Assembly: GCA_021850485.1 (NCBI GenBank)
Contig: JAJZLY010000029.1
Location: 1 to 64,000, forward strand
DNA: 64,000 bases
Direction: 5' to 3'
Origin: Bacillota bacterium
GTDB lineage: Bacteria > Bacillota > Sulfobacillia > JAJZYS01 > JAJZLH01
The position numbers were made by a program, and so were the translations under genes. Within the stretch, counting starts at the first letter, position 1; each line of letters begins with the position of its first letter. The notes under the pieces are model-generated. The model saw only the letters and a program-made list of their open reading frames with translations. It ran no database searches and was not told the DNA's origin. This document shows positions 1-64,000 of this stretch, one piece after another.

Positions 1-81
1 CTTGAACCGAAAGGCCGTAAACCACGACTACATAAGGCTTTGCTTGATAGTGCTGGATGGTGCTGGAATGTGGGAATAGAC

Positions 82-126
82 TTTGTAATCAGCAGGTCGG
101 GGGTTCGAGGCCCTCCAGCAGCTCCA
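82..126 (+). other. 3' half of tRNA-Thr(UGU) without a 5' half; probable attachment-site remnant
   Basis: The stretch reads like a threonine tRNA from the anticodon loop (TTTGTAA, anticodon TGT) through a variable loop, a T arm with a GGGGG/CCCTC stem and TTCGAGG loop, and the acceptor strand CAGCAGC, then T and CCA. The sequence upstream has no D arm, and its attempt at a 5' acceptor strand pairs for only four bases. It is therefore a half-gene. Because it starts in the anticodon loop and is followed by what looks like the native terminator, it resembles the far attachment site of an element integrated into a tRNA gene, with the element lying to the left of the window. A decayed tRNA copy is the alternative. 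Confidence 0.55.
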
Positions 127-127
127 A

Positions 128-165
128 GGCAAAAGCCGCTGCCTACGAAGGAAGCGGCTTTTGCC
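128..165 (+). terminator. Hairpin terminator after the tRNA-Thr half-gene
   Basis: A perfect 13-bp inverted repeat, GGCAAAAGCCGCT at 128-140 and AGCGGCTTTTGCC at 153-165, encloses a 12-nt loop. The A-rich 5' arm and T-rich 3' arm allow it to work in both directions. It lies 1 nt after the CCA of the tRNA fragment, as expected for the original terminator of the tRNA gene. Confidence 0.7.
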
Positions 166-246
166 TTACTTGGGGTGAATCGACACGCTCGAGCGACGTG
201 ACTCGGTCCCTACCTCTCGACGCATTCGCCTTGGGCACAAGGCCTG

Positions 247-759
247 TCAAGGAGATCCGTTGGGATCGTGGTTCTGCGTCTGAGAGTCCGGAGGGGCGTC
301 GTCCGGGCCCATAACCCAGTCGTTATTGCCCCACTCCGCACCGACATCGCCATGGGGTCCAATCAGGTGGAAGTTACCGTCGCTGGCCAGCCCGGGATGG
401 TTGTCCGGATCGACCCAGGTCAGCACCTGCGGTTTGGATGTGGCAAACCGGTCCGGAGACCACCCCTGCGCCCTGTCCTGTTGTGCCACACTTGAGACTC
501 CATCGCGCCCTTCGTTGGAATCGCCCGGAGGCGGCGTCCCAGGCTTGCGCAGGTCCCAGCCATTGCCGCCGTCGCCCAAGATCCGAGCCACAAAGCCGCG
601 ACTCACCTCTCGGCGCCCGTTGGCGTCTTCCAGAAAGTGTTGGAGACCGACCCGAAAGATGCACTCGCCGTGATTGCGGGTCGCGACCACTACCACTAGA
701 GACTCGGAGATTCGGTTGCGGGAAGACACTTCACCCACGGACAAGCCCCCCACTACCAT
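247..759 (-). CDS. Hypothetical protein, unrecognised
   Basis: This is an open frame of 170 codons starting with ATG at 759. I do not recognise a family. The product is hydrophilic, rich in Gly, Asp and Asn, with no signal peptide or membrane segment, and its C-terminal third is acidic with several Trp (LTWVDPDNHPG and EWGNNDWVMG). Upstream there is only a weak GGGTGG directly before the start. It lies between the tRNA-Thr half-gene and a secreted protein, so it may be cargo or flank of a mobile element. The frame could also be fortuitous in this GC-rich DNA. Confidence 0.4.
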   Translation of the reverse strand: MVVGGLSVGEVSSRNRISESLVVVVATRNHGECIFRVGLQHFLEDANGRREVSRGFVARILGDGGNGWDLRKPGTPPPGDSNEGRDGVSSVAQQDRAQGWSPDRFATSKPQVLTWVDPDNHPGLASDGNFHLIGPHGDVGAEWGNNDWVMGPDDAPPDSQTQNHDPNGSP

Positions 760-1036
760 CCACCCGCACGGGTCAAACCCCGATACCTTAGGTCCCAGAT
801 TACACCAAATCTAGGCGAGATGCCAAGTGAGTCTGCAAGCGCCAGACCCCATTGACCCCAGCCTGCTGGCAAGTCGACCCTCGCACCCAGGCCGCTGGCA
901 ACGAACAACCTGATGAGAGTAGATGACGCCTCAGGCGCACCGTCGGTTCAGAGAAACATCTGCCGTGTCCTTGCCGGACCGGAGCAGTCTGCGCAGGCGA
1001 TTTTCCTACTCCGCGATGGACGAGGAGGTCTTTTCG

Positions 1037-1612
1037 ATGTGGATGAAAGTATTGGCCACTCTGGCCGGAGCTGGTCTCTTGGTGCTTCCGGTGGCCGGAG
1101 GTGCAGGTGCCGCCTTCGCTGCCAACGGTGGTGACTCAGGCTCGACCACCATTTCGGCACCCCCGGCTAACATCACCGCCAAAGCGGCCGGTGCTGACGC
1201 CGTGCAGGCCTTAGGTGGCGGCACCGTCGAGGGTGTACACAGCGGTCTCAGTAATGCTCAGGTGGTGTATCAGGTCCAGATCCTGGATCAAGGCCTGACC
1301 TGGACGGTGGACGTGGACATGAACGGTAACGTGCTCAGCGAGGTGGTCGACAATGCGGCCGCCACGAGTGGCGCCGGATCAGCCAACGGGTCGGTGAGCG
1401 GCAATTTCCAGTCACCTGCTACGGCACCGTCCGGCAATTCACTCGACGGCACTGTCACGGAATCCTCGAATCAAGAGACCGAGCTTGAAGGCGCAACTCA
1501 ACAGCCGGAGACATCAGACACGCAGCAGAGCAGTACGACGCAGATCTCTGGCGGTGCCAGTGTTCAAGTTGGCGGCTCCAGTGACCACTCGACCCAGTCC
1601 ACCGACAACTAA
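1037..1612 (+). CDS. Secreted PepSY-like domain protein
   Basis: A 191-residue protein. The start at ATG 1037 is fixed by a GGAGGT site 7 nt upstream. The N-terminus (MWMKVLATLAGAGLLVLP, then AGAAFAAN) is a signal peptide with a plausible cleavage after AFA. Residues about 45-105 look like one PepSY unit: a helix ending in DAVQALGGGTVEGV, then strands around VVYQVQILDQGLTWTVDVD and GNVLSEV. The C-terminal 85 residues are a Ser/Thr/Gly/Gln-rich low-complexity tail without a membrane anchor. PepSY units are commonly inhibitory or regulatory for secreted enzymes. The target here is unknown. It is a single-gene unit closed by a terminator. Confidence 0.75.
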   Translation: MWMKVLATLAGAGLLVLPVAGGAGAAFAANGGDSGSTTISAPPANITAKAAGADAVQALGGGTVEGVHSGLSNAQVVYQVQILDQGLTWTVDVDMNGNVLSEVVDNAAATSGAGSANGSVSGNFQSPATAPSGNSLDGTVTESSNQETELEGATQQPETSDTQQSSTTQISGGASVQVGGSSDHSTQSTDN

Positions 1613-1634
1613 TTCGACTTGGGCCCAGCGACAA

Positions 1635-1665
1635 GGAAAGGGGCGGTCACAGACCGTCCCTTTCC
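1635..1665 (+). terminator. Terminator after the PepSY gene
   Basis: An inverted repeat of GGAAAGGGGCGGTC at 1635-1648 with GACCGTCCCTTTCC at 1652-1665, one bulged or mismatched G, and a 3-nt loop. It lies 22 nt after the stop codon. There is no long T run, but the 3' arm is pyrimidine-rich. Confidence 0.65.
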
Positions 1666-1725
1666 TCTGGGTGCATGTCCGCAGGAAAACTTTTCGCCGA
1701 GACGGCAGATTTTCCGTGGCATCCG

Positions 1726-1734
1726 TGGTATACT
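1726..1734 (+). promoter_or_regulatory. Extended -10 promoter of the RRM gene
   Basis: TGGTATACT matches an extended -10 (TGnTATACT, one base off TATAAT). No good -35 hexamer stands 16-18 bp upstream. Transcription would start near 1741 and give a leader of about 60 nt before the GTG start at 1802. Confidence 0.5.
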
Positions 1735-1768
1735 ACGCCTCGTGCATGTGAGATTCGGATCCGTCCTG

Positions 1769-1793
1769 CTCCCATGCAACATCTGTGTGGGAG
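1769..1793 (+). promoter_or_regulatory. Leader hairpin covering the ribosome-binding site of the RRM gene
   Basis: CTCCCA at 1769-1774 pairs with TGGGAG at 1788-1793. The stem continues inward with two G-U pairs, C-G and A-T around a 5-nt loop (ACATC), giving about 10 bp. The 3' arm contains GGGAG, the only Shine-Dalgarno candidate for the GTG start 8 nt further on. The stem would therefore hide the ribosome-binding site, as RNA thermosensors or cold-shock leaders can do. The function is inferred from sequence only. Confidence 0.5.
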
Positions 1794-1801
1794 TGTGAGT
1801 T

Positions 1802-2086
1802 GTGACCAAGACCCTGTTTGTCGGCAACCTGCCGTGGAATGTCGAGAGTTCCGAGTTGCTCCAGGTTTTCACTGAGCATGGCGGTGCAGAGGTAATCTCT
1901 GCTCGTGTCATCACTGACCGCGAGACCGGCCGTTCGAGGGGCTTCGGCTTCGTCGAAGTTCCGGCTGACAAGGCTGAGGCTGTGATTGAGGCCATGAACA
2001 ACGCTCAGTTGTCCGGCCGCACGATCGTGGTCAACGAGGCCAAGGCTCGTGAGCCGATGGATCGTAACAGCAGAGGTCGTAACTGA
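1802..2086 (+). CDS. RRM-type RNA-binding protein
   Basis: A 94-residue single RNA-recognition-motif protein of the bacterial Rbp type. RNP2 is LFVGNLPW (residues 4-11) and RNP1 is RGFGFVEV (about 40-47), both with the aromatic residues that stack on RNA. The short C-terminal tail is basic (NSRGRN). In cyanobacteria and other phyla such proteins are often cold-induced and bind single-stranded RNA. The GTG start is chosen from GGGAG 8 nt upstream and the N-terminus MTKTLFVGNL typical of the family. It is monocistronic, with its own extended -10 promoter, a structured leader and a strong terminator. Confidence 0.92.
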   Translation: MTKTLFVGNLPWNVESSELLQVFTEHGGAEVISARVITDRETGRSRGFGFVEVPADKAEAVIEAMNNAQLSGRTIVVNEAKAREPMDRNSRGRN

Positions 2087-2107
2087 TCGGCTGAGACGAA
2101 AGTCCAA

Positions 2108-2145
2108 CCAAGGGCCCGGGGTAAAACCCGGGCCCTTGGTCTTTT
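2108..2145 (+). terminator. Strong intrinsic terminator of the RRM gene
   Basis: A perfect 13-bp stem, CCAAGGGCCCGGG at 2108-2120 with CCCGGGCCCTTGG at 2127-2139, 6-nt loop, followed by TCTTTT. Confidence 0.9.
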
Positions 2146-2261
2146 CTGGGTAGCCTGCGCCCCGAAGCAGCGGTTTTCCGAGCGGGGAAGGTGAGGCCGT
2201 TATTGTCGCCAACCAAACGGCGCCAAGCTTGCACTATCGAGCGACGGGAGGGCTGATCGGC

Positions 2262-2631
2262 GTGGCCTGGAAAAAGTCGCCCCCAGAGTTGGTGCGATTG
2301 TTTGATGAACTGATCCCGAAGATGGCCGACGTGGGTCGGCGGCCGATGTTTGGCTATCCAGCGGCTTTTGCCGACGGATACCTGTTCGCCGGATTGTTCG
2401 AGGATCACATGCTCCTCAGACTCGGCGCCCACATGGACGCCTTCCGGGCGATTGGTGGTATGCCGTTCGAGCCGAGGGCAGGCAGGCCGATGACCGGATT
2501 CTTGGCTGGTGCCGCCAGACCTCCTGGCAGATCCACAAACCCTTGCGCCCTGGATCGACCGGGCGCTTGCGACGGAGCTGAAGCTGCCAACCAAGCCCGT
2601 CAAGGGGAAACGCCAACCTGGCCGCTCTTAA
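2262..2631 (+). pseudogene. TfoX N-terminal-domain protein, frameshifted
   Basis: The GTG start at 2262 has GGGAGG 9 nt upstream. The first frame encodes a typical TfoX_N start (MAWKKSPPELVRLFDELIP, then RRPMFGYPAAFADGYLFAGL) down to GRPMTGF near 2500. The family's C-terminal part continues only in another frame from about 2503: WLVPPDLLADPQTLAPWIDR and onward to TAA at 2629-2631. One extra base near 2500-2503 separates the two halves, so the full protein of about 123 residues cannot be made without a frameshift. Removing one base restores a complete TfoX_N-like reading. Either the gene is a recent pseudogene or the base is a sequencing error. Confidence 0.8.
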
Positions 2632-2688
2632 CTGGCAGGGGGTAGCCCCTGGGCTAGGCCCGGCCTTCGGCCCGCGGCCTGCACACGA

Positions 2689-3096
2689 TCAGGCGCCGGC
2701 CAGATGATGAATCCGTTGCCACAGAGCCGCCGGCACCGGCATCACGGACAGGCGGCTTTGGCGTACCAGCTCCCAACGCGCGAACACGGGGTCAGCCTTA
2801 ACTGCGGCCAGTGTGACGGGATGCGGGAGAGGGTACGCTGGCTCCATATCGACCAATTGGATCCGGAGGTCTCCCTGTCCTGGTTCTGGGTACGGCTCAC
2901 TGACCACCCGACAGACCCCAACCATCTGTCGCTCGCCCCCGGTGTGGTAGAAAAGGCACAGGTCCCCGGGCCGCATCCGGGCCATGTGGTGCAGTGCTGT
3001 CCAGTTGCGCACCCCATCCCAGCGGTCATGGCCCATCTGCACCAAGTCGTCATAGCTGAACACGTCAGGCTCGGACTTCACCAACCAGTAGGCCAT
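2689..3096 (-). CDS. EVE domain-containing protein
   Basis: A 135-residue protein made of one EVE (PUA-like) domain: MAYWLVKSEPDVFSYDDL at the start, GVRNWTALHHMARMRPGDLCLFYHTG in the core and RWELVRQSRLSVMPV near the end. EVE domains bind modified bases in DNA or RNA and occur as stand-alone proteins of unclear role or fused to restriction nucleases. No partner nuclease is adjacent. The ATG at 3096 is chosen over one two codons upstream because AGGAGG lies 7 nt before it. Confidence 0.9.
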   Translation of the reverse strand: MAYWLVKSEPDVFSYDDLVQMGHDRWDGVRNWTALHHMARMRPGDLCLFYHTGGERQMVGVCRVVSEPYPEPGQGDLRIQLVDMEPAYPLPHPVTLAAVKADPVFARWELVRQSRLSVMPVPAALWQRIHHLAGA

Positions 3097-3151
3097 GAGC
3101 ACCCTCCTTGACGACCAGGCAGCCGCACGTCACGGAGCGGACCGGACAAGA

Positions 3152-3427
3152 CTAGCCGCCGGAGACGGCTCGGATTACCCAGATCTCGTCATCGGAGCCA
3201 AGGGATGTGTCTGCCCTGCCCTGCATCGGTGCCGCGGCGTCTGTCACAAACACGTTTAGGTGCGGGCGGATCGAGCCGTCCGACAGCAGCAGGCGACTGG
3301 CTAGCCCGGGATGGGTGCGAGAAAGCTCAGCGAGAAGACCGACCAAGGTCGACGCCGGCGCCAGCTCCAGCGGATTACCTAAACCGTACTGCGTGGCGAG
3401 ATCCTGGGGCAGGTGGAGCCTGATCAC
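3152..3427 (-). CDS. MoaD/ThiS-family ubiquitin-like sulfur carrier protein
   Basis: A 91-residue beta-grasp protein ending in the diglycine tail SGG that MoaD/ThiS carriers need for adenylation and thiocarboxylation. Internal features (STLVGLLAELSRTHPGL, then HLNVFVTD and GSDDEIWVIRAVSGG) match the MoaD-like subgroup found next to BNR-propeller proteins. Its ATG overlaps the stop of the upstream propeller gene by 4 nt (ATGA), so the two are translationally coupled. A molybdopterin or cysteine/tungsten-cofactor role cannot be assigned from sequence alone. Confidence 0.85.
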   Translation of the reverse strand: MIRLHLPQDLATQYGLGNPLELAPASTLVGLLAELSRTHPGLASRLLLSDGSIRPHLNVFVTDAAAPMQGRADTSLGSDDEIWVIRAVSGG

Positions 3428-4512
3428 GTCTTTGCGGTTGCCGTCTGGACGCAGTGGATGCGCGGCAGGTGTGCAGAGATCTCCTGCCAGTGTTCGCCGG
3501 CGTCCTGCGAGGCGAACAGGCTACCTGAGGTGGTGCCAAAATACAGACTGCTCGGATCGGAACTGTCTGTGCGAAAGGCGTCTCGCAAGACGCCGGTATA
3601 GGCGTTGACCGGCAGACCCTGGCGCATTGCCTGCCAGGTCGCCCCGGCGTCATCGGTGCGATAAATACTCAGCTTGGCGTCGGGTGGCCATCTGCCGCCA
3701 CCGGCACCGCCCAACGGGATGATGTAGGCGGTGTCCGGCCGATCGGCGTGAGCCACGATTGGGAAACCGAAATCGGACGGCAGGCCCTGGCCGATATCGA
3801 CCCAACTATCACCACTGTCGTCGCTGCGGTAAACACCACCGTGATTTTGCAGATAAAGCCGACCAGGCTTGGCCGACAGCGTAAACTTGTGCACGCACTG
3901 ACCGGCCTCCGGGTATTGACGTCCCTCCGGCAGGAAATCGGCACGAATCCCCTGATTTTTCGCAGACCAACTGATGCCGTGGTCATCGCTTCGGTAGAAG
4001 CCGCCGGTGGAGCAGGCAAAGTACATCCGTTCCGCGCGCACTGGGTCTTGAGCGAGCGTGTGGAGGCACTTGCCGCCGAAGCCGGCGCCCCATAAGTCAT
4101 GAGTGGCATGCCGACGCACACCGGTCATCTCCTGCCAGCTGTCGCCGCCATCGTCAGTACGAAAGAGCCCGCTTGCCTCGACGCCGGCATAGAGGACGGC
4201 GGGCTGCGCAGCCGGTCCGGGCAACAGGGACCAGATGCGCGTGACCGCCTCAGGGTCGTCCTTGGCGTAGGCAGGGGTCTCAGCGCTCGCTTCCCAGGTT
4301 GCGCCGAGGTCGCGAGAGCGACGGATCTGCGGACCGTAGAAGATGGAGTTGGGGGCTGCCCACAGCATGCCACTGCGTGCGTCTTGGATGGCGCTGTAGA
4401 CCGGCTCTTCTGGGAAGTCGAGGCCATCTTGCCGCCAAACCCGACGGTCGTGGGACCGAAACCGGAACAGGCCCTTGGCGGTGCCAACCAGAAGGATGGT
4501 ATCGGTTGCCAA
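3424..4512 (-). CDS. BNR/sortilin-type beta-propeller protein
   Basis: A 362-residue protein with repeated Asp-box motifs (RSRDLGATWE, RTDDGGDSWQ, RSDDHGISWS, RSDDSGDSWV, RTDDAGATWQ, ASQDAGEHWQ), which build a six- or seven-bladed propeller as in sialidases and photosystem assembly factor Ycf48. No signal peptide is visible, so it is probably cytoplasmic, and the sialidase Arg triad cannot be recognised. The TTG start at 4512 follows GGGAGG by 8 nt. It forms a two-gene operon with the MoaD-like gene downstream, a pairing known from other genomes but without an assigned function. Confidence 0.8.
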   Translation of the reverse strand: MATDTILLVGTAKGLFRFRSHDRRVWRQDGLDFPEEPVYSAIQDARSGMLWAAPNSIFYGPQIRRSRDLGATWEASAETPAYAKDDPEAVTRIWSLLPGPAAQPAVLYAGVEASGLFRTDDGGDSWQEMTGVRRHATHDLWGAGFGGKCLHTLAQDPVRAERMYFACSTGGFYRSDDHGISWSAKNQGIRADFLPEGRQYPEAGQCVHKFTLSAKPGRLYLQNHGGVYRSDDSGDSWVDIGQGLPSDFGFPIVAHADRPDTAYIIPLGGAGGGRWPPDAKLSIYRTDDAGATWQAMRQGLPVNAYTGVLRDAFRTDSSDPSSLYFGTTSGSLFASQDAGEHWQEISAHLPRIHCVQTATAKT

Positions 4513-4630
4513 CTGCGAAGCCTCCCTCGCGATGGGTGGACAGGGTCAGGGCCCCGACCTGGTGCTCGCTGGCGTTTCGACGCTGAGCCGTGTGTCCCTC
4601 TTCGCATCTTCCGCCAGAGGGGAGCGCGCG

Positions 4631-5845
4631 TTGTTGCTGGAGATCAGTCGAGAAGTTGCCAGGCGCTACCTGCTTGGCCGCCAAGGTCTGTGGCCGGGGC
4701 GGAGGTGGAGCGGGAAGGAAGGGGCAGCAGCAGCCATCCATGCCCTGGGTGCCGTGCAGATGGACCCGGTTGCACTGGTCCACCGCAGCCACGACCTGGT
4801 GCTGCTCAGCCGGGTGACGGACTATCAGCCGTCTTACCTGGACCAACTCTTGTACACGGACCGCCGCTTTTTCGATTACGGCGGCCACCTCGACATCTAT
4901 CCGATGGAGGAGCTCCCCTTCTGGCGCCAGCACATGGAGCGGCGGCGGCGAGAGTTGGAGGACGAAGGATGGGTCGATGGCTATCGGCAGGCGATCGATC
5001 AGGTATGGTCCGAGGTAACAGAGCGCGGGCCGCTGTTCAATCGAGACGTGCAAGGCAGCCGGCTGGTCGGCAGCTACCGGGGCCGCAAGGATTCTGGCGT
5101 AGCGCTGTATTTCTTGTGGCTGACCGGAGTGACCATGACCCATTCCCGCAAGGGCTTCGAACGGCGCTACGACCTGCTCCCCCGGATTGCGCCAGACGCC
5201 CTGCAGGGGCGGGCCGATGAAGCCGCCGTGGACGCCTGGTCCGAACAGTCCGCTCTCCAGCAGGCCGGACTGGCAACGCCACAGGAATGGGCGGCGGCCG
5301 TCCGTTACCGGCGCCGAGGCGGCTCCTGGCCGCCCGCCGAGCGAACCAGCGCAGTCCAGCGCATGACCGAGCAAGGGCAGGCGGAAGTGGTGCGGATCCG
5401 AGACATGCCTGGCACCTATCTGGTGCCGGGCGAGGCGACGCTGTTGCTTGAGGAACTGGCTCGGGGGGCCGTGCCAGCCGCCTGGACACCGACCGGCCAT
5501 GCAGTGAAGCCGAGCATGGTCTTCCTGTCGCCATTGGACAATGTCTTGCACAATCGGAAGCGGACCCTTGCCCTCTTTGACTTCGACTACCTGTGGGAGA
5601 TCTACACCAGCGCCGACAAACGGCTCTATGGGCCGTACACGCTGCCGATCTTGTACGGGGACCGGCTGGTGGGACGCATTGATCTGCGTCTGGACCGTCC
5701 CAAGCAGTGCCTGGTGGTCAACGGGGTGTGGTGGGAGAAGCCAGTGGAAGCCAGTGGTAAGGCGTTTCAGTCTTCCTACCGGCAGTGCCTAGAGGAATTC
5801 ATGATCGCCCACCAGGCGAGTCAGGTGCTCCACCGCCAGGCCTGA
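4631..5845 (+). CDS. Winged-helix DNA-binding protein of the YcaQ (HTH_42) family
   Basis: A 404-residue protein of the YcaQ/AlkX type, whose characterised members are DNA glycosylases that unhook interstrand crosslinks. Seen here: a winged-helix N-terminus (LLLEISREVARRYLL), the block AIHALGAVQMDPVALVHRSH with its Gln and Asp, LYTDRRFFDYGGHLDIYPMEELPFWRQ, and the C-terminal signature FLSPLDNVLHNRKRTLALFDFDY with YTLPILYGDRLVGRIDLRLD. The TTG start at 4631 has GGGAG upstream. It is divergent from the propeller gene, sharing an intergenic region of about 120 bp. Confidence 0.85.
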   Translation: MLLEISREVARRYLLGRQGLWPGRRWSGKEGAAAAIHALGAVQMDPVALVHRSHDLVLLSRVTDYQPSYLDQLLYTDRRFFDYGGHLDIYPMEELPFWRQHMERRRRELEDEGWVDGYRQAIDQVWSEVTERGPLFNRDVQGSRLVGSYRGRKDSGVALYFLWLTGVTMTHSRKGFERRYDLLPRIAPDALQGRADEAAVDAWSEQSALQQAGLATPQEWAAAVRYRRRGGSWPPAERTSAVQRMTEQGQAEVVRIRDMPGTYLVPGEATLLLEELARGAVPAAWTPTGHAVKPSMVFLSPLDNVLHNRKRTLALFDFDYLWEIYTSADKRLYGPYTLPILYGDRLVGRIDLRLDRPKQCLVVNGVWWEKPVEASGKAFQSSYRQCLEEFMIAHQASQVLHRQA

Positions 5846-5887
5846 GAGCGATAGGGGCCCTCTCCACGCCAGGCGTCATGCAGACGG

Positions 5888-6316
5888 CTAGGTTGCTACT
5901 GTGCGCGTGCAGAGAAAGCGTTCTACGCCTGGATACAGGTGACCGAGGGATGTGACCGCAAAGCCGGTTCGCCGATAGAAGTCCACGGCATCCTGGTCGG
6001 TCTCGGCGATGAGTTGGGCGAGTTGGTGGTGGTCGATCACAGCCTCCACCATGCAACGGCCGACGCCCTGCAGGCGGTGGCCCTCGGCCACCGCCACGTG
6101 CAAGATCTCGGCGACTTGGGGAGCAGTTTGCCGGATCCCGATCAGGCCCGTGATAGCGCCGTTATCCATCCAGCCATAGAGACTGACGGCAGACTCGGTG
6201 TACAGATCGGTGAGCAGCCAATTCAGATGGTCTGCCGTCGCTGTGAACGTGGCGTGAGCCAGCAGCGCCTTGGCCAGATCAGGGCCGATGGTGCCCAGTC
6301 GGTAGTCCACCAACAC
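5888..6316 (-). CDS. GNAT-family N-acetyltransferase
   Basis: A 142-residue single GNAT domain. Motif A is visible as VAEGHRLQGVGRCMVEAVID (the Q/RxxGxG/A acetyl-CoA loop, about residues 77-96), followed by LIAETDQDAVDFYRRTGF, the usual beta6-alpha4 region with the Tyr that protonates CoA. The acceptor substrate is unknown. The GTG start has GGAGG 10 nt upstream. It is convergent with the YcaQ-type gene, leaving about 40 bp between the stops. Confidence 0.88.
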   Translation of the reverse strand: MLVDYRLGTIGPDLAKALLAHATFTATADHLNWLLTDLYTESAVSLYGWMDNGAITGLIGIRQTAPQVAEILHVAVAEGHRLQGVGRCMVEAVIDHHQLAQLIAETDQDAVDFYRRTGFAVTSLGHLYPGVERFLCTRTVAT

Positions 6317-6419
6317 GTCAAGCGCGCCTCCGATTCCGAACGTCTCGTCTCTCCACCACTTGCCGCGCGGGCGGCCCTATGGATTGTACCGCACTCGCTC
6401 GTCAGGCCTACAAGATGCG

Positions 6420-6428
6420 TGTTACAAT
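6420..6428 (+). promoter_or_regulatory. Extended -10 promoter of the DUF2892 gene
   Basis: TGTTACAAT is a TGn extension plus TACAAT (one base from TATAAT). No clear -35 is present. It lies 37 nt before the ATG at 6466. Confidence 0.45.
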
Positions 6429-6465
6429 CAAATGGTACCAAAAGAGTCAAAAGAAGGGATTTGCA

Positions 6466-6660
6466 ATGAAAAAGAACATGAGTGACCTCGACCGCGCCAT
6501 CCGCCTGCTGATCGCAGTGGTGGCCGTGATCTTCGGCCTCAACGAAGGCGGTCTCACCTCCCTGGTGCTCTACATCATCGCCGCTTTGTTGATCTACACT
6601 GCCTTCACAGCGAGCTGCCCAGTGTACAAGGCGATGCACATGAGCGGCACCAAGCGATAA
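6466..6660 (+). CDS. Small DUF2892 (YgaP-like) inner membrane protein
   Basis: A 64-residue protein: MKKNMSDLDRAIRLLIA, two short hydrophobic helices (IRLLIAVVAVIFGL and SLVLYIIAALLIYTAF) and the closing CPVYKAMHM motif typical of DUF2892, which also forms the C-terminal anchor of YgaP rhodaneses. The Cys-Pro near the end is conserved in the family. The ATG at 6466 has GAAGGGA 7 nt upstream. The role is unknown. It is monocistronic with its own promoter and terminator. Confidence 0.88.
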   Translation: MKKNMSDLDRAIRLLIAVVAVIFGLNEGGLTSLVLYIIAALLIYTAFTASCPVYKAMHMSGTKR

Positions 6661-6678
6661 CAGCTCCGGGTCCCACCC

Positions 6679-6710
6679 ACCCACCCCTCCCTTGTCCGGG
6701 AGGGGTGGGT
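6679..6710 (+). terminator. Terminator after the DUF2892 gene
   Basis: A perfect 13-bp stem, ACCCACCCCTCCC at 6679-6691 with GGGAGGGGTGGGT at 6698-6710, and a 6-nt loop, 18 nt after the stop codon. The T run is poor (GCGCGTTGTG). Confidence 0.75.
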
Positions 6711-6796
6711 GCGCGTTGTGGCCCGTAGCCAAGAGGGACCGCCGGGTTCGGGTCCGAACCCATCAACCGAGACGTCATGCGAAGGAGTCTGATCTG

Positions 6797-8755
6797 GTGG
6801 CGGCGCGACAAACGGGCGGATATGGTACCTGGGCCTCTCCGATCACGCCTGCCCTGTTGGTGGCGCAGGCTGTCGGCATCGGCGAGGTGACTTGGGATGG
6901 GACCGACATCTACTGGTTGGAGACGAGACCAGCCGAGGGCGGCCGCATGGTGGTGGTTGCCCGTAGCCCTGATGGCACGCTTACCGACCGGACCCCGAGC
7001 GGATTCAATACCAGGACCAGGGTGCATGAATATGGCGGTGCGTCGTACACAGTGCACCAAGGAGTTGTCTTTGGCTCCAACTTTCGAGACAACCGGCTGT
7101 ACCGGATGGCACCTCAGCAGGCACCACAGGCACTGACCGACAATCCGGCCCTGCGCTATGCCAACCCCTTGGTCGACGGAGGCCGGCAGCGGCTGATTGC
7201 CATCTGTGAGGATCACACCGTAGACCAGCCGGCCGCGGTGGTGAACTCGCTGGTGTCGATAGACCTGAGCGGCAGGGGAGTTCAGCGAGTGTTGGCCTCG
7301 GGACGGGATTTTTATGCCGCCCCGCGACTGAGCCCTGATGGCAGCCAGCTGGCCTGGATCAGCTGGGATCACCCGAACATGCCGTGGGACGGGACCGAGC
7401 TGTGGCTGGCGGACATCGCTGCAGATGGCAGCTTGGTCAACTCGCACCGAGTTGCCGGAAGCTCGGAGGAGTCCATCTCCGAGCCAAATTGGAGTCCGGA
7501 CAACCAGCTCTATTTCATCTCGGACCAAAGCGGCTGGTGGAACCTGTATCGATGGATCAACGGCGCAGTCGAGCCCCTGTTGCCTCTGGCGGCTGAGTTC
7601 TCCGGGCCGCAGTGGTCGCTGGCCATGTCCCACTGGGGCTTTTTGGATGACCGCCATCTGGTGGCGACCTACCACCAAAATGCCCAGGCCCATTTGGCCG
7701 TCATCGATGTTCAGACCAAAGATGCCCGCCAGATCCAAACACCGTACAGTTCCATCGCCAGCCTGAGGGCGGATCACGGCGCGGCGGTGATGGTTGCCGG
7801 CTCTCCGACCCAGGCCTGGGCGGTGGTGCGTTGGCAAGTTGCGGACGGGCAGTTCCAGGTCTTGAAAGAAACCATGCGCCTGGAGTTCGACCCGGGCTAT
7901 CTGTCGGTGGCGGAGCCGATTGAGTTTGCAACTACCGGCGGAGCGAGCGCACACGCCTTTTTCTATCCACCAAAGAACCCTGAATTTCAGGCCCCGGCCC
8001 AGGACAAGCCACCGCTTTTGGTCTTCACCCACGGTGGCCCCACCGGGGCCAGCTTTGCCGTGCTCTCACTGGCGATCCAATTCTGGACCAGCCGCGGCTT
8101 TGCAGTGGTGGACGTCAACTACGGCGGCAGCGTCGGCTATGGCCGACCGTACCGACAGCGCCTGATCGGCCAGTGGGGCGTGGTCGATGTCGATGACGTG
8201 GTGGCCGCAGCCCGGTATCTGGCAGATCGGGGAAGCGTGGACCCCGATCGGATGGCCATCCGCGGCGGCAGTGCCGGCGGCTACACGACGCTCGCTGCCC
8301 TCACCTTTCGCCAGGTGTTTAAGGCAGGCGCCAGCCACTTTGGTGTCAGCGACATTGAGGCGCTTGCCCAAGAGACCCACAAGTTCGAGTCGCGGTACAT
8401 GGATAGCCTGGTGGGGCCGTATCCTCAACGCAAAGACCTGTACGTGGAGCGGTCACCGATCCACTTTGCGGACCGCCTCAGGGCACCGGTGATCTTCTTT
8501 CAGGGGGAAGACGATAAGATTGTCCTGCCCAACCAGGCCGAACGGATGGTTGCCCAGATGGAGGCGAACGGGGTGCCTGTCGCCTATCTGCCCTTTGCCG
8601 GAGAGGGACATGGCTTTCGGCGAGCGGACTCGCTGATCCGCGCCCACTGTGCAGAACTGTATTTTTACGGGCAGGTCTTCGGCTTCACCCCGGCAGATGC
8701 GTTGGCGGATGTGGAAATCAAAAACCGCGACCGGTTACGCTCCAGTTCGAAATGA
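6797..8755 (+). CDS. S9-family prolyl oligopeptidase / acylaminoacyl peptidase
   Basis: A 652-residue serine peptidase. The first 390 residues form a WD-like propeller lid (WISWDHPNMPWDGTELWLAD and similar). The C-terminal 260 residues are the alpha/beta hydrolase: oxyanion-loop HGGPTG, nucleophile Ser492 in GGSAGG, an Asp at about 572 in GEDDKIV and His605 in GEGHGF. It cleaves short peptides in the cytoplasm, as no signal peptide is seen. The GTG at 6797 has AAGGAG 9 nt upstream and fits the family start. The next gene is convergent, with only 2 bp between the stops. Confidence 0.92.
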   Translation: MAARQTGGYGTWASPITPALLVAQAVGIGEVTWDGTDIYWLETRPAEGGRMVVVARSPDGTLTDRTPSGFNTRTRVHEYGGASYTVHQGVVFGSNFRDNRLYRMAPQQAPQALTDNPALRYANPLVDGGRQRLIAICEDHTVDQPAAVVNSLVSIDLSGRGVQRVLASGRDFYAAPRLSPDGSQLAWISWDHPNMPWDGTELWLADIAADGSLVNSHRVAGSSEESISEPNWSPDNQLYFISDQSGWWNLYRWINGAVEPLLPLAAEFSGPQWSLAMSHWGFLDDRHLVATYHQNAQAHLAVIDVQTKDARQIQTPYSSIASLRADHGAAVMVAGSPTQAWAVVRWQVADGQFQVLKETMRLEFDPGYLSVAEPIEFATTGGASAHAFFYPPKNPEFQAPAQDKPPLLVFTHGGPTGASFAVLSLAIQFWTSRGFAVVDVNYGGSVGYGRPYRQRLIGQWGVVDVDDVVAAARYLADRGSVDPDRMAIRGGSAGGYTTLAALTFRQVFKAGASHFGVSDIEALAQETHKFESRYMDSLVGPYPQRKDLYVERSPIHFADRLRAPVIFFQGEDDKIVLPNQAERMVAQMEANGVPVAYLPFAGEGHGFRRADSLIRAHCAELYFYGQVFGFTPADALADVEIKNRDRLRSSSK

Positions 8756-8757
8756 CC

Positions 8758-10131
8758 CTAGGCTGCAGGCTGGCGATCTCGCCACACCGCCCTCAACAGC
8801 GGGTATAGGCCCAGCGTCAGGACGAAAGATAAGATCAGCCCCAGCGATGACCCGGCGAAGACGCCGGTGGCCAAGGGGCCAGAGAAGATGCCGCTGGAAG
8901 TGAAGGCCACCGCCGCGAGCACGCCGATCAACCAGGAGATGAGGGCCGGCATCCGGGTCTGGGCTTGAGGCAGTTTGCCGATGCGACCGGCGGCCAAATC
9001 CAGCCAGAAGATTGCCGCCCAAGGCGCCAGCGCTCCGCCCAGCAGGGTGAGGAAGGCCTCGAAGGTGCCGACAAAGCTGTGGGCTTCCAGCAGGATGTAC
9101 AGGCTGGCCGCAATCGAGATCACGGCGTCGACAAAGACGGTTCTGGAACGCGGCAGCCTGACCCGGGCGGCGAGCAGGCTCATCCCGGAGGAGTAGACGT
9201 CCATGATGTCCCCGGTAACCATGCCGCCCACCGCCGTCAGCAGGTAGGGGATGCCGAGCCAGGCAGGGAGTGCCGACTCCAAAAGGGCGATCGGGTTGGA
9301 AGAGCTGGCCAGTCCCGGTAGCCCCGTTGCCAGCAGCACACCGAAGGCGGTGAGGACGAAGGCGGGGACCACTGAAGCCCAAGTCGTGATCCAGGTCAGA
9401 TGGCGCCCGCTGGTCTGAGCGGGCAGATACCGGCTGTAGTCGGAGGCGGTGTTCACCCAAGACAGGCCGCTTACCGCCACCACGATCGAAAATGCTGGCA
9501 GGACACCGGTCAGCCAGGGCCCGGGGCGAGTGGTCGCCAACTGAGCCCAGTGCACGTGGGGCGACCAGAAAACGAGGGCACCAAGCGTCAGCGCCCCAAA
9601 CAGGTATGAGAACCAGGTCTGCACCCGGACAATGGCGCGGTGCCCGAGAAAGGCGACCGAAAAGGCGAGCAGCGTCACGACCACCAGGGAGCCGATGATC
9701 GGCCCGGTGCCACCAGGGATGCCGAAGGCAGCTTGCACCGCTGCCTCCAGAGCGTCGGTGGCGATCACCAGCACGACCGTCTCCCAGCCGACCAGGTTGA
9801 GCCAGGAGAGTAGGCTGGGGAAGGTGTTGCCAATCTCGCCGAAGGACGAGGCCGACAGGACCATCGTCGGTCGCCCGGTGCGGCACCCAGGAATCGAGAA
9901 GTAGCCGACCAGCAGGTAGGAGAAAAGTCCGCTCAGCGCGATGAGACTCTGCCACCAGGCCAGGCCATAGCTGGAGATGACGGCTCCGACCACCACGGCG
10001 GTGATTGCCAAATTCGCTGCGAACCAGATCCAAAACACTTCGCGCAGGCTCCCCCGACGAGCGTCCAGGGGCACACTGTCGCGACCGTAGGGCTCGACGG
10101 TGAAGAGATTGGCGCCGCCAGGCTCAGTCAT
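8758..10131 (-). CDS. cytX: NCS1-family permease, probably for a thiamin pyrimidine precursor (CytX-like)
   Basis: A 457-residue membrane protein with about 12 transmembrane segments and NCS1 features: FWIWFAANLAITAVVVGAVI in TM1, SWLNLVGWETV, and SWVNTASDYSRYLP in the TM6 region. It is the last gene of a thiD-tenA-permease operon under a TPP riboswitch, overlapping tenA by 8 nt. NCS1 proteins in this setting (CytX) are predicted to import hydroxymethylpyrimidine or its amino precursor. The substrate is inferred from context only. A second NCS1 permease at 30892-32238 is not linked to thiamin genes. Confidence 0.85.
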   Translation of the reverse strand: MTEPGGANLFTVEPYGRDSVPLDARRGSLREVFWIWFAANLAITAVVVGAVISSYGLAWWQSLIALSGLFSYLLVGYFSIPGCRTGRPTMVLSASSFGEIGNTFPSLLSWLNLVGWETVVLVIATDALEAAVQAAFGIPGGTGPIIGSLVVVTLLAFSVAFLGHRAIVRVQTWFSYLFGALTLGALVFWSPHVHWAQLATTRPGPWLTGVLPAFSIVVAVSGLSWVNTASDYSRYLPAQTSGRHLTWITTWASVVPAFVLTAFGVLLATGLPGLASSSNPIALLESALPAWLGIPYLLTAVGGMVTGDIMDVYSSGMSLLAARVRLPRSRTVFVDAVISIAASLYILLEAHSFVGTFEAFLTLLGGALAPWAAIFWLDLAAGRIGKLPQAQTRMPALISWLIGVLAAVAFTSSGIFSGPLATGVFAGSSLGLILSFVLTLGLYPLLRAVWRDRQPAA

Positions 10132-10801
10132 CCATCAGGGCTCCCTCAGAGTATGCCTGATCCCAAAACGCCCGCTCGTGGCGGACGCCCTGAGCGAAGA
10201 TTTCAGCAAACGACGCCTGGCGGTGCGGATTGGCTGCGGCCAAGTCGTCTGCCAGTGCGATCTGACTGGCCACAGACTCTCCGAATTCCTCGGCGGCGTA
10301 CGTCTCGATCCATCTGCAATAGAGAGGGTTCGGGCAAATGGGCCCCTGCGCCAGTGCCAAGCCGACCTGGCGGTAGACCCAGAAGCAAGGCAACAGGGCC
10401 ATCACCAGATCGGCGTAGTCGCCGCCATTGGCATGACCAAACAAGAAGTCCAAGTACTCCTGAGTCGTCCGTCCGCGCTGGGCCATAGTCAGCCCAGACG
10501 GGTCACGGCCCAGAGCCGTAGCCAACGTCTCGTGCAGACTGGACTCGACAGCGAACACACCTTGGGCGTGACTCAAGAACAGTTTGATCTGGTCTCGGTT
10601 CGGCGCCTTGGCAGCAGCCGAAGCCAGCAACCGGGCGAAGTCCTCCAGGTAGAGTGCGTCCTGCTCCAAAAAGTAGGCAAAGCGGGCCGATGACAAGGTG
10701 CCTTGGGCCAACTCGACCAGAAACGGGTGGCCGACGATGCCTGGCCATAAGGGCTGGATGCTGGCCCAGAGTCGGTCGTGAAAAGACTGCTGCGCTGCCA
10801 T
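10124..10801 (-). CDS. tenA: Aminopyrimidine aminohydrolase TenA
   Basis: A 225-residue TenA/THI-4 helical protein that hydrolyses base-degraded thiamin pyrimidine to hydroxymethylpyrimidine. Seen: FAYFLEQDALYLEDFARLL (substrate-binding Asp/Tyr region), LLPCFWVYRQVG with the active-site Cys, and WIETYAAEEFGESV with the catalytic Glu. Length and motifs match TenA_C enzymes. Its ATG shares one base with the thiD stop (TGATG), so it is translationally coupled. Expression depends on the TPP riboswitch upstream of thiD. Together the three genes form a salvage route: import, hydrolysis, phosphorylation. Confidence 0.93.
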   Translation of the reverse strand: MAAQQSFHDRLWASIQPLWPGIVGHPFLVELAQGTLSSARFAYFLEQDALYLEDFARLLASAAAKAPNRDQIKLFLSHAQGVFAVESSLHETLATALGRDPSGLTMAQRGRTTQEYLDFLFGHANGGDYADLVMALLPCFWVYRQVGLALAQGPICPNPLYCRWIETYAAEEFGESVASQIALADDLAAANPHRQASFAEIFAQGVRHERAFWDQAYSEGALMDD

Positions 10802-11628
10802 CAGAAGAGCGGCTCCTGGCCCAACTGGTGGCCCAGTGGACCGTGTCCCATCCCGAATCCGGGGGCGTGGCGGATGGCTGCGTGCACGTAACGGATGGCC
10901 CGGTCGGTGGCGGCGATCAAGTCGAGCCCCTGGCCAAGACCGGTGGCCAAGGCGGCCGAAAGGGTGCAGCCGGTGCCATGGGTATGGGCGGTGGCGAGGC
11001 GGGGACCGCTGAACCAGGTGGCGTCGTGACCGTCCCAGAGTACGTCATCGACCGAGGCACCTTGGCCGTGCCCGCCTTTCACCAGAGCCGCCCTCGCCCC
11101 CATCGAGACGAGATCCTGGGCGGCCCGCAGCTGCTCGTCTTTGGTCGCGACCGGCCGGCCGGTCAGCACAGTGGCCTCTGCCAGATTGGGCGTTACGACC
11201 CAGGCCAGTGGCAGGAGAAGCGCGCGTACGGCGTCTTCGGCGTCTGGGGCCAGCAGCCGTTCTCCGCCCTTGGCGACCATCACCGGGTCGACCACCAGCG
11301 GCAGTTGCGGTAATTTCCGCAGCTCTTCCACGACAGTCAGGACCACAGCCTGGTCGGCGAGCATGCCCGTTTTGGCACTGTCTGGGGCCAAGTCGGACAC
11401 GACCGCCTGAATCTGGGCCTGGACAGCCACCGCACTGAGCGGCCACACCCCGGACACGCCTAGCGTGTTCTGAGCGGTGACGGCGGTGAGCGCTGTCAGG
11501 GAGAAACCGCCCAGTCGTTCGATGGTCTTGATGTCAGCCTGAATGCCTGCGCCGCCGCCGGAGTCGCTGCCAGCGATGGTCAGCACCCGGCAGGGGCGGT
11601 TCCGTGAGAGCGCCTGTACCTGATCCAT
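10801..11628 (-). CDS. thiD: Hydroxymethylpyrimidine/phosphomethylpyrimidine kinase
   Basis: A 275-residue ribokinase-fold enzyme that phosphorylates HMP and HMP-P. Motifs: VLTIAGSDSGGGAGIQADIK at the N-terminus (substrate and ATP loops), KTGMLAD, VVDPVMVAKGGERLL and the anion-hole signature THGTGCTLSAALA with the catalytic Cys. The ATG at 11628 is supported by GGAGG 6 nt upstream and by the family start. A longer in-frame reading would run back into the riboswitch terminator. It is the first gene of the riboswitch-controlled operon. Confidence 0.95.
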   Translation of the reverse strand: MDQVQALSRNRPCRVLTIAGSDSGGGAGIQADIKTIERLGGFSLTALTAVTAQNTLGVSGVWPLSAVAVQAQIQAVVSDLAPDSAKTGMLADQAVVLTVVEELRKLPQLPLVVDPVMVAKGGERLLAPDAEDAVRALLLPLAWVVTPNLAEATVLTGRPVATKDEQLRAAQDLVSMGARAALVKGGHGQGASVDDVLWDGHDATWFSGPRLATAHTHGTGCTLSAALATGLGQGLDLIAATDRAIRYVHAAIRHAPGFGMGHGPLGHQLGQEPLF

Positions 11629-11646
11629 GGTTCGCCTCCAGCCATC

Positions 11647-11675
11647 AAAAAAGCCGCTGCCTGGCAGGCAACGGC
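11647..11675 (-). terminator. Riboswitch expression-platform terminator
   Basis: On the minus strand GCCGTTGCC (11675-11667) pairs with GGCAGCGGC (11661-11653) through nine pairs including one G-U, with a TGCCA loop, followed by six T (11652-11647). It lies between the TPP aptamer and the thiD start, so ligand-bound RNA should terminate here. Confidence 0.88.
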
Positions 11676-11703
11676 GGCACAGCGGAGGACCCTTCGGTCT
11701 GCT

Positions 11704-11791
11704 CCCGCTTCCCTCCGCTGGCATAACCCAGGTCAGGTTCGAAGGGTCGACCGAATGGTCTCTCAGCCTCAGCAGAGGCTCCCCTAGCGGC
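11704..11791 (-). promoter_or_regulatory. TPP (THI-box) riboswitch
   Basis: Read on the minus strand from 11791, the conserved THI elements appear in order: CTAGGGGAGCCT, GGCTGAGAG, GACCCTTCGAACCTGA, CTGGGTTATGCCAG and CGGAGGGAAGC. P1 pairs CCGCT (11790-11786) with AGCGG at the 3' end. The aptamer binds thiamin pyrophosphate. With the terminator just downstream it should act by premature transcription termination and control thiD-tenA-permease. Confidence 0.95.
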
Positions 11792-11850
11792 GTATCTCAA
11801 TCATCGTGGACCCAGCACGGGTCGCTGTCAACGGCGCCCGCAAACAGGAC

Positions 11851-12894
11851 TCAGTGCCGGCGCGCACTCAGCAACTGGCCGCCATTTGCGGCGCGACTTA
11901 CGGTCACGTCTGCGAAGCCGGCGGCCAGGGCGAGATCGCTCAGCTCTTGGTCGGTATACAGGTGTCCCCGGCTGGCCATTGGTTCCGGTGCCGCCGGTGT
12001 GCCGCGCAGTTCCGGTGGGATGGTGAAGACAGCGAGGCGGCCGCCTGGCCGCAACACCCGGCGGCACTCCTGCAGAACCGCCAGGGGGTCGGGAAAGAAA
12101 AAGAACACGGTCGCCATCGCCACAGCACTGACCCACAGCGCCGGCAGTGGCAGCGCCTCGGCCTGTCCCGGCACTAGCGCAAGGCGGCCCTCGCCAACCG
12201 CCTTGAGATTTTGCTGGTGGCTGAGACGGATCATCTCTGGGCTGTGATCCACGCCGATGGCGGTGCAGCCAGTGGCCAGTGCAGCGTGCAGCAGGGCGCC
12301 ACCGCCGCATCCGATCTCCAGCAGACGATCGTTAGGGGTAAGGGCCAAGGCCTTTAAGATCGCCTGAAATCCTGGCTGATGCGCCTTTGGACTCCGATAG
12401 ATGCGCCTGGCCCGGGTGCCTTGAGGGCGGCGCGCAACGCGGTCTGTCAGCCAATCGCCGATGGCGTCGGCGGTAGCGACCCGGCTGAGAGGGGCCAGCA
12501 CCTGATCGACCGCCCAGCCCAGCAGGTCGTCCGTGGCCGGCCCCAGCACCGACTCGACCATCCGGTCCCAGCCACGGGCTCGCAGCAGGATGCGGCTTCC
12601 TCCCTGTTTGCCAGGCCGGACGGAAATCAACACCTCCGACTGGATCTCCTCGGCCCAACCCACGGGCCGGGACATCCGCCGAATCTGCCGACGTTCGCTG
12701 TCGATGGTGATCTCAGCCAATGGCGGCGAGCCCGGTTCAGCTGTGCGGCGCTGGATCGGGCCGTTGCGGGCGGGCCAGATGGCATCGTGAGCGGCATCCG
12801 ATAGCACCAGTTCCTCGCTGAGCTGACGCCAGACGGCTTTGGGTGAGGCCGCAGCCAGCACCTCGACGCGTACGACCACCTTAGGACTTGCCAT
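11851..12894 (-). CDS. START/SRPBCC-like domain fused to a class I SAM methyltransferase
   Basis: A 347-residue two-domain protein. Residues about 1-150 look like an SRPBCC (polyketide cyclase/START) ligand pocket: KVVVRVEVLAAASPKAVWRQL at the start and a helix near LLGWAVDQVLAPL at the end. Residues about 185-347 are a Methyltransf_11 fold: motif I LLEIGCGGGALL, the acidic residue in GVDHSPEMI, motif post-II LPLPALWVSAVAMATVF and LRPGGRLAVFTIPPE. The combination suggests methylation of a hydrophobic small molecule, which is inference. The ATG at 12894 has AGGGGGT 6 nt upstream. It is divergent from the molybdate operon. Confidence 0.75.
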   Translation of the reverse strand: MASPKVVVRVEVLAAASPKAVWRQLSEELVLSDAAHDAIWPARNGPIQRRTAEPGSPPLAEITIDSERRQIRRMSRPVGWAEEIQSEVLISVRPGKQGGSRILLRARGWDRMVESVLGPATDDLLGWAVDQVLAPLSRVATADAIGDWLTDRVARRPQGTRARRIYRSPKAHQPGFQAILKALALTPNDRLLEIGCGGGALLHAALATGCTAIGVDHSPEMIRLSHQQNLKAVGEGRLALVPGQAEALPLPALWVSAVAMATVFFFFPDPLAVLQECRRVLRPGGRLAVFTIPPELRGTPAAPEPMASRGHLYTDQELSDLALAAGFADVTVSRAANGGQLLSARRH

Positions 12895-12997
12895 GGCTGT
12901 ACCCCCTAGCGACCTGACGCGGATGATTAGTTGCCCGAGGCACCCAACTCCTGCTCGAAACCAGCAAGGAACAAGAGGAGGTTGGCCAGGAGCGTCA

Positions 12998-13016
12998 TAT
13001 AGTGTCTTATATAAGA
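12998..13016 (+). promoter_or_regulatory. Promoter/operator region of the molybdate operon
   Basis: TATAGT (12998-13003) is a usable -10, and TCTTATATAAGA (13005-13016) is a perfect 12-bp palindrome directly downstream, about 50 bp before the regulator's GTG start. A palindrome at the transcription start is a natural operator for the HTH regulator encoded next. The binding is inferred. Confidence 0.4.
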
Positions 13017-13068
13017 GACAAACGTAAAGAAAACATGACAAAACGGCGATGTTCTGGAGGTGACGGGC

Positions 13069-14109
13069 GTGAACAGGGTGAGAGAACTGCGGCTGCAGCG
13101 GGCTCTGGCCCAGGCAGAGCTAGGGCGGCGCGCCGGGATCAGCCGCCAGGCCATAAACGCCATCGAACAAGGAAAGACCGGAACCAACGTGCAAACCGCC
13201 CTCAGCCTTGCCCGGGCGCTGAGCGTGTCGGTGGAGGATCTATTCGCAACGGAGGCCTGGCAGCGGGCGACCTGGCTGGATGGAGAGATTGCCCCGGCCG
13301 CCGGTATGCGGGTTGCCGTCGAGCGCTGGCAGAATACCCAGGTGGCGAAGCCGCTAGAGGCGTGCCCGCCGGAGTCGTCTCCAGCAGCACATGGCGTGGT
13401 GCGGCAGGTAGCCGGCGATGAGGTCCAGGTAGAAGTGTGGCAGTCACGCCCGGCGTTGTTCTTATACGGCTGTGACCCGTCGCTCGGACTGCTCGCCTCG
13501 CACCTGAGCCGAGGCAGCCGGGAGGGCTGGTGGTGGCATGCCACCAACGCTCAGGCTCTGGCGCTGCTGAGGGCCGAGCAGGCGCGGGTGGTGGCACTTC
13601 ACCACGGCGTCTTGGAAGCGCGCGCTGTGGACCGCAGCTGCCTGCGGATCCGTCTCGTCGGGTGGCAAAGCGGCTGGCTGGTGGCGCCCGGAAATCCTAA
13701 ACAGATCGCCGGCGCCGCCGATCTGCTTAGGCCCGACCTGCGCATCGGCGTGCGCGAGGAAGGAGCGGAAGGCCGCCGACTGCTGGATCAGCAGTTGGCA
13801 GCGTCCGGGGCGACCTGGCAGGCGTTGAACAGTCGGGCAGTGGTCGGCCGGAGCCAGTTGGCAGTGGCGAGAATGGTTGCACAAGGTCAGGTGGACATGG
13901 CCATCGGCCACGCTGGGGCGGCTGCCGCCTGGAATTGTGACCTGATACCAATTCGCGATGAAGTGACCGACCTGCTCCTTCCGAAGCACATGGCGGATCA
14001 ACCAGAGATTGCGGCGATGCTGACAATCCTGACGGGTTACCAGTTCCGTCGCGATCTGGCCGGCTCCGGCCCCTATGACACCGCCAGAACAGGAGATCAA
14101 GTTGGCTAG
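13069..14109 (+). CDS. XRE-HTH regulator fused to a periplasmic-binding-protein-like domain (molybdate-type one-component regulator)
   Basis: A 346-residue protein. Residues 1-60 are an XRE helix-turn-helix (RVRELRLQRALAQAELGRRAGISRQAINAIEQGKT). Residues about 115-330 form a PBP_like domain related to ModA/MopI sensors (FLYGCDPSLGLLASHLSR, then ARMVAQGQVDMAIGHAG). This architecture is known for regulators placed before molybdate or tungstate transporters, in which the binding domain senses the oxyanion. GTG 13069 has GGAGG 8 nt upstream. It overlaps the next gene by 8 nt, so sensor and transporter are co-expressed. Confidence 0.85.
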   Translation: MNRVRELRLQRALAQAELGRRAGISRQAINAIEQGKTGTNVQTALSLARALSVSVEDLFATEAWQRATWLDGEIAPAAGMRVAVERWQNTQVAKPLEACPPESSPAAHGVVRQVAGDEVQVEVWQSRPALFLYGCDPSLGLLASHLSRGSREGWWWHATNAQALALLRAEQARVVALHHGVLEARAVDRSCLRIRLVGWQSGWLVAPGNPKQIAGAADLLRPDLRIGVREEGAEGRRLLDQQLAASGATWQALNSRAVVGRSQLAVARMVAQGQVDMAIGHAGAAAAWNCDLIPIRDEVTDLLLPKHMADQPEIAAMLTILTGYQFRRDLAGSGPYDTARTGDQVG

Positions 14110-14992
14110 GGGCAGATGGCGGGGCCTGGCGATAGGCTCACTCGCGGTTGCGCTGGCGGGATGCGGGGCTAGCCAGGTGCCTGCTCCCGTGACCCATTCC
14201 GCCGTGGTGGTGCTTTATGCCGGCTCGCTGGTCCAGTTGATGACCCAGTCCATCACACCGGCGTACAACCGAGGCAGCGGGGACCAGCTGCAAGGATATC
14301 CAGGCGGTTCGGTGGCCCTCGCCAACGAAATCAAGGGCAAGTTGATTCAGGCTGACGTCTTCATCAGCGCCGAGCCATCGGTCAACGAGAGCCTGATGGG
14401 TAGCGCCAACGGCGGCTGGGTCACTTGGTATGCCACCTTCGCCAAGGCCCCGCTGGTCATCGGCTACAACCCGAGTAGCCGGTTTGCCAATCTCTTTAAA
14501 TCTGAACCTTGGTATCAGGTACTAACGACGCCCGGATTCCTCTTGGGGCGTACCGATCCGGCCCTGGATCCCAAGGGCGTACTGACCATCCAGGTGGTGC
14601 AGCGCCAAGCGCAGTTGTTGCACCGTCCGGGCTTGGTCAACCAGATGCTTGGTGCGGCTGAAAACCCGGCCCAGATCTTCCCGGAGCAAGAACTGGTTGG
14701 CCGGCTGCTGACCGGACAGCTGGACGGGGCCTTCTTCTATCAAAACGAGGCGGTTCAGGCCAAAATTCCCTATATCGCGCTGCCCGCTACAGTCGACCTC
14801 TCAGCTCTGTACACCGCGACGGTCTTGCATGGTGCCCGCCACCCGGCCGCGGCCCAAGCCCTGGTTGCCTTCTTGTACAGTTCCCAGGGACAAGCGTTGA
14901 TGCGCGCCAGTGGCCTGAGCCCGGTGACGCCGACCTTAACGGGGCGGCTGTCGGCAGTCCCGCCAAGCCTGAATCACTTATTCCACCGGTGA
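14102..14992 (+). CDS. Molybdate/tungstate-binding lipoprotein (ModA/WtpA type)
   Basis: A 296-residue extracellular solute-binding protein. The start is TTG 14102, with AGGAGA 7 nt upstream, followed by a lipoprotein signal with lipobox LAGC (SLAVALAGCGAS). The mature part has the WtpA-like pattern VVVLYAGSLVQLM, PGGSVALANEIKGKLIQADVFISAEP and FFYQNEAVQ, fitting the molybdate/tungstate subgroup more than sulfate. It delivers the oxyanion to the fused permease-ATPase downstream, whose start overlaps its stop (GTGA). An ATG nine codons upstream is possible but has no ribosome-binding site. Confidence 0.87.
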   Translation: MARGRWRGLAIGSLAVALAGCGASQVPAPVTHSAVVVLYAGSLVQLMTQSITPAYNRGSGDQLQGYPGGSVALANEIKGKLIQADVFISAEPSVNESLMGSANGGWVTWYATFAKAPLVIGYNPSSRFANLFKSEPWYQVLTTPGFLLGRTDPALDPKGVLTIQVVQRQAQLLHRPGLVNQMLGAAENPAQIFPEQELVGRLLTGQLDGAFFYQNEAVQAKIPYIALPATVDLSALYTATVLHGARHPAAAQALVAFLYSSQGQALMRASGLSPVTPTLTGRLSAVPPSLNHLFHR

Positions 14993-16779
14993 AGCCGATG
15001 CGGTCACCAGTCGCCATCCGCCTATTGGGTGGGCTTCTGGCGGTCTATCTCGGCCTGCCCCTGATCGTGCTGGTCGCCCACTTGGGCGTGGGGACCTGGC
15101 AGGCGATCGGTCAGGGGCCAACTCTGTCCGCAATGGCGACCTCGGTGGAGGCGGCCACTGTCTCGACCTTGATCATGGCGTTGGGCGGCATTCCCTTGGG
15201 ATACGTTCTGGCCCGCTCCCAGGGCAGGAGCAGCCGCCTGCTGGGATTGCTTGTCCAACTGCCATTGGCCCTGCCGCCGCTGGTGGCTGGCATCTTGTTG
15301 CTGCTTCTCGTCGGGCCCTATACCTTGGTCGGCACCCTGACCTCTGGGGCCCTCAGCCAGACCTTTCTCGGCATCGTCTTAGCACAGACCTTTGTGGCCT
15401 CACCGTTCGTCATTGTCAGCGCTAGGAGCGCCTTTCAGGCCATCGATCCTGAACTGATCGCAGTCGCCGCCACCTTGGGTGTGCGGCCCTTCGGTCAACT
15501 GTGGCGAGTGGCACTGCCGTTAGCCTGGCCGGGGATCATGGCCGGTCTGGCTCTAGGTTGGGTACGGGCGTTTGGCGAGTTCGGAGCGACCGTGATGCTG
15601 GCCTTCCATCCGTACTCCTTGCCGGTTGCCACCTACGTTGCCTTCGGCAGCAGCGGCCTGCCTGCCACCTTCGCTCCGGTCATGCTGGCGGCGGTGACGG
15701 GCTTGGGGTTTTTGGTGCTGGTCAGCCTGCTGCCGAGCAGGTGGCGGCGTAAACAGCAGCAGACCGCACTCAGCGCTTCACATCCACCGGCGCCAGCGGT
15801 CGCAGAGGACCTGTCTTTCTCCCTGCGCCGCCAGCTCCCAGGCTTCTCGCTGGATGTGGACTGGCCGGGCGGTGCCCGCCAACTTGCCATTCTCGGCCCG
15901 TCCGGCGCTGGCAAGACCGTGACCCTGCGGCTGCTGGCCGGAGTGGACCATGGCCAGGGCGAGATCAGGTATGGGCGCACGCGCATCGACCAGTTGCCTG
16001 CCGAGCAGCGCGCGATCGGTTACGTGCCGCAGCAGGGGGCCATCTTCCCGCATCTGAGCGTGGCCGATCAGGCGATCTTTGGGCGAGGTGCTGATCCGGG
16101 TGCAGCGGCCTTTTGGCTGCGGGAGATGGGCCTTTGGGCCCGCCTTGGGGCCTATGGGGACGAGCTGTCTGGAGGCGAACGCCAGCGGCTGGCCTTGGTG
16201 CGGGCGCTGGCTCGCAATCCGCAACTGCTGCTGTTGGACGAGCCTCTGTCTGCCCTGGACCAGCCCCTGCGCCGGGATCTGCGGCGGCAGATTGCGCACC
16301 TCTCTGCGGTGCGCGGACTACCGATGGTGGTGGTAACTCATGACCCAGAGGAGGCTTGGGCGCTCGCTGAGTCGGTGCTGGTGCTGGTTGGCGGCCGGGT
16401 GGCCCAGGCTGGGAGCCGTGAGCAGGTCTTTCACCGGCCCGCCTCTCCTGAGGTCGCTCGACTGGTGGGCTTCACCGACATCAACTCGGGGACGGTCGAT
16501 GGCCAAGGCGGGTTGGTCGTGGCTGGTGTTCGCCTCGCCATCCCGGATGCGGTGCACGCAGGTGCGGTGCGCTGGTCGGTGGCACCCGGCGGTGCGCAGC
16601 TCGACCCGGCGGGGCCGATACGCGGCCGGGTGGTTGAGCGGATCAGCCGCACCGACGGCACGGAGCTTACCGTGGACGCCATGGGAGCCAGGGTGACGCT
16701 GCGCGATGGGCGGCCCGGGGTGGCCGACCAGTGGGTGCAGTTTTCGATTCGACCGGAGGCAGTTGTGCTCTGGGCGTAG
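14989..16779 (+). CDS. Fused molybdate/tungstate ABC permease and ATPase (ModB-ModC)
   Basis: A 596-residue fusion. Residues about 10-250 are a ModB-type permease with five or six transmembrane helices and the EAA loop (AAATLGVRPFGQLWRVALPLAWPGI). Residues about 275-490 are the ATPase: Walker A GPSGAGKT near 303, Q-loop VPQQGAIFP, signature LSGGERQR, Walker B LLLLDEPLSALD and H-loop VVVTHD. The C-terminal 90 residues look like a TOBE/Mop domain that can bind the oxyanion. Normally these are two genes. The linker (SRWRRKQQQTALSASHPPAP) keeps the ATPase cytoplasmic. The GTG at 14989 overlaps the lipoprotein stop, and an ATG at 14998 is an alternative. Confidence 0.9.
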   Translation: MKPMRSPVAIRLLGGLLAVYLGLPLIVLVAHLGVGTWQAIGQGPTLSAMATSVEAATVSTLIMALGGIPLGYVLARSQGRSSRLLGLLVQLPLALPPLVAGILLLLLVGPYTLVGTLTSGALSQTFLGIVLAQTFVASPFVIVSARSAFQAIDPELIAVAATLGVRPFGQLWRVALPLAWPGIMAGLALGWVRAFGEFGATVMLAFHPYSLPVATYVAFGSSGLPATFAPVMLAAVTGLGFLVLVSLLPSRWRRKQQQTALSASHPPAPAVAEDLSFSLRRQLPGFSLDVDWPGGARQLAILGPSGAGKTVTLRLLAGVDHGQGEIRYGRTRIDQLPAEQRAIGYVPQQGAIFPHLSVADQAIFGRGADPGAAAFWLREMGLWARLGAYGDELSGGERQRLALVRALARNPQLLLLDEPLSALDQPLRRDLRRQIAHLSAVRGLPMVVVTHDPEEAWALAESVLVLVGGRVAQAGSREQVFHRPASPEVARLVGFTDINSGTVDGQGGLVVAGVRLAIPDAVHAGAVRWSVAPGGAQLDPAGPIRGRVVERISRTDGTELTVDAMGARVTLRDGRPGVADQWVQFSIRPEAVVLWA

Positions 16780-16794
16780 CCTGAGATGCGGGTG

Positions 16795-16803
16795 TGCTAC
16801 ACT
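16795..16803 (+). promoter_or_regulatory. Extended -10 promoter of the pyruvate dehydrogenase operon
   Basis: TGCTACACT (TGn plus TACACT) lies just after the fused ModBC gene, with no recognisable -35. A start near 16810 gives an aceE leader of about 105 nt that contains the two alternative hairpins described next. Confidence 0.45.
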
Positions 16804-16867
16804 GATTCGGCAGCTTTGTAGCTTCCCAACCACAGCGTGATCTTGATGAATGCCGAGAGGTGCTGAC

Positions 16868-16909
16868 GGAGCCCGCCCGGGCTCCTCCCCTGTCTCGGCC
16901 GGGAGGGGC
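16868..16909 (+). promoter_or_regulatory. Alternative hairpins in the aceE leader, one hiding the ribosome-binding site
   Basis: Hairpin 1 is GGAGCCC (16868-16874) with GGGCTCC (16879-16885) around GCCC. Hairpin 2 is GCTCCTCCC (16881-16889) with GGGAGGGGC (16901-16909), nine pairs including one G-U. It uses five bases of hairpin 1's 3' arm and buries the Shine-Dalgarno GGGAGGGG at 16901-16908, 7 nt before the aceE ATG. The two cannot form together, so the leader could switch translation on (hairpin 1) or off (hairpin 2). No trigger is evident. Confidence 0.45.
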
Positions 16910-16915
16910 GCCAAG

Positions 16916-19600
16916 ATGGCGATCGAAGAGAAGAGCGGGGCGGACCCTGAGCAGGCGGTAGAGCTCCAAGAGTGGCGCGAGTCTTTGGACTACGTACTGG
17001 CGCAAGCAGATCCCCAGCGCGTCAGGGACCTGCTGGAGGCCCTGTGGTCGCAAGCTCAGGCCGCCGGTGTTGAACCTGCAGCGCCAGGACGCACCACCGG
17101 TTACGTCAACACCATTGCTGCCAGAGACGAGGCCGACTATCCAGGCGATCTGGCACTGGAAGCGAAGATCGACGCTCACCTCAGGTGGAACGCAGCCGCC
17201 ATGGTGGTGCGGGCAAACCGGAAAAAAGAGGGTATCGGCGGCCACCTTGCCTCCTATGCCTCGATCGCTACCCTCTATGAGGTTGGCTTCAACCACGCCT
17301 TCGTTGCCGCCGTTGGTGCCGACAGTGGCGACCAGGTGTTTTTCCAGGGCCACTCCGCTCCCGGTATCTACGCCCGCGCCTTTCTGGAAGGGCGGCTGAG
17401 CGAGACCCAGCTCGCCAATTTCCGTCGGGAACTGGCGGAAGGCGGTGGTCTGTCCTCGTATCCCCATCCCTGGCTGATGCCCGCCTTCTGGCAGTTCCCG
17501 ACCGTGTCCATGGGCCTGGGTCCGCTGATGGCCGTGTACCAGGCCCGATTCAATCGCTACCTGAGCCAGCGCAGCCTGAAGGACACCTCGCACAGTCGGG
17601 TGTGGGCCTTTTTGGGAGACGGCGAAACGGATGAACCCGAGGCGCTGTCCGCCATCCGATTGGCCAGCCGCGAGCACCTGAACAACCTCACCTTCGTGGT
17701 CAACTGCAACCTGCAGCGGCTGGACGGGCCAGTGCGCGGCAACGGCAAGGTGGTTCAGGAGCTCGAGGGTTTGTTTGCCGGCGCCGGCTGGCGGGTGATC
17801 AAGGTGCTGTGGAGCCGGGCCTGGGACCCGTTGTTCGAGCGAGACCGCCACGGCGACCTGGCGGCCCGGTTGGCCGAGATCACGGACGGCGAGTATCAGC
17901 AATGCTTGGCCGGTGGGCCCAGCGTACTGCGCCAGGTGGTCTTCAATACCCCAGCCACCCAGCGCCTGATCGCGGGCATGGACGAGGCGGGACTGGCTGA
18001 GCTGATCCCCGGCGGCTTGGACCCGGTGAAAGTCTACAGCGCCTACCGGGAGGCCATGGATGAGCCAAATCGGCCGACCGTAATCTTGGCCCAGACGGTG
18101 AAGGGGTATCGCTTGGGGTCCGAGTTGGAAGCCAGGAATCTGACCCACGACCAAAAGAAGATTTCCGCCGAGTCTCTGATCGCACTCAGAGATCGCCTGG
18201 GTCTTAAGATCCCGGACCAGGCCGTGACCAAGGAACCGCCGTTTGTGCCGCTGGCCAAGGGATCCAAAGAAATGGCGTACTTGCAGGCGCGCCGCCAGGC
18301 TCTGGGCGGATCACTGCCCGCCAGGCGGCCGTTTGGCGAAACCCTTCCCGAGGCTGAGGACAAGGTGTTCGCCGAGTTTGACTTGGGCTCCGAACGGCCT
18401 GTCTCTACCACCATGGCCACGGTGCGGCTCTTGACCAACCTGTTGCGGGACCCCGGTCTGGGGGCCAGAGTGGTGCCGATCGTTCCGGACGAGGCCCGCA
18501 CCTTCGGCATGGAAAGCCTGTTTCGCATGATCGGCATCTACAACCCAGACGGTCAGCGCTATCAGCCGGTGGATGCCGGCACGCTGCTGCCCTATCGCGA
18601 AGCCAAGAACGGTCAGTTGCTGGAAGAGGGAATCAACGAGGCCGGAGCCATGGCCTCGTTCATCGCGGCCGCCACCTCCGGGATCACCCATCAGGTGGCG
18701 ACCATCCCCTTTTACTGGTTCTACTCCCAATTCGGCTTGCAGCGGATTGGCGATCTGGTCTGGGCGGCAGGCGAGATGCGCAGCCGCGGGTTTCTGTTGG
18801 CCGGACTTTCCGGCCGCACCCAGTTGCAGGGAGAGGGTCTGCAGCACCAAGACGGTGGCAGCCACCTGTTGGCCATGCAGTACCCGACGCTCGAGGCCTA
18901 TGATCCGGCGTTCGCCTATGAGGCGGCGGTGGTGATCAAAGACGGTCTCAGGCGCATGCTCAAGCGGCGCGAGATGGTGTTTTACTACCTGACCCTGGGC
19001 AACGAGACGTACCCGCAGCCGCACCGGCCCAAAGGCGTCAGCGATCAGGCCATCTTGGCCGGGCTCTACCCGTACGCCACAGAGCAGGCTGCGGCCAAAG
19101 GCAAGGAAAAGCCGCCAATAGTCCAGATCATGGCTCAAGGGGTGCTGATCCATCAGGCCATCGCCGCCCAGGGCCTGCTCAAAGAACAAGGGGTTTCCTC
19201 TGAGGTGCTCTCCATGCCCTCGATCAAGGCGTTGCACCGCGACGCCTCTGACCAAGAGCGTCTGCGCCTGCTTGGGGAGCCGAGCCGACCCTGCCATTTG
19301 GCGGAGGTGTTGGGGGACAGGGCAGATGCGGTGGTAGCCGTCTCCGACTATGTGCGCGCCCTGCCCGACAGCCTGGGCCGCTGGGTGAAGGCGCCGTTTG
19401 CCACCCTGGGCACGGACGGATTTGGTCGGAGCGAGGGCCACGAGGAGCTGCGCACATTCTTCGAAGTCGATGGCGCGCACATTGCCTACGCTTCGCTGGC
19501 CCTGCTGGTGGAAGCCGGCAAGTTGGACAAAACGGTGCTGAAGACGGCCAAGAAGGCTTGGCAGATCGACACCAAGGCTGCCCATCCGCGCAGCCGTTAA
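16916..19600 (+). CDS. aceE: Pyruvate dehydrogenase E1 component, homodimeric type
   Basis: An 894-residue single-chain thiamin-diphosphate E1 of the AceE type (E. coli AceE is 887 residues). Seen: RRWNAAAMVV-like LRWNAAAMVVRANRK, HLASYASIATLYEVGFNHAF, DQVFFQGHSAPGIYARAFLEG, and the ThDP-binding core VWAFLGDGETDEPEAL with GDGE followed by NLTFVVNCNLQRLDGPV. The C-terminal half carries FGMESLFRMIGIY and QGEGLQHQDGGS. It decarboxylates pyruvate and acetylates the lipoyl group of the E2 next door. ATG 16916 follows GGGAGGGG. It is the first gene of a three-gene operon, with a leader that can fold over this site. Confidence 0.96.
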   Translation: MAIEEKSGADPEQAVELQEWRESLDYVLAQADPQRVRDLLEALWSQAQAAGVEPAAPGRTTGYVNTIAARDEADYPGDLALEAKIDAHLRWNAAAMVVRANRKKEGIGGHLASYASIATLYEVGFNHAFVAAVGADSGDQVFFQGHSAPGIYARAFLEGRLSETQLANFRRELAEGGGLSSYPHPWLMPAFWQFPTVSMGLGPLMAVYQARFNRYLSQRSLKDTSHSRVWAFLGDGETDEPEALSAIRLASREHLNNLTFVVNCNLQRLDGPVRGNGKVVQELEGLFAGAGWRVIKVLWSRAWDPLFERDRHGDLAARLAEITDGEYQQCLAGGPSVLRQVVFNTPATQRLIAGMDEAGLAELIPGGLDPVKVYSAYREAMDEPNRPTVILAQTVKGYRLGSELEARNLTHDQKKISAESLIALRDRLGLKIPDQAVTKEPPFVPLAKGSKEMAYLQARRQALGGSLPARRPFGETLPEAEDKVFAEFDLGSERPVSTTMATVRLLTNLLRDPGLGARVVPIVPDEARTFGMESLFRMIGIYNPDGQRYQPVDAGTLLPYREAKNGQLLEEGINEAGAMASFIAAATSGITHQVATIPFYWFYSQFGLQRIGDLVWAAGEMRSRGFLLAGLSGRTQLQGEGLQHQDGGSHLLAMQYPTLEAYDPAFAYEAAVVIKDGLRRMLKRREMVFYYLTLGNETYPQPHRPKGVSDQAILAGLYPYATEQAAAKGKEKPPIVQIMAQGVLIHQAIAAQGLLKEQGVSSEVLSMPSIKALHRDASDQERLRLLGEPSRPCHLAEVLGDRADAVVAVSDYVRALPDSLGRWVKAPFATLGTDGFGRSEGHEELRTFFEVDGAHIAYASLALLVEAGKLDKTVLKTAKKAWQIDTKAAHPRSR

Positions 19601-19622
19601 GGGACGGGTAAGGAGGATCCAG

Positions 19623-20933
19623 ATGGCGAGCGACTTTCGACTCCCCAAGCTGGCCGAAAAGGAGACCACCGGGACGGTGGCCCGGGTCACCGTGGCCGCT
19701 GGCGATGTGATCGAGAGCGGTCAGGTGGTGGCCGAGGTGGAGACCGAAAAAGCCGTGGTGGAGGTGCCGGCGGAGTCTGGTGGCACCGTTGTGAAGGTGT
19801 ACGTGAGGGCCGGCGACGAGGTCAAAGAAGGAACGCTGCTGCTGCGGGTCGAGACCGGCAACGGCGCATCCGAGCAGGCTTCCGCTCCGGCACAGGCGAC
19901 CGAGGCCGATGAGACGAAAGCTGCGGACCCATCTCCCCCAGCACGAACGCAACCCAAAGCCGCCCCGGATGAGACGCTTGCAGCGAAAACGGACGATCTA
20001 GACGAGGATGAGGCTTTGGCCGAGCCGGCTGCCGCTTCAGACAATGTGCGTGCGCTGGTGCCAGCGGCGCCGTCTGTGCGCAGGCTGGCGCGCGAGCTGG
20101 GCATCGCCATCGGCCAGGTGGCTGGCTCCGGCCCGCACGGCCGGGTCAGCGAGGCCGACGTCAAGGCCCATGCCAAGAGGCTGATCACTGGCGGCAGCGG
20201 ACGAGGGGGCGAGGCGCTGCCGGATTTCAGCCGCTGGGGCGAGGTCCAGCGGGAGAAGCTGTCAGCGGTGCGCAAGGCCACGGCCCACCACTTGAGCAGG
20301 TCGTGGCCGCAGGTGCCTCAGGTGACGCAGTTTGATCGGGCGGATGTCACCTTGCTGGAGGCGGCCCGTCGGCACCACGTGCAAGACCAGGGCGCAGTGA
20401 AGGTGACGCCCACCGCCGTGTTGCTCTATGTGGCAGCCCGCCTGATCCGCGAATCGCCGAAGTTTCGCTCGAGTCTGGATCTGGCCCATGAGGAATTGAT
20501 CGTCAAGGAGTCCGTGCACATCGGGGTGGCCGTGGACACCGAGCGCGGCCTGCTGGTGCCAGTGGTGCGCGACGCTGACAAGAGGTCTTTGCTTCAACTC
20601 GCCCGTGACCTGACAGAGCTCAGCCTGCGAGCGCGTGAGGCTAAGCTGGGACTGGCTGAGATGGAGGGCGGGGTCTTCACCATCTCGAACCTCGGCGGGA
20701 TCGGCGGCAGCGGCTTCACACCGGTGGTGAACTGGCCTGAGACGGCGATTTTGGGCGTCGCCCGCACCGCCACCGAGCCGGTGTGGCAAGATGGCGCCTT
20801 TGTGCCAAGGGATCTGATGCCCCTGTCGCTGTCCTACGATCACCGGGTGATCGATGGGGCTGAGGCAGCCCGGTTCTTGCGCCAACTGTGTGAGCGGCTC
20901 GAGGATCCGTTTCACCTGATGCTGGAGGGATGA
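19623..20933 (+). CDS. aceF: Dihydrolipoamide acetyltransferase (E2 of pyruvate dehydrogenase)
   Basis: A 436-residue E2 with one lipoyl domain (residues 1-78; lipoyl Lys43 in ETEKAVVEV), an acidic/Ala-Pro linker, a peripheral-subunit-binding domain (about 140-178; VPAAPSVRRLARELGI then GSGPHGRVSEADV) and a catalytic core (about 200-436) ending in the chloramphenicol-acetyltransferase-like motif HRVIDG with His407 and Asp411. ATG 19623 is preceded by AAGGAGGA, and the gene lies 22 bp after aceE. A single lipoyl domain contrasts with the three of E. coli AceF, although the partner E1 is the AceE type. Confidence 0.95.
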   Translation: MASDFRLPKLAEKETTGTVARVTVAAGDVIESGQVVAEVETEKAVVEVPAESGGTVVKVYVRAGDEVKEGTLLLRVETGNGASEQASAPAQATEADETKAADPSPPARTQPKAAPDETLAAKTDDLDEDEALAEPAAASDNVRALVPAAPSVRRLARELGIAIGQVAGSGPHGRVSEADVKAHAKRLITGGSGRGGEALPDFSRWGEVQREKLSAVRKATAHHLSRSWPQVPQVTQFDRADVTLLEAARRHHVQDQGAVKVTPTAVLLYVAARLIRESPKFRSSLDLAHEELIVKESVHIGVAVDTERGLLVPVVRDADKRSLLQLARDLTELSLRAREAKLGLAEMEGGVFTISNLGGIGGSGFTPVVNWPETAILGVARTATEPVWQDGAFVPRDLMPLSLSYDHRVIDGAEAARFLRQLCERLEDPFHLMLEG

Positions 20934-20935
20934 TC

Positions 20936-22348
20936 ATGGCAAAGACGGATCAGGTGGCAGAGTTGGTGGTGGTGGGCGGTGGACCGGGCGGCTATGCGGC
21001 TGCCTTCCACGCCGCCGATTTGGGGCTGAGCGTAACCCTGATCGACCCAGAGAAAAATCCCGGTGGGGTGTGCCTGTATCGGGGATGCATCCCGTCCAAG
21101 GCGCTGTTGCACGTGGCCCGGGTGATTGGCGAGGCCAAAGAGTCAGAGACGGCCGGGGTCAGCTTTGGGGCTCCGAAGATCGATCTCGACAAATTGCGCA
21201 CCTTCAAAACGGGGGTGGTGGAGCGATTGACCAGCGGGCTCGGCCAGCTGAGCCGGGCGCGCAAGATCACCTTCATCCAGGGCCGAGCTCGGTTTACCGC
21301 TGCCAACGAGCTGGAGGTGACCGGCGTAGACGGCGCCAAGAGCCGTCTGAGCTTTACCCAGGCCATCATCGCCACCGGATCGCGGGCGGCCACACTCAAG
21401 ACCCTTCCCGACCATGAGCGGGTGATGAATTCACGCCAAGCTCTCGACCTGCCCGATATCCCGAAGCGGCTTCTGGTGGTGGGCGGTGGCTACATTGGCG
21501 CCGAGATGGCCAGCGTCTATGCGGCGCTCGGCTCCAAAGTCACGATGGTGGAACTCACCGGCGGTCTTTTACCCGGTGTCGACCGCGACTTGGTAAAACC
21601 GCTCGAGACACGGATCAAAACCGTGCTGGAGTCGTTGTTGCTCAAAACCAAGGTGGCCTCGGCCAAGGTCCAGGGCAAAGCTGTTCTGGTCGAGTTTGAT
21701 GGCCCAGACGGCAAGAGGCAGGAGACCTTCGACCGGTTGCTGGTGGCGGTCGGGCGGGTGCCGAACAGTCAGGACATCGGCCTGGACAAGTTGGGCATCG
21801 CAGTCGACGACAAGGGGTTCATACCTGTCGACTTGGCGAGGCGAACGAAACTCGCCCACATTTTTGCCATTGGCGATGTGGCCGGTCAGCCGATGCTGGC
21901 TCATAAGGCCAGTCACGAGGGCCAGGTGGCGGCCGCCGCCGCCGCTGGCAAGAAGGTGGCCTTTGAGCCGCAGGCCATTCCGGCTGTGGTGTTCACCGAT
22001 CCTGAGGTGGCCTGGTGTGGCCTGACCGAAGACGACGCCAAGCGAACCGGAGTTGAAGTGAAGATCGGGAAGTTCCCCTGGGCCGCCTCGGGGCGGGCGC
22101 TGACCATGGGCCGGTCGGACGGTCTGACCAAGATCGTGGTCGAGGCTGCAACCGGCCGCGTGCTCGGAGTTGGCTTGGTGGGACCTGGTGCCGGAGAGCT
22201 GATTGCCGAAGGAGTGCTGGCGGTGGAAATGGCTGCCGTGGCCGATGACCTGGCGCTCACCATCCACCCTCACCCCACGCTGTCCGAGACCGTCATGGAG
22301 GCTGCTGCATCGGTGTTTGGCAAGAGCCTGCACTACTACGGGCGCTAG
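20936..22348 (+). CDS. lpd: Dihydrolipoamide dehydrogenase (E3)
   Basis: A 470-residue flavoprotein. FAD loop VVVGGGPGGYAAAFHAADLG, redox-active Cys46/Cys51 in CLYRGCIPSK, NAD loop VVGGGYIGAEMASVYAALG, second FAD segment FAIGDVAGQPMLAHKASHEG and catalytic His-Glu near the end (IHPHPTLSETVMEA). It reoxidises the E2 lipoyl group with NAD. The ATG at 20936 is preferred because GGAGGG lies 6 nt upstream. An ATG at 20930 overlaps the aceF stop and is possible. It is the last gene of the operon. Confidence 0.96.
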   Translation: MAKTDQVAELVVVGGGPGGYAAAFHAADLGLSVTLIDPEKNPGGVCLYRGCIPSKALLHVARVIGEAKESETAGVSFGAPKIDLDKLRTFKTGVVERLTSGLGQLSRARKITFIQGRARFTAANELEVTGVDGAKSRLSFTQAIIATGSRAATLKTLPDHERVMNSRQALDLPDIPKRLLVVGGGYIGAEMASVYAALGSKVTMVELTGGLLPGVDRDLVKPLETRIKTVLESLLLKTKVASAKVQGKAVLVEFDGPDGKRQETFDRLLVAVGRVPNSQDIGLDKLGIAVDDKGFIPVDLARRTKLAHIFAIGDVAGQPMLAHKASHEGQVAAAAAAGKKVAFEPQAIPAVVFTDPEVAWCGLTEDDAKRTGVEVKIGKFPWAASGRALTMGRSDGLTKIVVEAATGRVLGVGLVGPGAGELIAEGVLAVEMAAVADDLALTIHPHPTLSETVMEAAASVFGKSLHYYGR

Positions 22349-22538
22349 AGTCTGACGGTGTGGCTGCGCTCTTGGTAGCTGACTCCTGGTACCGAGCGCC
22401 TATCTGACCCGACGACACATCGGCCAACTGCCGTGGTCAGCCCCGACTCCGCCTCCTGATGGTGAGCTGCCAGCGGGCCGCGGGCGTCCCCTGGGAAGGG
22501 CTGCGAGAGCGGTCATCTGGCGGTCGGTGGTGCGGGTC

Positions 22539-22579
22539 TTTACCGATCGCGACCCTATGCTATACTTCATAAAGCATAG
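22539..22579 (+). promoter_or_regulatory. Promoter and possible operator of kamA
   Basis: TTTACC (22539-22544), 16 bp spacer, then TATACT (22561-22566) with a TGC extension. An inverted repeat, CTATGCT at 22555-22561 and AGCATAG at 22573-22579, brackets the -10 and the expected start site and could be an operator for an unknown regulator. Confidence 0.55.
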
Positions 22580-22602
22580 CGAAAGTTTTGGGAGGCATGT
22601 TC

Positions 22603-23994
22603 GTGCCCATCCACCCGCTTGCCACGGTCAAGAGTCAGCTCCAATTGGAGCGTAACCAGCGCGCCGCTCGCTGGAGAGATGTGCCAGATCAAGACTGGAA
22701 CGACTGGAAGTGGCAGATGAAAAACCGTCTCTCCTCCTATCAGGAGCTGGCGGACTTGTTGCATCTGACGCCCGATGAGGAAGAGGGCATCCGCGCTGAG
22801 GGCCGATTCCGGCTCGACATCACGCCATACTTCGCGTCCTTGCTCGATCCGGACGACCCAACGTGCCCCTTGCGCCGCCAGGTGATCCCTACCGCTCAGG
22901 AACTGCAGCCCTTTACTGCCGAGATGGAGGACTCGCTGGCCGAAGACCGGCACAGTCCGGTGCCGGGCTTGGTCCATCGTTATCCGGATCGGGTCTTGAT
23001 GCTGGTCACCACCCAGTGTGCCAGCTACTGCCGCTACTGCACGAGAAGTCGCATCGTGGGAGATCCGGAGCAAAATTTCCGACCCGAGGAGTACCGTGCC
23101 CAGTTGGACTACCTGAGAAACACGCCTCAGGTGCGTGACGTATTGCTCTCTGGCGGCGACCCGCTGGTTCTTGCCCCTAAGGTATTGGAGGGACTGCTCA
23201 CCGAATTGCGGGCGATCCCGCACATTGAGGTAATCCGGATCGGCACCCGGGTGCCGGTGTTCTTGCCCCAAAGGATCACCCAAGACCTCTGCGACATGCT
23301 GGAGCGTTTCCACCCGCTGTGGGTGAACATCCACTTCAACCATCCCAAGGAGATCACGCCTGAGGTGGCCGACGCCTGTGGCCGGTTGGCCAAGGCCGGC
23401 ATCCCCCTTGGTTCGCAATCGGTGCTGCTGGCCGGCATCAACGACCATCCGGTGGTGATGACCAAGCTGATGCATGAACTGGTGAAGATTCGGGTTCGCC
23501 CCTATTACATCTACCAATGCGACCTGGTGCACGGTGCCGGGCATTTTCGGACCACTGTGGCCAAAGGCATTGAGATCATCGAGGCGCTACGTGGCCATAC
23601 ATCTGGGTATGCGGTGCCGACCTATGTGATTGACGCCCCTGGCGGCGGCGGCAAGGTGCCGGTCGGACCGCAGTACATCATTTCGCAGGCTCCGGGAACA
23701 ACCGTGGTCCGCAACTTCGAGGGCTATATCGCCTCTTACCTGGAACCTGAAGACTACCGCGGACCGGATATGGCCGTCCCGCCCCAGTGGGTGCGTACGG
23801 AGCCGGGTCAAAGCGGCGTGTCAGGGCTGCTGCGCGGCGACGCACTGGCCATCGCACCCGAGGGCTTCGATGGAACGCACCAGCGGGGCGGTCGCCCGCA
23901 CCGCTTGAACCGTGACGCCAAAAAGTGGGCGCCGAAGGGATTTGGCACGCCGCTCGCTGAGCAGGCCGAGAGCGAGACGTCGCAGCAGGGTTAA
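22603..23994 (+). CDS. kamA: Lysine 2,3-aminomutase family radical SAM enzyme
   Basis: A 463-residue KamA-family protein. The radical SAM cluster motif CASYCRYC (Cys139, 143, 146) is followed by TRSRIVG. GGDPLVL is the SAM-binding segment, and the PLP lysine lies in the GGGGKVPVGPQYI region. Clostridial KamA interconverts L-lysine and beta-lysine. No lysine-fermentation genes (kamDE, kdd) are nearby, so a role in beta-lysine synthesis or an EF-P-related role is open. GTG 22603 has GGAGG at 7 nt, and an ATG two codons earlier sits too close to it. The C-terminal 60 residues are basic and less conserved. Confidence 0.92.
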   Translation: MPIHPLATVKSQLQLERNQRAARWRDVPDQDWNDWKWQMKNRLSSYQELADLLHLTPDEEEGIRAEGRFRLDITPYFASLLDPDDPTCPLRRQVIPTAQELQPFTAEMEDSLAEDRHSPVPGLVHRYPDRVLMLVTTQCASYCRYCTRSRIVGDPEQNFRPEEYRAQLDYLRNTPQVRDVLLSGGDPLVLAPKVLEGLLTELRAIPHIEVIRIGTRVPVFLPQRITQDLCDMLERFHPLWVNIHFNHPKEITPEVADACGRLAKAGIPLGSQSVLLAGINDHPVVMTKLMHELVKIRVRPYYIYQCDLVHGAGHFRTTVAKGIEIIEALRGHTSGYAVPTYVIDAPGGGGKVPVGPQYIISQAPGTTVVRNFEGYIASYLEPEDYRGPDMAVPPQWVRTEPGQSGVSGLLRGDALAIAPEGFDGTHQRGGRPHRLNRDAKKWAPKGFGTPLAEQAESETSQQG

Positions 23995-24059
23995 CCGAAG
24001 CGGCTTGGAACAAGATATGGGGCCACGCCCACAGTCGCTGCGGGAAATGAGGTGCTCTG

Positions 24060-24263
24060 GTGTCGATGGTAGTTCGGTCGCCGGCCAGACAGATTGTGAC
24101 GGTGCTGGAATGGACCCTGCATGGCGTGAACCTGGTGGCCAACGGCGCCAGACTGATCGGTACACCAATCTACAGGTGGCCGGTGGTGGTGGGGGAGACA
24201 GTGGCGCTGTCAGCCACCATCCACGGGCTGGCACAGTCGGTACGCGAGAAGACGATCGGTTGA
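24060..24263 (+). CDS. Small hypothetical protein
   Basis: A 67-residue frame from GTG 24060 with GAGGTG 6 nt upstream. The product is fairly hydrophobic (IVTVLEWTLHGVNLVANGARL, then WPVVVGETVALSATIHGL) without a clear transmembrane helix. No family is recognised. It lies between kamA and the tRNA genes on the same strand. Confidence 0.4.
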   Translation: MSMVVRSPARQIVTVLEWTLHGVNLVANGARLIGTPIYRWPVVVGETVALSATIHGLAQSVREKTIG

Positions 24264-24307
24264 GTTGAGGACGCACTAACCAAGCACCAGCGGGATTTCA
24301 CGGCGCG

Positions 24308-24337
24308 TTGACCCCGTGCGCCGTCAGTTGCTATGAT
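24308..24337 (+). promoter_or_regulatory. Promoter of the tRNA-Tyr/tRNA-Thr unit
   Basis: TTGACC (24308-24313), an 18-bp spacer, and TATGAT (24332-24337) extended by TGC. The start would fall about 25 nt before tRNA-Tyr, giving a short leader. Confidence 0.7.
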
Positions 24338-24368
24338 GGTGGCCGCTTCGGTCTATCCGGAGCATCCC

Positions 24369-24453
24369 GGAGGGGTACCGAAGTGGCCAAACGGGGCGGT
24401 CTGTAAAATCGCTGGCATTGCCTTCGTTGGTTCGAATCCAACCCCCTCCACCA
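24369..24453 (+). tRNA. tRNA-Tyr (GTA anticodon)
   Basis: A class II tRNA of 85 nt including CCA. The acceptor GGAGGGG pairs with CCCCTCC. The anticodon loop reads CTGTAAA with anticodon GTA, a long variable arm (TGGCATTGCCTTCG) follows, and the T loop is TTCGAAT. The long variable arm with a GTA anticodon is the bacterial tRNA-Tyr pattern. Confidence 0.95.
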
Positions 24454-24495
24454 TGAGTCATGCCGAACCGGCCACCGATGCCGGGAAGGCTCGTC

Positions 24496-24571
24496 GCTGA
24501 CGTAGCTCAGTCGGTAGAGCACCTGCATGGTAAGCAGGAGGTCCCCGGTTCGATCCCGGGCGTCAGCTCCA
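24496..24571 (+). tRNA. tRNA-Thr (GGT anticodon), used as an integration site
   Basis: A 76-nt tRNA. The acceptor GCTGACG pairs with CGTCAGC, the D arm contains AGCTCAGTCGGTAGAGC, the anticodon stem is CCTGC/GCAGG with loop ATGGTAA (anticodon GGT), the T loop is TTCGATC and CCA is encoded. From the anticodon loop onward it is duplicated exactly at 26290-26335, so the present 3' half was probably supplied by an inserted element. Confidence 0.95.
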
Positions 24572-24572
24572 G
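24527..24572 (+). repeat. 46-bp direct repeat, left copy (inside tRNA-Thr)
   Basis: It runs from ATGGTAAGCAGGAGG in the anticodon loop to the CCA plus one G. It is identical over 46 bp to 26290-26335 and acts as the left boundary of the insertion. Confidence 0.9.
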
Positions 24573-24582
24573 CGAAAAAGTG

Positions 24583-24608
24583 GTCCCCGCGCGTTGCGCG
24601 GGGACTTT
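24583..24608 (+). terminator. Hairpin terminator after tRNA-Thr, element side
   Basis: GTCCCCGCGC (24583-24592) pairs with GCGCGGGGAC (24596-24605) around GTT, followed by TTT. It would end tRNA transcription and also lies at the 3' end of the convergent methyltransferase gene. Confidence 0.8.
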
Positions 24609-24617
24609 GGGTTTCGA

Positions 24618-25418
24618 TCACGGCGATTTGTGGGCTGTCACGAACAGGTAATCCCCCGGTAACGACCCGTCCCCCATCTGATCTTTCAAGCGTTTGAATC
24701 TGCCGGTGGCGACGTCCGCCTGCAGGCGGGTGAGGCCTTCTTGAAGTTCGTCAGGGGAAGCATTCGCAAATGAAGAGATGCCCGTGCGCACCGCGGGATC
24801 GAGATAGAACTCCGGGTGGTGTTTTCCCGCGTAGAGGAACAGGTCGACGGGATTCTCTTCGATCCAATACGGGATGGAGATGACATCGGAAAAACCGGCG
24901 TCCTGGAGTAGCGCCTTGACAGTGCTGACTGATGGCATAGAGTCTGCAGACTGCTCAATGAGGCGCGGAAAGTATTCCCGCAGCCAGTAGCGTTGGATTT
25001 GCGCGGGATCGGCGGTGAATATGCAGAATCGTCCACTATCGAGAAGAATGCGAAAAGCTTCGCGGAACACTTGCGGCAGGATGGAAGTCATGTGGTGAAG
25101 CGCAAGAATGCATGTCGCCCCGTGCAGCGATCGATCGGCGAACGGGAGTGAGGACGCCTCGGAGACGTGCCAATCGATAGTGGGTGCCTTGGATCGCGCC
25201 TGAGCGATCATGGCCGGCTCGGCGTCTACTCCGCTCATGCGGATTTGGAGGGCGGAGAGAGCAATAGTGTAGTTCCCGGTGCCGCAGGCGATGTCGACAC
25301 ATGTGTGTTCGGGTTGGAAGTCGAGCAACTTGAAGAGCTGTCTTACAATGGCAGGTTCGGCTCGACGCGTTCGGTCGTAGTCCGGCCCGAGGTCTGCGTA
25401 CAGAGACGTGACTACCAC
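24618..25418 (-). CDS. Class I SAM-dependent methyltransferase (Methyltransf_11 type)
   Basis: A 266-residue protein. Motif I is CVDIACGTGNYTIAL, motif II has the acidic GVDAEPAMIAQAR, and the post-motifs are ASSLPFADRSLHGATCILALHHM and FREAFRILLDSGRFCIFT. The C-terminal 110 residues (YWLREYFPRLIEQ and onward) fit small-molecule methyltransferases. The substrate is unknown. The GTG start at 25418 has GAGGA almost adjacent, so the start is uncertain by a few codons. It is element cargo, with base use less GC-rich than flanking chromosomal genes. Confidence 0.8.
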   Translation of the reverse strand: MVVTSLYADLGPDYDRTRRAEPAIVRQLFKLLDFQPEHTCVDIACGTGNYTIALSALQIRMSGVDAEPAMIAQARSKAPTIDWHVSEASSLPFADRSLHGATCILALHHMTSILPQVFREAFRILLDSGRFCIFTADPAQIQRYWLREYFPRLIEQSADSMPSVSTVKALLQDAGFSDVISIPYWIEENPVDLFLYAGKHHPEFYLDPAVRTGISSFANASPDELQEGLTRLQADVATGRFKRLKDQMGDGSLPGDYLFVTAHKSP

Positions 25419-25451
25419 TCCTCTTCGCCCGGCACGGCTGCGTGCCCAGCG

Positions 25452-25877
25452 TTAGTCGACCAACACCAACCTACGCCCGAGTGCGCGCATCACTCGATCG
25501 ACCGTTGCAAGGGTGGGGTTGGACCCAGAGCGCTCCCACTTTTGTACAGCTTGAAAGGTTACGTCGAGCCGTCTGGCCAATTCGACCTGGGTGACTCCGG
25601 CCCGCTCGCGCTCCAGGCGAAGTAGTACCGGCCACCCGACACGCGGATCGGGTTCGATCCACACTAAGTCTTCTCCAGAATCAAGCCCGTTTGGCGGCCA
25701 CGGGATCGCATCTCCGCGGTCTAGCATGGCTCCAAGCACGCCGGTCAGGGCTTCCCGTGCCGCGGACTTGGCAGACTCAACGTCAACCCCGAACGTGAGC
25801 ACATTGTCGAGAGGAGTGAGCGACTTCGAGTATACGACCCCGTCTTCGGTCCAAGTGCGGAACGGGTACTGCAGCAT
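25452..25877 (-). CDS. hicB: HicB-family antitoxin with C-terminal helix-turn-helix
   Basis: A 141-residue protein. The N-terminal 70 residues are a HicB partial RNase H-like fold (YPFRTWTEDGVVYSKSLTPLDNVLTFG, then VESAKSAAREALTGVLGAML). Residues about 85-135 are an XRE helix-turn-helix (RERAGVTQVELARRLDVTFQAVQKWERSGSNPTLATVDRVM). It would neutralise HicA and repress the operon through the palindrome upstream of hicA. The ATG at 25877 shares one base with the hicA stop (TGATG); a TTG one codon upstream is an alternative start. Confidence 0.88.
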   Translation of the reverse strand: MLQYPFRTWTEDGVVYSKSLTPLDNVLTFGVDVESAKSAAREALTGVLGAMLDRGDAIPWPPNGLDSGEDLVWIEPDPRVGWPVLLRLERERAGVTQVELARRLDVTFQAVQKWERSGSNPTLATVDRVMRALGRRLVLVD

Positions 25878-26059
25878 CAAGGTCGCCTAACCTCCCTTCG
25901 AATGGCGGCGACCAGGCCCGGGGGCAGATCTCTTGATCCGTGCACGGGCACGGGGATCGGCCGCCTCCCTGGCTTGACCATGATGTGGTGGGAACCCTCG
26001 ATCCTGTCCAGGAGCCAACCTTGGCTCTCCAGTTCCCTGATCAAGCCCTTCCCCGTCAT
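25877..26059 (-). CDS. hicA: HicA-family mRNA interferase toxin
   Basis: A 60-residue dsRBD-like HicA (YcfA): MTGKGLIRELESQGWLLDRI, the catalytic His in GSHHIM, KPGRRPIPVPVHGSRDLPPG and the closing helix LVAAIRREV. It cleaves mRNA when free of HicB. The ATG at 26059 matches the family start. A longer in-frame reading exists, but a -10 hexamer lies only 6 nt upstream of this ATG, so the transcript is probably leaderless or nearly so. It is the first gene of the hicA-hicB pair. Confidence 0.88.
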   Translation of the reverse strand: MTGKGLIRELESQGWLLDRIEGSHHIMVKPGRRPIPVPVHGSRDLPPGLVAAIRREVRRP

Positions 26060-26065
26060 GCCAGC

Positions 26066-26087
26066 AGTATACAACTCTTGGGTTGTA
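26066..26087 (-). promoter_or_regulatory. hicA promoter and probable HicB operator
   Basis: On the minus strand TATACT (26071-26066) is a -10 hexamer. It overlaps a perfect inverted repeat, TACAAC at 26070-26075 and GTTGTA at 26082-26087 (6-bp arms, 6-bp gap), as expected for autorepression by the HTH of HicB. Confidence 0.55.
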
Positions 26088-26153
26088 ATGGCGACGAGTC
26101 GGACGGGCTTCAGAAATGGGGCCAAAAATGGGGCCGTAGGTCTTGCATCTTGG

Positions 26154-26264
26154 TGTAACTCGATGGAACCTACTGCACATCAGGCCACTGCGACGAGAGC
26201 AGGAAAACCGCTCCAGAGGCAGAATCACAGCATACTACTGCATCTAAATGTAACTCGAGGTAAC
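26154..26264 (+). repeat. Pair of 16-bp imperfect direct repeats near the right attachment site
   Basis: TGTAACTCGATGGAAC (26154-26169) and TGTAACTCGAGGTAAC (26249-26264) agree at 14 of 16 positions, 95 bp apart. The second lies 25 bp before the right 46-bp repeat. Their place next to the crossover end suggests arm-type sites for a recombinase or excisionase. A relic of coding sequence is possible. Confidence 0.45.
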
Positions 26265-26289
26265 TAGCCGTTTCGGCCTGAAGACCTAA

Positions 26290-26335
26290 ATGGTAAGCAG
26301 GAGGTCCCCGGTTCGATCCCGGGCGTCAGCTCCAG
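26290..26335 (+). repeat. 46-bp direct repeat, right copy (tRNA-Thr 3' half)
   Basis: Identical to 24527-24572. The bases before it (GACCTAA) do not rebuild an anticodon stem, so it is not a functional tRNA. It marks the right end of the insertion. Confidence 0.9.
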
Positions 26336-26349
26336 AACTAGACCCACTG

Positions 26350-26369
26350 CCCGCAAGGCTAGCGGGTTT
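26350..26369 (+). terminator. Probable original terminator of the tRNA-Thr gene
   Basis: CCCGC (26350-26354) pairs with GCGGG (26362-26366) around AAGGCTA, followed by TTT. It lies 15 nt after the displaced tRNA 3' half, where the native tRNA terminator would be before insertion. Confidence 0.55.
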
Positions 26370-26854
26370 CACATTTCCGGGCTCCGGCCCCGAGTGGGGC
26401 AGTTGGTGCAAGAGCTGGTGCACGGCCTCTCGAATCGAGGCGTGGCCAGTCTGGACGGGCTGTCTCGAGTTTGAGCGGAGTTTTCGCGAGAGCCGCACGG
26501 CACATGGGTTCGCGGGCGCGAGAAAATTCGTTGGCACGACAAACCTGCTTCCTGCCCGCTGCCGGCCGGCCCAATGTTTCAGCATGACGGACTCAACTTG
26601 ATGGCTATTCTCTCTGTAACCTGCTTCTGGACCGTGTTTGAGGGGCAGGGTGAGCCCGCCAGGTAGATGAAAGAGCGGGTGGACGGTGGTACACTACCAG
26701 CGGGGCGATCGTAAGCGCCGTGCTGGGCCGTGAGTAAACCAGCGGAGCGCCAGATTCCGAACCCGGAGGACGAGGATCCGACTCCCTCCGGCCCTGCTAA
26801 ATGTCCTCAGCGATCCCTTTGCATGCAGCTGTCAGACTCGCGGGGGTGCAAGTC
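26370..26854. other. Non-coding or decayed stretch after the insertion
   Basis: No convincing gene is seen here. A short in-frame relic near 26400-26475 (QLVQELVHGLSNRGVASLDG) is too short to assign. TGGTACACT at 26687-26695 is an extended -10 like others in the window and could serve the DUF4160/DUF2442 genes. The frame running into the DUF4160 gene from about 26730 has low-complexity Pro/Glu content and no homology I recognise. Confidence 0.4.
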
Positions 26855-27116
26855 GTGCCACCCACCGTCCTCAATAGAACAGGGCTTTCGCTTTCGGTTC
26901 TACTCCAGCGACATGGGCGAACCCCCGTACATCCACGCTGTCCACCATTCGGGACCCGCGAAGATTTGGCTTGTGCCGGTCTCGATCGCCCGTTCCAGCG
27001 GGCTCAGTCGGGCACAGGAGCGGCAGGCGGTCAACATCGTCAGCCGACACCACCAGGAATTGATGGAGGCATGGCAGAGGTTCGCAGAGAGAGGAGGCCC
27101 GGACCTTGATCGTTGA
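26855..27116 (+). pseudogene. DUF4160 protein, frameshifted near the start
   Basis: The family normally starts like MPTVLRIG..RFFFYS. Here GTG 26855, with GGGGGT 7 nt upstream, begins VPPTVLNRT in one frame, while the rest of the domain (GFRFRFYSSDMGEPPYIHA, then IWLVPVSIARSSGLSRAQ and HHQELMEAWQRF) is in another frame to TGA 27116. A single-base change near 26880-26890 separates them. Alternatively a longer protein starts upstream near 26730 in the second frame, but its extra 50 residues look non-native. DUF4160 usually pairs with DUF2442, as here, in a presumed toxin-antitoxin-like couple of unknown mechanism. Confidence 0.65.
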
Positions 27117-27420
27117 CATGGACCCGACCATCATTGCCGTGTCCGTAGCGGACGGCAGCATCCGGGTGTCCCTTCGGGATGGACGCCAGGTGAGCGCTCC
27201 GGTGCGCTGGTTCCCGCGGCTCGAGGCCGCCACGCCGACACAGCGGGAGCAGGTTGAGATCGACCCTGCCGGCACGGCTCTGCACTGGCCAGAACTGGAC
27301 GAGGATATCGACGTGAGCGCCTTCTTGGCCAAGGAGCACATCGCCACCTCGCCGATCGCCTCGCTACTCGTCTCTGACGACGGCTCACTGGCGGAGACCG
27401 CTCGGCGGGGCAGACCCTAA
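27106..27420 (+). CDS. DUF2442 protein, partner of DUF4160
   Basis: A 104-residue protein with the DUF2442 pattern: IIAVSVADGSIRVSLRDGRQVSAPVRWFPRLEAAT, QVEIDPAGTALHWPELDEDIDVSAFL. The TTG at 27106 has GAGGAGG 8 nt upstream and overlaps the DUF4160 stop by 11 nt; an ATG at 27118 lacks a ribosome-binding site. DUF4160-DUF2442 couples are widespread and often called toxin-antitoxin-like, but activity has not been firmly assigned. If the partner is truly frameshifted, this is the surviving half. Confidence 0.8.
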   Translation: MIVDMDPTIIAVSVADGSIRVSLRDGRQVSAPVRWFPRLEAATPTQREQVEIDPAGTALHWPELDEDIDVSAFLAKEHIATSPIASLLVSDDGSLAETARRGRP

Positions 27421-27520
27421 GGCCAAGAGCCACGTCTCAGGGTGGGGACCGAGATCATCAGGGTGAGCCGTGTTACGGGCGAGCAGGCCGGGCGTTCGCC
27501 CACAACGAAGAACGCGGCTC

Positions 27521-27847
27521 ATGTCCAACGTGGTGCCCCGCCCCCGCAAGGGCGACCGACCAGACCGGCCCACCAGGTGGTCGCTCACCTGGCGGGCAAC
27601 CCGCCCGGACGGGACCTCCCAACGTCTCTACGAAACGTTCTCCGGCACCATGATGGCGGGCGCCAAGGGACGGGAACATAGACGAGGGTCGTCGCGATCG
27701 ATGACTGTCGTACCCAGCCCCAAGTTTGTCCCGGTGTTGACACAGCGTGCCTATGAACGGATGTTGATCATCCGTTCCGTCCAGGTGCTGCCCCGTTCAG
27801 GGTCTCGTACAATTGCACTGGCGTCGAGTTGGAGATCGGCTGGGTGA
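27521..27847 (+). pseudogene. Possible N-terminal fragment of a tyrosine recombinase (integrase)
   Basis: The frame from ATG 27521 reads MSNVVPRPRKGDRPD, then RWSLTWRATRPDGTSQRLYETFSGT, resembling the arm-type DNA-binding start of phage-type integrases (W-x-L-x-W-R, PDG, xxTF-x-GT). After about 27690 the resemblance is lost and no catalytic domain follows. If correct, this is what is left of an integrase near the tRNA-Thr insertion. The match is by eye and weak. Confidence 0.3.
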
Positions 27848-27914
27848 CCACGGCCCACGCAGTTTGAACAGACGGTGCAGCGACTGGTAAACGTCAAGTA
27901 AAAGTGGGCCAATG

Positions 27915-27966
27915 GGTATGGGCCTGTTGACCCGGTCTGTGGAACCGATAGGTATGGGCCCATACC
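27915..27966. repeat. Repeated GGTATGGGCC motifs with a perfect palindrome
   Basis: GGTATGGGCC occurs at 27915-27924 and 27951-27960. The second copy continues into the 16-bp palindrome GGTATGGGCCCATACC (27951-27966). Just before lies AAAAGTGGGCC (27900-27909). Such short repeated units resemble ends of IS21-like elements, but no istA/istB genes are present. The rest of 27848-28077 shows no gene. Confidence 0.35.
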
Positions 27967-28077
27967 AATAGACGCCCTGGCGTGCTCCGTCATCATGGCA
28001 GGCCCGCTGCCGCCGCCTGGGTCATGTCTCGCCAAGGGGTGTAAAAGCGATTCACTCGGGTTCGAGCGTTATGTAGT

Positions 28078-28362
28078 CTAAGCGCTGATCGCCAGCGGTT
28101 CCGGTTCAAGTGGCGAGATGGCTGGCACGGACCCGTGGGGACCCAGCAGCAGGGCCATCGACTCCTGACTGAAGTAGAGGCGGTCTGCCGCCGACCACTC
28201 GTCGTTCTGCTCCATCAGCACGGCGGCGCCCAGTCGGGTCAGGGCGCTGCGGTCGGGGAAGATGCCCACCACCGAGAAGCGGCGGGCCAACTCCCGGTTC
28301 AGCCGCTCCAGGCCGTTGGTGGACCGGATCCGCCGCCAGTGTGCAACCGGGAAGATAGGGTG
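28078..28362 (-). pseudogene. C-terminal fragment of an IS256-family transposase
   Basis: The frame, closed upstream by TAG at 28365-28363, encodes 94 residues typical of the end of mutator/IS256 transposases: FPVAHWRRIRSTNGLERLNRE, RRFSVVGIFPDRSALTRLGAAVLMEQNDEW and a variable tail. The DDE catalytic core is missing, so the element is dead. It abuts the catalase stop codon, with only 8 bp between, so the insertion or later deletion happened right at the end of katA. Confidence 0.9.
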
Positions 28363-28370
28363 CTAACGAC

Positions 28371-29873
28371 TCAGCGTTGGTGGCTCGCCACAGCGTTCGC
28401 AACCGGCGATGGTAGCGGCCGGCCGAGCCCGGATCCAATCTCACGCCCCAGTTCGGCGTCGACATTGGTCCAATAGGCGACCACTTGATCTTGAACCGGG
28501 CTTGAAACCTGATCGCTGGCGTGGCCCACCACGTTGGACACTAGGTGAGCGCGGTCGGCTGCGCTCAAGACATCACGCACCAAGGTCCCGGCTTGGCCGA
28601 AGTCGTCGTCCTCCCGGTGCAGGTCGTAGGCGTAGCGGCCGATCTCCTGGCCCTCTACGGACCATCCTAGATCCACACCAGCGGCCCCATCAGCCACTGG
28701 TCCGCCATACGAATTGGGGGCGTACACGGGCTGGGCGTCGGCATGGTGATAGGTCATGGCGCCCTCCTTATTGTAGGAGTGCACGGGAACCTTGGGGGCG
28801 TTGATCGGCAGCTGCTCATAGTTGGGGCCGATCCGGTGCAGGTGCGTGTCGTGGTAGGAGAAGATGCGGGCCATCAGGACGCGATCTGGACTGAGTCCGG
28901 TGCCTGGCACCAGGTTGGCCGGCGAGAAGCCGGCCTGTTCCACCTCGGCGAAGAAATTCGCCGGATTGCGATCCAACACCAGGCGGCCGACCGGGATCAG
29001 TGGGTAATCCTGGTGCGGCCAGACCTTGGTCAGATCGAACGGATTGAAGCGATAGTCCGCGGCCTCAGCAAAGGGCATCACCTGCATCTCAAGTCGCCAC
29101 TCTGGCGCTTCACGGCGGGCGATCGCCTCACTCAGGTCCCGGCGGTGGAAGTCCGGATCCTCGCCTGCCATGGCCATAGCCTCGCTGGCCGTGAAATTCT
29201 CGATCCCTTGTGCCGTCTTGAAGTGATACTTGACCCAGTAGCGCTCGCCACCGTCGTTGACGCAGGAGAAGGTGTGCGATCCGAAGCCATTCATGTGCCG
29301 CCAGCTGCGCGGGGTGCCGCGGTCGGACATCAAGATCGTCACCTGATGCGCCGACTCTGGAGACAGGGTCCAGTAATCCCACTGCATGTCGTTGGAGCGC
29401 AGTCCGGTGTCCGGGAGGCGCTTTTGCGAGTGGATGAAGTCCTGGAACTTGGAGGGGTCCCGCATGAAGAAGACCGGCGTATTGTTGCCGACCAGGTCGA
29501 AATTACCCTGATCTGTGTAGAACTTCAGTGCGAAGCCGCGGGGGTCTCGCAGGGTATCCGGGTAGCCTTGCTCGCCGGCCACGGCGGAAAAGCGGGCGAA
29601 AACCGGCGTCCGTTTGCCGACTTTGGCCAGGAAGCTGGCCTTGGTGAACCACCTGACGTCGTCTGTCACCTCAAAGAAGCCGTGGGCACCCGAGCCCTTG
29701 GCGTGCACCACTCGTTCTGGCACGCGTTCCCGGTTGAAGTGCTGCATTTTTTGGACCAGGTAATGGTCGTGCAAGACGATCGGGCCTGTGGGACCGACGG
29801 TCAGAGAATACTCGTCGCTGGGTGCGAGGATGCCAGAGTCGGTGGTTGTCGACGGTACTGTGAGCTTCTTCAC
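28371..29873 (-). CDS. katA: Monofunctional haem catalase
   Basis: A 500-residue small-subunit (clade 3 size) catalase. Catalytic His57 in VVHAKGSGAHGFFEVT, Asn130 in FDLVGNNTPVFF, and the proximal haem ligand Tyr340 in ARIFSYHDTHLHRIGPNY. It disproportionates hydrogen peroxide in the cytoplasm. The GTG at 29873 (MKKLTVPSTT) follows AAGGACAGG; a longer in-frame extension lacks homology. The last residues (NAVASHQR) end against an IS256 remnant, but the length looks complete. Confidence 0.96.
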   Translation of the reverse strand: MKKLTVPSTTTDSGILAPSDEYSLTVGPTGPIVLHDHYLVQKMQHFNRERVPERVVHAKGSGAHGFFEVTDDVRWFTKASFLAKVGKRTPVFARFSAVAGEQGYPDTLRDPRGFALKFYTDQGNFDLVGNNTPVFFMRDPSKFQDFIHSQKRLPDTGLRSNDMQWDYWTLSPESAHQVTILMSDRGTPRSWRHMNGFGSHTFSCVNDGGERYWVKYHFKTAQGIENFTASEAMAMAGEDPDFHRRDLSEAIARREAPEWRLEMQVMPFAEAADYRFNPFDLTKVWPHQDYPLIPVGRLVLDRNPANFFAEVEQAGFSPANLVPGTGLSPDRVLMARIFSYHDTHLHRIGPNYEQLPINAPKVPVHSYNKEGAMTYHHADAQPVYAPNSYGGPVADGAAGVDLGWSVEGQEIGRYAYDLHREDDDFGQAGTLVRDVLSAADRAHLVSNVVGHASDQVSSPVQDQVVAYWTNVDAELGREIGSGLGRPLPSPVANAVASHQR

Positions 29874-29928
29874 GGTACACCTGTCCTTCGCTTGCACACC
29901 CCATCCGACAGCACAAACGAGCTGAGAG

Positions 29929-29966
29929 ATTATGCCAATAATACTCTTTAGTGCCTGGGAAATAAA
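29929..29966 (-). promoter_or_regulatory. katA promoter with overlapping palindrome
   Basis: On the minus strand TTTATT (29966-29961), a 17-bp spacer and TATTAT (29943-29938) form a plausible promoter. ATTAT/ATAAT with a 4-bp gap (29929-29942) overlaps the -10 and could bind a Fur/PerR-type peroxide regulator, although the spacing is not the canonical 7-1-7 PerR box. Confidence 0.4.
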
Positions 29967-30014
29967 CGCCGACGGCCGTAACCCGAAGCGCACCGCGCCG
30001 CCGTGTACGCCTCG

Positions 30015-30764
30015 TTACTGACGTCCGTACCGATCGGCCAGACGAACCACGTCATCGGCCTGTGGACTGGACACCTCGACCACGCGCAGATCATCGTCGG
30101 CACTAATGCGGTGAACGGTCCCTGGCTCCACGGTGACCGAGTAGCCGGGGCCGACGAGCACCTCGTTATCGCCGATCTGAAACCGACCCCGACCCGAAAC
30201 CACCCACAGAGTCTCCAGCTTCTGGCGGTGGTACTGCAGTGAGAGGGCATGACCAGCCCGCACCTCAATCAGCTTGCCCAGGTAACGATCGGTTTCGGCC
30301 CACCAAATCTCACGGCCCCAAGGCTTCTCGACGATCCGAAACGGGGCGGCTGTGCTCTCCGCAAGGGCGCCGTCAGCGACCATGCCGTCACCAGGGGACG
30401 GCCCGTCCCACTCCCGCACACTGATGCCGCTGGCCAATACGCCAAGGGCCATGCGGTCGGAGATCCCTACGACGTGCGTGGTGTCCAGACTCGGGCACGC
30501 TGAGCGCACCCGCTCCACCACACTGGCACTGCAAACCACATATAAAGACGGCAGGGGGACGGTGGCGATCAGCCAGGCCATGACGGCGGAAAAGTGGCTT
30601 TGGCCGGCGACCAGTGGCTGCAAGGCATCCTCACCAGCGACCTGTACCAAAAAGCCCAGTGCGGCCACCTCTTTTGCTCGATTGCTGCCATTGGGGCCAC
30701 GTGCGGGCCGGCTCTCTCCAGGTGTCTTAACGGAGATCCCGAACAACACCCAAACCGCACGCAC
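30015..30764 (-). CDS. Mannose-6-phosphate isomerase-like cupin protein with an unrecognised N-terminal region
   Basis: The C-terminal 115 residues are a PMI-type cupin: RIVEKPWGREIWWAETDRYLGKLIEV, HALSLQYHRQKLETLWVVSGRG (metal-binding His/Glu) and GPGYSVTVEPGTVHRI, as in mannose-1-phosphate guanylyltransferase/isomerase C-termini. The first about 130 residues of the open frame (including PSLYVVCSASVVERVRSACP and HVVGISDRMALGVLASGI) look coding but match nothing I know, and the start is uncertain. Internal ATG codons near 30369 or 30450 would give the cupin alone. It is divergent from the cytosine-type permease. Confidence 0.7.
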   Translation of the reverse strand: MRAVWVLFGISVKTPGESRPARGPNGSNRAKEVAALGFLVQVAGEDALQPLVAGQSHFSAVMAWLIATVPLPSLYVVCSASVVERVRSACPSLDTTHVVGISDRMALGVLASGISVREWDGPSPGDGMVADGALAESTAAPFRIVEKPWGREIWWAETDRYLGKLIEVRAGHALSLQYHRQKLETLWVVSGRGRFQIGDNEVLVGPGYSVTVEPGTVHRISADDDLRVVEVSSPQADDVVRLADRYGRQ

Positions 30765-30891
30765 ACCACATCAGTCTGCGGTTCCTTCGGTCGCAGGGAA
30801 AGGGGGCACTTCACCGGAACCATCCGCCGCGCGTCCGGCTCCATCGGCATCATTGGTGAGCTGTGATCATTCTTGAGAGGACTGAGTTCGC

Positions 30892-32238
30892 GTGTCCATT
30901 TGGACGGCTGAGACCCACTCCATCGAGCCAATCCCGGAATCGGAGCGGCACGGCAAACCCCGCGATCTGTTCACGCTGTGGTTCAGTGCCAACATGCAGA
31001 TCACCACCATCGCCCTAGGGGCGGTCTTTTACTTCATCGGGCTGTCCTTACCGTGGGCGATCTTGGCCATTGTGATCGGGAATCTGATCGGTGCCATCTT
31101 CATGGCCTACCACAGTGCCCAGGGGCCGGTGATCGGGGTGCCTCAGATGATCCAGTCCCGAGCCCAGTTCGGCTTTTACGGTGCCCTGTTGCCCCTTGTG
31201 CTGGTGGTGGTCATGTACCTGGGCTTTTTCGCCCTCAGTTCAGCGCTGGGCGGTCAAGCCTTGGCCGGGCTCACCTCGATGCCGGTCACCCCGGCGATTA
31301 TCATCCTGGGCGTGATTACCGCCCTGATGGCGGTGTTTGGCTACGACCTGATCCACGCCTATCAGCGCTACGTCTCGCTGGTGTTCCTGGTTGCCTTCGT
31401 CATCTTCTCGGTCGTGGTTGCGACCTCGGGTCTGATCCCGCACGCGGCCTGGTCCTGGTCCGGCTTCAATGGCGGCACCTTCTTGCTCGGCGTGATGCTG
31501 GCAGTGACCTGGCAGATCACCTATGCGCCCTACGTCTCGGACTATTCTCGGTACCTGAAGAAAGACGTCGGGGTCGGTCCCACCTTTCAAAACAGCTACT
31601 GGGGCACAGTGATCGCCTCAGTCTGGATGATGATCCTGGGCGCCGCACTGACCGAGATCAGTCAGAAGCTCTCCACCGTCGGTGTGATCAGTCAGTTGGC
31701 CGGTGGCCTGGCCGGCGTCATGCTGCTCATCATTCTGCTCGGCATCATCGCCGCCAACGTGCTTAACGTCTACGGCGGCATGCTCACCGCCGACACCATC
31801 TGGGGCACCTTTAGCAAAGGCGTGGGCTCTGCCACCCGGCGCTTGGTGATGATCGCCCTCGTCGCCATCGTGGGCATGATCTTAGGTGTGATCGCCGAGG
31901 GTAACTTCGACGCCAACCTAACCAACTTCATCGTCTTCCTCACCTACTTTGTGATTCCGTGGACGGCCATCAACCTGACCGACTTCTACCTGGTCCGCCA
32001 CGGTCAGTACGACCCGCAGGCCTTCTTCCGGCCAGCCGGGTACGGCGGCGCCAACGGCATGGCGCTGGCCGCCTATGTGATCGGCATCTTGATCGAGATC
32101 CCGTTCATCAACTCTGTCTTGTACGAGGGCCCGATCGCCAAGGCCCTGGGCGGCGCTGATATCTCTTGGGTGTTCGGCCTGGCCGTAGCGGGCGGTGTCT
32201 ACCTGATCTTCTCAAAGAGCACTCGGCAAGCGATCTAG
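30892..32238 (+). CDS. NCS1-family purine/cytosine permease
   Basis: A 448-residue transporter with about 12 transmembrane helices. NCS1 marks: TLWFSANMQITTIALGAVF in TM1, GVPQMIQSRAQFGFYGALLP, TWQITYAPYVSDYSRYL in TM6 and PWTAINLTDFYLVRHGQYDP near TM10. It resembles CodB-like cytosine and related permeases. No cytosine deaminase is adjacent, so the substrate remains open. GTG 30892 has AGAGGACTGAG upstream, a mediocre site. A terminator hairpin follows. Confidence 0.88.
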   Translation: MSIWTAETHSIEPIPESERHGKPRDLFTLWFSANMQITTIALGAVFYFIGLSLPWAILAIVIGNLIGAIFMAYHSAQGPVIGVPQMIQSRAQFGFYGALLPLVLVVVMYLGFFALSSALGGQALAGLTSMPVTPAIIILGVITALMAVFGYDLIHAYQRYVSLVFLVAFVIFSVVVATSGLIPHAAWSWSGFNGGTFLLGVMLAVTWQITYAPYVSDYSRYLKKDVGVGPTFQNSYWGTVIASVWMMILGAALTEISQKLSTVGVISQLAGGLAGVMLLIILLGIIAANVLNVYGGMLTADTIWGTFSKGVGSATRRLVMIALVAIVGMILGVIAEGNFDANLTNFIVFLTYFVIPWTAINLTDFYLVRHGQYDPQAFFRPAGYGGANGMALAAYVIGILIEIPFINSVLYEGPIAKALGGADISWVFGLAVAGGVYLIFSKSTRQAI

Positions 32239-32257
32239 CAGAGCACACGGCACGCGG

Positions 32258-32282
32258 GGCCCGGACGATTTTCGTCCGGGCC
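32258..32282. terminator. Shared terminator hairpin between convergent genes
   Basis: GGCCCGGACG (32258-32267) pairs with CGTCCGGGCC (32273-32282) around ATTTT, between the permease and the ROK kinase gene that run towards each other. T runs are weak. Confidence 0.65.
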
Positions 32283-32306
32283 TGGGCTTCGTTCAGTTGC
32301 CCTGAA

Positions 32307-33209
32307 TCAGAAGTGGCCTAAGACTGCTTGATGGGCGGCCCAGGCCGCACCGATCAGCGGCGCCGGGCCGCCTAGCTCCGCGGCCACGATCGGTAGCGGC
32401 AAGTTGGCGGCCCAAGCCCTTCTCTTTAGTTCGCGCTCCATCGCTGGCTGCAGCAGGTCGAGACTTTGCGCCAGTGAACCACCGACGACCACCAGTTGCG
32501 GGTTTGCGACTTGGGCCCAGGCGGCGAGGGCAACACCCAGGGCCTCTCCAGCCCGCCGGAACACGGTGGTCGCCAGTTGATCTCCCTGGCGGGCACGCCC
32601 CGCCACCTGACCGGCGTCCAAGGTCTGGCCACTGGCCGCCAGATAATGTTTGGCAATGGCCGGCCCAGACGCGATGGCCTCCACGCATCCACGTCGGCCA
32701 CACCCGCACAGCGGGCCGGATCGAGAAACGGTCAGGTGGCCGATTTCGCTGGCCGCGCCGTTGGCGCCGAGCAGCGGTTGCCCCTCCAGGATCAGCCCGC
32801 CGCCGACGCCGGTACCAAGCGTCAGGTAGGCAAAACTGGACCGGCCGCTGCCGGCACCGAAGGCGTATTCGCCCAGCCCGCCCATCAGGGCGTCGCGCTG
32901 GGCGACCACCGGCAAGCCCAAGCCGAGCCAGCTCGAGAAGTCGTCGATCGTGGCGCCAGCCCAGCCTGGGGGCATGTTGGGCGCATGGGTCAGGGTATTG
33001 GCCAAAACCGGCCCTGGCACCGAAAGGCCGATCGCTTGCGGAGTCACGTCAAAGCGCCGGGCCATTTCTGCCAACAGCGGCCCAATTAGGCGCAGTTGCG
33101 TCTCAGCGCTCGCGCCGGCGGTGGATCGAGCATCGTGCGAGAGCAGGCGGGGACCGTCGACGATGGCGAAGGCGATCTTGGTGCCGCCGACGTCGATGGC
33201 ATATTCCAA
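32307..33209 (-). CDS. ROK-family sugar kinase (glucokinase-like)
   Basis: A 300-residue ROK protein: N-terminal phosphate loop IDVGGTKIAFAIVDG, catalytic-loop region LTLGTGVGGGLILEGQPLLGANGAASEIGH, and the zinc motif CGCGRRGCVEAIASG. It phosphorylates a hexose such as glucose or N-acetylmannosamine with ATP. There is no N-terminal HTH, so it is an enzyme rather than a NagC/XylR repressor. The TTG at 33209 is supported by GGGGGGT 7 nt upstream and by the family start (LEYAIDVGG). It may work with the GH15 glycosidase further on, but is not in its operon. Confidence 0.9.
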   Translation of the reverse strand: MEYAIDVGGTKIAFAIVDGPRLLSHDARSTAGASAETQLRLIGPLLAEMARRFDVTPQAIGLSVPGPVLANTLTHAPNMPPGWAGATIDDFSSWLGLGLPVVAQRDALMGGLGEYAFGAGSGRSSFAYLTLGTGVGGGLILEGQPLLGANGAASEIGHLTVSRSGPLCGCGRRGCVEAIASGPAIAKHYLAASGQTLDAGQVAGRARQGDQLATTVFRRAGEALGVALAAWAQVANPQLVVVGGSLAQSLDLLQPAMERELKRRAWAANLPLPIVAAELGGPAPLIGAAWAAHQAVLGHF

Positions 33210-33337
33210 GGCGGGCACCCCCCATGGCCGTGTGGCTGTGCGTAAGCCTTGGCCGAGCCCGGTCAGATCCCTGCCAGGCAAGAGCGCACAGATCGATGGC
33301 GAAGTGCACCCGGTGCACACAGTGATGAGGTGTTGTC

Positions 33338-34723
33338 ATGCAGTGGATGCAAGAGCTGGCGAGGGTCGTCCGACCAGGCCAGATGACCACCAGCCCCAGC
33401 GTGCTCGAACAGCATGCGAAAGACGAGTCGTACCACCCGGGTGTGTTGCCAGACGTGGTCGTCTATCCCGAGAGCCAAGATGACGTGGTGGCAGTGATGC
33501 GCCTGGCCAGCGCCTTTCGGGTGCCGGTGGTTGCCTTCGGTGTCGGCAGTGGCCTGGAGGGGCACGTGGTACCGGTGCGCCACGGCATCTCACTGGATAC
33601 CTCCCGCCTCAACCGGGTGCTTGAGATCCGCCCTGGTGACTTCTTGGCCTGCGTCCAGCCTGGGGTCACCCGCACCGAGCTAAACCAGGAACTGGGCCGC
33701 CACGGGCTCTTTTTCCCGGTCGATCCCGGTGCCAATGCCTCCTTGGGCGGCATGGCTGCCACCGGCGCCAGCGGCACGACCACGGTTCGTTATGGGGCCA
33801 TGCGCGAGCATGTCCGAGCCCTGACCGTGGTGCTGGCTGATGGGGTGGTCATCCACACCGGGTCACTGGCCGCCAAGTCGTCGTCTGGCTACGACCTGAC
33901 CCATCTGTTCGTGGGGTCGGAGGGCACTCTCGGCATCTTCACCGAACTGTGGCTGAAGGTATGGGGCATCCCAGAGGCAACCCTGGCCGCCCGGGCTGAG
34001 TTCGAGACGGTCGAACAGGCCGTCGCCGCTTCCACCGCCATCATCGGCGCCGGGGTCGCCGTGGTGCGGCTGGAACTGGTGGACGCACCGTTTTTTCAGT
34101 ATATCAACGCCTATGCCGGGACGACCTTTCCGCTGCATCCCACGCTGCTGCTGGAGTTTCGAGGTAGCCGCATGGGCGCGGCGGCCGATCTGGCGGCCGC
34201 TCGCGAACTGGTGATGGAGGAGGGGTGCACTGTCTTTGATCAGGTGCAAGACAGCGGCCGTCAGACCGAGATGTGGGCGGCCCGCCACTCGGCGGCCTTT
34301 GCCTTTATGGCAGCCCATCCCGGCCGAGGGCACCTGGCCACCGACGTCTGCGTGCCAGTCTCCCAACTGCCACAAGCGGTGAGTGCCGCCAAGTTTGCCT
34401 TGGCCGAGATGGGGATGGAGGGCGCGATCTTGGGTCACGTCGGAGACGGCAACTTTCATGTCAGTTTGGCCGTGGACCCCAGCGACCGGGAGGATATGGC
34501 ACGAGCTGAGGCCTTCAGCGGGCGTCTGATCGACCAGGCCCTGGCGGTGGGCGGCACCTGCACCGGGGAGCATGGCGTGGGATTGGGCAAGCGTCGCTAC
34601 CAGGCCCGCGAGCACGGAACCTCGCTCGCCGTGATGCATCGTTTGAAGGCGCTGCTCGATCCCGAGGACATCCTCAACCCCGGAAAATTGGTGGACCCGG
34701 ACCCTGCTCCCGGCGGCGGCTAG
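33338..34723 (+). CDS. FAD-linked oxidase, D-lactate/glycolate dehydrogenase type (GlcD-like)
   Basis: A 461-residue flavoprotein of the PCMH/VAO family. FAD-binding segments VVAFGVGSGLEGHVVPV and VDPGANASLGGMAATGASGTTTVRYGAMREHV lie at residues about 65-165, and the C-terminal domain carries HVGDGNFHVSL and the motif GEHGVGLGKRRY. It oxidises a 2-hydroxy acid to the 2-oxo acid and passes electrons to a quinone or cytochrome. No GlcE/GlcF partners follow, so it is of the single-subunit kind. ATG 33338 has GAGGTG 7 nt upstream. Confidence 0.9.
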   Translation: MQWMQELARVVRPGQMTTSPSVLEQHAKDESYHPGVLPDVVVYPESQDDVVAVMRLASAFRVPVVAFGVGSGLEGHVVPVRHGISLDTSRLNRVLEIRPGDFLACVQPGVTRTELNQELGRHGLFFPVDPGANASLGGMAATGASGTTTVRYGAMREHVRALTVVLADGVVIHTGSLAAKSSSGYDLTHLFVGSEGTLGIFTELWLKVWGIPEATLAARAEFETVEQAVAASTAIIGAGVAVVRLELVDAPFFQYINAYAGTTFPLHPTLLLEFRGSRMGAAADLAAARELVMEEGCTVFDQVQDSGRQTEMWAARHSAAFAFMAAHPGRGHLATDVCVPVSQLPQAVSAAKFALAEMGMEGAILGHVGDGNFHVSLAVDPSDREDMARAEAFSGRLIDQALAVGGTCTGEHGVGLGKRRYQAREHGTSLAVMHRLKALLDPEDILNPGKLVDPDPAPGGG

Positions 34724-34767
34724 GACTATACTGGAGCCACCGGTTCAGGCGCGGCGGAGGAGTGGTC

Positions 34768-35019
34768 TTGGGCATGATCTATCATCAAGGCTTCGGATGG
34801 GGAGCAGGACTGTTCGGATTCTGGCTGTTCGCCCTGGCCGTGATGGCCGGCTTCATCTGGCTGGTGTACAGTCTGGTGCTGCGAGCAGCCGAGAGGTGGC
34901 CCCGGCGCGCACAGGCAGACGGTGCGCTGGCCATGGCCCGGCTGCGCTACGCCAAAGGAGAAATCGGGCAAGAGGAGTTCCAACGCCTGATCGCAGATCT
35001 CACCACCAAGGACGCCTGA
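34768..35019 (+). CDS. Small membrane protein with C-terminal SHOCT motif
   Basis: An 83-residue protein: a Gly-rich N-terminus, one transmembrane helix (FGFWLFALAVMAGFIWLVYSLVL) and a C-terminal SHOCT stretch (MARLRYAKGEIGQEEFQRLIADL). SHOCT modules are short oligomerisation motifs of unknown role. The TTG at 34768 has GGAGG 7 nt upstream; an ATG two codons later is possible. A strong hairpin follows. Confidence 0.85.
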   Translation: MGMIYHQGFGWGAGLFGFWLFALAVMAGFIWLVYSLVLRAAERWPRRAQADGALAMARLRYAKGEIGQEEFQRLIADLTTKDA

Positions 35020-35047
35020 CGGAAACGAATCGCTGGACAGCAATCAA

Positions 35048-35078
35048 GCCGTGGCGCCCTGGCAAAGGGCGCCACGGC
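35048..35078. terminator. Bidirectional hairpin between convergent genes
   Basis: A perfect 12-bp stem, GCCGTGGCGCCC (35048-35059) with GGGCGCCACGGC (35067-35078), and a 7-nt loop. No T run on either side. Confidence 0.7.
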
Positions 35079-35098
35079 TCGGCGGGGCCGCCTGGCGG

Positions 35099-35917
35099 TT
35101 AGGACCCGGGCGCCGCCGGGCTACTGGATCCGTATTGGACCTTGAAACCATCGGTGTCGCTGTCCGGCAGCGACGGGGTGGACACTTGGGTTCGTTTTTG
35201 AATCATCACGCCGCCATCGGATGTGACCAGACCAGGATTTGTCCCGTTCACGGTGCCGGGGTTGAAGATGGTGAAGCCGTAGTTGGCTAGGGTGGCCACG
35301 TGGCCGCCGATGGTCGGCGCCTCTTGAATCCACTCTGCCGATGTGCCAGGGCCGGTGTAGGTTTGGGTCGTCGAGAAGCTCCAGCCCGCCGTCACATCTG
35401 AGATGGTGATGGTCCAGGTGCCATTGGCGTTCTTAGCGACGGAGGCGGTCATGGCGTCGCCGGGGTTGACCGGATCGCCGGTGATCACCGTTTCGGCGGC
35501 CGGCAAGATCTCCCACCAGGCGTCGTAGTGGGCGCTGCCCTGGTAGTAGTCCTGCTCGGTGCCGGTCTGGATCAGGTTGGAGTTGTTGAAGCCGTCGATG
35601 CCGATCCAACTCGAGGAGTAGGTGCTACCGCGGCTTGGCGCTACTGCGGGGACGATCCAGGAGCCGGTGATCTGGGTATAGGTGCCGCTGACACTGGTTG
35701 AAAGTGCATATCCGGACCAGTTGCTGGACGCCCATCCGAACGGGCTGGTCGTGCTGGACGAGCCGCCATGACCGTGGGTTGTGCCTGGAACCGCCAGCGC
35801 GATGCGAGGAGCATGCGAGATCGCCGGAGCGGCCGCACTGACCACCGGTCCAGCCCCGGTGGCGAGGAGCAGAGCCAAGGAGCCGAAGCCACAGGCAATT
35901 CGTCGCACAGGTGTCAA
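35099..35917 (-). CDS. Secreted G1-family (eqolisin-type) acid peptidase
   Basis: A 272-residue secreted protein. The signal peptide has basic RR then GSLALLLATGAGPVVSAAAPA. The mature part is the beta-sandwich of Peptidase_A4/G1: SSNWSGYALSTSVSGTYTQITGSWIVP, SSSWIGIDGFNNSNLIQTGTEQDY with the catalytic Gln region, YDAWWEILPA, and AEWIQEAPT with the catalytic Glu. Members work at strongly acidic pH, so this gene hints at an acidophilic habitat. The TTG at 35917 follows GGGAGGTGAT by 3-6 nt, an excellent site. It is divergent from the GH15 gene. Confidence 0.88.
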   Translation of the reverse strand: MTPVRRIACGFGSLALLLATGAGPVVSAAAPAISHAPRIALAVPGTTHGHGGSSSTTSPFGWASSNWSGYALSTSVSGTYTQITGSWIVPAVAPSRGSTYSSSWIGIDGFNNSNLIQTGTEQDYYQGSAHYDAWWEILPAAETVITGDPVNPGDAMTASVAKNANGTWTITISDVTAGWSFSTTQTYTGPGTSAEWIQEAPTIGGHVATLANYGFTIFNPGTVNGTNPGLVTSDGGVMIQKRTQVSTPSLPDSDTDGFKVQYGSSSPAAPGS

Positions 35918-35952
35918 GGCATCACCTCCCACAATGGATCAGTAATGTTGGA

Positions 35953-35990
35953 CGCCTGCGGTGCAACTCCTGCACTCTAAGTCGCAGGCG
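35953..35990. promoter_or_regulatory. Nested inverted repeat between divergent genes
   Basis: Outer arms CGCCTGCG (35953-35960) and CGCAGGCG (35983-35990); inner arms GTGCA (35961-35965) and TGCAC (35971-35975), with ACTCC as loop and a 7-nt bulge. As RNA it makes a 13-bp bulged hairpin; as DNA it could be a composite operator. It lies between the G1 peptidase and GH15 genes. Confidence 0.4.
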
Positions 35991-36127
35991 GCAGGGCGAG
36001 AAAACCGGATCAAAGCGTTTCACCAGGCTGATTCACGCCGCCGGGTCGACCGGTGGGCCCTTGCGAGTGAGCGCTGGACCTAGGCATGATACCGAGGGCA
36101 CTAAGTCGCGGTGGCGGAGGTTGGACG

Positions 36128-38032
36128 TTGGCGTTGGCTTTTTTGCCCCTGACCCGGCTCGACGGCTTCATCCCAATCGAGGACTACGGCCTGATCGGCA
36201 ACCTCGAGACCTGCGCCCTGGTCGGCCGGGACGGCTCGATCGATTGGTGCTGCCTGCCGTACTTGGATTCGCCGAGCGTCTTCGCGGCGATGCTGGACAG
36301 GAAAAAAGGCGGGCGATTTGTGGTCCAGCCGGCCGCCGAGTTTACGTCGCGGCAGCAGTATTCCGCAGATACCAATGTTCTGGTCACTGAATTTCGGACC
36401 GCCGGCGGCGAAGCGGTGCTCACCGACTTCATGCCGGTGATGGCTGGTTCCGCAGAGGACCAGCCGGTGCCCTGGGACCACCGGGCGATCCTACGCGAGG
36501 TCGAATGCCAGCGCGGCGAGATGCAAATTCGTTGGGAGTGTTCACCACAACCGGACTATGGCCGCGGCCAGGCCGCATGGACCCGGCAGAGCGGCGGCCT
36601 GGTGGCCGAGACAGGAGGGCAGGGCCCGCTCTTTTTGCAGCTGCCAGGCGACGCCGATCTGACGAATGGTCAAGCCAGCGGGAGCTTCACCCTGCGCGCG
36701 GGTGAGAGCACCTGGCTGGTGCTCCGTTATCAGGACCCCACACCACTGTCCGCCGCGGCCTGCCAGCAACTGCTGGAGGACACGAAGGACCTCTGGGGTT
36801 CGTGGGTGCACAGTTGCGAGGGTCCCGGATGTGCGTTTGCCGGGCCTTGGCACGACCAGGTGGTACGCTCGGAGCTGGTGTTAAAGCTCTTGACCCATCC
36901 CGAGACCGGGGCCATCGCCGCCGCACCCACCACCTCTTTGCCAGAAGCTGTAGGGGCCGGCCGCAACTGGGATTACCGCTTCGCCTGGATTCGCGACGCA
37001 TCGTTTACAGCCCAGGCCCTGTTCCACATCGGACATCAGAAAGAAGCGCGCCAGTATTTTCGCTGGGTACGGTCCATTTGGACCCGCGACACCAATCCAG
37101 CCGACATCCAGACCATGTACAGTCTGGCCGGCGGCACCGATCTGACCGAGTTTCAACTGGACCACCTGTCCGGGTACCGCAACTCGCGGCCGGTCCGGAT
37201 CGGAAATCTGGCCGCCAGCCAACATCAACTCGATATTTACGGTGAGCTGATCAACGCCCTCTACGAGTTCACCCGCTACCCGAAGAATGGCGGCGTACCG
37301 GAGCGGGCGTTGGTGGAAGCGGAATGGCCGATGATCCAGCGCATTACTGAATATGTGGCTGGCTGTTGGCAGGAGCCTGACTCTGGGATCTGGGAGATGC
37401 GAGGCCAGGAGCAACACTTCACTTATTCCAAACTGATGTGCTGGGTGGCCTTGGACCGCAGTGTCCGGTTAGCCGAGCGTTGGCAACTGCAAGCACCTCT
37501 GGAGGCCTGGAAGCAAGAGCGCCGCAAGGTGCGTCGGGCGATCTTGGACCAGGCATTCAACCCGGGCCTGAACAGCTTCACCCAGGCCTTTGGCTCCACC
37601 GTCCTGGACGCCTCCAGCCTGCTGATCCCGGTGATGGGATTGCTCGCCCACAGCGACCCGCGGGTGGTTGGCACCATCGATGCCACCATGTCCAAGCTGA
37701 TGAGCCATGGCCTGGTTCACCGCTATCTAGACGACGACGGCCTCTCTGGCAGCGAAGGTGCCTTCTTGCTGTGCACCTTTTGGCTGGTCTCGGCATTGGC
37801 CCTGGCCGGTCGTCAAGAAGAGGCAGAGTCGGTGTTCCGCGGTGTCCTCGATCGGATGGGGCCGCTGGGGTTGCTGGCCGAGGAGATGCATCCGGAACTG
37901 GGCTCGATGCTGGGCAACTACCCGCAGGCCTTCAGCCACATTGGTCTGATCAACAGTGCCCTGTACCTGGGCCGCAAGAGCCGGGCCAAAGCTCCGGGCC
38001 CGGCGCCCATCGGCACCGAACCAGCGGCTTGA
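36128..38032 (+). CDS. Glycoside hydrolase family 15 (glucoamylase/trehalase-like)
   Basis: A 634-residue cytoplasmic GH15 enzyme. The N-terminal super-beta-sandwich begins PIEDYGLIGNLETCALVGRDGSIDWCCLP. The alpha/alpha toroid has the catalytic-acid region NWDYRFAWIRDASFTAQAL and the base region GLLAEEMHPELGSMLGNYPQAFSHIGLI. Bacterial relatives cleave alpha-glucans or trehalose. The TTG at 36128 has GGAGG 7 nt upstream; in-frame extension to 36086 has no site. No signal peptide. Confidence 0.92.
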   Translation: MALAFLPLTRLDGFIPIEDYGLIGNLETCALVGRDGSIDWCCLPYLDSPSVFAAMLDRKKGGRFVVQPAAEFTSRQQYSADTNVLVTEFRTAGGEAVLTDFMPVMAGSAEDQPVPWDHRAILREVECQRGEMQIRWECSPQPDYGRGQAAWTRQSGGLVAETGGQGPLFLQLPGDADLTNGQASGSFTLRAGESTWLVLRYQDPTPLSAAACQQLLEDTKDLWGSWVHSCEGPGCAFAGPWHDQVVRSELVLKLLTHPETGAIAAAPTTSLPEAVGAGRNWDYRFAWIRDASFTAQALFHIGHQKEARQYFRWVRSIWTRDTNPADIQTMYSLAGGTDLTEFQLDHLSGYRNSRPVRIGNLAASQHQLDIYGELINALYEFTRYPKNGGVPERALVEAEWPMIQRITEYVAGCWQEPDSGIWEMRGQEQHFTYSKLMCWVALDRSVRLAERWQLQAPLEAWKQERRKVRRAILDQAFNPGLNSFTQAFGSTVLDASSLLIPVMGLLAHSDPRVVGTIDATMSKLMSHGLVHRYLDDDGLSGSEGAFLLCTFWLVSALALAGRQEEAESVFRGVLDRMGPLGLLAEEMHPELGSMLGNYPQAFSHIGLINSALYLGRKSRAKAPGPAPIGTEPAA

Positions 38033-38192
38033 CCAAAGGCGGCGCTCGGTGTGCGGGCGATTCGGATCGGCCAGCGCGCCTGGACCAACCCATGTGCACA
38101 AACCGCGACCGAGCGCGGCCTCACGCTCGCCATCGGCCTGTCCATAGCCAGCGCACATCGCTCGCACCAGAAACAAATGCTAAGATGCCAAC

Positions 38193-39299
38193 ATGCAAAG
38201 AATGCCAGAGGTGCAGCGCCCTCCTTTCGATCGCCTGCGGCTGGGAGAACCGTGCCACATCGTGGTGCGTCGCAGCTGGCCCCTGATGGTGGCCGGGTTG
38301 ACCCTGGAGAGTGAAGCGGCGCGCGTTGATGAGTTGCCACGCGAGGCTCTGGCGGCTGTCCCTGGCTGGCCTGCCTTCCGCGCACTGCTCCTGCATGCGG
38401 TGGCGCTGAGAGATCAACTGGCTCTCGAGCCCGCAGTTGAATTGGACGCCATCCACACCGTGGCCGGGTTGATTGAGTGGATTGGGCAACGCGGTGTCGA
38501 GTGGTGGCATCAGCTATTGGCTTCGGCCGCCATCCGTGGCTGGGCGTTTTACTGCCAGGCGGCCGACTCCGAGGTGGAGCGGTTAGAACGCCAGCGGACC
38601 TGGCCCTTGGGTCCGGAAGGGCCGGGGTGGTGGCGCGATGTCCGTCTGTTTGAACGGCGGATTCGGTTGCAGGCCCTGTTGTGGGAGATCACCGAGCCCG
38701 AGCTGGAGCAAGTGCTGTCGGATCGCGAGGGCGCCTTGGCAGTGGTGGCTCAGGTGCTGCAGCCGGCAGCCGACTTAATTGATGCCAAGATGCCGAGGCT
38801 GGGCCGGAGCGAGCGCCGGGTTGCGTCTGACCTCGCCCAGGCCTTTTTGACCATGACCGGCCGACCTCTGGTCGCTGCCGACCCGGGCGAATGGGCGGCA
38901 GTGCGCCACCTGGTGGTCGTGCCAACACCAGGTCTGGCGCGACAGGACGCAGTATCCGTTGCCCGCACGCCTTCCAGTTGGACCGTGTGGGTTGGCGCTG
39001 ATACCGGCGAGACTGCGGCCCAGCCAGCCGATGTGGGGCGCATCCTGGCGGCCCTAGGCGACGATCTGAACAAGCAGATTGTGGAGAGCCTGTCGGCGGA
39101 GGGGCCGGCGCATGCGCTGTTGCTGGCTGAACGCCTGCCCGCTCATCCCTCTACGTTGAGTCGCCACCTCAACGCCATGGCCGATGCAGGCGTGTTGCGA
39201 GTCCGGCCGCTGGGACACAAGGTGGTCTATCACCTGAATCCGGCTGCCCTGGACCTGTTGTCGCTGTGGGCGCGACAATTGAACGCTGCGGAGGTGTGA
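38193..39299 (+). CDS. ArsR-type transcriptional regulator with a long N-terminal domain
   Basis: A 368-residue protein. The last about 80 residues are an ArsR winged helix (LAALGDDLNKQIVESLSAEGP, LLAERLPAHPSTLSRHLNAMADAGVLRVRPLGHKVVYHL). The N-terminal 270 residues are helical and resemble the DUF5937-type extension found before such HTH domains in Actinobacteria, presumably a ligand or dimer domain. No Cys metal site is seen. It stands upstream of the dioxygenase-esterase pair on the same strand and may regulate it. The start ATG 38193 has only a poor ribosome-binding site. Confidence 0.75.
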   Translation: MQRMPEVQRPPFDRLRLGEPCHIVVRRSWPLMVAGLTLESEAARVDELPREALAAVPGWPAFRALLLHAVALRDQLALEPAVELDAIHTVAGLIEWIGQRGVEWWHQLLASAAIRGWAFYCQAADSEVERLERQRTWPLGPEGPGWWRDVRLFERRIRLQALLWEITEPELEQVLSDREGALAVVAQVLQPAADLIDAKMPRLGRSERRVASDLAQAFLTMTGRPLVAADPGEWAAVRHLVVVPTPGLARQDAVSVARTPSSWTVWVGADTGETAAQPADVGRILAALGDDLNKQIVESLSAEGPAHALLLAERLPAHPSTLSRHLNAMADAGVLRVRPLGHKVVYHLNPAALDLLSLWARQLNAAEV

Positions 39300-39421
39300 C
39301 CTTACGATCAGGCATGGCCGTCGGTCAGCACTCGACTTTGGCTTGACCACAAGCGGCTGGCGCTGGCGAAGGGTGTGGCGGCCGTCGGCTTGACTGAAGT
39401 GTGGCAATGAGGTGATCGAGC

Positions 39422-40384
39422 GTGCGGCTTACAGGAATCCATCATGTCTCAGCCCTGACCGCCCAGGCCGGGGCGAATTTGGCCTTTTACACGGGCGTGA
39501 TGGGCATGCGCTTGGTGAAGAAGACCGTCAATCAAGACGATACCTCCTCCTACCACCTGTTCTATGGGGATCAGACCGGCAGTCCCGGCACGGAGCTCAC
39601 CTTTTTCGACATCCCGCAGGCGGCAGCGAATCGACCTGGCAATCGCTCCATCTCCGCTATCGGCCTGACTGTCCGTGATGGCGCTGCACTCGAATACTGG
39701 CAGGCGCGCCTGGCTGAGTGGGATGTCGACCAAGATCCGATTGTCACAGTCGCCGGGCGCTCAACCCTGGCGCTTCGCGACCCGGAGGGACAGCGCCTGA
39801 TCCTGACGGCCGACGACACAGTGGCACACCCGCACACGCCCTGGCAGCAGAGCCCAGTGCCGGCACAAACTGCGATCTTGGGCCTCGGTCCGATCACGCT
39901 GACTGTGCCCGATGGCAAAGATACGGTCGCGGTCTTAACCGAACTGATGGGATTCGAAGAGGTTTTACCGCTGCGATCGGACCTTGGCCAAGGCGACTGG
40001 CGCCGTGTCTTCAGCACTGGCAAAGGTGCTGGCGCAGAAATTCATCTGGAGATCAGGCCCCAGCTACCGGCAGAGCGGTTGGGGCGGGGTGGTACCCACC
40101 ACGTTGCCTTCCGGGTGCCGGACGAAGAGCAGCACCGGGCCTGGCTCGACCTACTGGAAAGGGCCGGGCTGCGCACGTCTGGGCTGGTTGACCGTTACTA
40201 TTTCCGCTCCATCTACTTTCGGGAGCCGTCTGGCATCTTATTCGAACTGGCCACCGACGGTCCGGGATTCCTGACCGACGAAGATGCTGAACACCTAGGT
40301 GAGCGGCTGGCCCTACCGCCGTTTTTAGAGCCGAGGCGGGCCGAGATCGAGGCCGGGCTGTCACCACTTGAGCTTCCCAGATGA
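39422..40384 (+). CDS. Ring-cleaving dioxygenase of the MhqO/glyoxalase fold
   Basis: A 320-residue VOC protein with two glyoxalase-type modules. Metal ligands are expected at GIHHVSALTAQA, GTHHVAFRVPDEEQ and the Glu of FREPSGILFELATDGPGF. It is close in layout to B. subtilis MhqO/MhqA, which open (hydro)quinone or catechol rings. GTG 39422 is preceded by GAGGTGAT. The next gene overlaps by 4 nt and encodes an MhqD-like esterase, the same pairing as in quinone-detoxification operons. Confidence 0.9.
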   Translation: MRLTGIHHVSALTAQAGANLAFYTGVMGMRLVKKTVNQDDTSSYHLFYGDQTGSPGTELTFFDIPQAAANRPGNRSISAIGLTVRDGAALEYWQARLAEWDVDQDPIVTVAGRSTLALRDPEGQRLILTADDTVAHPHTPWQQSPVPAQTAILGLGPITLTVPDGKDTVAVLTELMGFEEVLPLRSDLGQGDWRRVFSTGKGAGAEIHLEIRPQLPAERLGRGGTHHVAFRVPDEEQHRAWLDLLERAGLRTSGLVDRYYFRSIYFREPSGILFELATDGPGFLTDEDAEHLGERLALPPFLEPRRAEIEAGLSPLELPR

Positions 40385-41049
40385 CCGGACCGGAGGAGGT
40401 CCGGTCCGCCCCAGACCTGCCTTTCATTCATCGGTACCAGGAAGGCTCCGGCAGCGGGCCAAAAACCACCTTTTTGTTGCTGCACGGCACCGGCGGCGAC
40501 GAGCGAGATCTCTTTCCGCTGGCCCAGCGTCTGATCCCAGGAGCCAACCTGCTCGGCGTGCGGGGGAAGGTCCTAGAAGACGGCATGGCCCGGTATTTTC
40601 GGCGGCTGACCGAGGGCGTCTTCGATGAACGAGACCTGATCGGACGGGCGGCCGAGCTGGCCGCGTTTGTCCCGGCCGCCGCTCTAGTTCATCACTTCGA
40701 CGCCGATCGCGTCTTCGCACTCGGTTACTCGAACGGGGCCAACATGGCGGCGGCCCTGCTCCTGCTCCACCCGCATCTACTGCAAGGAGGCATCTTGTTC
40801 CGGACCATGATGCCGCTGACGGCGCCTGTCCCAGTGGATCTGACCGGTACCGCCGTCTTGCTCAGCCAGGGTGAGCGCGACCCGTTTGTCACGAGGCAGC
40901 GGGCCGAGGAGTTGGCCCGAGCGCTCGAAACGTGCGGCGCGACGGTGACAGTTAAGTGGCAGCAGTCCGGCCACGGCCTGACTGAAGCCGACCTGAGCGA
41001 CGCCAGCAACTGGCTGGCCGATATCCGACAGGACAGAACCGGCGCCTAG
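40381..41049 (+). CDS. MhqD-like carboxylesterase (alpha/beta hydrolase)
   Basis: A 222-residue hydrolase of the phospholipase/carboxylesterase type: oxyanion HGTGGDERDLFPLAQRL, nucleophile Ser in ALGYSNGANMA, Asp in SQGERDPFV and His in QQSGHGLTEAD. It starts at the ATGA overlap with the dioxygenase gene, so it is co-translated. Together they likely degrade quinone-type aromatic stress compounds. The Asp and His assignments follow the family order. Confidence 0.9.
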   Translation: MTGPEEVRSAPDLPFIHRYQEGSGSGPKTTFLLLHGTGGDERDLFPLAQRLIPGANLLGVRGKVLEDGMARYFRRLTEGVFDERDLIGRAAELAAFVPAAALVHHFDADRVFALGYSNGANMAAALLLLHPHLLQGGILFRTMMPLTAPVPVDLTGTAVLLSQGERDPFVTRQRAEELARALETCGATVTVKWQQSGHGLTEADLSDASNWLADIRQDRTGA

Positions 41050-41103
41050 GCGACAGAGGCGATCTGGCTTGGCAAGGCGGCTTCGATATGGCACAACGGA
41101 AGC

Positions 41104-42477
41104 ATGGCAGACGCATCCTACAATTCACCCGTCGACACCATCCGTCTGTCGGAACTGATTGGCGCTTTATCTCGCGCCCTTGACCTCACCGAGGGACAGG
41201 CCTTTGGCCATTCGCTCAGTTCCTGCCTGATCGGAATGCAACTGGCGCAAGCGATTGGGCTCGATCGTGAGTCCCGTTCTGCGCTTTTCTATGCGCTGTT
41301 GCTCAAGGATGCGGGCTGTTCGTCCAACGCGGCAATGGTGCAAGAGATGTTTCAAACGGACGATCTGGCGGCCAAGCGCGACCTGAAAATGATGGACTGG
41401 ACGCAGCCGCTGCAGGCGGTCCGCTTCGGCCTGTCTCTTGCCGGCCGTGGCCGAAGCGCCTGGACCCGCCTGATCCGGATCATCGCCTTGGCGCCCGGCG
41501 GCATGGCGCCGGCCCGCCAGATGTTCGCTGTCCGCTGTGAGCGGGGGGCGGATATCGTCCGCATGATGTCATTTCCGGAGACGACGGCACAGGCGATCCG
41601 GTCATTGGACGAACACTGGGATGGCCGGGGCTATCCTGCCGGCCTGACCGGGGAGCAAATTCCCCTGCTGGCCCGCATCGCTGGACTCAGCCAGACCGTG
41701 GAGATCTTTCGCAGCACAGTCGGCCGCATGGGCGCCATGGCCATGGTCCGTCGACGTAGCGGCAGCTGGTTTGACCCTGAGTTGGTGCGGGTGTTTTCGC
41801 GTTTGGCGGCCGAGGACGCGTTTTGGTCGCGGTTGGCATCCGATCGGCCCCAATTGATGGCGGCCGTGGCCGCTCTGGAGCCGCCAGAGGCTCCGGAAAT
41901 GGCGGATTCGCAGCGGGTCGATCAGGTGGCGCTTGCCTTCGCCCAGATTATCGATGCGAAATCCCCTTACACGTACCGTCACTCCGAAGGGGTCGCCAAA
42001 TACGCCGTGGCGATCGGACGCCAGTTGGACTTCTCGCCGGTGCAGGTGCGAGAGATGCACCTGGCGGGGTTGCTCCACGATATCGGCAAACTGGGCGTAC
42101 CGAACATGGTCCTGGACAAAGCGGGGCCGTTGACGCACGAGGAGATGGAGGTGATTCGCCGCCATCCGCGGTATTCCGAGGAGATCTTATCGGAGGTGGC
42201 TGCGTTCTCCAGTTTGGCTGAAGTGGCGGCGGTTCATCATGAACGGGTCGACGGCAAAGGGTATTATCGAGGGGTGGTGCTGGCGGACTTTCCGCAAGCC
42301 CATCGCACGCTGCCGGTAGCGGACATCTACGAGGCCTTGACGGCGGACCGGCCGTACCGCCAAGCGATGAGCCCGGATGCGGCCCTGGCTCTGTTGCATA
42401 AGGAGGCGGGCAGCGGCGTCTGCCCCCGGGCGGTGACTGCTTTGGAAGCGGCATTGAACAAGGGAGAGGTGGCCTGA
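41104..42477 (+). CDS. Tandem HD-GYP-type protein, N-terminal half degenerate
   Basis: A 457-residue protein with two HD-GYP-like halves. The C-terminal half (about 275-450) has SPYTYRHSEGVAKYAVAIG, the HD pair in LLHDIGKLGVP, HHERVDGKGYYRG and the closing DIYEALTADRPYR, so it should bind metals and may hydrolyse cyclic di-GMP, although GYP reads GYY. The N-terminal half keeps DEHWDGRGYPAGL but has LLKDAG where LLHDIG is expected, so a metal-ligand His is lost. It is cytoplasmic, with no sensor or TM region. The stop overlaps the next gene by one base. Confidence 0.85.
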   Translation: MADASYNSPVDTIRLSELIGALSRALDLTEGQAFGHSLSSCLIGMQLAQAIGLDRESRSALFYALLLKDAGCSSNAAMVQEMFQTDDLAAKRDLKMMDWTQPLQAVRFGLSLAGRGRSAWTRLIRIIALAPGGMAPARQMFAVRCERGADIVRMMSFPETTAQAIRSLDEHWDGRGYPAGLTGEQIPLLARIAGLSQTVEIFRSTVGRMGAMAMVRRRSGSWFDPELVRVFSRLAAEDAFWSRLASDRPQLMAAVAALEPPEAPEMADSQRVDQVALAFAQIIDAKSPYTYRHSEGVAKYAVAIGRQLDFSPVQVREMHLAGLLHDIGKLGVPNMVLDKAGPLTHEEMEVIRRHPRYSEEILSEVAAFSSLAEVAAVHHERVDGKGYYRGVVLADFPQAHRTLPVADIYEALTADRPYRQAMSPDAALALLHKEAGSGVCPRAVTALEAALNKGEVA

Positions 42478-42788
42478 TGGCTGAACTGGATAGCGGCGAC
42501 AAGGCCGAGGTGAAACGGCCGCTCGGCCGCCGAGTGTGGGCTGGCGGACTGATGATGGCGGCCGGACTGATCGTGTTGTTTTTGCCGGTGGTTCAGGTGC
42601 CTGGGTTCGGCGTGGTCACTGTCGCCCAAGCCCGCGGCATCTGCAGCGGCACCTTGGCGCCAGCAGTACCGATCCCTTCGGGCGCGGTCTGCGCCGGGCC
42701 GGCCGTCGCTTATGTCCTGGCTACCGCCATCTTCCTACTCGGGGTGGCACTGCTTTCTTGGGGCATCGCTAAGCCGCACCGAGATTGA
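42477..42788 (+). CDS. Small two-helix membrane protein, unrecognised
   Basis: A 103-residue protein with two transmembrane helices (AGGLMMAAGLIVLFLPVVQV and AVAYVLATAIFLLGVALLSW) joined by an outside loop that has two Cys (GICSGTLAP and GAVCAGPA), which could form a disulfide. It shares the TGATG junction with the HD-GYP gene, implying a functional link. No family is recognised. Confidence 0.7.
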   Translation: MAELDSGDKAEVKRPLGRRVWAGGLMMAAGLIVLFLPVVQVPGFGVVTVAQARGICSGTLAPAVPIPSGAVCAGPAVAYVLATAIFLLGVALLSWGIAKPHRD

Positions 42789-42812
42789 CAGGTGCCGGGC
42801 GCTGACGAACCA

Positions 42813-42838
42813 GGGGCTGGCCGATGTCGGCCAGCCCC
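42813..42838. terminator. Bidirectional terminator between convergent genes
   Basis: A perfect 12-bp stem, GGGGCTGGCCGA (42813-42824) with TCGGCCAGCCCC (42827-42838), two-base TG turn, followed by TCTTCATCT on the plus strand. Confidence 0.75.
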
Positions 42839-42869
42839 TCTTCATCTGCCGAGCGGGACGATGCACGCC

Positions 42870-43232
42870 TCAGCTCGCCGAATCGACCTGCTGTTGGTTC
42901 AAGCAGGCATGGCCGTCTTGAGGATCCGGTTTGATATAGGTGCGGCCCCAGTTTTCCACCGCCTGCATCACGCCCTGGAGAGCCACCCCAGCCGGAGTCA
43001 GCCGGTAGAGCGTGCGCGGCGGGAACACCGACTGCACCTCGCGCCCAACCACGCCGAGTGTCACCAATTCGTCCAGGCGCTGGCTGAGCGTGGCCGGGTT
43101 GCACCCGCCAACGGACCGGGAGAGTTCGTTAAAGCCGCGCGGCTCGTTGAGGAGTTCGCGCACGATGTGGAGTACCCACTTCTGCTGCAACACTCCGATG
43201 GCGGCGTGGACGGGGCAGAAATCATCGCTCAT
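42870..43232 (-). CDS. HxlR-family transcriptional regulator
   Basis: A 120-residue winged-helix protein: FCPVHAAIGVLQQKWVLHIVRELLNEPRGFNELSRSVGGCNPATLSQRLDEL with the near-N-terminal Cys of this family, which in some members (HypR, YodB) senses quinones or disulfide stress. It is divergent from yceI, and the promoter of yceI holds a CACTAT/ATAGTG repeat that is a likely binding site. The start at ATG 43232 has no clear ribosome-binding site. Confidence 0.88.
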   Translation of the reverse strand: MSDDFCPVHAAIGVLQQKWVLHIVRELLNEPRGFNELSRSVGGCNPATLSQRLDELVTLGVVGREVQSVFPPRTLYRLTPAGVALQGVMQAVENWGRTYIKPDPQDGHACLNQQQVDSAS

Positions 43233-43272
43233 GGACTGATCATAGACCGTCGGGACAAACTTTGCAAATCTA

Positions 43273-43301
43273 TTGCACTATGAAAATTATAGTGATATGA
43301 T
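43273..43301 (+). promoter_or_regulatory. yceI promoter with HxlR-type operator in the spacer
   Basis: TTGCAC (43273-43278), a 17-bp spacer and TATGAT (43296-43301) form the best -35/-10 pair in the window. CACTAT (43276-43281) and ATAGTG (43289-43294) are perfect inverted repeats with a 7-bp gap lying in the spacer, so a bound regulator would block polymerase. Confidence 0.75.
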
Positions 43302-43337
43302 CAGCCCGGACCGAACGTTGTCAGAGGAGGATTCAGA

Positions 43338-43850
43338 ATGGTTTGGGAATTCGACCCGGCCCATACGTCGGCGCAGTTTGCAGTCCGCCACCTTGGGATC
43401 ATGACGGTGCGCGGGCACATGAATCTGGTGCGGGGCCAACTGGAAACAGAAGGCGAGATGCCGACCAAGGCCGAGGTGGCGCTCGACCCGAAGTCGATCG
43501 ACACCCGTGAGCCGAACCGGGACACCCATCTGCGCTCCCCGGACTTTTTGCTGGCGGATCAGCACCCGGAGATCGTGTTCAAGTCAACGGGCATCTCGGG
43601 ACGCAGGGACAGCCTCAAGATCGTGGGAGAGTTGACCATCCGTGGTATCACCAAGCCGGTCGAGCTGACCGGGGAGATGACACCCGTGATTTCGGACCAC
43701 CGGGGCCTGCCTCGCTTTGGTGTCAGCGTGGAGACCACCATCGACCGCAAGGAGTTCGGCATGGAGTGGAACCACTTGGTGGACAACGCTCTGATGGTTG
43801 GAGACCAGGTGAAAATCTCGGTTGAGGGCGAAGTCTTCCAACCGCAGTGA
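43338..43850 (+). CDS. YceI-family protein
   Basis: A 170-residue lipocalin-like YceI protein without signal peptide: MVWEFDPAHTSAQFAVRHLGIMTVRGHM, LDPKSIDTREPNRDTHLRSPDFL, and the ending LVDNALMVGDQVKISVEGE. YceI barrels bind isoprenoid-type lipids such as polyprenyl chains. ATG 43338 is preceded by GAGGAGG. It is controlled, by inference, by the divergent HxlR regulator, as seen for other stress-induced YceI genes. Confidence 0.93.
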   Translation: MVWEFDPAHTSAQFAVRHLGIMTVRGHMNLVRGQLETEGEMPTKAEVALDPKSIDTREPNRDTHLRSPDFLLADQHPEIVFKSTGISGRRDSLKIVGELTIRGITKPVELTGEMTPVISDHRGLPRFGVSVETTIDRKEFGMEWNHLVDNALMVGDQVKISVEGEVFQPQ

Positions 43851-43874
43851 GCTGGACGAAACGCCTGTAAACCG

Positions 43875-43906
43875 CCGAGGCCGGCTTCCTAGGGAGCCGG
43901 CCTCGG
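43875..43906 (+). terminator. Terminator after yceI
   Basis: A perfect 12-bp stem, CCGAGGCCGGCT (43875-43886) with AGCCGGCCTCGG (43895-43906), and an 8-nt loop, followed by TCTGT. It also serves the convergent gpsA side. Confidence 0.75.
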
Positions 43907-43923
43907 TCTGTGCCAGGCACGGT

Positions 43924-44916
43924 TCACGGTCCGGTTTGATCCTCCCGGGTCAGGGGCCGGGCCAGCAGGCGCGCCACCTCGTCGCGCGGCTGACAGCCCT
44001 CGAACAAGATGTGCGCCAGCGAAGACGCGATCGGCATCTCGACAGCGGATCGTTCGGCCAATGCCAGCGCTGCTCGGGTGGCGAACACGCCTTCGTAGAC
44101 GTAGGGTGTGCGGTCCATCACCGTCTGCGGCGTCTCACCCCTGCCGATGGCCAAGCCCAGGGCCCGGTTTCGGCTGTGGTTGCTGGTGGCAGTGGCAAGC
44201 AGGTCTCCGAGTCCGGCCAGTCCTGCAAAGGTCATCGGCTGCGCCCCTTCGGCCACTCCCAGTCGAAAGATCTCGGCCAGCCCACGGGTGAGTAGCGCCG
44301 CCTTGACGTTGTCGCCCAGGCCGAGGCCGTCCAAGATGCCGGCGGCAATGGCCAAGACGTTTTTCAGAGCCCCGGCCAGTTCGACCCCCAGGCGGTCGGA
44401 AGAGGCGTATAGGCGAAAGGAGGGACAGGCCAGCAGATCCCGGGCCAAAGCGGCCATCGCTGCATCAGGATGGGCCACCACCACCGCCGTCGGTTTCAGT
44501 TGGCCAACCTCTTCGGCGTGGCTTGGGCCGGACAGCTGCACAAGGTCCACACCGACTGCCGCCGCCACCTCGCTCATCCGGAAGAGCGACGGCAGTGCCA
44601 AGCCCTTGGCCGTCGACACGGCCAGGGCGGACCCGAGCAGCGGCGCACTGCGAGACAAGGTGTCGGCCATCGCCTGCGAAGGTACGGCGAAAATGCTCAC
44701 CTCAGCCTCTGCCAAGGCCAGAGCTAGATCGCCCGTGACCGTCACCGCAGCCGGCAGCGTTACGCCGGGTAGGTACACGGGATTGGTGCGCGTCTCGGCC
44801 AGTTGGCGGGCCATCTCCGGCCGTCTGGCGTACAGCCAGGTGTCGTCTGCGCGCTGACCGTACAGAGCCGCCAGAGCAGTGCCAAAGCCACCGGCGCCGA
44901 TGATCGCGATCTTCAT
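43924..44916 (-). CDS. gpsA: Glycerol-3-phosphate dehydrogenase [NAD(P)+]
   Basis: A 330-residue enzyme making sn-glycerol 3-phosphate for phospholipids. Rossmann start MKIAIIGAGGFGTALAALYG, STAKGLALPSLFRMSEV, the catalytic Lys in ELAGALKNVLAIAAGI, and AGLGDLLATATSNHSRNRALG. It overlaps plsY by 4 nt (ATGA), so the two steps from dihydroxyacetone phosphate to lysophosphatidate share one operon, in the order plsY then gpsA. Confidence 0.97.
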   Translation of the reverse strand: MKIAIIGAGGFGTALAALYGQRADDTWLYARRPEMARQLAETRTNPVYLPGVTLPAAVTVTGDLALALAEAEVSIFAVPSQAMADTLSRSAPLLGSALAVSTAKGLALPSLFRMSEVAAAVGVDLVQLSGPSHAEEVGQLKPTAVVVAHPDAAMAALARDLLACPSFRLYASSDRLGVELAGALKNVLAIAAGILDGLGLGDNVKAALLTRGLAEIFRLGVAEGAQPMTFAGLAGLGDLLATATSNHSRNRALGLAIGRGETPQTVMDRTPYVYEGVFATRAALALAERSAVEMPIASSLAHILFEGCQPRDEVARLLARPLTREDQTGP

Positions 44917-45491
44917 CTACGCACCGTAAGTCGTGGCTCTTCGTGGGCCAGCAGACGGCGGATGTTGGGTGCATGGCGGATGAGCATCAGCAACCACAGG
45001 CCCAGCACCAGGATTCGACTGGGCGTCGAGGCCGGCAGGACCAGCAGGGTGATCAGGGCCCCTGTGGCACCAAGCAGGGCAGAACTGGACACGATGCGCG
45101 TGATCAGGAGCAGGCCCAAGAAGATCAAGACGGCTACCAGGGCGGCAAGCGGGCTGGTCAGGAGCAACACGCCGAGCGATACCGCCACCACCTTGCCACC
45201 GTGAAAGCGCAAGGTGAACGGGTAGGCGTGGCCGAGACCGGCGCCGAGGCCTCCCAACGCGAAACCCCACGGTCCGACCAAGACAAAGCCGATCATTGCC
45301 GCGCAAGCTCCCTTGCCCGCATCCAGCAACAGAACCAGAAGGCCCGCCAATGGGCCAAGCGCCCGATTCACATTGGTTGCCCCGATATTGCCGGAGCCGA
45401 CCTCCTGCAGACGGACGCCTTTCAGACTGGCCAGCAGCACGCCAAAGGGAATGGATCCGATCAGGTATCCGAACACGGCGCTCTGGACCAC
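44913..45491 (-). CDS. plsY: Glycerol-3-phosphate acyltransferase PlsY
   Basis: A 192-residue integral membrane acyltransferase with about five helices. Family motifs: GYLIGSIPFGVLLA, GSGNIGATNVNRALG (glycerol phosphate site) and GHAYPFTLRFHGGKVVAVSLGVLL, where the usual GGKGVA reads GGKVVA. It uses acyl-phosphate. GTG 45491 has GGGGGG 6 nt upstream; a longer frame upstream overlaps the carboxypeptidase gene and lacks homology. Confidence 0.95.
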   Translation of the reverse strand: MVQSAVFGYLIGSIPFGVLLASLKGVRLQEVGSGNIGATNVNRALGPLAGLLVLLLDAGKGACAAMIGFVLVGPWGFALGGLGAGLGHAYPFTLRFHGGKVVAVSLGVLLLTSPLAALVAVLIFLGLLLITRIVSSSALLGATGALITLLVLPASTPSRILVLGLWLLMLIRHAPNIRRLLAHEEPRLTVRR

Positions 45492-45516
45492 CCGAAGCCC
45501 CCCTCGTCGGGATCGA

Positions 45517-46716
45517 TCAGAAGAAAATCGCCAGCCTGTACAGAAATGGGAAAGCCGGCGGCAACAGTGCCGGTGTGTAAGTCTCGGTGCCGACCGTGAG
45601 GGTGATTCGGCCCGGCAGGCCCTGGCCCCCTGCCGTCGGCGCCCAGGTGACATGGACTGACGTCCCCTTGGCGCCCACCAAGAGCAACGGGTGGGCTAGG
45701 CGAAGCGGTACAGAGAAGCCAAACGGCAGGTGAGCCACGGCCACCACGGTGCCCGCCGCCAGCAGTGTGGTGGTGTAATGCCGGTTGACATAGGTGACAA
45801 GCTGCTGGATCGAGGAGAAAATCGGCCCGAATCCACCGGGACCGTCCAGATAGATGCCCACCAGAAGCGGGTGGCCGGGCAGGCTGGTGCGGATCGCCCA
45901 GTCCAGGTTGCGGCCGGATTGCGGTGTCCACCCGGTCTTTACCCCCAAGGTGCCGGGCACCCGGCTGAGCAGCTGGTTGAGATTGGTGACGGTACCGAGA
46001 TCCGGGATAAAGATCTGCTTGGTGCGCACGATTTGGGCGAACGTCGGATTGGCCAAGGCGCGCAGGGTCAGGCTCAATAGGTCCTGCGGCGAGCCCTGGT
46101 CGGCCGGCGAGAGTCCGGACGGATCTTGATAGGACAGATGGGTAAGGCCCCAGGCCCTGGCCTGGGCATTCATCTGGGCGACAAAGGCACTTTCACCGCC
46201 AGGGTACATGCTGGCCAGGATGGATGCGGCGTTGTCGGCCGAGGGCAGCATCATGGCGTAGAGCAGTTGCGCCACCGAGTACTGCTGGCCTGCCAGCACC
46301 TGCATCACGCTGTCACCTTGAGCCAGTTCCTGGCGCGACTGCAGCTGCTCGGCGGCAGTGATGGTGGTGGTGCGACCCAACGGATAATTGGCGGAGTTCA
46401 GCACGACCATTGCGGTCATGATCTTGGTCAAAGAGGCCAGCGGCCAGGGCGTCTGGGCGACAGCAGCGGCCAGGGTCGCACCGCCGAGGGAGAGCGCGTA
46501 GCGAGGCGTCGGGAAACTAGGTAGCGGGGTCGAGGTGGACGGACCCGGCAACGCTGCCAGGGACACTGGGGTGGCCTTGACCGGTACCTTGGCCACCCGG
46601 CCGACCACCAGGGAAGCGGCCGTTCCGAGCAGTACCAGGGCGATCAGCCAGCGAAAGAGGGTACGCGTGAAGATGGCCTCCCTAGGGGCAGTGCGCGCAT
46701 CACCAACAACGGTCAT
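45517..46716 (-). CDS. D-alanyl-D-alanine carboxypeptidase (DacA/DacF type)
   Basis: A 399-residue penicillin-binding serine peptidase, membrane-bound by an N-terminal helix (FRWLIALVLLGTAASLVVG). Active-site motifs: SLTK (Ser95, Lys98), SADN at 159-162 in place of the usual SxN spacing, and KTG at 260-262. A C-terminal beta-rich domain of about 100 residues follows. It trims the terminal D-Ala of peptidoglycan stem peptides outside the membrane. The last hydrophobic stretch resembles a weak amphipathic anchor. The start at ATG 46716 has only AGGGTAGG next to it. Confidence 0.9.
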   Translation of the reverse strand: MTVVGDARTAPREAIFTRTLFRWLIALVLLGTAASLVVGRVAKVPVKATPVSLAALPGPSTSTPLPSFPTPRYALSLGGATLAAAVAQTPWPLASLTKIMTAMVVLNSANYPLGRTTTITAAEQLQSRQELAQGDSVMQVLAGQQYSVAQLLYAMMLPSADNAASILASMYPGGESAFVAQMNAQARAWGLTHLSYQDPSGLSPADQGSPQDLLSLTLRALANPTFAQIVRTKQIFIPDLGTVTNLNQLLSRVPGTLGVKTGWTPQSGRNLDWAIRTSLPGHPLLVGIYLDGPGGFGPIFSSIQQLVTYVNRHYTTTLLAAGTVVAVAHLPFGFSVPLRLAHPLLLVGAKGTSVHVTWAPTAGGQGLPGRITLTVGTETYTPALLPPAFPFLYRLAIFF

Positions 46717-46794
46717 CCTACCCTATCGCCGCCTTTGGTGGCGACCGCGGCTCGAAGCTTCGCCCGATGGCATCGTGGCTTGGGACTCTGTGCC

Positions 46795-46861
46795 TTGACA
46801 GTGGCAGGAGAAAGAAGTACGGTACAAGAGTATTCGGAAGCCAATAGTTCGATATAGTATT
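46795..46861 (+). promoter_or_regulatory. Promoter/operator region of the MarR-efflux operon
   Basis: TTGACA (46795-46800), 17 bp, TACGGT (46818-46823) is one candidate promoter; TATAGT (46853-46858) is a second -10. The latter is bracketed by AATAGT (46843-46848) and AGTATT (46856-46861), a near-perfect inverted repeat that could be the MarR operator. Confidence 0.5.
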
Positions 46862-46901
46862 AAAGGCGAGGTGGACGGAGACGGCGGATGCCTACGACCT
46901 G

Positions 46902-47339
46902 ATGGAATTGGTAGGACGAGCTCGGAATCTGGTGCTCAAGCGCCTGCGTGCTTCCTGGGGGGAACTGCTGCCCGGCACCGATCTCAGTCTGGAAGAGGCG
47001 ATGGTGTTGTTCAGTCTGCGTCAATGCGACCAGACCACACCCGGTGAACTAGCTACCAGACACGAAGTGCCGAAGAGCACGATGACCGGGATCTTGGATC
47101 GCCTGGTGGACAAGGGACTGGTCCGAAGGTGGCCGGACGACGAAGATCGCCGCCAGGTGCACGTCTCGCTGGCTGAGGCGGGTCGGGACAAGAAGATCGA
47201 TCCACGGCAGATTGGCGAGCGGATCAAGGCGGAGTTTGCCCACGCCCTCTCCCGGCTGGCCCCCACTGACTTCGAAAAATTGGATCAAGGCCTCAACGCT
47301 CTGATCGATGCCTTGCACAAGGAGGACGAAGCGCGATGA
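46902..47339 (+). CDS. MarR-family transcriptional regulator
   Basis: A 145-residue winged-helix protein: ELATRHEVPKSTMTGILDRLVDKGLVRRWPDDEDRRQVHVSLAEAG holds the recognition helix and the wing with its DDRR-like basic tip. It is the first gene of an operon with an HlyD-like adaptor and an EmrB-like pump, overlapping the adaptor by 4 nt (ATGA). It probably represses the operon and is released by a drug or phenolic ligand, by analogy with EmrR. Confidence 0.9.
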   Translation: MELVGRARNLVLKRLRASWGELLPGTDLSLEEAMVLFSLRQCDQTTPGELATRHEVPKSTMTGILDRLVDKGLVRRWPDDEDRRQVHVSLAEAGRDKKIDPRQIGERIKAEFAHALSRLAPTDFEKLDQGLNALIDALHKEDEAR

Positions 47340-48028
47340 AAGGACTCGGCAGGACTCTGATGATTAACCTGGTGGTTTTGGTGGTGCTGGCTGGTGCAGC
47401 CTACATCGGCTACAGCTACTGGTATCAGGGCTACACCTATGTGACGACATCCAACGCCCAGGTCAGCGCGCCGATTGCCACCCTGTCGGCACCGGGTACC
47501 GGCGTGCTCACCAACTGGACGGTCTACCTCGGTGAACGGGTTAGCAAGGGTCAGCTGCTGGGAGACGTTGCCGTGACCAGTCATGCAACAGGCACCGCTA
47601 CCAGCGCCAGTGCCCCCGTGTCCACGCTGACTCAGATCCCAGTCAAGGCGACCAGCGCCGGAGTGATCGGCCAAGTCGACATCCCCAACGGATCAGCCGT
47701 GGAAGTGGGTCTACCACTGGCCAGCCTGGTCCAAACCAGCCAGCTGTATCTGATTGCCAACGTCGCCGAAACCTCCATCGCCAGCGTGCATATCGGCCAA
47801 AAGGCGACGATCACGGTCAGCGCCTACCCCAACCAGACCTTCACCGGCTATGTGTCCGAGATCGGACCGGCCACCGCCGGCAGCTTTTCGCTGCTGCCTA
47901 CGCAGAACACCACGACCGACTTCACGCCGGTCACCCAGGTGATCCCGGTGCTCATCCGCCTCGACTCCACCTTCGGTGACGCCCTGCGGGCCGGAGAGAG
48001 CGCCACGGTGCAGATTTCGATCCACTAG
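47336..48028 (+). CDS. HlyD/EmrA-like membrane fusion protein, short form
   Basis: A 230-residue adaptor: an N-terminal helix (LMINLVVLVVLAGAAYIGYSY), a split biotinyl-lipoyl domain (VTTSNAQVSAPIATLSAPGTGVLTNW, then PVKATSAGVIGQVDIPNGSAVE) and a beta-barrel (ANVAETSIASVHIGQKATITVSAYP). The long coiled coil that reaches an outer-membrane channel in Gram-negative EmrA is replaced by a short Ser/Thr/Ala linker, as expected in a cell without an outer membrane. It works with the DHA2 pump next door. Confidence 0.88.
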   Translation: MKGLGRTLMINLVVLVVLAGAAYIGYSYWYQGYTYVTTSNAQVSAPIATLSAPGTGVLTNWTVYLGERVSKGQLLGDVAVTSHATGTATSASAPVSTLTQIPVKATSAGVIGQVDIPNGSAVEVGLPLASLVQTSQLYLIANVAETSIASVHIGQKATITVSAYPNQTFTGYVSEIGPATAGSFSLLPTQNTTTDFTPVTQVIPVLIRLDSTFGDALRAGESATVQISIH

Positions 48029-48040
48029 GAGGGTGCGACC

Positions 48041-49558
48041 ATGGCCCAGAACCAAGAGGTGAGCGGTTCCTGGGGTCTGGCCCTGGCCGTGACCGTGATT
48101 GGTGCCTTCATGGCCATCCTCGACTCATCGATCGTCAATGTCGCCATCCCGCACATCATGCTGGTCTTCGGCGCGTCCACCCAATCCGTGCAGTGGATCG
48201 TTACGATCTATCTGCTGGCCTTGGGCGTGGTCGTTCCGCTCAGCGGATGGCTGTCCGACCGGGTCGGAATGAAGCAGCTATACATCGCGTCCCTGGTGGT
48301 GTTCACTTTCGGGTCGGCCTTGTCCGCCATCTCCCCGACGCTGAGCTTTTTGATCGTGGCCCGGGTGATCCAGGCGGTCGGCGGCGGCATGATCATGCCG
48401 GTCACCATGTCGATGGTCTACCGGATGGTGCCGAGGGACCGGATCGGCACGGCGATGGGATTTTGGGGGCTGTCGTTGCTCCTGGCACCGGCGCTTGGGC
48501 CGACCCTCGGCGGGTACTTGGTGCAGTATGTAGACTGGCGATGGATCTTTACCATCAACATTCCGATCGGCATCCTCGGTTCGATGGCTGCCTTTGCCTG
48601 GCTGCCGAACTTCACGCATCACCCAGCTGGCCGTCTGGATTGGCTGGGGGCGATCAGTTCGGCGACCGGATTGTTTTTCTTGTTGTTTGCCTTTACCGAA
48701 GGGCAGGCCTGGGGCTGGGGAGCCGAATCGATCGTTTTCTTCTTCTACGCCGCCGTGGTGGCGCTTGGCTTCTTCGTGGTCTGGGAATTGTACGGTGCCA
48801 AGCAGCCCCTGCTGGACCTCAGGGTCTTTCGCTACGGGTCGTACACGGCCAGCATTATCGCCTCCGTGATCATCAACGTCGGCATGTTTTCCGCGCTGTT
48901 CTTCGTGCCGCTGTTCTTGCAGAACCTGCGCGGACTATCGCCCTTTGACACCGGTCTGGCGATGATGCCGGGGGCGCTTGCCACCGGTGTGATGATGCCG
49001 TTTGCCGGCCGCATCTACGACCGGATCGGACCGGTCATCCCGGGCGTGGTAGGCTTTGTGGTGATGGCTTACGGCACGTTTTTGTTCCATACGATGACCG
49101 CCACGGTGCCGATCTCCCTGATCGTCTCTTGGATGGTCATCCGCGGCCTGGGCATGGGGCTGTGCATGATGCCGCTGATGACCGGCGGCATGTCGGTGGT
49201 GCCGATTGCGATGATTCCGCGGGCGAGCGCTGTCCAAAACATCATGCAGCGGATCGCCGGATCGTTTGGCATCGCCATCTTGACCTCGGTGATGCTGAAC
49301 CAGCAGGGCGCCTATGCCTCCCAGATCAGTTCTACCCTGACCGCCGCCTCGCCGATGGCGCCATCCATTTTGGCCCAGGGTCCGAATCTGTTGGTTCAGC
49401 TATGGCAGGAGGTGCAGGGCCTGGCCCTGATCCGGGCCATGGACAACGTCTTCGTGCTGGCGGCAGCACTATTGCTGGTAGCGGTGATCCCCGTGCTGTT
49501 CGTCCGCCGGCACCTGAATCCGGACGCAGAGGCTGCGGGCCTGGCCATGGTGGAGTGA
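48041..49558 (+). CDS. DHA2-family MFS multidrug efflux pump (EmrB/QacA type)
   Basis: A 505-residue transporter with about 14 helices. Motifs: LDSSIVNVAIPHIM in TM1 (DHA2 motif D1), GWLSDRVGMKQLYIASLVVFTFGS (motif A) and GLSLLLAPALGPTLGGYLV (motif C, antiporter). It exports hydrophobic drugs by proton antiport. ATG 48041 has AGGAGGG 7 nt upstream. It is third in the operon after marR and the HlyD-like gene. Confidence 0.93.
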   Translation: MAQNQEVSGSWGLALAVTVIGAFMAILDSSIVNVAIPHIMLVFGASTQSVQWIVTIYLLALGVVVPLSGWLSDRVGMKQLYIASLVVFTFGSALSAISPTLSFLIVARVIQAVGGGMIMPVTMSMVYRMVPRDRIGTAMGFWGLSLLLAPALGPTLGGYLVQYVDWRWIFTINIPIGILGSMAAFAWLPNFTHHPAGRLDWLGAISSATGLFFLLFAFTEGQAWGWGAESIVFFFYAAVVALGFFVVWELYGAKQPLLDLRVFRYGSYTASIIASVIINVGMFSALFFVPLFLQNLRGLSPFDTGLAMMPGALATGVMMPFAGRIYDRIGPVIPGVVGFVVMAYGTFLFHTMTATVPISLIVSWMVIRGLGMGLCMMPLMTGGMSVVPIAMIPRASAVQNIMQRIAGSFGIAILTSVMLNQQGAYASQISSTLTAASPMAPSILAQGPNLLVQLWQEVQGLALIRAMDNVFVLAAALLLVAVIPVLFVRRHLNPDAEAAGLAMVE

Positions 49559-49559
49559 G

Positions 49560-50171
49560 ATGAGCGCGGCACTGGTCCCGATTGCCGTAGGGTTTGTGGC
49601 GATGGCGGTTTCCGTCTTGGTGATCTTGAACCTGAGCCTGGCGGCTGGAGCCAGGGCGGTGCCAGATGCCGCCGGCGAGACGGCTGCTGAGACTCAAGAG
49701 CAACCGCCCGTTGCCGAAGACCAGCAGCTCAAGCGCCAAGAACCAGATCAGGAGTCCGGACTGGACCTACCGTCCTTCCAGGACCTAGATGCGTTGCGCC
49801 GCCTGCCTGGCGTGCGCGGCGTGGCCCTGTGGGGCGCGCACGGTGCCGTGCTGCGGGCCGAGGGCGAGCTCTTGGAGACGATCTTGCCGGAGGCGGCGCG
49901 GGTGCTAGACACGTTGCGCCAGGCAGGGGGAGCAGTTGGCTCCGGGCCCTGGATGTCGTTCAAGGTCGAGGGCTTGACCGGTTCCATCTACGGCGCCCGC
50001 ATGCACGGCGTTTCCTTGGTGGTGGTTACGGACCCCTCTGCCGAGGCGAGCCAGATCGAACGCCAGCTCTACCAGACCACCTTGCACACACCTGCTGAGC
50101 TGGCGCAGACCGATGCGCGCCCGGCGTCTGATGACCTGGATGAGCCGACCGAGCTGGAGGCCTCGCCGTAG
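49560..50171 (+). CDS. Membrane-anchored roadblock/LC7-like protein
   Basis: A 203-residue protein: an N-terminal helix (LVPIAVGFVAMAVSVLVILNL), a Gln/Glu-rich linker, then residues about 75-165 with a roadblock/LC7 look (LDALRRLPGVRGVALWGAHGAVLRAEG, MSFKVEGLTGSIYGARMHGVSLVVVTDP). Roadblock proteins regulate small GTPases of the MglA type; no GTPase is nearby. It follows the efflux pump by 1 nt and is probably the fourth gene of that operon. The fold assignment is by pattern only. Confidence 0.6.
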   Translation: MSAALVPIAVGFVAMAVSVLVILNLSLAAGARAVPDAAGETAAETQEQPPVAEDQQLKRQEPDQESGLDLPSFQDLDALRRLPGVRGVALWGAHGAVLRAEGELLETILPEAARVLDTLRQAGGAVGSGPWMSFKVEGLTGSIYGARMHGVSLVVVTDPSAEASQIERQLYQTTLHTPAELAQTDARPASDDLDEPTELEASP

Positions 50172-50221
50172 AGGTGCGCACTCCCGTCACCGATACGATC
50201 GGTTCGACCGGCCATCTGTTG

Positions 50222-50851
50222 CTAGATAAGGGTATCAAACTGCCGGTCACCGGCGTCCCCCAATCCAGGCACGATGAAGGCCTGCTCATTGAGGACGCTG
50301 TCTAGGGCTGCGGCGTAGACTTTGACAGCCGGTGCCTTCTTGGCGATCAGACTGACTCCGGCGGGTGCCGCCACGACGCACAGCAGCCGGATCTCTTGGA
50401 CCTTTGCCTGGGTCAGAAGGTCTGCGGCGAAGGCCGCTGATCCGCCGGTAGCCAGCATCGGGTCGAGCAGGATGGCGATTTTGCCCGAAATGGCCGCCGG
50501 CAGTTTGGCGTAGTAGGGCACCGGCAGCCGGGAGTCCTCGTCCCGATAGACCCCAAGATGACAAACGGCGGCGCCGGGGAACAGGGCGTGCACCGCATCG
50601 ATCATGCCCAGCCCAGCGCGCAGCACCGGCACCAGGACCAGCCGAGCGCTTTCGAGTCGCGCTCCTGCGGTCCGGGCCAGCGGAGTGGTGACGGTCACCG
50701 GCTCGGTTGCCAGATCTGCCGTGGCTCCGACCGCCAGCACGGTGGCGATATCCCGCAGGGCCGCACGGAACGCCGCTGGTTCGGTGCGGGCGTCGCGCAG
50801 CTGGGTCAGGCGATCGTCGATCAGAGGGTGGCGGAGGACAGTAAATGGCAC
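50222..50851 (-). CDS. upp: Uracil phosphoribosyltransferase
   Basis: A 209-residue type I PRTase: HPLIDDRLTQLRDART at the start, RAGLGMIDAVHALFPGA, the PRPP loop ILLDPMLATGGSAAFAADLL and the uracil-binding C-terminus GLGDAGDRQFDT. It salvages uracil to UMP. It is a single gene, convergent with the efflux operon. Confidence 0.96.
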   Translation of the reverse strand: MPFTVLRHPLIDDRLTQLRDARTEPAAFRAALRDIATVLAVGATADLATEPVTVTTPLARTAGARLESARLVLVPVLRAGLGMIDAVHALFPGAAVCHLGVYRDEDSRLPVPYYAKLPAAISGKIAILLDPMLATGGSAAFAADLLTQAKVQEIRLLCVVAAPAGVSLIAKKAPAVKVYAAALDSVLNEQAFIVPGLGDAGDRQFDTLI

Positions 50852-50928
50852 AGCGATCCCTCGCTTTTGACTTGGAACTGGTGCTCCTTAGGCCCTTGGC
50901 TTCGAGTGCGCAACAGTCCTTCCTGTTC

Positions 50929-51861
50929 CTAGGTCTCGGACCGGATCGGCAGTTCAGGCGGCGGGGCCGGCCTGCGCCGAGCCAGACTCACCATCGAAAC
51001 GGCACCGACCACCAGGCCGCCGCCCGCATAGCCTTGGACGGATAGCACCTGGCCCAAGATCAGTCCACCCGCCAAGGCGGCGGCAGCGGCCTCAGCAGTG
51101 GCGATCACCGCCGCCTCGGTGGCGGTCATCCGGCTCACGCCCCACAGGTAGAGGCCAAAGGGAATGAGCGTGCCGCCGACCACCACGGCCGCAACCAGCA
51201 GCCAATCTGAAGGTGTCAAGGCGGGCGCATGCCAGGGCGGAGCGAAAAGGGAAAAGGCGACGCCACCCGCCACAAAGCCATAGGCGGTGGTGGGCCAAGG
51301 CCCAATGCGCGCCATCAACCGGGCCGGATAAAGGGTGTAAAAGGCAGCCGCCACCGCCGAGCCAAGGCCAAAAAACAGGGCCGCCGGCGAGATGTCGGCG
51401 CCGGCTCCAGAAAGGGCGAGCAAGGTGGTCCCCAGCACGGCGAGTGCCACGCCGCCGACCACCCGGACGGCGGGTCGCACTTCCCGAGCCACAAGCTGCC
51501 AGCCCACGACCAGGGCCGGGGAGAGATACTGCAAAAAGGTGGCCGTGGCGACGTTTGAAACGGCGATGGCGGCGAAGTACGTGAACTGGACCAACCCCAG
51601 GCCCAAGATGCCAAAGACGGCCAGCGGCAGCAGATCGCGCCGCAGATTGATCTTAGGTCGGAGCACCAGGCTGAGCACCAGCCCCGAGCCGAGCATGCGC
51701 ACGGTCACTAACCAAGCCGGGGAGACAAGAAGCTGCTGAAACAAGATCTGGGCCAGCGTTCCGGATAGTCCCCACAGGCAAGCGGCGACCAGCACCGCCA
51801 CTACGGCCAAGCGGTGATCAGAAGGCGGCCATGCAAGACGCCGCTGACGGGCGAAGTTCAT
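50929..51861 (-). CDS. EamA-family (DMT) transporter
   Basis: A 310-residue protein with ten hydrophobic helices in two EamA repeats: LVAACLWGLSGTLAQILFQ in the first, AAFYTLYPARLMARIGPWPTTAYGFV at the start of the second. It is a probable metabolite exporter of unknown substrate. Its ATG overlaps the Y-family polymerase stop by 4 nt (ATGA), an odd operon partner; AAAGAAGG lies 4 nt upstream. Confidence 0.88.
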   Translation of the reverse strand: MNFARQRRLAWPPSDHRLAVVAVLVAACLWGLSGTLAQILFQQLLVSPAWLVTVRMLGSGLVLSLVLRPKINLRRDLLPLAVFGILGLGLVQFTYFAAIAVSNVATATFLQYLSPALVVGWQLVAREVRPAVRVVGGVALAVLGTTLLALSGAGADISPAALFFGLGSAVAAAFYTLYPARLMARIGPWPTTAYGFVAGGVAFSLFAPPWHAPALTPSDWLLVAAVVVGGTLIPFGLYLWGVSRMTATEAAVIATAEAAAAALAGGLILGQVLSVQGYAGGGLVVGAVSMVSLARRRPAPPPELPIRSET

Positions 51862-53156
51862 GGCGCCTTCTTTCGTCGGCGGCTGAACCCCGGCTCGGAG
51901 CGATCAGCGATGGCGCCAGTGCGAAAAGACGACCCGTGTCGGGTGGAGTCGTAGAGTTCTTGACCAGCCGAACCCAGCGTCGAGGCCCACAGCATGGCGT
52001 CGTCGCCATAGCGCTGGCGGATCTGGTCTACCGTCTCAGCCAGTGCCCGTTTGGCGTGCCCAGGCGCGTCGAACAAGGTGGCCGGCTCCGGTGCCATCGG
52101 CACCAGACCGGACACGGAAACGCCGGCAAGTCGGCATGGGAAGATACTCTCGGGGAATCTGGCCAGTAGGGTCAGCGCGTAGCGGAAGATCTCCTCGGTT
52201 AGGCAAGCCGGCTGCTTGGCGGTCAGTTGTCGATCGTGCGTGGAAAATGCTCTGTCGCGCACGGTGAGAGAGATCTGTCTGCCTGCCAGACCGGCGCGGC
52301 GCAGCCGTGATGCGACCTGATCGGCCAGCGCCAGGAGGATCGGTCTCAGGTCGTCGGGACCGGCGATGTCTTGGGCGAAGGTGAGCTCGTGGCTGATCGA
52401 CTTGGCCGCCGCCGCCGCCACTTTCACAGTCGCCGAGCCGTCGCCCCGCAGATCGGCCTGAAAGGTGTTCCCCACCTGACCGATCAGGGACGTGAGCTGG
52501 TGCGGTGTGGTCGCCGCCAGCTGGCCAATGGTCAGGATGGAAAATGCACGCAGACGTGCCGCCGTCTTCGGCCCGATGCCGTGGAAGGCTTCAATCGGCA
52601 GTGGATGCAGCACTCTGGCGACATCTGCCGGCTGTAGTTGAAACACGCCGGAGGACTCGCGCTTGGCGATGTGTGACGCCATCTTCGCCAAGAACCGGGT
52701 GGTCGAGACGCCGATCGAAACGGGCAGGTTCAATTCCGTCCGGATCGCCCGGCGGATCTCAACGCAGGCCGCCACGGCACCTTGAGCCAGCGCCGGGCAG
52801 CCTTGAAGGTCGAAGAAGGCTTCGTCGATGGATACCCACTCGACCAGTGGGGTGAACCGCTCCAGCAAAGCGCCCATCGCCCGCTGGCTGCGGCGGTAGA
52901 GTTCGTGGTCTGGCGGCGTCACAACCAGGTCTGGGCAAGCGGCCAGTGCCTGCCCCAGCGGCATGGCCGTGCGCACACCTAGAGCCCTGGCTTCGTAGCT
53001 GGCGGTCAGGACGATCGATCGCCGGTCGCTGGGGTCGATGGCCACTGCCAGCGGCCGCCCGGCGAGCGACGGGTCGGCGATTACTGCACAACTGGCGAAC
53101 ATGGCATTCACGTCGACCAGACATATCGTCGTGCCGACAGCGAGCACACTACTCAC
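51858..53156 (-). CDS. Y-family DNA polymerase (DinB/UmuC-like)
   Basis: A 432-residue translesion polymerase. Palm motifs CLVDVNAMFASC (first metal Asp; the usual FFASVE reads MFASCA) and WVSIDEAFFDL (catalytic Asp-Glu), thumb helix-hairpin-helix HGIGPKTAARLRAF, and a little-finger domain. The variant FASCAVI start and the small size put it nearer the UmuC/UvrX-like branch than canonical DinB. No beta-clamp-binding pentapeptide was sought. The GTG at 53156 has GGAGG 7 nt upstream. It is divergent from the catabolic block. Confidence 0.9.
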   Translation of the reverse strand: MSSVLAVGTTICLVDVNAMFASCAVIADPSLAGRPLAVAIDPSDRRSIVLTASYEARALGVRTAMPLGQALAACPDLVVTPPDHELYRRSQRAMGALLERFTPLVEWVSIDEAFFDLQGCPALAQGAVAACVEIRRAIRTELNLPVSIGVSTTRFLAKMASHIAKRESSGVFQLQPADVARVLHPLPIEAFHGIGPKTAARLRAFSILTIGQLAATTPHQLTSLIGQVGNTFQADLRGDGSATVKVAAAAAKSISHELTFAQDIAGPDDLRPILLALADQVASRLRRAGLAGRQISLTVRDRAFSTHDRQLTAKQPACLTEEIFRYALTLLARFPESIFPCRLAGVSVSGLVPMAPEPATLFDAPGHAKRALAETVDQIRQRYGDDAMLWASTLGSAGQELYDSTRHGSSFRTGAIADRSEPGFSRRRKKAP

Positions 53157-53250
53157 TTAGGTGCCTCCGATCGATAATGCAGAAGGGCTCTTCGGCTCCC
53201 TGATGGAAGCACCTTCAGGCTGGGACGACTGGAAGTCCAAGGAGGATGTC

Positions 53251-54036
53251 ATGGCGTCAGAGCTGGTTGCAAGTACGCGTCTGGGGGCCGTTACCACCAT
53301 TACCCTGAACCGGGCGGAGGCCTTGAACGCCCTGACCAGGGAACTGCGCAGTGCGTTGCGGTCAGAACTCGAAACAGCCCTAGGCGACCGTTCGGTGCGC
53401 GCCGTGGTGTTGACCGGAGCCGGCCGCGCCTTCTCGGTAGGCCAGGATCTGCAAGAGATGCGGCGCTTTCAGGACGCGGGAGAGGACATGGAGCGGCTGG
53501 TTACAGACGAATACATGCCGATCTTTCGCATCTTGCGCCAGAGCCCGAAGCCGATTGTGGCGGCACTGAATGGTCCGGCGGTGGGCGGCGGCATGAGTTT
53601 GGCCCTGGCCTGTGACATTCGTCTGGCCACAGCCAAGGCCACATTGGTTGCAGGCTTCGTCAAGGTCGCCCTGAGCCCTGACACAGGTGCTAGTTTTCTG
53701 CTGGCGCGCTCTGTCGGTTTGGCCAAGGCGCTGGAGCTGTGCCTGACCGGCGATGCGTTGTCCCCTGAAGACGCCAAGAGCCTTGGCCTGGTCCGTGCGG
53801 TACTGGCCGACCCAGAGGCAGTATTGGCCGCTGCCCAAGACTTAGCGGCCAGCTTGGCCAGCGGTCCCCGCCTGGCCCTCCAAGAGATCCGGCAGGTGCT
53901 CTACCACGCTGCCGAAGCCCCATGGGAGGCGGCGGTGGCCGCAGAGCTGGCAGCTCAGATCCGTTTGGGCGCGAGCACCGATCACCCAGAAGCGGTCCGT
54001 GCCTTCCTGGAAAAGCGCCCGCCACGGTTCGAGTAG
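53251..54036 (+). CDS. paaG: Enoyl-CoA hydratase/isomerase, PaaG-like
   Basis: A 261-residue crotonase-fold protein. The CoA/oxyanion loop is GRAFSVGQDLQEM, the second is NGPAVGGGMSLALACDIRLA, and the PaaG-like Asp lies in VALSPDTGASFLL. PaaG isomerises the ring-1,2-epoxide of phenylacetyl-CoA to the oxepin. That role fits paaABCD 7 kb downstream but other 2-enoyl-CoA substrates are possible. ATG 53251 has AAGGAGG 5 nt upstream; an in-frame extension is not supported. It opens a co-directional cluster that runs to the window end. Confidence 0.85.
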   Translation: MASELVASTRLGAVTTITLNRAEALNALTRELRSALRSELETALGDRSVRAVVLTGAGRAFSVGQDLQEMRRFQDAGEDMERLVTDEYMPIFRILRQSPKPIVAALNGPAVGGGMSLALACDIRLATAKATLVAGFVKVALSPDTGASFLLARSVGLAKALELCLTGDALSPEDAKSLGLVRAVLADPEAVLAAAQDLAASLASGPRLALQEIRQVLYHAAEAPWEAAVAAELAAQIRLGASTDHPEAVRAFLEKRPPRFE

Positions 54037-54064
54037 ATCAAGCTCCGATCTAAGGAGTGAGCAA

Positions 54065-54841
54065 ATGCTACCGGAGAAGACGTTCGAGGGTCAGCTGGCG
54101 ATTGTCACGGGTGGTGGCTCTGGCATCGGCCTGGCTGTTGCCTCGGAGATCAGTCGCTTGGGAGGACGTGTGGTGCTCGCTGGCCGCAAGCCTGAGCGGT
54201 TGGCCGACGCGGTCGCTGCCTTGACGGCGGCAGGCGGCAGGGCCATGGCACAGCCTACGGACGTGCGCCAGCCCGAACAAGTCGACGCGCTGGTGGAAGC
54301 CGCCTTGGCCTGGGGTGGCAGCGTCGACATGTTGGTCAACTCCGCTGCCGGCAACTTTCTGGTCGATGCCGACCAATTGTCAGTCAATGGCTGGCTGGCT
54401 GTGGTCAACACTGTGTTGAACGGTACGTTCTTTTGCTCGCGAGCCGTCGGCCGGCAAATGATCGCATCGGGGCGTGGTGGCCGCATCGTTTCGATCGTGG
54501 CCAGCTATGCCTGGACCGGAGGGCCGCACACGGTGCACTCGGCTTCGGCCAAGGCCGGCGTGGTGGCGATGACCCGCACCTTGGCCGCAGAGTGGGCCAG
54601 GCATGGGGTGCGGGTCAATGCCGTGTGTCCGGGACCGACGGACACCGAGGGGGCGAGACCGCTGTGGCAGGATCCCCTGGCTCGAGAGCGCCTGCTCGCC
54701 AGCATCCCCGTGGGTCGGTTCGCCAAACCCGAAGAGATTGCCCAAGCCACCACCTATCTGTTATCGCCTTACGCCGACTATGTGAACGGAGAGGTGCTGG
54801 TGATCGACGGCGGCGAGTGGCTGGGCAAGGGGCTGAGCTGA
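54065..54841 (+). CDS. Short-chain dehydrogenase, 2,4-dienoyl-CoA reductase (DECR)-like
   Basis: A 258-residue SDR. Cofactor loop VTGGGSGIGLAVASEI; NSAAGNFLVDADQLSVNGW and NTVLNGTFFCSRAVGRQMI are typical of the PECR/DECR1 branch. The usual YxxxK is replaced by HSASAK, as in DECR1, where a Tyr elsewhere does the chemistry. It would reduce a 2,4-dienoyl-CoA formed in ring-opened phenylacetate or unsaturated fatty-acid breakdown. ATG 54065 has AAGGAG 8 nt upstream. Confidence 0.82.
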   Translation: MLPEKTFEGQLAIVTGGGSGIGLAVASEISRLGGRVVLAGRKPERLADAVAALTAAGGRAMAQPTDVRQPEQVDALVEAALAWGGSVDMLVNSAAGNFLVDADQLSVNGWLAVVNTVLNGTFFCSRAVGRQMIASGRGGRIVSIVASYAWTGGPHTVHSASAKAGVVAMTRTLAAEWARHGVRVNAVCPGPTDTEGARPLWQDPLARERLLASIPVGRFAKPEEIAQATTYLLSPYADYVNGEVLVIDGGEWLGKGLS

Positions 54842-54842
54842 G

Positions 54843-55640
54843 GTGGAGCAGTCCCAAGAGCTGCGTGGCAAGTGGGCGCTGGTGACCGGGGCATCGCGCG
54901 GCATCGGAGCTGGCTGCGCTCTGGCCCTGGCGGCCCGAGGAGCTGACATTGCGGTGCACTACCACCGCCAGCGCGACGCGGCCGAGCAAATCGTGGCCGA
55001 GGTAGGGGCCATGGGCCGGCGAGCCGCGTTGCTACAGGCGGATCTGGCGCAGCCGCAAGAGGTCACGGCCATGGCCGAGGCCTTCCAGCGGGTCAGTCCC
55101 CAACTGGACGTGCTGGTGCTGGCAGCCGCCGCCACCGCCTTCAAGCGGGTCGAAGAGATCCGCCCGCATCATCTGGCGAAAACCTACAACTTGGTCGTGG
55201 GTGGCATGGTCCAACTGGTCCAAGAGGTCCTTCCGTCGATTGGCCCGGGCGGGCGGGTGATTGCCATCAGCGGCCAGGGAACAGACTTCACGCTCCCTGG
55301 ATACGCCCTGCTTGGTTCGGCCAAGGGAGCGATGGAGGTGCTCGTCCGCTATCTGGCCCGCGAGCTGGGCGGACGACAGATCACGGCCAATTGCATCAGT
55401 CCCGGCGTGGTGGACACAGACTCTGCCCGGTTCTACGCTCAAGACACCTATCCAGAGTTCGTGGCTCGCGTGGCGGCAGCCACCGCTGTCGGCCGGATCG
55501 GAACCGCCGCCGATGTGGCCGCCGCGGTTTGTTTTTTGGCTTCACCTCAAGCTGGCTACATCACGGGGCAGGTGCTGGTGGTGGATGGCGGGCTGGGCCT
55601 GAGTTCTTTGCCGTTTATGAACCAGGATACCTCGCCCTAG
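54843..55640 (+). CDS. Short-chain dehydrogenase, FabL-like enoyl reductase
   Basis: A 265-residue SDR. The cofactor loop is VTGASRGIGAGCALAL, and the active-site stretch is PGYALLGSAKGAMEVLVRYLARELG, a Tyr-x6-Lys pattern as in enoyl-ACP reductase III (FabL) rather than Tyr-x3-Lys. The end (YITGQVLVVDGGLGL) is standard. GTG 54843 lies 1 nt after the preceding stop, so it is tightly coupled. Whether it acts on ACP or CoA thioesters is open; the cluster suggests CoA. Confidence 0.78.
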   Translation: MEQSQELRGKWALVTGASRGIGAGCALALAARGADIAVHYHRQRDAAEQIVAEVGAMGRRAALLQADLAQPQEVTAMAEAFQRVSPQLDVLVLAAAATAFKRVEEIRPHHLAKTYNLVVGGMVQLVQEVLPSIGPGGRVIAISGQGTDFTLPGYALLGSAKGAMEVLVRYLARELGGRQITANCISPGVVDTDSARFYAQDTYPEFVARVAAATAVGRIGTAADVAAAVCFLASPQAGYITGQVLVVDGGLGLSSLPFMNQDTSP

Positions 55641-55716
55641 GCGCCCGCCTGGGAGGCGGCGTCACGCCTCGGCGATGGCGGTGCCGGCTGTGGCGCTGAA
55701 GAGAGGGAGGATTGGC

Positions 55717-56469
55717 ATGGCCGAGGCGAGACGAGTGATGATTTCCGGCTCTGGTCAGGGCATCGGGAGGGCGTGCGCCCTAGCCTTCGCCCAACTGGGC
55801 GCTCGGGTGGCGGTGATGGCCCGCACCGAGCAAAGCGCGCACACCACGAGCGCCGAGATCCGGCGGGCGGGCGGCGATGCCACCGCCATCTGGGGAGACC
55901 TGACCGAACCAGGCCAGCCAGCCAGGCAGACAGAGCAGGCGCTGGCCTGGCTGGGCGGCCTGGACGTGCTGGTGCACAATGCCGGGTGGACGCTGACCCG
56001 CCCTTTTTTAGAGGATGGGCCGGACTACTGGCGGCAGGTGATCGGTTTGAACCTGATGGCCGCACTGGCCATCACCCACCTCGCCTTGCCGGCGCTGATC
56101 GAGGCTGAGGGCGTGATGGTCAGCGTGAGTTCCGACGCCGGGCGGGCCGGCATGGGCGGGGAGGCAGTCTATGCGGCCGCCAAAGGCGGCCTCACCGCCT
56201 TCACCAAGTCGATCGCCCAGGAGGTAGCGCGCCATGGCGTGCGGGCGAATGTGGTATCACCGGGACTGGTTCGCACCCGGATCATCGAGATCAACCAAGA
56301 GGATGCGCGGGCCGCACGGGTGATCGAGCGAATTGTGGCGCGCAATCCGCAGCGCAGAATGGCAGAGCCTGAAGAAGTGGCAGCGGCAGTGGTCTTCCTG
56401 GCCAGCCCGGCCGCCAGTCACATCACCGGTCAGGTGCTGTCGGTGAACGGTGGGCTGCAGATGGCGTGA
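55717..56469 (+). CDS. Short-chain dehydrogenase, FabG-type 3-oxoacyl reductase-like
   Basis: A 250-residue classical SDR: ISGSGQGIGRACALAFAQLG, HNAGWTLTRPFLED, the catalytic Ser/Tyr/Lys in SVSSDAGRAGMGGEAVYAAAKGG (YxxxK intact) and ITGQVLSVNGGLQ. Probably a 3-hydroxyacyl-CoA dehydrogenase in the degradation route; it could stand in for the PaaH step, as no PaaH-type enzyme is in the window. ATG 55717 follows GGGAGG by 6 nt. Confidence 0.8.
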   Translation: MAEARRVMISGSGQGIGRACALAFAQLGARVAVMARTEQSAHTTSAEIRRAGGDATAIWGDLTEPGQPARQTEQALAWLGGLDVLVHNAGWTLTRPFLEDGPDYWRQVIGLNLMAALAITHLALPALIEAEGVMVSVSSDAGRAGMGGEAVYAAAKGGLTAFTKSIAQEVARHGVRANVVSPGLVRTRIIEINQEDARAARVIERIVARNPQRRMAEPEEVAAAVVFLASPAASHITGQVLSVNGGLQMA

Positions 56470-56592
56470 CCTTGTCCGATTTGGATTGCAGCGCGACCAT
56501 GGCGAAGGCATTGTGCAAACGCCTCACGACCTCTCCGCCGGCGGCAAGGCTGAGCGGCACCGTTAGGACGCGATCGAAAAGGGGAGGATCTG

Positions 56593-57342
56593 ATGGCTCA
56601 GCCTGCGGGTGTGCTGGCCCCAGCTCCGGGACGCAAGAAGTGGGAATGGCCCTGGTGGGTGTCCCCGGTTGGCACGGTCAGCGCACTGGGCCTGTTTTCC
56701 ATCTACTCGGTCTGGGAGACGCTGACCCACAGCAGTGGCCAGTACCATAACTATCTTTCGCCATTTTTCTCTCCAGACGTGCGTAGCATCGGCATTCAGT
56801 TTCTTCCCGCTATCTGGGTGGTGTGGGCTCCGCTGTTGTTTCGGGCGACTTGCTATTACTACCGCAAGGCCTACTACAGGTCATTTTTCGCAGATCCCCT
56901 GACCTGTGCTCGGCCAGAGCGACCCGGCCGATCCTATACGGGTGAGACCCGGCTACCCTTCGTCTTGAACAACCTGCATCGCTTCTTCTTTTATGTGACG
57001 GTCGTGGTCATGGCCTTTTTGTGGTACGACGCGGTGCGGGCCTTCATCTTCCCGAGCGGATTTGGAATCGGTGTCGGATCGTTGCTGATGTTGCTCAACG
57101 TGATCTTGCTCTCGATATACACATTTTCATGCCACGCCTTTCGCCACTTGGTGGGCGGCAGTCTGGACTGTTTCAGCTGTGCGCGCGGACCAATCTTGCG
57201 CTACTCGTTGTGGAAGACGGTTTCCAAGTGGAATCAAGACCACGCCACCTGGGCCTGGTTGTCCATGTTCTCGGTGTGGGGTACCGATCTCTATATCCGG
57301 CTCTTGATCAGCGGCGTTTTGCATGATGTGAGGTTGTTCTGA
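56593..57342 (+). CDS. sdhC: Succinate dehydrogenase membrane anchor subunit
   Basis: A 249-residue protein with about five transmembrane helices (VSALGLFSIYSVWETL, IWVVWAPLLFRATCYYY, LHRFFFYVTVVVMAFLWYDAV, LLMLLNVILLSIYTFSCHAF, WLSMFSVWGTDLYIRLLIS). His residues in LHRFF, CHAFRHL and the Arg-rich loops can ligate haem. It is the kind of SdhC seen before sdhAB in Actinobacteria- and Chloroflexi-like operons. ATG 56593 has GGGGAGG 4 nt upstream, and sdhA follows by 1 nt. Confidence 0.85.
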   Translation: MAQPAGVLAPAPGRKKWEWPWWVSPVGTVSALGLFSIYSVWETLTHSSGQYHNYLSPFFSPDVRSIGIQFLPAIWVVWAPLLFRATCYYYRKAYYRSFFADPLTCARPERPGRSYTGETRLPFVLNNLHRFFFYVTVVVMAFLWYDAVRAFIFPSGFGIGVGSLLMLLNVILLSIYTFSCHAFRHLVGGSLDCFSCARGPILRYSLWKTVSKWNQDHATWAWLSMFSVWGTDLYIRLLISGVLHDVRLF

Positions 57343-57343
57343 A

Positions 57344-59113
57344 ATGACGGATGGCATGATCGAGCGGTTGCGCTATGACGTGGTGATTTTGGGAGCCGGA
57401 GGCGCCGGCCTGCGGGCGGCGATCGAAGCCGCCAGGCCCGGAGTGAAGGTGGCTGTCTTGTCCAAGTCGCTGCTGGGCAAAGCGCACACGGTGATGGCAG
57501 AGGGTGGCATGGCGGTCTCGTTCGGCAACCTGGATCCGCAAGACTGCTGGCAGACCCACTTTTACGACACGATGCGCGGCGGCAAGTTTCTCAACCACTA
57601 CCGGATGGCCGAGATCTTTGCCAAGGAAGCGCCAGACCGGGTGGTGGAGCTCGAACAGTGGGGTGCGGTCTTCGACCGCACGCCGGAGGGCCGGATCAGC
57701 CAGCGGGCTTTCGGCGCTCACAGCTTTCGCCGTCTGGCTCATGTCGGCGACCGGACTGGTTTGGAATTGATCCGCACCTTGCAATACAAGGGCATCCACA
57801 GCGGCATGGACATCTACCAGGAGGTCACCGCCACCCACCTGTTTCAAGACGGCGCCGGGCGACCGACCGGCGTCTTCGCCTACCACCGCCAGTCCGGCAC
57901 CTTTTGTGTCTTCGAGGCCAAGGCGGTGGTGATCGCCACCGGCGGCTGGGGCCGGATGTACAAGGTCACGTCCAATTCCTGGGAGTCGACTGGTGAGGGT
58001 GCCGCCCTGGCGATGCGGGCCGGAGCTGAAATGAAAGACATGGAGATGGTGCAGTTCCACCCCACTGGCATGGTGTGGCCACCCGGTGCGCGCGGCCTCC
58101 TGGTGACTGAGGGTGTGCGCGGCGAAGGCGGCATCTTGCTCAACTCCGAAGGAGAGCGCTTCATGCTGCGCTACGACCCGGAGAAGAAGGATCTTTCCAG
58201 CCGAGACGTCGTGGCACGCTCCATCTACAAAGAGGTGCAGGCCGGCCGCGGGTCGCCCCACGGTGGCGCCTTCTTGGACATCACGCACCGGGGCGCCGAT
58301 TTCATCAAGCGCAAGCTGCCGAACATGTACGACCAATACCTGAGCTTGGCAGACATCGACATCACCAAACAGCCATTTGAGGTGGCGCCGACCATCCACT
58401 ACACCATGGGCGGCATCTCTGTGGACCCGGAGACCGGCGCCACCAGCCTGGAAGGGCTATTTGCAGCGGGAGAATCCGCCTGTGGCCTGCACGGTGCCAA
58501 CCGCCTGGGCGGGAACTCGCTAACCGACCTATTGGTCTTCGGCCGCCGAGTGGGGATCGGGGCTTGCGACTACGCTGCCAGCCGCCAGGAATGGACCGCG
58601 CCCAGCGCAAGCCAAGTGGCTGAGGCCGAGGCCGCAGCGTTGGCTCCGCTCGATCGGGCGGAGGGCGAAAATCCCTACCAGCTGCACAAGGACCTGCAGG
58701 AGCTGATGGGTGAGCATGCCGCCATCGCCCGCAACCGTGAACTGGCCGAAGCGGGCCTGGCCAAACTGGAGGCACTCAAGCTGCGGTCCAAGCGCCTGGC
58801 CTCCCCCGGCTCGCGCATGTACAATCCTGGCTGGCACGCCGTGTTTGAGGTCGAGGCCATGGTGCTGCTGGCCGAGGCGATCTTGCAGGGGGCGCTGTGG
58901 CGTGAGGAGAGTCGAGGCGCCCACTGGCGGCTCGATTTCCCGGACGCCGACGACCAGGGCTTCGGGCAGGCGAACTCGATCTGCCGACTCGATGGCGACG
59001 AGGTCAAACTCTCCACTCGGCCAGTACCGCAGATGCCGGCCGAACTGGCGGCGCTTTTCAGTTCCGGCCAGCTGCCGGTGCGCCAAGGCACAGATCAGGG
59101 AGGGCACAGCTGA
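57344..59113 (+). CDS. sdhA: Succinate dehydrogenase flavoprotein subunit
   Basis: A 589-residue flavoprotein. FAD loop VVILGAGGAGLRAAIEA, covalent-FAD His in GKAHTVMAEGGMAV, active-site HPTGMVWPPGARGLLVTEGVRGEGG with Arg, and HYTMGGISVDPETGA with GLFAAGESACGLHGANRLGGNSLTDLLVFG. It oxidises succinate to fumarate. It overlaps sdhB by one base (TGATG). Placing sdh in a phenylacetate cluster is sensible because the pathway ends in succinyl-CoA plus acetyl-CoA. Confidence 0.96.
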   Translation: MTDGMIERLRYDVVILGAGGAGLRAAIEAARPGVKVAVLSKSLLGKAHTVMAEGGMAVSFGNLDPQDCWQTHFYDTMRGGKFLNHYRMAEIFAKEAPDRVVELEQWGAVFDRTPEGRISQRAFGAHSFRRLAHVGDRTGLELIRTLQYKGIHSGMDIYQEVTATHLFQDGAGRPTGVFAYHRQSGTFCVFEAKAVVIATGGWGRMYKVTSNSWESTGEGAALAMRAGAEMKDMEMVQFHPTGMVWPPGARGLLVTEGVRGEGGILLNSEGERFMLRYDPEKKDLSSRDVVARSIYKEVQAGRGSPHGGAFLDITHRGADFIKRKLPNMYDQYLSLADIDITKQPFEVAPTIHYTMGGISVDPETGATSLEGLFAAGESACGLHGANRLGGNSLTDLLVFGRRVGIGACDYAASRQEWTAPSASQVAEAEAAALAPLDRAEGENPYQLHKDLQELMGEHAAIARNRELAEAGLAKLEALKLRSKRLASPGSRMYNPGWHAVFEVEAMVLLAEAILQGALWREESRGAHWRLDFPDADDQGFGQANSICRLDGDEVKLSTRPVPQMPAELAALFSSGQLPVRQGTDQGGHS

Positions 59114-59841
59114 TGGCTGAAATGAGAACCCTGCACGTGTTCCGGGGCGATCAGAGCGGTGGTGAAGAGGTCGCCTATGAGGTGCCAGTGGAGTCTGGCA
59201 TGGTGGTGCTCGATGCCGTGCATCAGATCCAAGCCACGCAAGCTCCCGATCTGGCGGTGCGCTGGAACTGCAAGGCAGCCCGCTGCGGTTCTTGCTCCGC
59301 AGAAGTGAACGGCCACCCGCGCCTGATGTGCAAGACCCGTCTGGATGCCATCGAGGGCGAGATCCATGTGCGCCCGATGAAGGCTTTTCCGGTGATTCGC
59401 GATCTGGTCACCGATGTGTCCTGGAACTACGAGAAGGCGAAGCAGATCGAGCCGTTTGCGCCGAAGGAGCCGGCCCCGTTTACCATGTACCAGCGGGACG
59501 TGGAGCGAAGCCAGCAGTTTCGCAAGTGCATCGAGTGCTTCTTGTGCCAAGATGTCTGCCACGTGCTGCGCGAGCATTCAGCCAAAGAGCAGTATTTCGG
59601 GCCCCGCTTCATGATCAAGATCGCCGAGCTGGAAATGCACCCGATGGATGGAGCAGACCGTGTGCCCTTCACCTCGCATCAGGCCGGAGTTGGCATGTGC
59701 AACATCACCAAGTGCTGCCAGGAGGTCTGCCCCGAGCATATTCACCTCACGGACGATGCGATCATTCCGCTCAAAGAGCGAGTGGCTGACCGCGAGTGGG
59801 ATCCGATTCGGGCCCTGTTCCGCAAGCCAGCGGTGCGCTGA
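59113..59841 (+). CDS. sdhB: Succinate dehydrogenase iron-sulfur subunit
   Basis: A 242-residue protein with the three cluster sites in order: 2Fe-2S in CKAARCGSC plus MC (residues about 57-77), 4Fe-4S in CIECFLCQDVC and 3Fe-4S in CNITKCCQEVCPE. It carries electrons from the flavin to the quinone site with SdhC. The ATG shares its first base with the sdhA stop codon. Confidence 0.96.
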   Translation: MAEMRTLHVFRGDQSGGEEVAYEVPVESGMVVLDAVHQIQATQAPDLAVRWNCKAARCGSCSAEVNGHPRLMCKTRLDAIEGEIHVRPMKAFPVIRDLVTDVSWNYEKAKQIEPFAPKEPAPFTMYQRDVERSQQFRKCIECFLCQDVCHVLREHSAKEQYFGPRFMIKIAELEMHPMDGADRVPFTSHQAGVGMCNITKCCQEVCPEHIHLTDDAIIPLKERVADREWDPIRALFRKPAVR

Positions 59842-59956
59842 CCAAGCCGTGCACTCGGCCGCTGCCGCCCGGAGAGGCCGGCCACCGGCTGGATCGTTGC
59901 CGCCGCAGCGGGCGATTGACGTCCGCCTGAGGCCGTGCGACCATTTGGGCTAGAAC

Positions 59957-59966
59957 CAAACGTTTG
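59957..59966. promoter_or_regulatory. Palindromic operator before the TetR gene
   Basis: CAAACGTTTG is a perfect 10-bp palindrome (with flanks AAC and TTT keeping partial symmetry) 13 nt before the TetR start. PaaR-type TetR regulators of phenylacetate genes recognise AACG..CGTT sites, so this is a likely autoregulatory operator. Confidence 0.55.
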
Positions 59967-59979
59967 TTTGGGAGGCACC

Positions 59980-60561
59980 ATGGGGCGCAGGCAGGACATC
60001 GTAGAAGCGGCCCAGACCCTGTTTGCCGAACGCGGCTACCACCACACCTCGATGCAAGACCTGGGAGACGCCCTAGGCATGCAGCGGGGCAGTCTGTACG
60101 CTCACATCGGTAGCAAAGATGAATTGCTGGTCGAGATCGTCGCCCGGGCGGCGCATGAGTTTGTACTCGGCATGGAGCAGATCGTCGGGCAAGCTGAGAG
60201 CGCGCCCAAGCGATTGCGGGCTGCACTGCGCCACCATATCCGGGTGGTCACGGACAGCCTCCCTGCCTCTGCCGTGTTTCTCTTTGAGTGGCGTCATCTG
60301 CCACCTCACGAGCGCCTTGACGTGGCGCGGCAGCGAGACCACTACGAAGGGCTCTGGCGACGCCTGCTGATTGAGGGTGTGGCCGAAGGCGCCTGGAGCG
60401 TGCCAGACCCGGCCCTGACCGCCACTTTCTTGCTGTCGATCGGGAATTGGACGGCGCAGTGGTATCGGCCAGACGGGCGGCTCACGGGCGAGCAGGTAGC
60501 CGATCAGATCTACCAGTTGGCGATGGATGGCATCAGCAGGCGTCAGGAGGTGGCGAGATGA
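59980..60561 (+). CDS. TetR-family regulator, PaaR-like
   Basis: A 193-residue TetR protein: MGRRQDIVEAAQTLFAERGYHHTSMQDLGDALGMQRGSLYAHIGSKDELL is the HTH, and the ligand domain follows, ending EQVADQIYQLAMDGI. It sits directly before paaABCD and overlaps paaA by 4 nt (ATGA), so it probably responds to phenylacetyl-CoA as PaaR does in Thermus and Corynebacterium; that is inference from context. ATG 59980 has GGGAGG 5 nt upstream. Confidence 0.88.
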   Translation: MGRRQDIVEAAQTLFAERGYHHTSMQDLGDALGMQRGSLYAHIGSKDELLVEIVARAAHEFVLGMEQIVGQAESAPKRLRAALRHHIRVVTDSLPASAVFLFEWRHLPPHERLDVARQRDHYEGLWRRLLIEGVAEGAWSVPDPALTATFLLSIGNWTAQWYRPDGRLTGEQVADQIYQLAMDGISRRQEVAR

Positions 60562-61490
60562 CAGACCAAGCTAGGCTCGAGGCGTTTGAGGCCAAAATCG
60601 CCGGTGGTGAGAAGATCGAGTCCGACGACTGGATGCCCGAGCTCTACCGCAAGCAGGCCCTGCGCTTGATCTTGACGCACGCTAATTCCGAATTGATGGG
60701 TGCCCTTCCCGAGCGGGAGTGGATTCCTCGAGCTCCAGGCATGCACCGTAAGCTGGCCGTGCTGGCCAAGGTGCAAGACGAGATTGGCCACGCCCAGCTC
60801 ATCTACCGGGTGGCGGAGGATCTGGCCCGGCCGCTGGGATTGACCCGCGATGACTTCATGCAAGACTTGATCTCCGGCAAGGCCAAGTTCCACAACGTCT
60901 TCTCCTACCCGGCCCCGACCTGGGCTGACGTGGGTGTGATCGCCTGGCTGGTGGACGGCGCTGCCCTGGTCACACAGGGAGCCCTGCTCCGCACCAGCTA
61001 TGGCCCCTACGGCCGGATACTGCGCCGCATCTGCGCCGAAGAGGCAATCCACCTCAAGCATGGCGAGGATATCGTGCTCACCTTGGCGGCTGGGACGGCG
61101 GACCAGCGGCAGATGCTGCAGGACGCACTGAGTCGCTGGTGGGAGCCGCTTTTGCACTTCTTCGGGCCGCCGGACGAGGTCTCGCCCAACACCGAGCAGA
61201 TGGTGCGCTGGGGGATCCGCCTGAAGTCCAACGAGGAGATGCGCCAGGAATTTCTGCAAAACTACGCACCGAAGATCCTGGAAATTGGCCTCCTGCCGCC
61301 GGACCCAGGGTTGCGGAAGGACCCAGTGAGCGGCGTCTGGCAGTATACGCAACCAAATTGGGATGTGTTCTGGAAGGTGGTCAGAGGGGACGGTCCCAAG
61401 ACCAAAGAGCGCCTAGAACTGCGCCGTATGGCGTACGAGGACCAATTGTGGGTCAGGCAGGCGGTGCGGGGTACCCACCATGTCGCATGA
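60558..61490 (+). CDS. paaA: Ring-1,2-phenylacetyl-CoA epoxidase, catalytic subunit PaaA
   Basis: A 310-residue diiron oxygenase subunit. Carboxylate/His ligands appear in KVQDEIGHAQLIYRVAEDL and EEAIHLKHGEDIV; HANSELMGALPEREWIPRAPGMHRKLA is the conserved N-terminal block. With PaaC it epoxidises the ring of phenylacetyl-CoA using O2. The ATG has GGAGG 6 nt upstream and overlaps the TetR stop. It overlaps paaB by 11 nt. Confidence 0.96.
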   Translation: MTDQARLEAFEAKIAGGEKIESDDWMPELYRKQALRLILTHANSELMGALPEREWIPRAPGMHRKLAVLAKVQDEIGHAQLIYRVAEDLARPLGLTRDDFMQDLISGKAKFHNVFSYPAPTWADVGVIAWLVDGAALVTQGALLRTSYGPYGRILRRICAEEAIHLKHGEDIVLTLAAGTADQRQMLQDALSRWWEPLLHFFGPPDEVSPNTEQMVRWGIRLKSNEEMRQEFLQNYAPKILEIGLLPPDPGLRKDPVSGVWQYTQPNWDVFWKVVRGDGPKTKERLELRRMAYEDQLWVRQAVRGTHHVA

Positions 61491-61785
61491 GCCGGTCGAG
61501 GAGACTGTCTATGAGGTGTTCGGTCAGACCGACCGGGGAGAGCCCTATGTCCAACTGGGCTCGTTGCCGGCTGCCGATCCCGAGATGGGACTGATGTTGG
61601 CCCGCGAGCTGTTCTCCAGGCGCGGCGAGGTGATCAGTCTGTGGCTGGTGGAACGCCAGGAGATCCATGCAACCGAGCGCTTAGACGGCGATTTGATCCG
61701 GGGCACGGACCGCACCTACAGGATGGGCGAGGGCTACCGGGTGACAGTGGAAAAGCGCCAGCGCCTGCGGAGGGTGAAGCCGTGA
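61480..61785 (+). CDS. paaB: Ring-1,2-phenylacetyl-CoA epoxidase, subunit PaaB
   Basis: A 101-residue bridging subunit: YEVFGQTDRGEPYVQLGSLPAADPEMGLMLARELFSRRGEVISLWLVERQEI. It holds PaaA-PaaC heterodimers together. ATG 61480 lies inside the end of paaA, so its translation is coupled. Its stop overlaps paaC (GTGA). Confidence 0.95.
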   Translation: MSHEPVEETVYEVFGQTDRGEPYVQLGSLPAADPEMGLMLARELFSRRGEVISLWLVERQEIHATERLDGDLIRGTDRTYRMGEGYRVTVEKRQRLRRVKP

Positions 61786-62552
61786 CCCAACGGAAGCTGA
61801 TCGACCACGCCGTGAACGAGGTCTTGCTGGCCATCGCCGACGACGAACTGGTCTGCGGGCATCGTGATTCGGAGTGGTGCGCCTTCGCTCCGATGATCGA
61901 AGAAGACGTCGCCTTTGCTTCTATCGCCCAAGATGAGATGGGACACGCCCGTCTGCTCTACCAGCTGCTGGAGGCGCGCGGACAGGGAAGCCTGGACCAA
62001 CTGGCATTTGGACGGCCCGTCACTGGCTACAAGAACGCCCAACTGCTGGAGCGCAAGAACGCTGGCTGGGCGCAGGCGATTGCCCGCCACTTGGTCTACG
62101 ATCTTTACGATGATTTGCTGACCGGCCGCTTGCTCGAGGCCTGCCAGCTGGTCGAAGTGGCAGACATTGCCCGCCTGGTGCGGCGCGAGGAACGCTATCA
62201 TCTGGAACATCAAGAAACCTGGATCAACCACCTGGGCCATGGCGGGGACGGTGCCAAAGCCCGTCTGGACACGGCCCTGGGCCAAGTGCTGGCCGAAGCC
62301 GGCGGCCTGTTCGAGGACCTGCCTGCCCACCGCCAACTGGCTGAGGCGGGGCTGTTGCCCGGCGTGCCATCTGACCTACAGATCGAGTTTTCACAGCGAC
62401 TCAGTGCGCTTTGCCTCGCTGCTGGCCTGAGTGAGCCTGCGATCCCCAGTGGCGGCTTGGGCGGGCGACTGGGCCAGCACACGGCGGATATGAGCGAGTG
62501 TCTGGCCACCATGACCGAGGTGCTCGGCCGAGCCCCTGGGGCCATTTGGTGA
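61782..62552 (+). CDS. paaC: Ring-1,2-phenylacetyl-CoA epoxidase, subunit PaaC
   Basis: A 256-residue structural partner of PaaA with the same helical ferritin-like fold: LAIADDELVCGHRDSEWCAFAPMIEEDVAFASIAQDEMGHARLLYQLL and RREERYHLEHQETWI. The Glu/His pairs are still present, although PaaC is usually taken as non-catalytic. Starts with GTG at the GTGA overlap with paaB. Confidence 0.95.
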   Translation: MTQRKLIDHAVNEVLLAIADDELVCGHRDSEWCAFAPMIEEDVAFASIAQDEMGHARLLYQLLEARGQGSLDQLAFGRPVTGYKNAQLLERKNAGWAQAIARHLVYDLYDDLLTGRLLEACQLVEVADIARLVRREERYHLEHQETWINHLGHGGDGAKARLDTALGQVLAEAGGLFEDLPAHRQLAEAGLLPGVPSDLQIEFSQRLSALCLAAGLSEPAIPSGGLGGRLGQHTADMSECLATMTEVLGRAPGAIW

Positions 62553-62563
62553 GGAGGCCCGAG

Positions 62564-63031
62564 ATGACGCACGATCAGGCGATGGCGGTCCTGGCCACGG
62601 TCAGCGATCCAGAGATCCCGGTCTTGTCGATCGTCGATCTGGGGATTGTCGAACGCCTGGCGTGCGCACCAGATCTGATCGAGGTCTGGCTGGTCCCTAC
62701 CTTTGCCGGCTGCCCAGCGCTCGAACTGATCAGGCGTTCGGTCAGCGCGGCGCTCCAGGAAGCTGGTGCGCCCCAGGTGCAAGTCACCTTTTTGACAGCA
62801 CCGGTGTGGACCACCGATCGGATCACGCCCCGAGGTCTGGCCGCCTTGGCTTCCTTCGGCATCGCTGCTCCTGGAGAGCAGGTAGCGGCCTGCCCCTACT
62901 GTCAGTCCACACAGACCCGGCGTGAGAGCGCCTTTGGCCCCACCCTGTGTCGCCAGGTCTTTTACTGCGACGGCTGTCAGCAGCCGTTTGAGCGGATGAA
63001 GCTGATGACCCTGGCGCCAAGGCCACGATGA
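62564..63031 (+). CDS. paaD: PaaD, iron-sulfur/MIP18-type assembly factor for the epoxidase
   Basis: A 155-residue protein. The MIP18 domain begins MAVLATVSDPEIPVLSIVDLGIVERL and has TFAGCPALELI with the Cys. The C-terminus is a zinc-ribbon-like segment with CPYC and CDGC. PaaD is needed for maturation of the epoxidase, probably by inserting the cluster of PaaE, which is not found nearby. ATG 62564 has GGAGG 6 nt upstream. Confidence 0.93.
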   Translation: MTHDQAMAVLATVSDPEIPVLSIVDLGIVERLACAPDLIEVWLVPTFAGCPALELIRRSVSAALQEAGAPQVQVTFLTAPVWTTDRITPRGLAALASFGIAAPGEQVAACPYCQSTQTRRESAFGPTLCRQVFYCDGCQQPFERMKLMTLAPRPR

Positions 63032-63432
63032 GACCATTCGCCGGCGGTGAAGGCGCAGAGATGGAGTTCACGGTGGAGCCGGGTATGGAGGCTGCCTTTG
63101 GCGGTCAGGTAATCCATCGTGTGCTATCCACGTGGGCCCTGGTCCACCATCTGGAGTGGGTCTCCCGCCGGCTGCTGGTGGAGCATTTCGACCCCGGTGA
63201 GGAGGGCGCTGGCGCCGGTGTGAGCATTCGCCACCTGGCGCCGGCACCAATCGGGAGCGTAGTGCGGGTCAAGGCCGTTGCCCGACCCAGTCGGCCTGGC
63301 CACCTGACCACCGATGTCGAGGCCACGGCTGGCGGGCGCCTGGTGGCCCAAGGGCAGGTATTCCAGGCCATCTGGCCAGCAGATGAACTCCACCGCCGGA
63401 TGGCTGAGCCTCCCGAGACGTCCCAGCCGTGA
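63028..63432 (+). CDS. FlK-like acyl-CoA thioesterase (hotdog fold)
   Basis: A 134-residue hotdog protein. The pattern STWALVHHLEWVSRRLL, then GAGVSIRHLAPAPIGSVVRVKA places Thr, Glu and His where fluoroacetyl-CoA thioesterase FlK has its catalytic triad. In a paa cluster it could take the PaaI role of rescuing CoA from dead-end thioesters. The start is ATG 63028 (ATGA overlap with paaD) or ATG 63061, 11 codons later. Confidence 0.8.
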   Translation: MRPFAGGEGAEMEFTVEPGMEAAFGGQVIHRVLSTWALVHHLEWVSRRLLVEHFDPGEEGAGAGVSIRHLAPAPIGSVVRVKAVARPSRPGHLTTDVEATAGGRLVAQGQVFQAIWPADELHRRMAEPPETSQP

Positions 63433-63449
63433 GCGCACACCCCAGCAGG

Positions 63450-63461
63450 ACCGCTAGCGGT
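63450..63461. promoter_or_regulatory. 12-bp perfect palindrome
   Basis: ACCGCTAGCGGT lies in the 60-bp gap before the hydrolase gene. It could be an operator or a small hairpin. Nothing more can be said. Confidence 0.3.
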
Positions 63462-63493
63462 ATGGGCGAAGGGGGCGCTAGGAGGTGGCACCG

Positions 63494-64000
63494 TGAGTGA
63501 GATTGCCCCGCCCCGCCGGCGCCGCAGATGGCCGTGGTGGGTGGCTGGCCTGGCCGCACTGTGTGTGGTGCTGGTACTGTACTCCGGCCTGGTGGTCTTC
63601 AGTCTGATTCACCCCAGCCGTGATGTGTTGCGAACCAATCCCGGCCTGTGGGGTCTCAACTATCAGAACGTGACCTTTCCCAGCAAGGCGGGTGGCCTCG
63701 AACTCAAGGGTTGGTGGATTCCGAGTACGGGTGCTGGATTGACCGTGGTGCTGGCCCATGGCTATTCGTCCAACCGGGCGATGGCCAGCTTGCCTGGCCT
63801 CGCCTTGGCTACGGCGCTGCACAACATGGGTGCCAACGTCTTGATGTTCGACTTTCGGGCCGAGGGCGCTTCGCCGGGGACAGAGGTGACGGTCGGAGTC
63901 AAGGAGCAGTGGGACCTGGTTGGAGCGGTTGAGGCTGCTCGCAAAACGTTGGCTCCCAGTGTGCCGGTGGCAGTGATCGGCTTCTCTATGGGTGCTTCGA
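63494..64000 (+). CDS. Membrane-anchored alpha/beta hydrolase, 3' end beyond the window
   Basis: GTG 63494 has GGAGGT 7 nt upstream and opens a frame running off the window end (169 codons seen). An Arg-rich start, then a transmembrane helix (WWVAGLAALCVVLVLYSGLVV); the hydrolase domain has LELKGWWIPSTGAGLTVVLAHGYSSNRA (oxyanion region), VLMFDFRAEGAS and the nucleophile motif GFSMG at the edge. The gene is incomplete, so Asp and His are not visible. A role in the cluster is unknown. Confidence 0.85.

Follow-up and report, generated by a model that had tools for sequence, protein, structure and literature searches.

Two candidate leader RNAs described upstream of aceE, the gene that heads the pyruvate dehydrogenase operon, are the closest known counterparts of the element we report here. 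The aceE motif of the gamma-Proteobacteria is a candidate cis-regulatory RNA located before aceE, which its authors mark as uncertain both as an RNA and as a switch (PMC2864571, table 1). The aceE-II motif is known from 25 sequences, all from Thioalkalivibrio; it is a strong riboswitch candidate and an orphan, for which pyruvate or a related signal has been guessed as the ligand (PMC11109978). The element we found shares their position in front of aceE, the first gene of the pyruvate dehydrogenase operon. Compared by description, it resembles aceE-II in being limited to one genus, strongly conserved and found only before an aceE that heads an operon with aceF and lpd; however, aceE-II is gammaproteobacterial and has 25 representatives, whereas there are three here. 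The likeness to the aceE motif, again by description, is that of a candidate cis-regulatory RNA before aceE, but in another phylum. Because of this difference in phylum, homology to either motif is unlikely, and we set the element beside them by description only. It is best filed next to aceE and aceE-II as a genus-limited leader candidate, and we claim membership neither in these motifs nor among the riboswitches.

The window (the whole stretch of 64,000 nucleotides that was analysed) comes from a 1.6-Mb draft genome. The initial annotation named the gene behind the leader aceE, and this identification is correct: the frame at 16916-19600 on the plus strand encodes a pyruvate dehydrogenase E1 of the homodimeric type (TIGR00759, 1160 bits against a cutoff of 860). 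It is 80% identical to its homologue on JAJZLH010000074.1, from a 'Bacillota bacterium' metagenome assembly that is the closest named relative. Two genes follow on the same strand: aceF, dihydrolipoyllysine acetyltransferase or E2 (19623-20933; best match TIGR01348, 448 bits, below the cutoff of 552), which is probably in one operon with aceE, and lpd, dihydrolipoyl dehydrogenase or E3 (20930-22348; TIGR01350, above cutoff), which overlaps the end of aceF. Directly before aceE, the stretch 13060-16779 encodes a helix-turn-helix protein with a molybdopterin-biosynthesis-like partner domain, a WtpA/ModA-like binding protein and a fused permease-ATPase, which probably form an operon for the uptake of molybdate or tungstate.

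Our comparison set consists of the window species (G000) and G001 and G002, the only other species of the genus. A conserved putative extended -10 promoter of the aceE operon, TGCTACACT, lies at 16794-16802 on the plus strand, and the string GGTGTGCTACACTG is unchanged in all three species; transcription would be expected to start near 16809. Given this invariant extended -10, the aceE leader is likely about 107 nt long, close to the 105 nt of the initial annotation. Similar sites are TGCTATACT before kamA and GCTATGCT, comparably placed before aceE in order-level relatives. The promoter and short leader of kamA (lysine 2,3-aminomutase family; 22554-22600) are nearly invariant in the three species; the TGCTATACT -10 overlaps the inverted repeat GCTATAC/GCATAGC, and the Shine-Dalgarno (SD) sequence GGGAGG and the ATG at 22597 follow. 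The SD region of aceE, as read from the sequence, is GGGAGGGG at 16901-16908 (plus strand), and it differs among the species, being GGAAGGGG in G002 and GGGAGGAA in G001.

Between promoter and SD lie two nested inverted repeats, all of whose parts are on the plus strand. The inner one, P2, pairs GGAGCCC (16868-16874) with GGGCTCC (16879-16885); it is the first hairpin of the initial annotation, present as described there, and both arms are invariant in the three species. The outer one, P1, did not appear in that annotation and bounds a 48-nt core at 16852-16899. Its 5' arm GCCGAGA (16852-16858) is invariant, and its 3' arm TCTCGGC (16893-16899) ends one base before the SD region; an eighth pair, C-G at 16859/16892, is present in both sister species and lost in the window species. 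P2 is nested in P1 with centres that coincide to within a base, as is the case for nested RNA stems. In the internal loop between them, the strand TCCCCT (16886-16891) is invariant, and its CCCCT could pair with the SD in two of the three species.

The core is conserved far beyond its surroundings. In the three-species leader alignment, 29 of the 31 positions of the block 16868-16898, which contains P2 and the 3' arm of P1, are invariant, as compared to a three-way identity of 0.65 across 16.6 kb of synteny and of 0.32-0.48 in three other intergenic stretches there. Coding sequence could in principle account for such a block if aceE began at the ATG at 16850 and the conserved DNA were its N-terminus; this conserved ATG does start a frame that runs into aceE in G000 and G002. 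In G001, however, it is out of frame because of a one-base difference in length, and this loss of the frame speaks against an N-terminal extension. Moreover, third codon positions hardly vary in the block, and the ATG at 16850 has no evident SD while the ATG at 16916 has a good one. We therefore consider the coding explanation extremely unlikely. A leader peptide was rejected along with the extension, as the frame is not maintained in G001.

The changes that do occur fall where pairing would predict them. Only 2 of 30 paired columns within the element vary, against 7 of 18 unpaired ones (Fisher p = 0.009), and the proportion of pairs that can form drops from 98% to 31-56% once partners are shifted by one to three columns. 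All seven P2 pairs are invariant in the three species. In P1, C16899 is replaced by T in G002, which turns the pair into G-U. No compensatory change was found at any P1/P2 pair, as the genus offers just three sequences and these hardly vary in the core; the evidence for pairing thus consists of stability, the location of the changes and one G-U replacement rather than covariation. Where an aptamer-like structure with covariation was sought, we find P1/P2 conserved without compensatory pairs in just three sequences.

The core is also unusually stable in all three species. Its z-scores are -3.0, -5.0 and -4.0, for core ends that were picked after inspection of the sequence. A less biased estimate comes from a scan of 48-nt windows on both strands of the 16.6-kb syntenic stretch, in which 2 of 7826 windows are as stable as the core in all three species. 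These two overlap and mark one place inside lpd, so that the hairpin at 20970-21021, within the 5' portion of the lpd reading frame, is the sole other equally stable 48-nt hairpin in the stretch. The entire leader, folded as 16808-16940, is no stabler than shuffled sequence (z = 0.24). This last result, together with the ease with which long inverted repeats arise in G+C-rich sequence, is what one would expect if the hairpin were a functionless product of base composition. Against this stand the 29/31 invariance amid fast-changing intergenic DNA and the extreme core stability retained in three species, and we regard chance as very unlikely. Predicted pairing probabilities are mostly 0.95-1.0 for P2, with a minimum of 0.88, whereas P1 reaches only 0.03-0.08 in two species when the full leader is folded with 36 nt of coding sequence, under which conditions other structures are favoured.

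The initial annotation had proposed that hairpin 1 and a second stem, GCTCCTCCC (16881-16889) with GGGAGGGGC (16901-16909), form mutually exclusively and thereby control access to the ribosome-binding site. The second inverted repeat exists and shares bases 16881-16885 with hairpin 1; the SD region makes up most of its right arm, which covers the aceE SD 7 nt before the ATG at 16916. However, in each sister species, G001 and G002, a single pair of stem 2 is broken and not compensated, and the 9-bp stem never exceeds a probability of 0.05, whichever of the three species and of the tried lengths is folded, because P2 is stronger. Forcing stem 2 to form raises the energy by about 3-4 kcal/mol in the window species, by 11-15 in G002 and by 6-8 in G001. 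In view of its conservation and its energy we reject stem 2 as the switch, and the proposed pair of alternative hairpins is not supported, stem 2 being broken in the sisters without compensation and thermodynamically negligible. Absence of conservation or compensatory change of the stems in relatives had been set beforehand as the refuting outcome. It holds for stem 2 and by half for stem 1, which is conserved but, being wholly invariant, has no compensatory change. What survives of the proposed regulatory leader geometry is a structured element under strong selection that adjoins the SD; the hairpin 1/stem 2 pair does not.

The SD may be buried in another way. In the best fold of 16808-16940, hairpin 1 coexists with a 5-bp hairpin that pairs CCCCU (16887-16891) with AGGGG (16904-16908), which means that burial of the SD is possible without opening hairpin 1. 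This SD hairpin excludes P1. Up to 15 nt past the ATG, P1/P2 is predicted at -45.1 and the SD hairpin at -45.8 kcal/mol in the window species, and the two differ by a few kcal/mol in G002. Since they exclude each other at similar energies in G000 and G002, any switch would be one of P1 against the SD hairpin. In G001 the SD hairpin is down to three pairs and P1/P2 is ahead by 7-9 kcal/mol, so that such a switch is possible and, according to the folding predictions, could form in only two of the three species. No SD-sequestering stem is kept in all three, stem 2 being broken in both sisters and the SD hairpin in G001. A translational switch in which a metabolite or protein stabilises P1/P2, with the SD open, against the SD hairpin would agree with the nearly equal energies in two species, with the invariance of the UCCCCU internal-loop strand despite its being unpaired, and with the orphan riboswitch candidates published before aceE in other lineages (PMC11109978, PMC2864571). 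The geometry is like that of SD-sequestering translational riboswitches in that an SD-burying hairpin competes with upstream structure, but differs in that not every one of the three species retains the SD-burying stem and no conserved ligand pocket is evident. The loop strand GUGnnnnn is mostly variable, which is why a compact conserved pocket is not apparent, and this counts against the switch, as do the dominance of P1/P2 in G001, the lack of copies at other genes and the lack of a known riboswitch match. None of the observations points to a ligand. We consider the switch unlikely.

The main rival explanation is that the nested palindromes act as DNA, as an operator that binds a transcription factor just downstream of the promoter. 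Seen as DNA, the arms of P1 and P2 make palindromes that are perfect or nearly so, P2 has the form GGAGCCC-N4-GGGCTCC with a variable centre, and a binding site might produce similar conservation. Regulation at this level has some plausibility in the order, as the aceE genes of five genomes of a related genus, g5 (L006, L008 and L149-L151), have several spaced repeats upstream, of the types TGTCCATAGGG, CGTCCATACGGTG and CGGCCATATGGTG; the TGTCCATAGGG-type sites make transcriptional control plausible, which favours an operator. These repeats sit between aceE and what in L006 appears to be a divergent lpd start, and they are possibly operators of a pyruvate dehydrogenase regulator. On the other hand, the concentric geometry and the invariant 6-nt TCCCCT strand are not features of a palindrome, and the C-to-T change in P1 destroys the DNA symmetry yet retains the RNA pair; these points count against an operator but are not decisive. 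The site would be situated some 45-90 nt past the inferred transcription start, and the P2 palindrome occurs once in two of the genomes, while G001 has two further matches to it, one exact and one near. An operator therefore appears rather improbable to us. In another related genus (L007, L009, L013 and L152), a different sequence, GCCGG[A/T]GGAACGCTACGTCCGTCCGGGACGCGGCACCGG, extends over about 40 nt around the presumed transcription start, just after the aceE -10. It differs by one base across three species and is partly kept in the fourth, and in one of these genomes an outer inverted repeat, GCCGGTG/CACCGGC, flanks it.

The distribution of the element is narrow. Each of the three genomes of the genus has a single copy, always before aceE, and no further copies of the whole element were found in them. 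When 154 genomes from the class and 398 from the phylum were searched with a P1/P2 covariance model, none gave a convincing match. Weak matches scored 20-33 bits in the class, and one in the phylum sample scored 29.6 bits; those that we read look like coding sequence, terminator-like G+C-rich hairpins with T runs and other chance matches, none of them an aceE leader, and were rejected as homologues. The search also covered 80 aceE genes of other phyla, where only the sister species gave a leader match, and viral contigs, where there was none. In the order-level relatives (two genera, nine genomes) the aceE leaders lack P1/P2; they are of comparable length, follow a comparable -10 and contain other conserved stretches.

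No riboswitch or leader family of Rfam 15 reaches its gathering score in the leader of the window or in those of the sister species, and at E values up to 5 the window leader gives only chance matches to microRNA, snoRNA and lncRNA models. A known family is thus rejected as the identity of the element; the initial annotation had likewise recognised no known riboswitch class. The TPP riboswitch (RF00059) was the obvious candidate because one is present elsewhere in the window and aceE encodes a TPP enzyme, but the aceE leader matches it at no threshold used. The copy in the window lies at 11693-11795 on the minus strand (74.7 bits), before a thiD-like gene, and 46 of 48 positions are invariant over 11702-11749. 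The true start of the thiD-like gene is further in, as its listed start at 11724 falls inside the riboswitch.

On balance, we favour the explanation that the aceE leader carries a genus-limited, cis-acting structured RNA element that locally controls the aceE-aceF-lpd mRNA, a reading we hold to be somewhat probable. The sequences show its conservation, its unusual stability in all three species and its single copy before aceE; that the element acts as RNA, that it controls translation or decay, and that a factor may bind it are inferred. Weighing against this explanation are the lack of compensatory changes, the P1 pair lost in the window species, the low P1 probability when the full leader is folded with coding sequence, the absence of P1/P2 from the leaders of order-level relatives, and the similar conservation that a DNA-binding site could produce. 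P1, P2 and the UCCCCU internal-loop strand would fold into a stem-loop with a single base between it and the SD. The tract CUCCUCCCCU, which is invariant, rich in pyrimidines and clearly a potential pairing partner for the SD, would be held in or next to the stems, leaving the SD open. In two of the three species, loss of P1 could free this tract for pairing with the SD. The most likely role would be control of translation or of the stability of the aceE-aceF-lpd mRNA, and this control may be either constitutive, with the SD kept open and the message protected, or set by a bound protein or metabolite.

More speculatively, and in our estimate doubtful, the element could represent a new class of orphan riboswitch or autoregulatory leader that senses the pyruvate/acetyl-CoA state, restricted to this genus and independent of the gammaproteobacterial motifs. 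To our knowledge, neither pyruvate nor acetyl-CoA has an established riboswitch so far. If the element is a passive stabilising hairpin, its significance is small. It offers a small, cleanly bounded 48-nt element for testing. As a third, unrelated-looking case of an aceE leader, in a different phylum, it would suggest that control by leader RNA has arisen repeatedly at the entry to acetyl-CoA synthesis.

Follow-up and report, generated by a model that had tools for sequence, protein, structure and literature searches.

The window, a stretch of 64,000 nucleotides of contig JAJZLY010000029.1 from a Bacillota bacterium (assembly GCA_021850485.1), carries a gene for tRNA-Thr(GGU) on the plus strand at positions 24496-24571, called by ARAGORN as tRNA-Thr(GGT), and a second copy of the 3' half of this gene further downstream. 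The two copies of the repeat, at 24527-24572 and 26290-26335, are identical at 46 of 46 positions and are spaced 1763 bp apart, in agreement with the 46-bp identical repeat and the element of about 1.76 kb described in the first-pass annotation. The left copy (attL, plus strand) completes the tRNA; it runs from the start of the 7-nt anticodon loop (ATGGTAA) to one base past the CCA, and when extended leftwards the repeat covers 52 nt at 96% identity. This identity at the 3' half of the tRNA is not due to chance. An element-borne terminator hairpin, GTCCCCGCGCGTTGCGCGGGGAC, follows in the sequence at 24583-24605 (plus strand), and DNA homologous to this region was found after the cores in arrays of two relatives, G008 and G009. 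According to sequence comparison the right end (attR, 26285-26335, plus strand) consists of an element-derived CCTAA and the 46-bp core, the 3' part of which is the original chromosomal end of the tRNA.

Only three genes with family matches lie between the copies, all on the minus strand, and neither gene calls nor the family search gave an integrase there, which bears out the earlier description of the content as a methyltransferase and hicAB. The hicA toxin gene (25877-26059, 60 aa from the ATG) matches PF07927 (E 3e-15) and the HicA structures 4c26 and 6g26. The hicB antitoxin gene (25452-25880, 142 aa, with a C-terminal HTH domain) matches PF01381 (HTH_3) and the HicB structures 6u0i and 6hpb, the match to 6u0i being full-length (E 2e-4), and it is 79% identical in G008 and G005. 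The palindrome TACAACTCTTGGGTTGTA at 26070-26087, upstream of hicA, has related palindromes in G008, G005 and locus L149 and is probably the HicB operator. The pair is intact, and with its HicA-family toxin, HicB-family antitoxin and upstream palindrome it resembles known HicAB type II toxin-antitoxin (TA) systems also in gene order and domain content; its mobile context alone is unusual. No hicB relative was found in IMG/VR, and plasmid and phage collections gave no match to the element.

The third gene encodes a class I SAM methyltransferase of 266 aa (24618-25418; PF13649, E 6e-17; PDB 3ege, E 9e-35), for which a role as a third component of the HicAB module had been proposed, for example in a modification or defence trio. 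It is on the same strand as hicB, 33 bp downstream, and has a weak PADLOC match to mads_2 that reflects the methyltransferase fold only. However, the three close hicAB homologues found elsewhere (G008, G005 and JAJZZC010000097.1) are all without such a methyltransferase, and the closest solved relative of the enzyme is a putative antibiotic-pathway methyltransferase (3ege). A functional part in the HicAB module is thus very improbable. Because the other close hicAB homologues do without it and no ortholog was found in the order (best match 34%), the enzyme probably belongs to the variable cargo. The hicAB of JAJZZC010000097.1 was considered as a related cassette and rejected, as it lies outside any tRNA-Thr element.

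The original chromosomal flank with its native terminator (26336-26463, plus strand) is 97% identical to the DNA directly after tRNA-Thr in G001, a genome of the same genus. When the predicted empty site was constructed by joining the tRNA-Tyr to tRNA-Thr region to the flank right of 26335, it gave an unbroken match to G001 (331 bp, 93.7%); the alignment of the occupied window sequence with G001 stops at the end of the tRNA. In G002 tRNA-Thr is likewise followed by a native-type terminator, with no element. Since tRNA-Thr of G001 joins directly the flank that now lies right of the distal copy, the element is a real insertion. Corresponding comparisons were possible for sister arrays at the same tRNA, the flank of G011 matching that of the G008 array (88% over 85 bp) and those of G007 and G003 matching that of the G006 array (86 and 80%, respectively, over about 130 bp). 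The first-pass reading of a recombinase-less island in tRNA-Thr(GGU) is therefore upheld by the lack of an integrase between the copies and by empty sites in relatives, for the window element (G001, G002) and for sister arrays (G011, G003/G007) alike. The arrangement is not one that all relatives share without empty sites, which would have counted against this reading.

A repeat of 46 bp can mislead assemblers and tRNA clusters do duplicate, and the right copy might in principle be what remains of a tandem tRNA, or an assembly artefact might account for the element. The right copy, however, has no tRNA 5' half, and its CCTAA left arm differs from the CCTGC of the tRNA and recurs in cassettes of another family; as a decayed tandem tRNA it was excluded on the grounds of the missing 5' half and this element-specific arm. 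Against an artefact of assembly, the two flanks align with G001 in the order expected, and we give these explanations practically no chance of being correct.

Two other observations concern the same tRNA in relatives. About 230 bp downstream of its tRNA-Thr(GGU), G002 has a 3' fragment (L045:5020-5070) similar to tRNA-Thr(UGU), which suggests an island originating from this other threonine tRNA. In G009 (L047:2380-5572) the T-stem typical of the order is found in the outermost copy, whereas the functional tRNA and the first copy have a different one; it appears that an element replaced the T-arm of the host tRNA.

To the right of the flank an older, decayed island is present (26464-27667, plus strand; 93% to G001 L046:7224-8426), consisting of a DUF4160/DUF2442 pair and an N-terminal remnant of an integrase. 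The gene pair (26730-27420), found also in G001, has a weak match to the DhiT toxin, below the cut-off, and judging from its sequence is likely to be a second TA pair. The G001 island, in the same tRNA (L046:4207-8832), contains an MFS transporter, DUF4160/DUF2442 and a truncated integrase, and ends with the integrase N-terminal remnant followed by a degenerate tRNA copy with its core at 8781; it is an integrase-bearing element caught in the course of decay. As the element of the window adjoins an older decayed island that is common to G001, the tRNA-Thr(GGU) site is a repeated target.

Between hicA and the right core, positions 26115-26284 form a distinct module of a doubled motif and arm-like repeats. 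The doubled motif AATGGGGCCAAAAATGGGGCC (26115-26135, plus strand), a signature of integrase 3' ends, marks the start of this tail; it is identical in G008, and outside hicAB the homology between the window and G008 starts at this motif (26115). It is followed by a putative attP arm (26136-26283, plus strand) containing the repeats 26144-26169 and 26239-26264 (81%), with self-similarity at a lag of 10 (p=0.004). Nearly all sister elements have a terminal arm of about 173 bp. The tail of the window is divergent from the sister tails in sequence, but the distance from motif to core is equal within 1-2 bp and the core edge is the same, CCTAA+ATGGTAAGCAGG. All tails, and the arm of the integrase-bearing island of G050, have an excess of 10-bp self-similarity, a periodicity that would fit helically phased arm sites bound by an integrase. 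When cassettes with unlike cargo were compared, homology began at most 4 nt from TTGGTGCCCAAATTGGTGCC, the doubled motif, in almost all pairs that have it intact, the exceptions being onsets 7 and 33 nt upstream of the motif, and ended at the att core.

Where tRNA islands of this class are intact, they have a counterpart of the doubled motif, a doubled 8-mer with a lag of 11-12 bp located at most about 90 nt from the integrase stop. It is exact in eight of ten islands tested and retained at 7/8 positions in the other two, the significance per locus being modest (p 0.01-0.1 for eight and about 0.3 for two). In G050 an intact integrase (PF00589, E 3e-27) has the doubled motif in its last codons, followed by the arm and a 3' copy of tRNA-Thr(GGU); the likeness to the window is one of order and orientation of the layout. 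The tail was also considered as protein-coding and this was rejected, since conservation does not extend over the full length of any frame, and it was treated as attachment DNA; the frames recall what we take to be integrase C-termini (NGAKNGA, LVPKLVP). G006 and G007 have a doubled TGGTGCCA motif also just past the terminator of the chromosomal tRNA-Thr (L141:9730 and L055:4157), possibly left behind by an element of still greater age. Because of this occurrence the motif alone is not diagnostic, whereas motif, geometry and core together are.

At least eight further integrase-free elements, often in tandem, occupy tRNA-Thr(GGU) in relatives of a sister family (f4), the nine elements counted at the tRNA-Thr 3' end, with tails of the same kind, being that of the window, three in G008, two each in G009 and G006 and one in G007. 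Those of G008 carry VapBC, a NUDIX gene with HicBA, and, in a larger array, HicAB, VapBC and HicBA, this HicAB being 77% identical in DNA to that of the window. G009 has a PemK toxin with APH in one element and MazEF in the other, G006 has MazEF and VapBC, and G007 a HicB remnant with MazEF. None of these elements has an integrase, and TA genes are present in every related cassette. In the right-hand cores ATGGTAAGCAGG is preceded by CCTAA, in place of the CCTGC of the tRNA, and therefore the left part of the core is element-derived and one recombination specificity is involved; the cores are degenerate in some G006 and G007 copies. The combinations of cassettes vary between genomes, and VapBC and MazEF cassettes recur with their tails in different genera. 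Between G008 and G006 the VapBC cassette and its tail have an identity of 89.9% over 1,026 bp, compared to 73-74% for the xer regions of these genera. The recurrence of the same cassettes in changing combinations of neighbours argues for the movement of single cassettes.

Some of the arrays are partly decayed, with IS1380-type transposases and, in G006 and G007, degenerate cores; the right core of the G008 HicAB element is missing and the tail of the G009 MazEF element is shortened. DDE_Tnp_1_4 (IS1380-type) transposases were located inside two G008 arrays (L049:4359-5669 and L048:6715-7834), one of them just beyond the HicAB element that is without a right core.

Each cassette is bounded on both sides by repeated DNA and the arrays differ by whole cassettes, and it could be argued that cassettes spread by homologous recombination between arrays, with the tRNA ends and the tails of about 220 bp as homology arms, and not by a site-specific reaction. 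We find this improbable. Beside the tRNA a second intact core is missing in G001, G002 and G011, and a first gain by homology would need a donor array and homology in the downstream flank; moreover, the homologies are short and divergent (65-85%), poor substrates for homologous recombination.

The genome of the window has eight tyrosine-recombinase hits, all on other contigs, and no tyrosine recombinase was among the matches listed for the array contigs (C24 of the window's genome, G000; C27 and C50 of G008; C204 of G009; C104 of G006). No intact integrase bearing a tail of type A or B was found in the 15 genomes of the order, and searches for the attP edge in 398 genomes of the phylum (with one mismatch) and in IMG/VR (exact) gave no match. 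Order-wide family and protein searches, scans for the doubled motif in all fetched loci, and motif patterns in the 398 phylum genomes and IMG/VR likewise gave no helper integrase. As the relatives named here are draft 'Bacillota bacterium' MAGs, the missing helper is weak evidence. A tRNA-Ala(GGC) island with two integrase genes, one of them interrupted by a stop, was observed in the window's own genome (G000:C17:56000-62500, L167).

The missing helper would also fit a history in which each island came with its own integrase, lost it by later deletion and left the cassettes as fixed passengers. The G001 element, with its integrase N-terminus followed by a degenerate core, is in exactly such a state, and transposases and degenerate cores occur in some sister arrays. 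Random deletions would, however, leave varied endpoints and scraps of integrase, whereas the unlike cassettes share an edge at the doubled motif and contain no integrase fragment. The recurrence of VapBC and MazEF cassettes with tails across genera and combinations, and the 46/46 identity of the two cores in the window, also speak against this decay history, which we regard as rather unlikely.

The integrase-free relatives with one common attachment arm lead us to propose that the TA genes probably move by the integrase of another element. Judged from the sequence comparisons, the element in the window is likely to be a trans-mobilised, CIME-like non-autonomous integrative cassette that keeps its attachment ends and has no integrase. 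The suggestion of a satellite that borrows an integrase is the best-supported mechanism, while the searches gave no helper, because of which use in trans is something that we only infer. Both cis ends would be kept, the left as a core of the tRNA-Thr(GGU) 3' half with its own terminator and the right as the arm of about 173 bp with a core, the tail serving as a putative integrase-binding arm, and the TA cargo would stand where the integrase gene stood. The integrase for excision and insertion would most likely be supplied by another element, co-resident or visiting, that is likewise specific for tRNA-Thr(GGU), and the cassettes may be active at present. Identity starts in the ATGGTAA loop and the tRNA is reconstituted intact, as in tyrosine-integrase tRNA islands, and the crossover itself would fall in this loop. 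Integration would restore the tRNA, supply the new terminator (24583-24605) and leave the old tRNA end in attR, and tandem insertion would build the arrays. HicAB may stabilise the cassette, presumably by addiction, and so favour its retention; the first-pass suggestion that the TA pair keeps the element in place is compatible with the TA genes of every related cassette.

In integron arrays the cassettes are small, have no recombinase, often contain TA genes, share one attachment module and are mobilised in trans. The present cassettes are similar in size, TA genes, absence of a recombinase and possession of one attachment module. They differ in their module, an attP-like arm with a tRNA fragment, and in that the tRNA is restored, and a terminator supplied, by each of them; neither IntI nor any other tyrosine recombinase was among the matches listed for the array contigs. 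Tycheposons are tRNA-targeted cargo elements with partial tRNA repeats, a tyrosine recombinase of their own and larger cargo; the cassettes here share the target and the repeats, but have smaller cargo and no tyrosine recombinase of their own, and the lack of an encoded integrase sets the window element apart from tyrosine-integrase tRNA islands in general.

The CIMEs of Streptococcus ICEs are att-flanked, lack integrase and transfer genes, lie in tandem at the 3' end of a gene and can be mobilised with a related element, and they have been described as ICEs or IMEs that have decayed and move by accretion (PMC5704250). The window element, with attL/attR-type 46-bp repeats at tRNA-Thr, an empty site in G001 and no integrase or conjugation genes beside its methyltransferase and hicAB, is like these, as are the tandem sister cassettes. 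Unlike CIMEs, the cassettes here are 1-2 kb, carry TA cargo, have a fixed arm module and boundary, and recur between genera in changing combinations. The ssrA islands of Dehalococcoides are also tandem and bounded by copies of an RNA-gene 3' end, with a conserved motif beside each repeat, and 15 of them are without integration genes; they involve serine recombinases, a tmRNA target and reductive-dehalogenase cargo (PMC3146451). The cassettes of the tRNA-Thr site share the tandem arrangement, the RNA-gene bounds and the lack of integration genes, and differ in their core from a tRNA anticodon loop, their arm of tyrosine-integrase type and their TA cargo. CIMEs and these ssrA islands are the nearest described kinds, from which the present elements differ in size, uniform TA cargo and the arm module with a fixed edge.

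More tentatively, and with somewhat more doubt than confidence, the arrays could represent an integron-like system on a tRNA gene, in which integrases acting in trans insert, reshuffle and stack a pool of integrase-free TA cassettes, each with a portable arm at its end, at tRNA-Thr(GGU) throughout this Bacillota order. The cassettes suggest that a tyrosine-integrase island can still spread when it has shed all but an arm of about 173 bp and a single core with its terminator, and they provide a natural series of minimal attachment modules. They would offer a concrete route by which TA pairs may travel between genera with no recombinase of their own, and one in which the relation of helper and cassette is testable.
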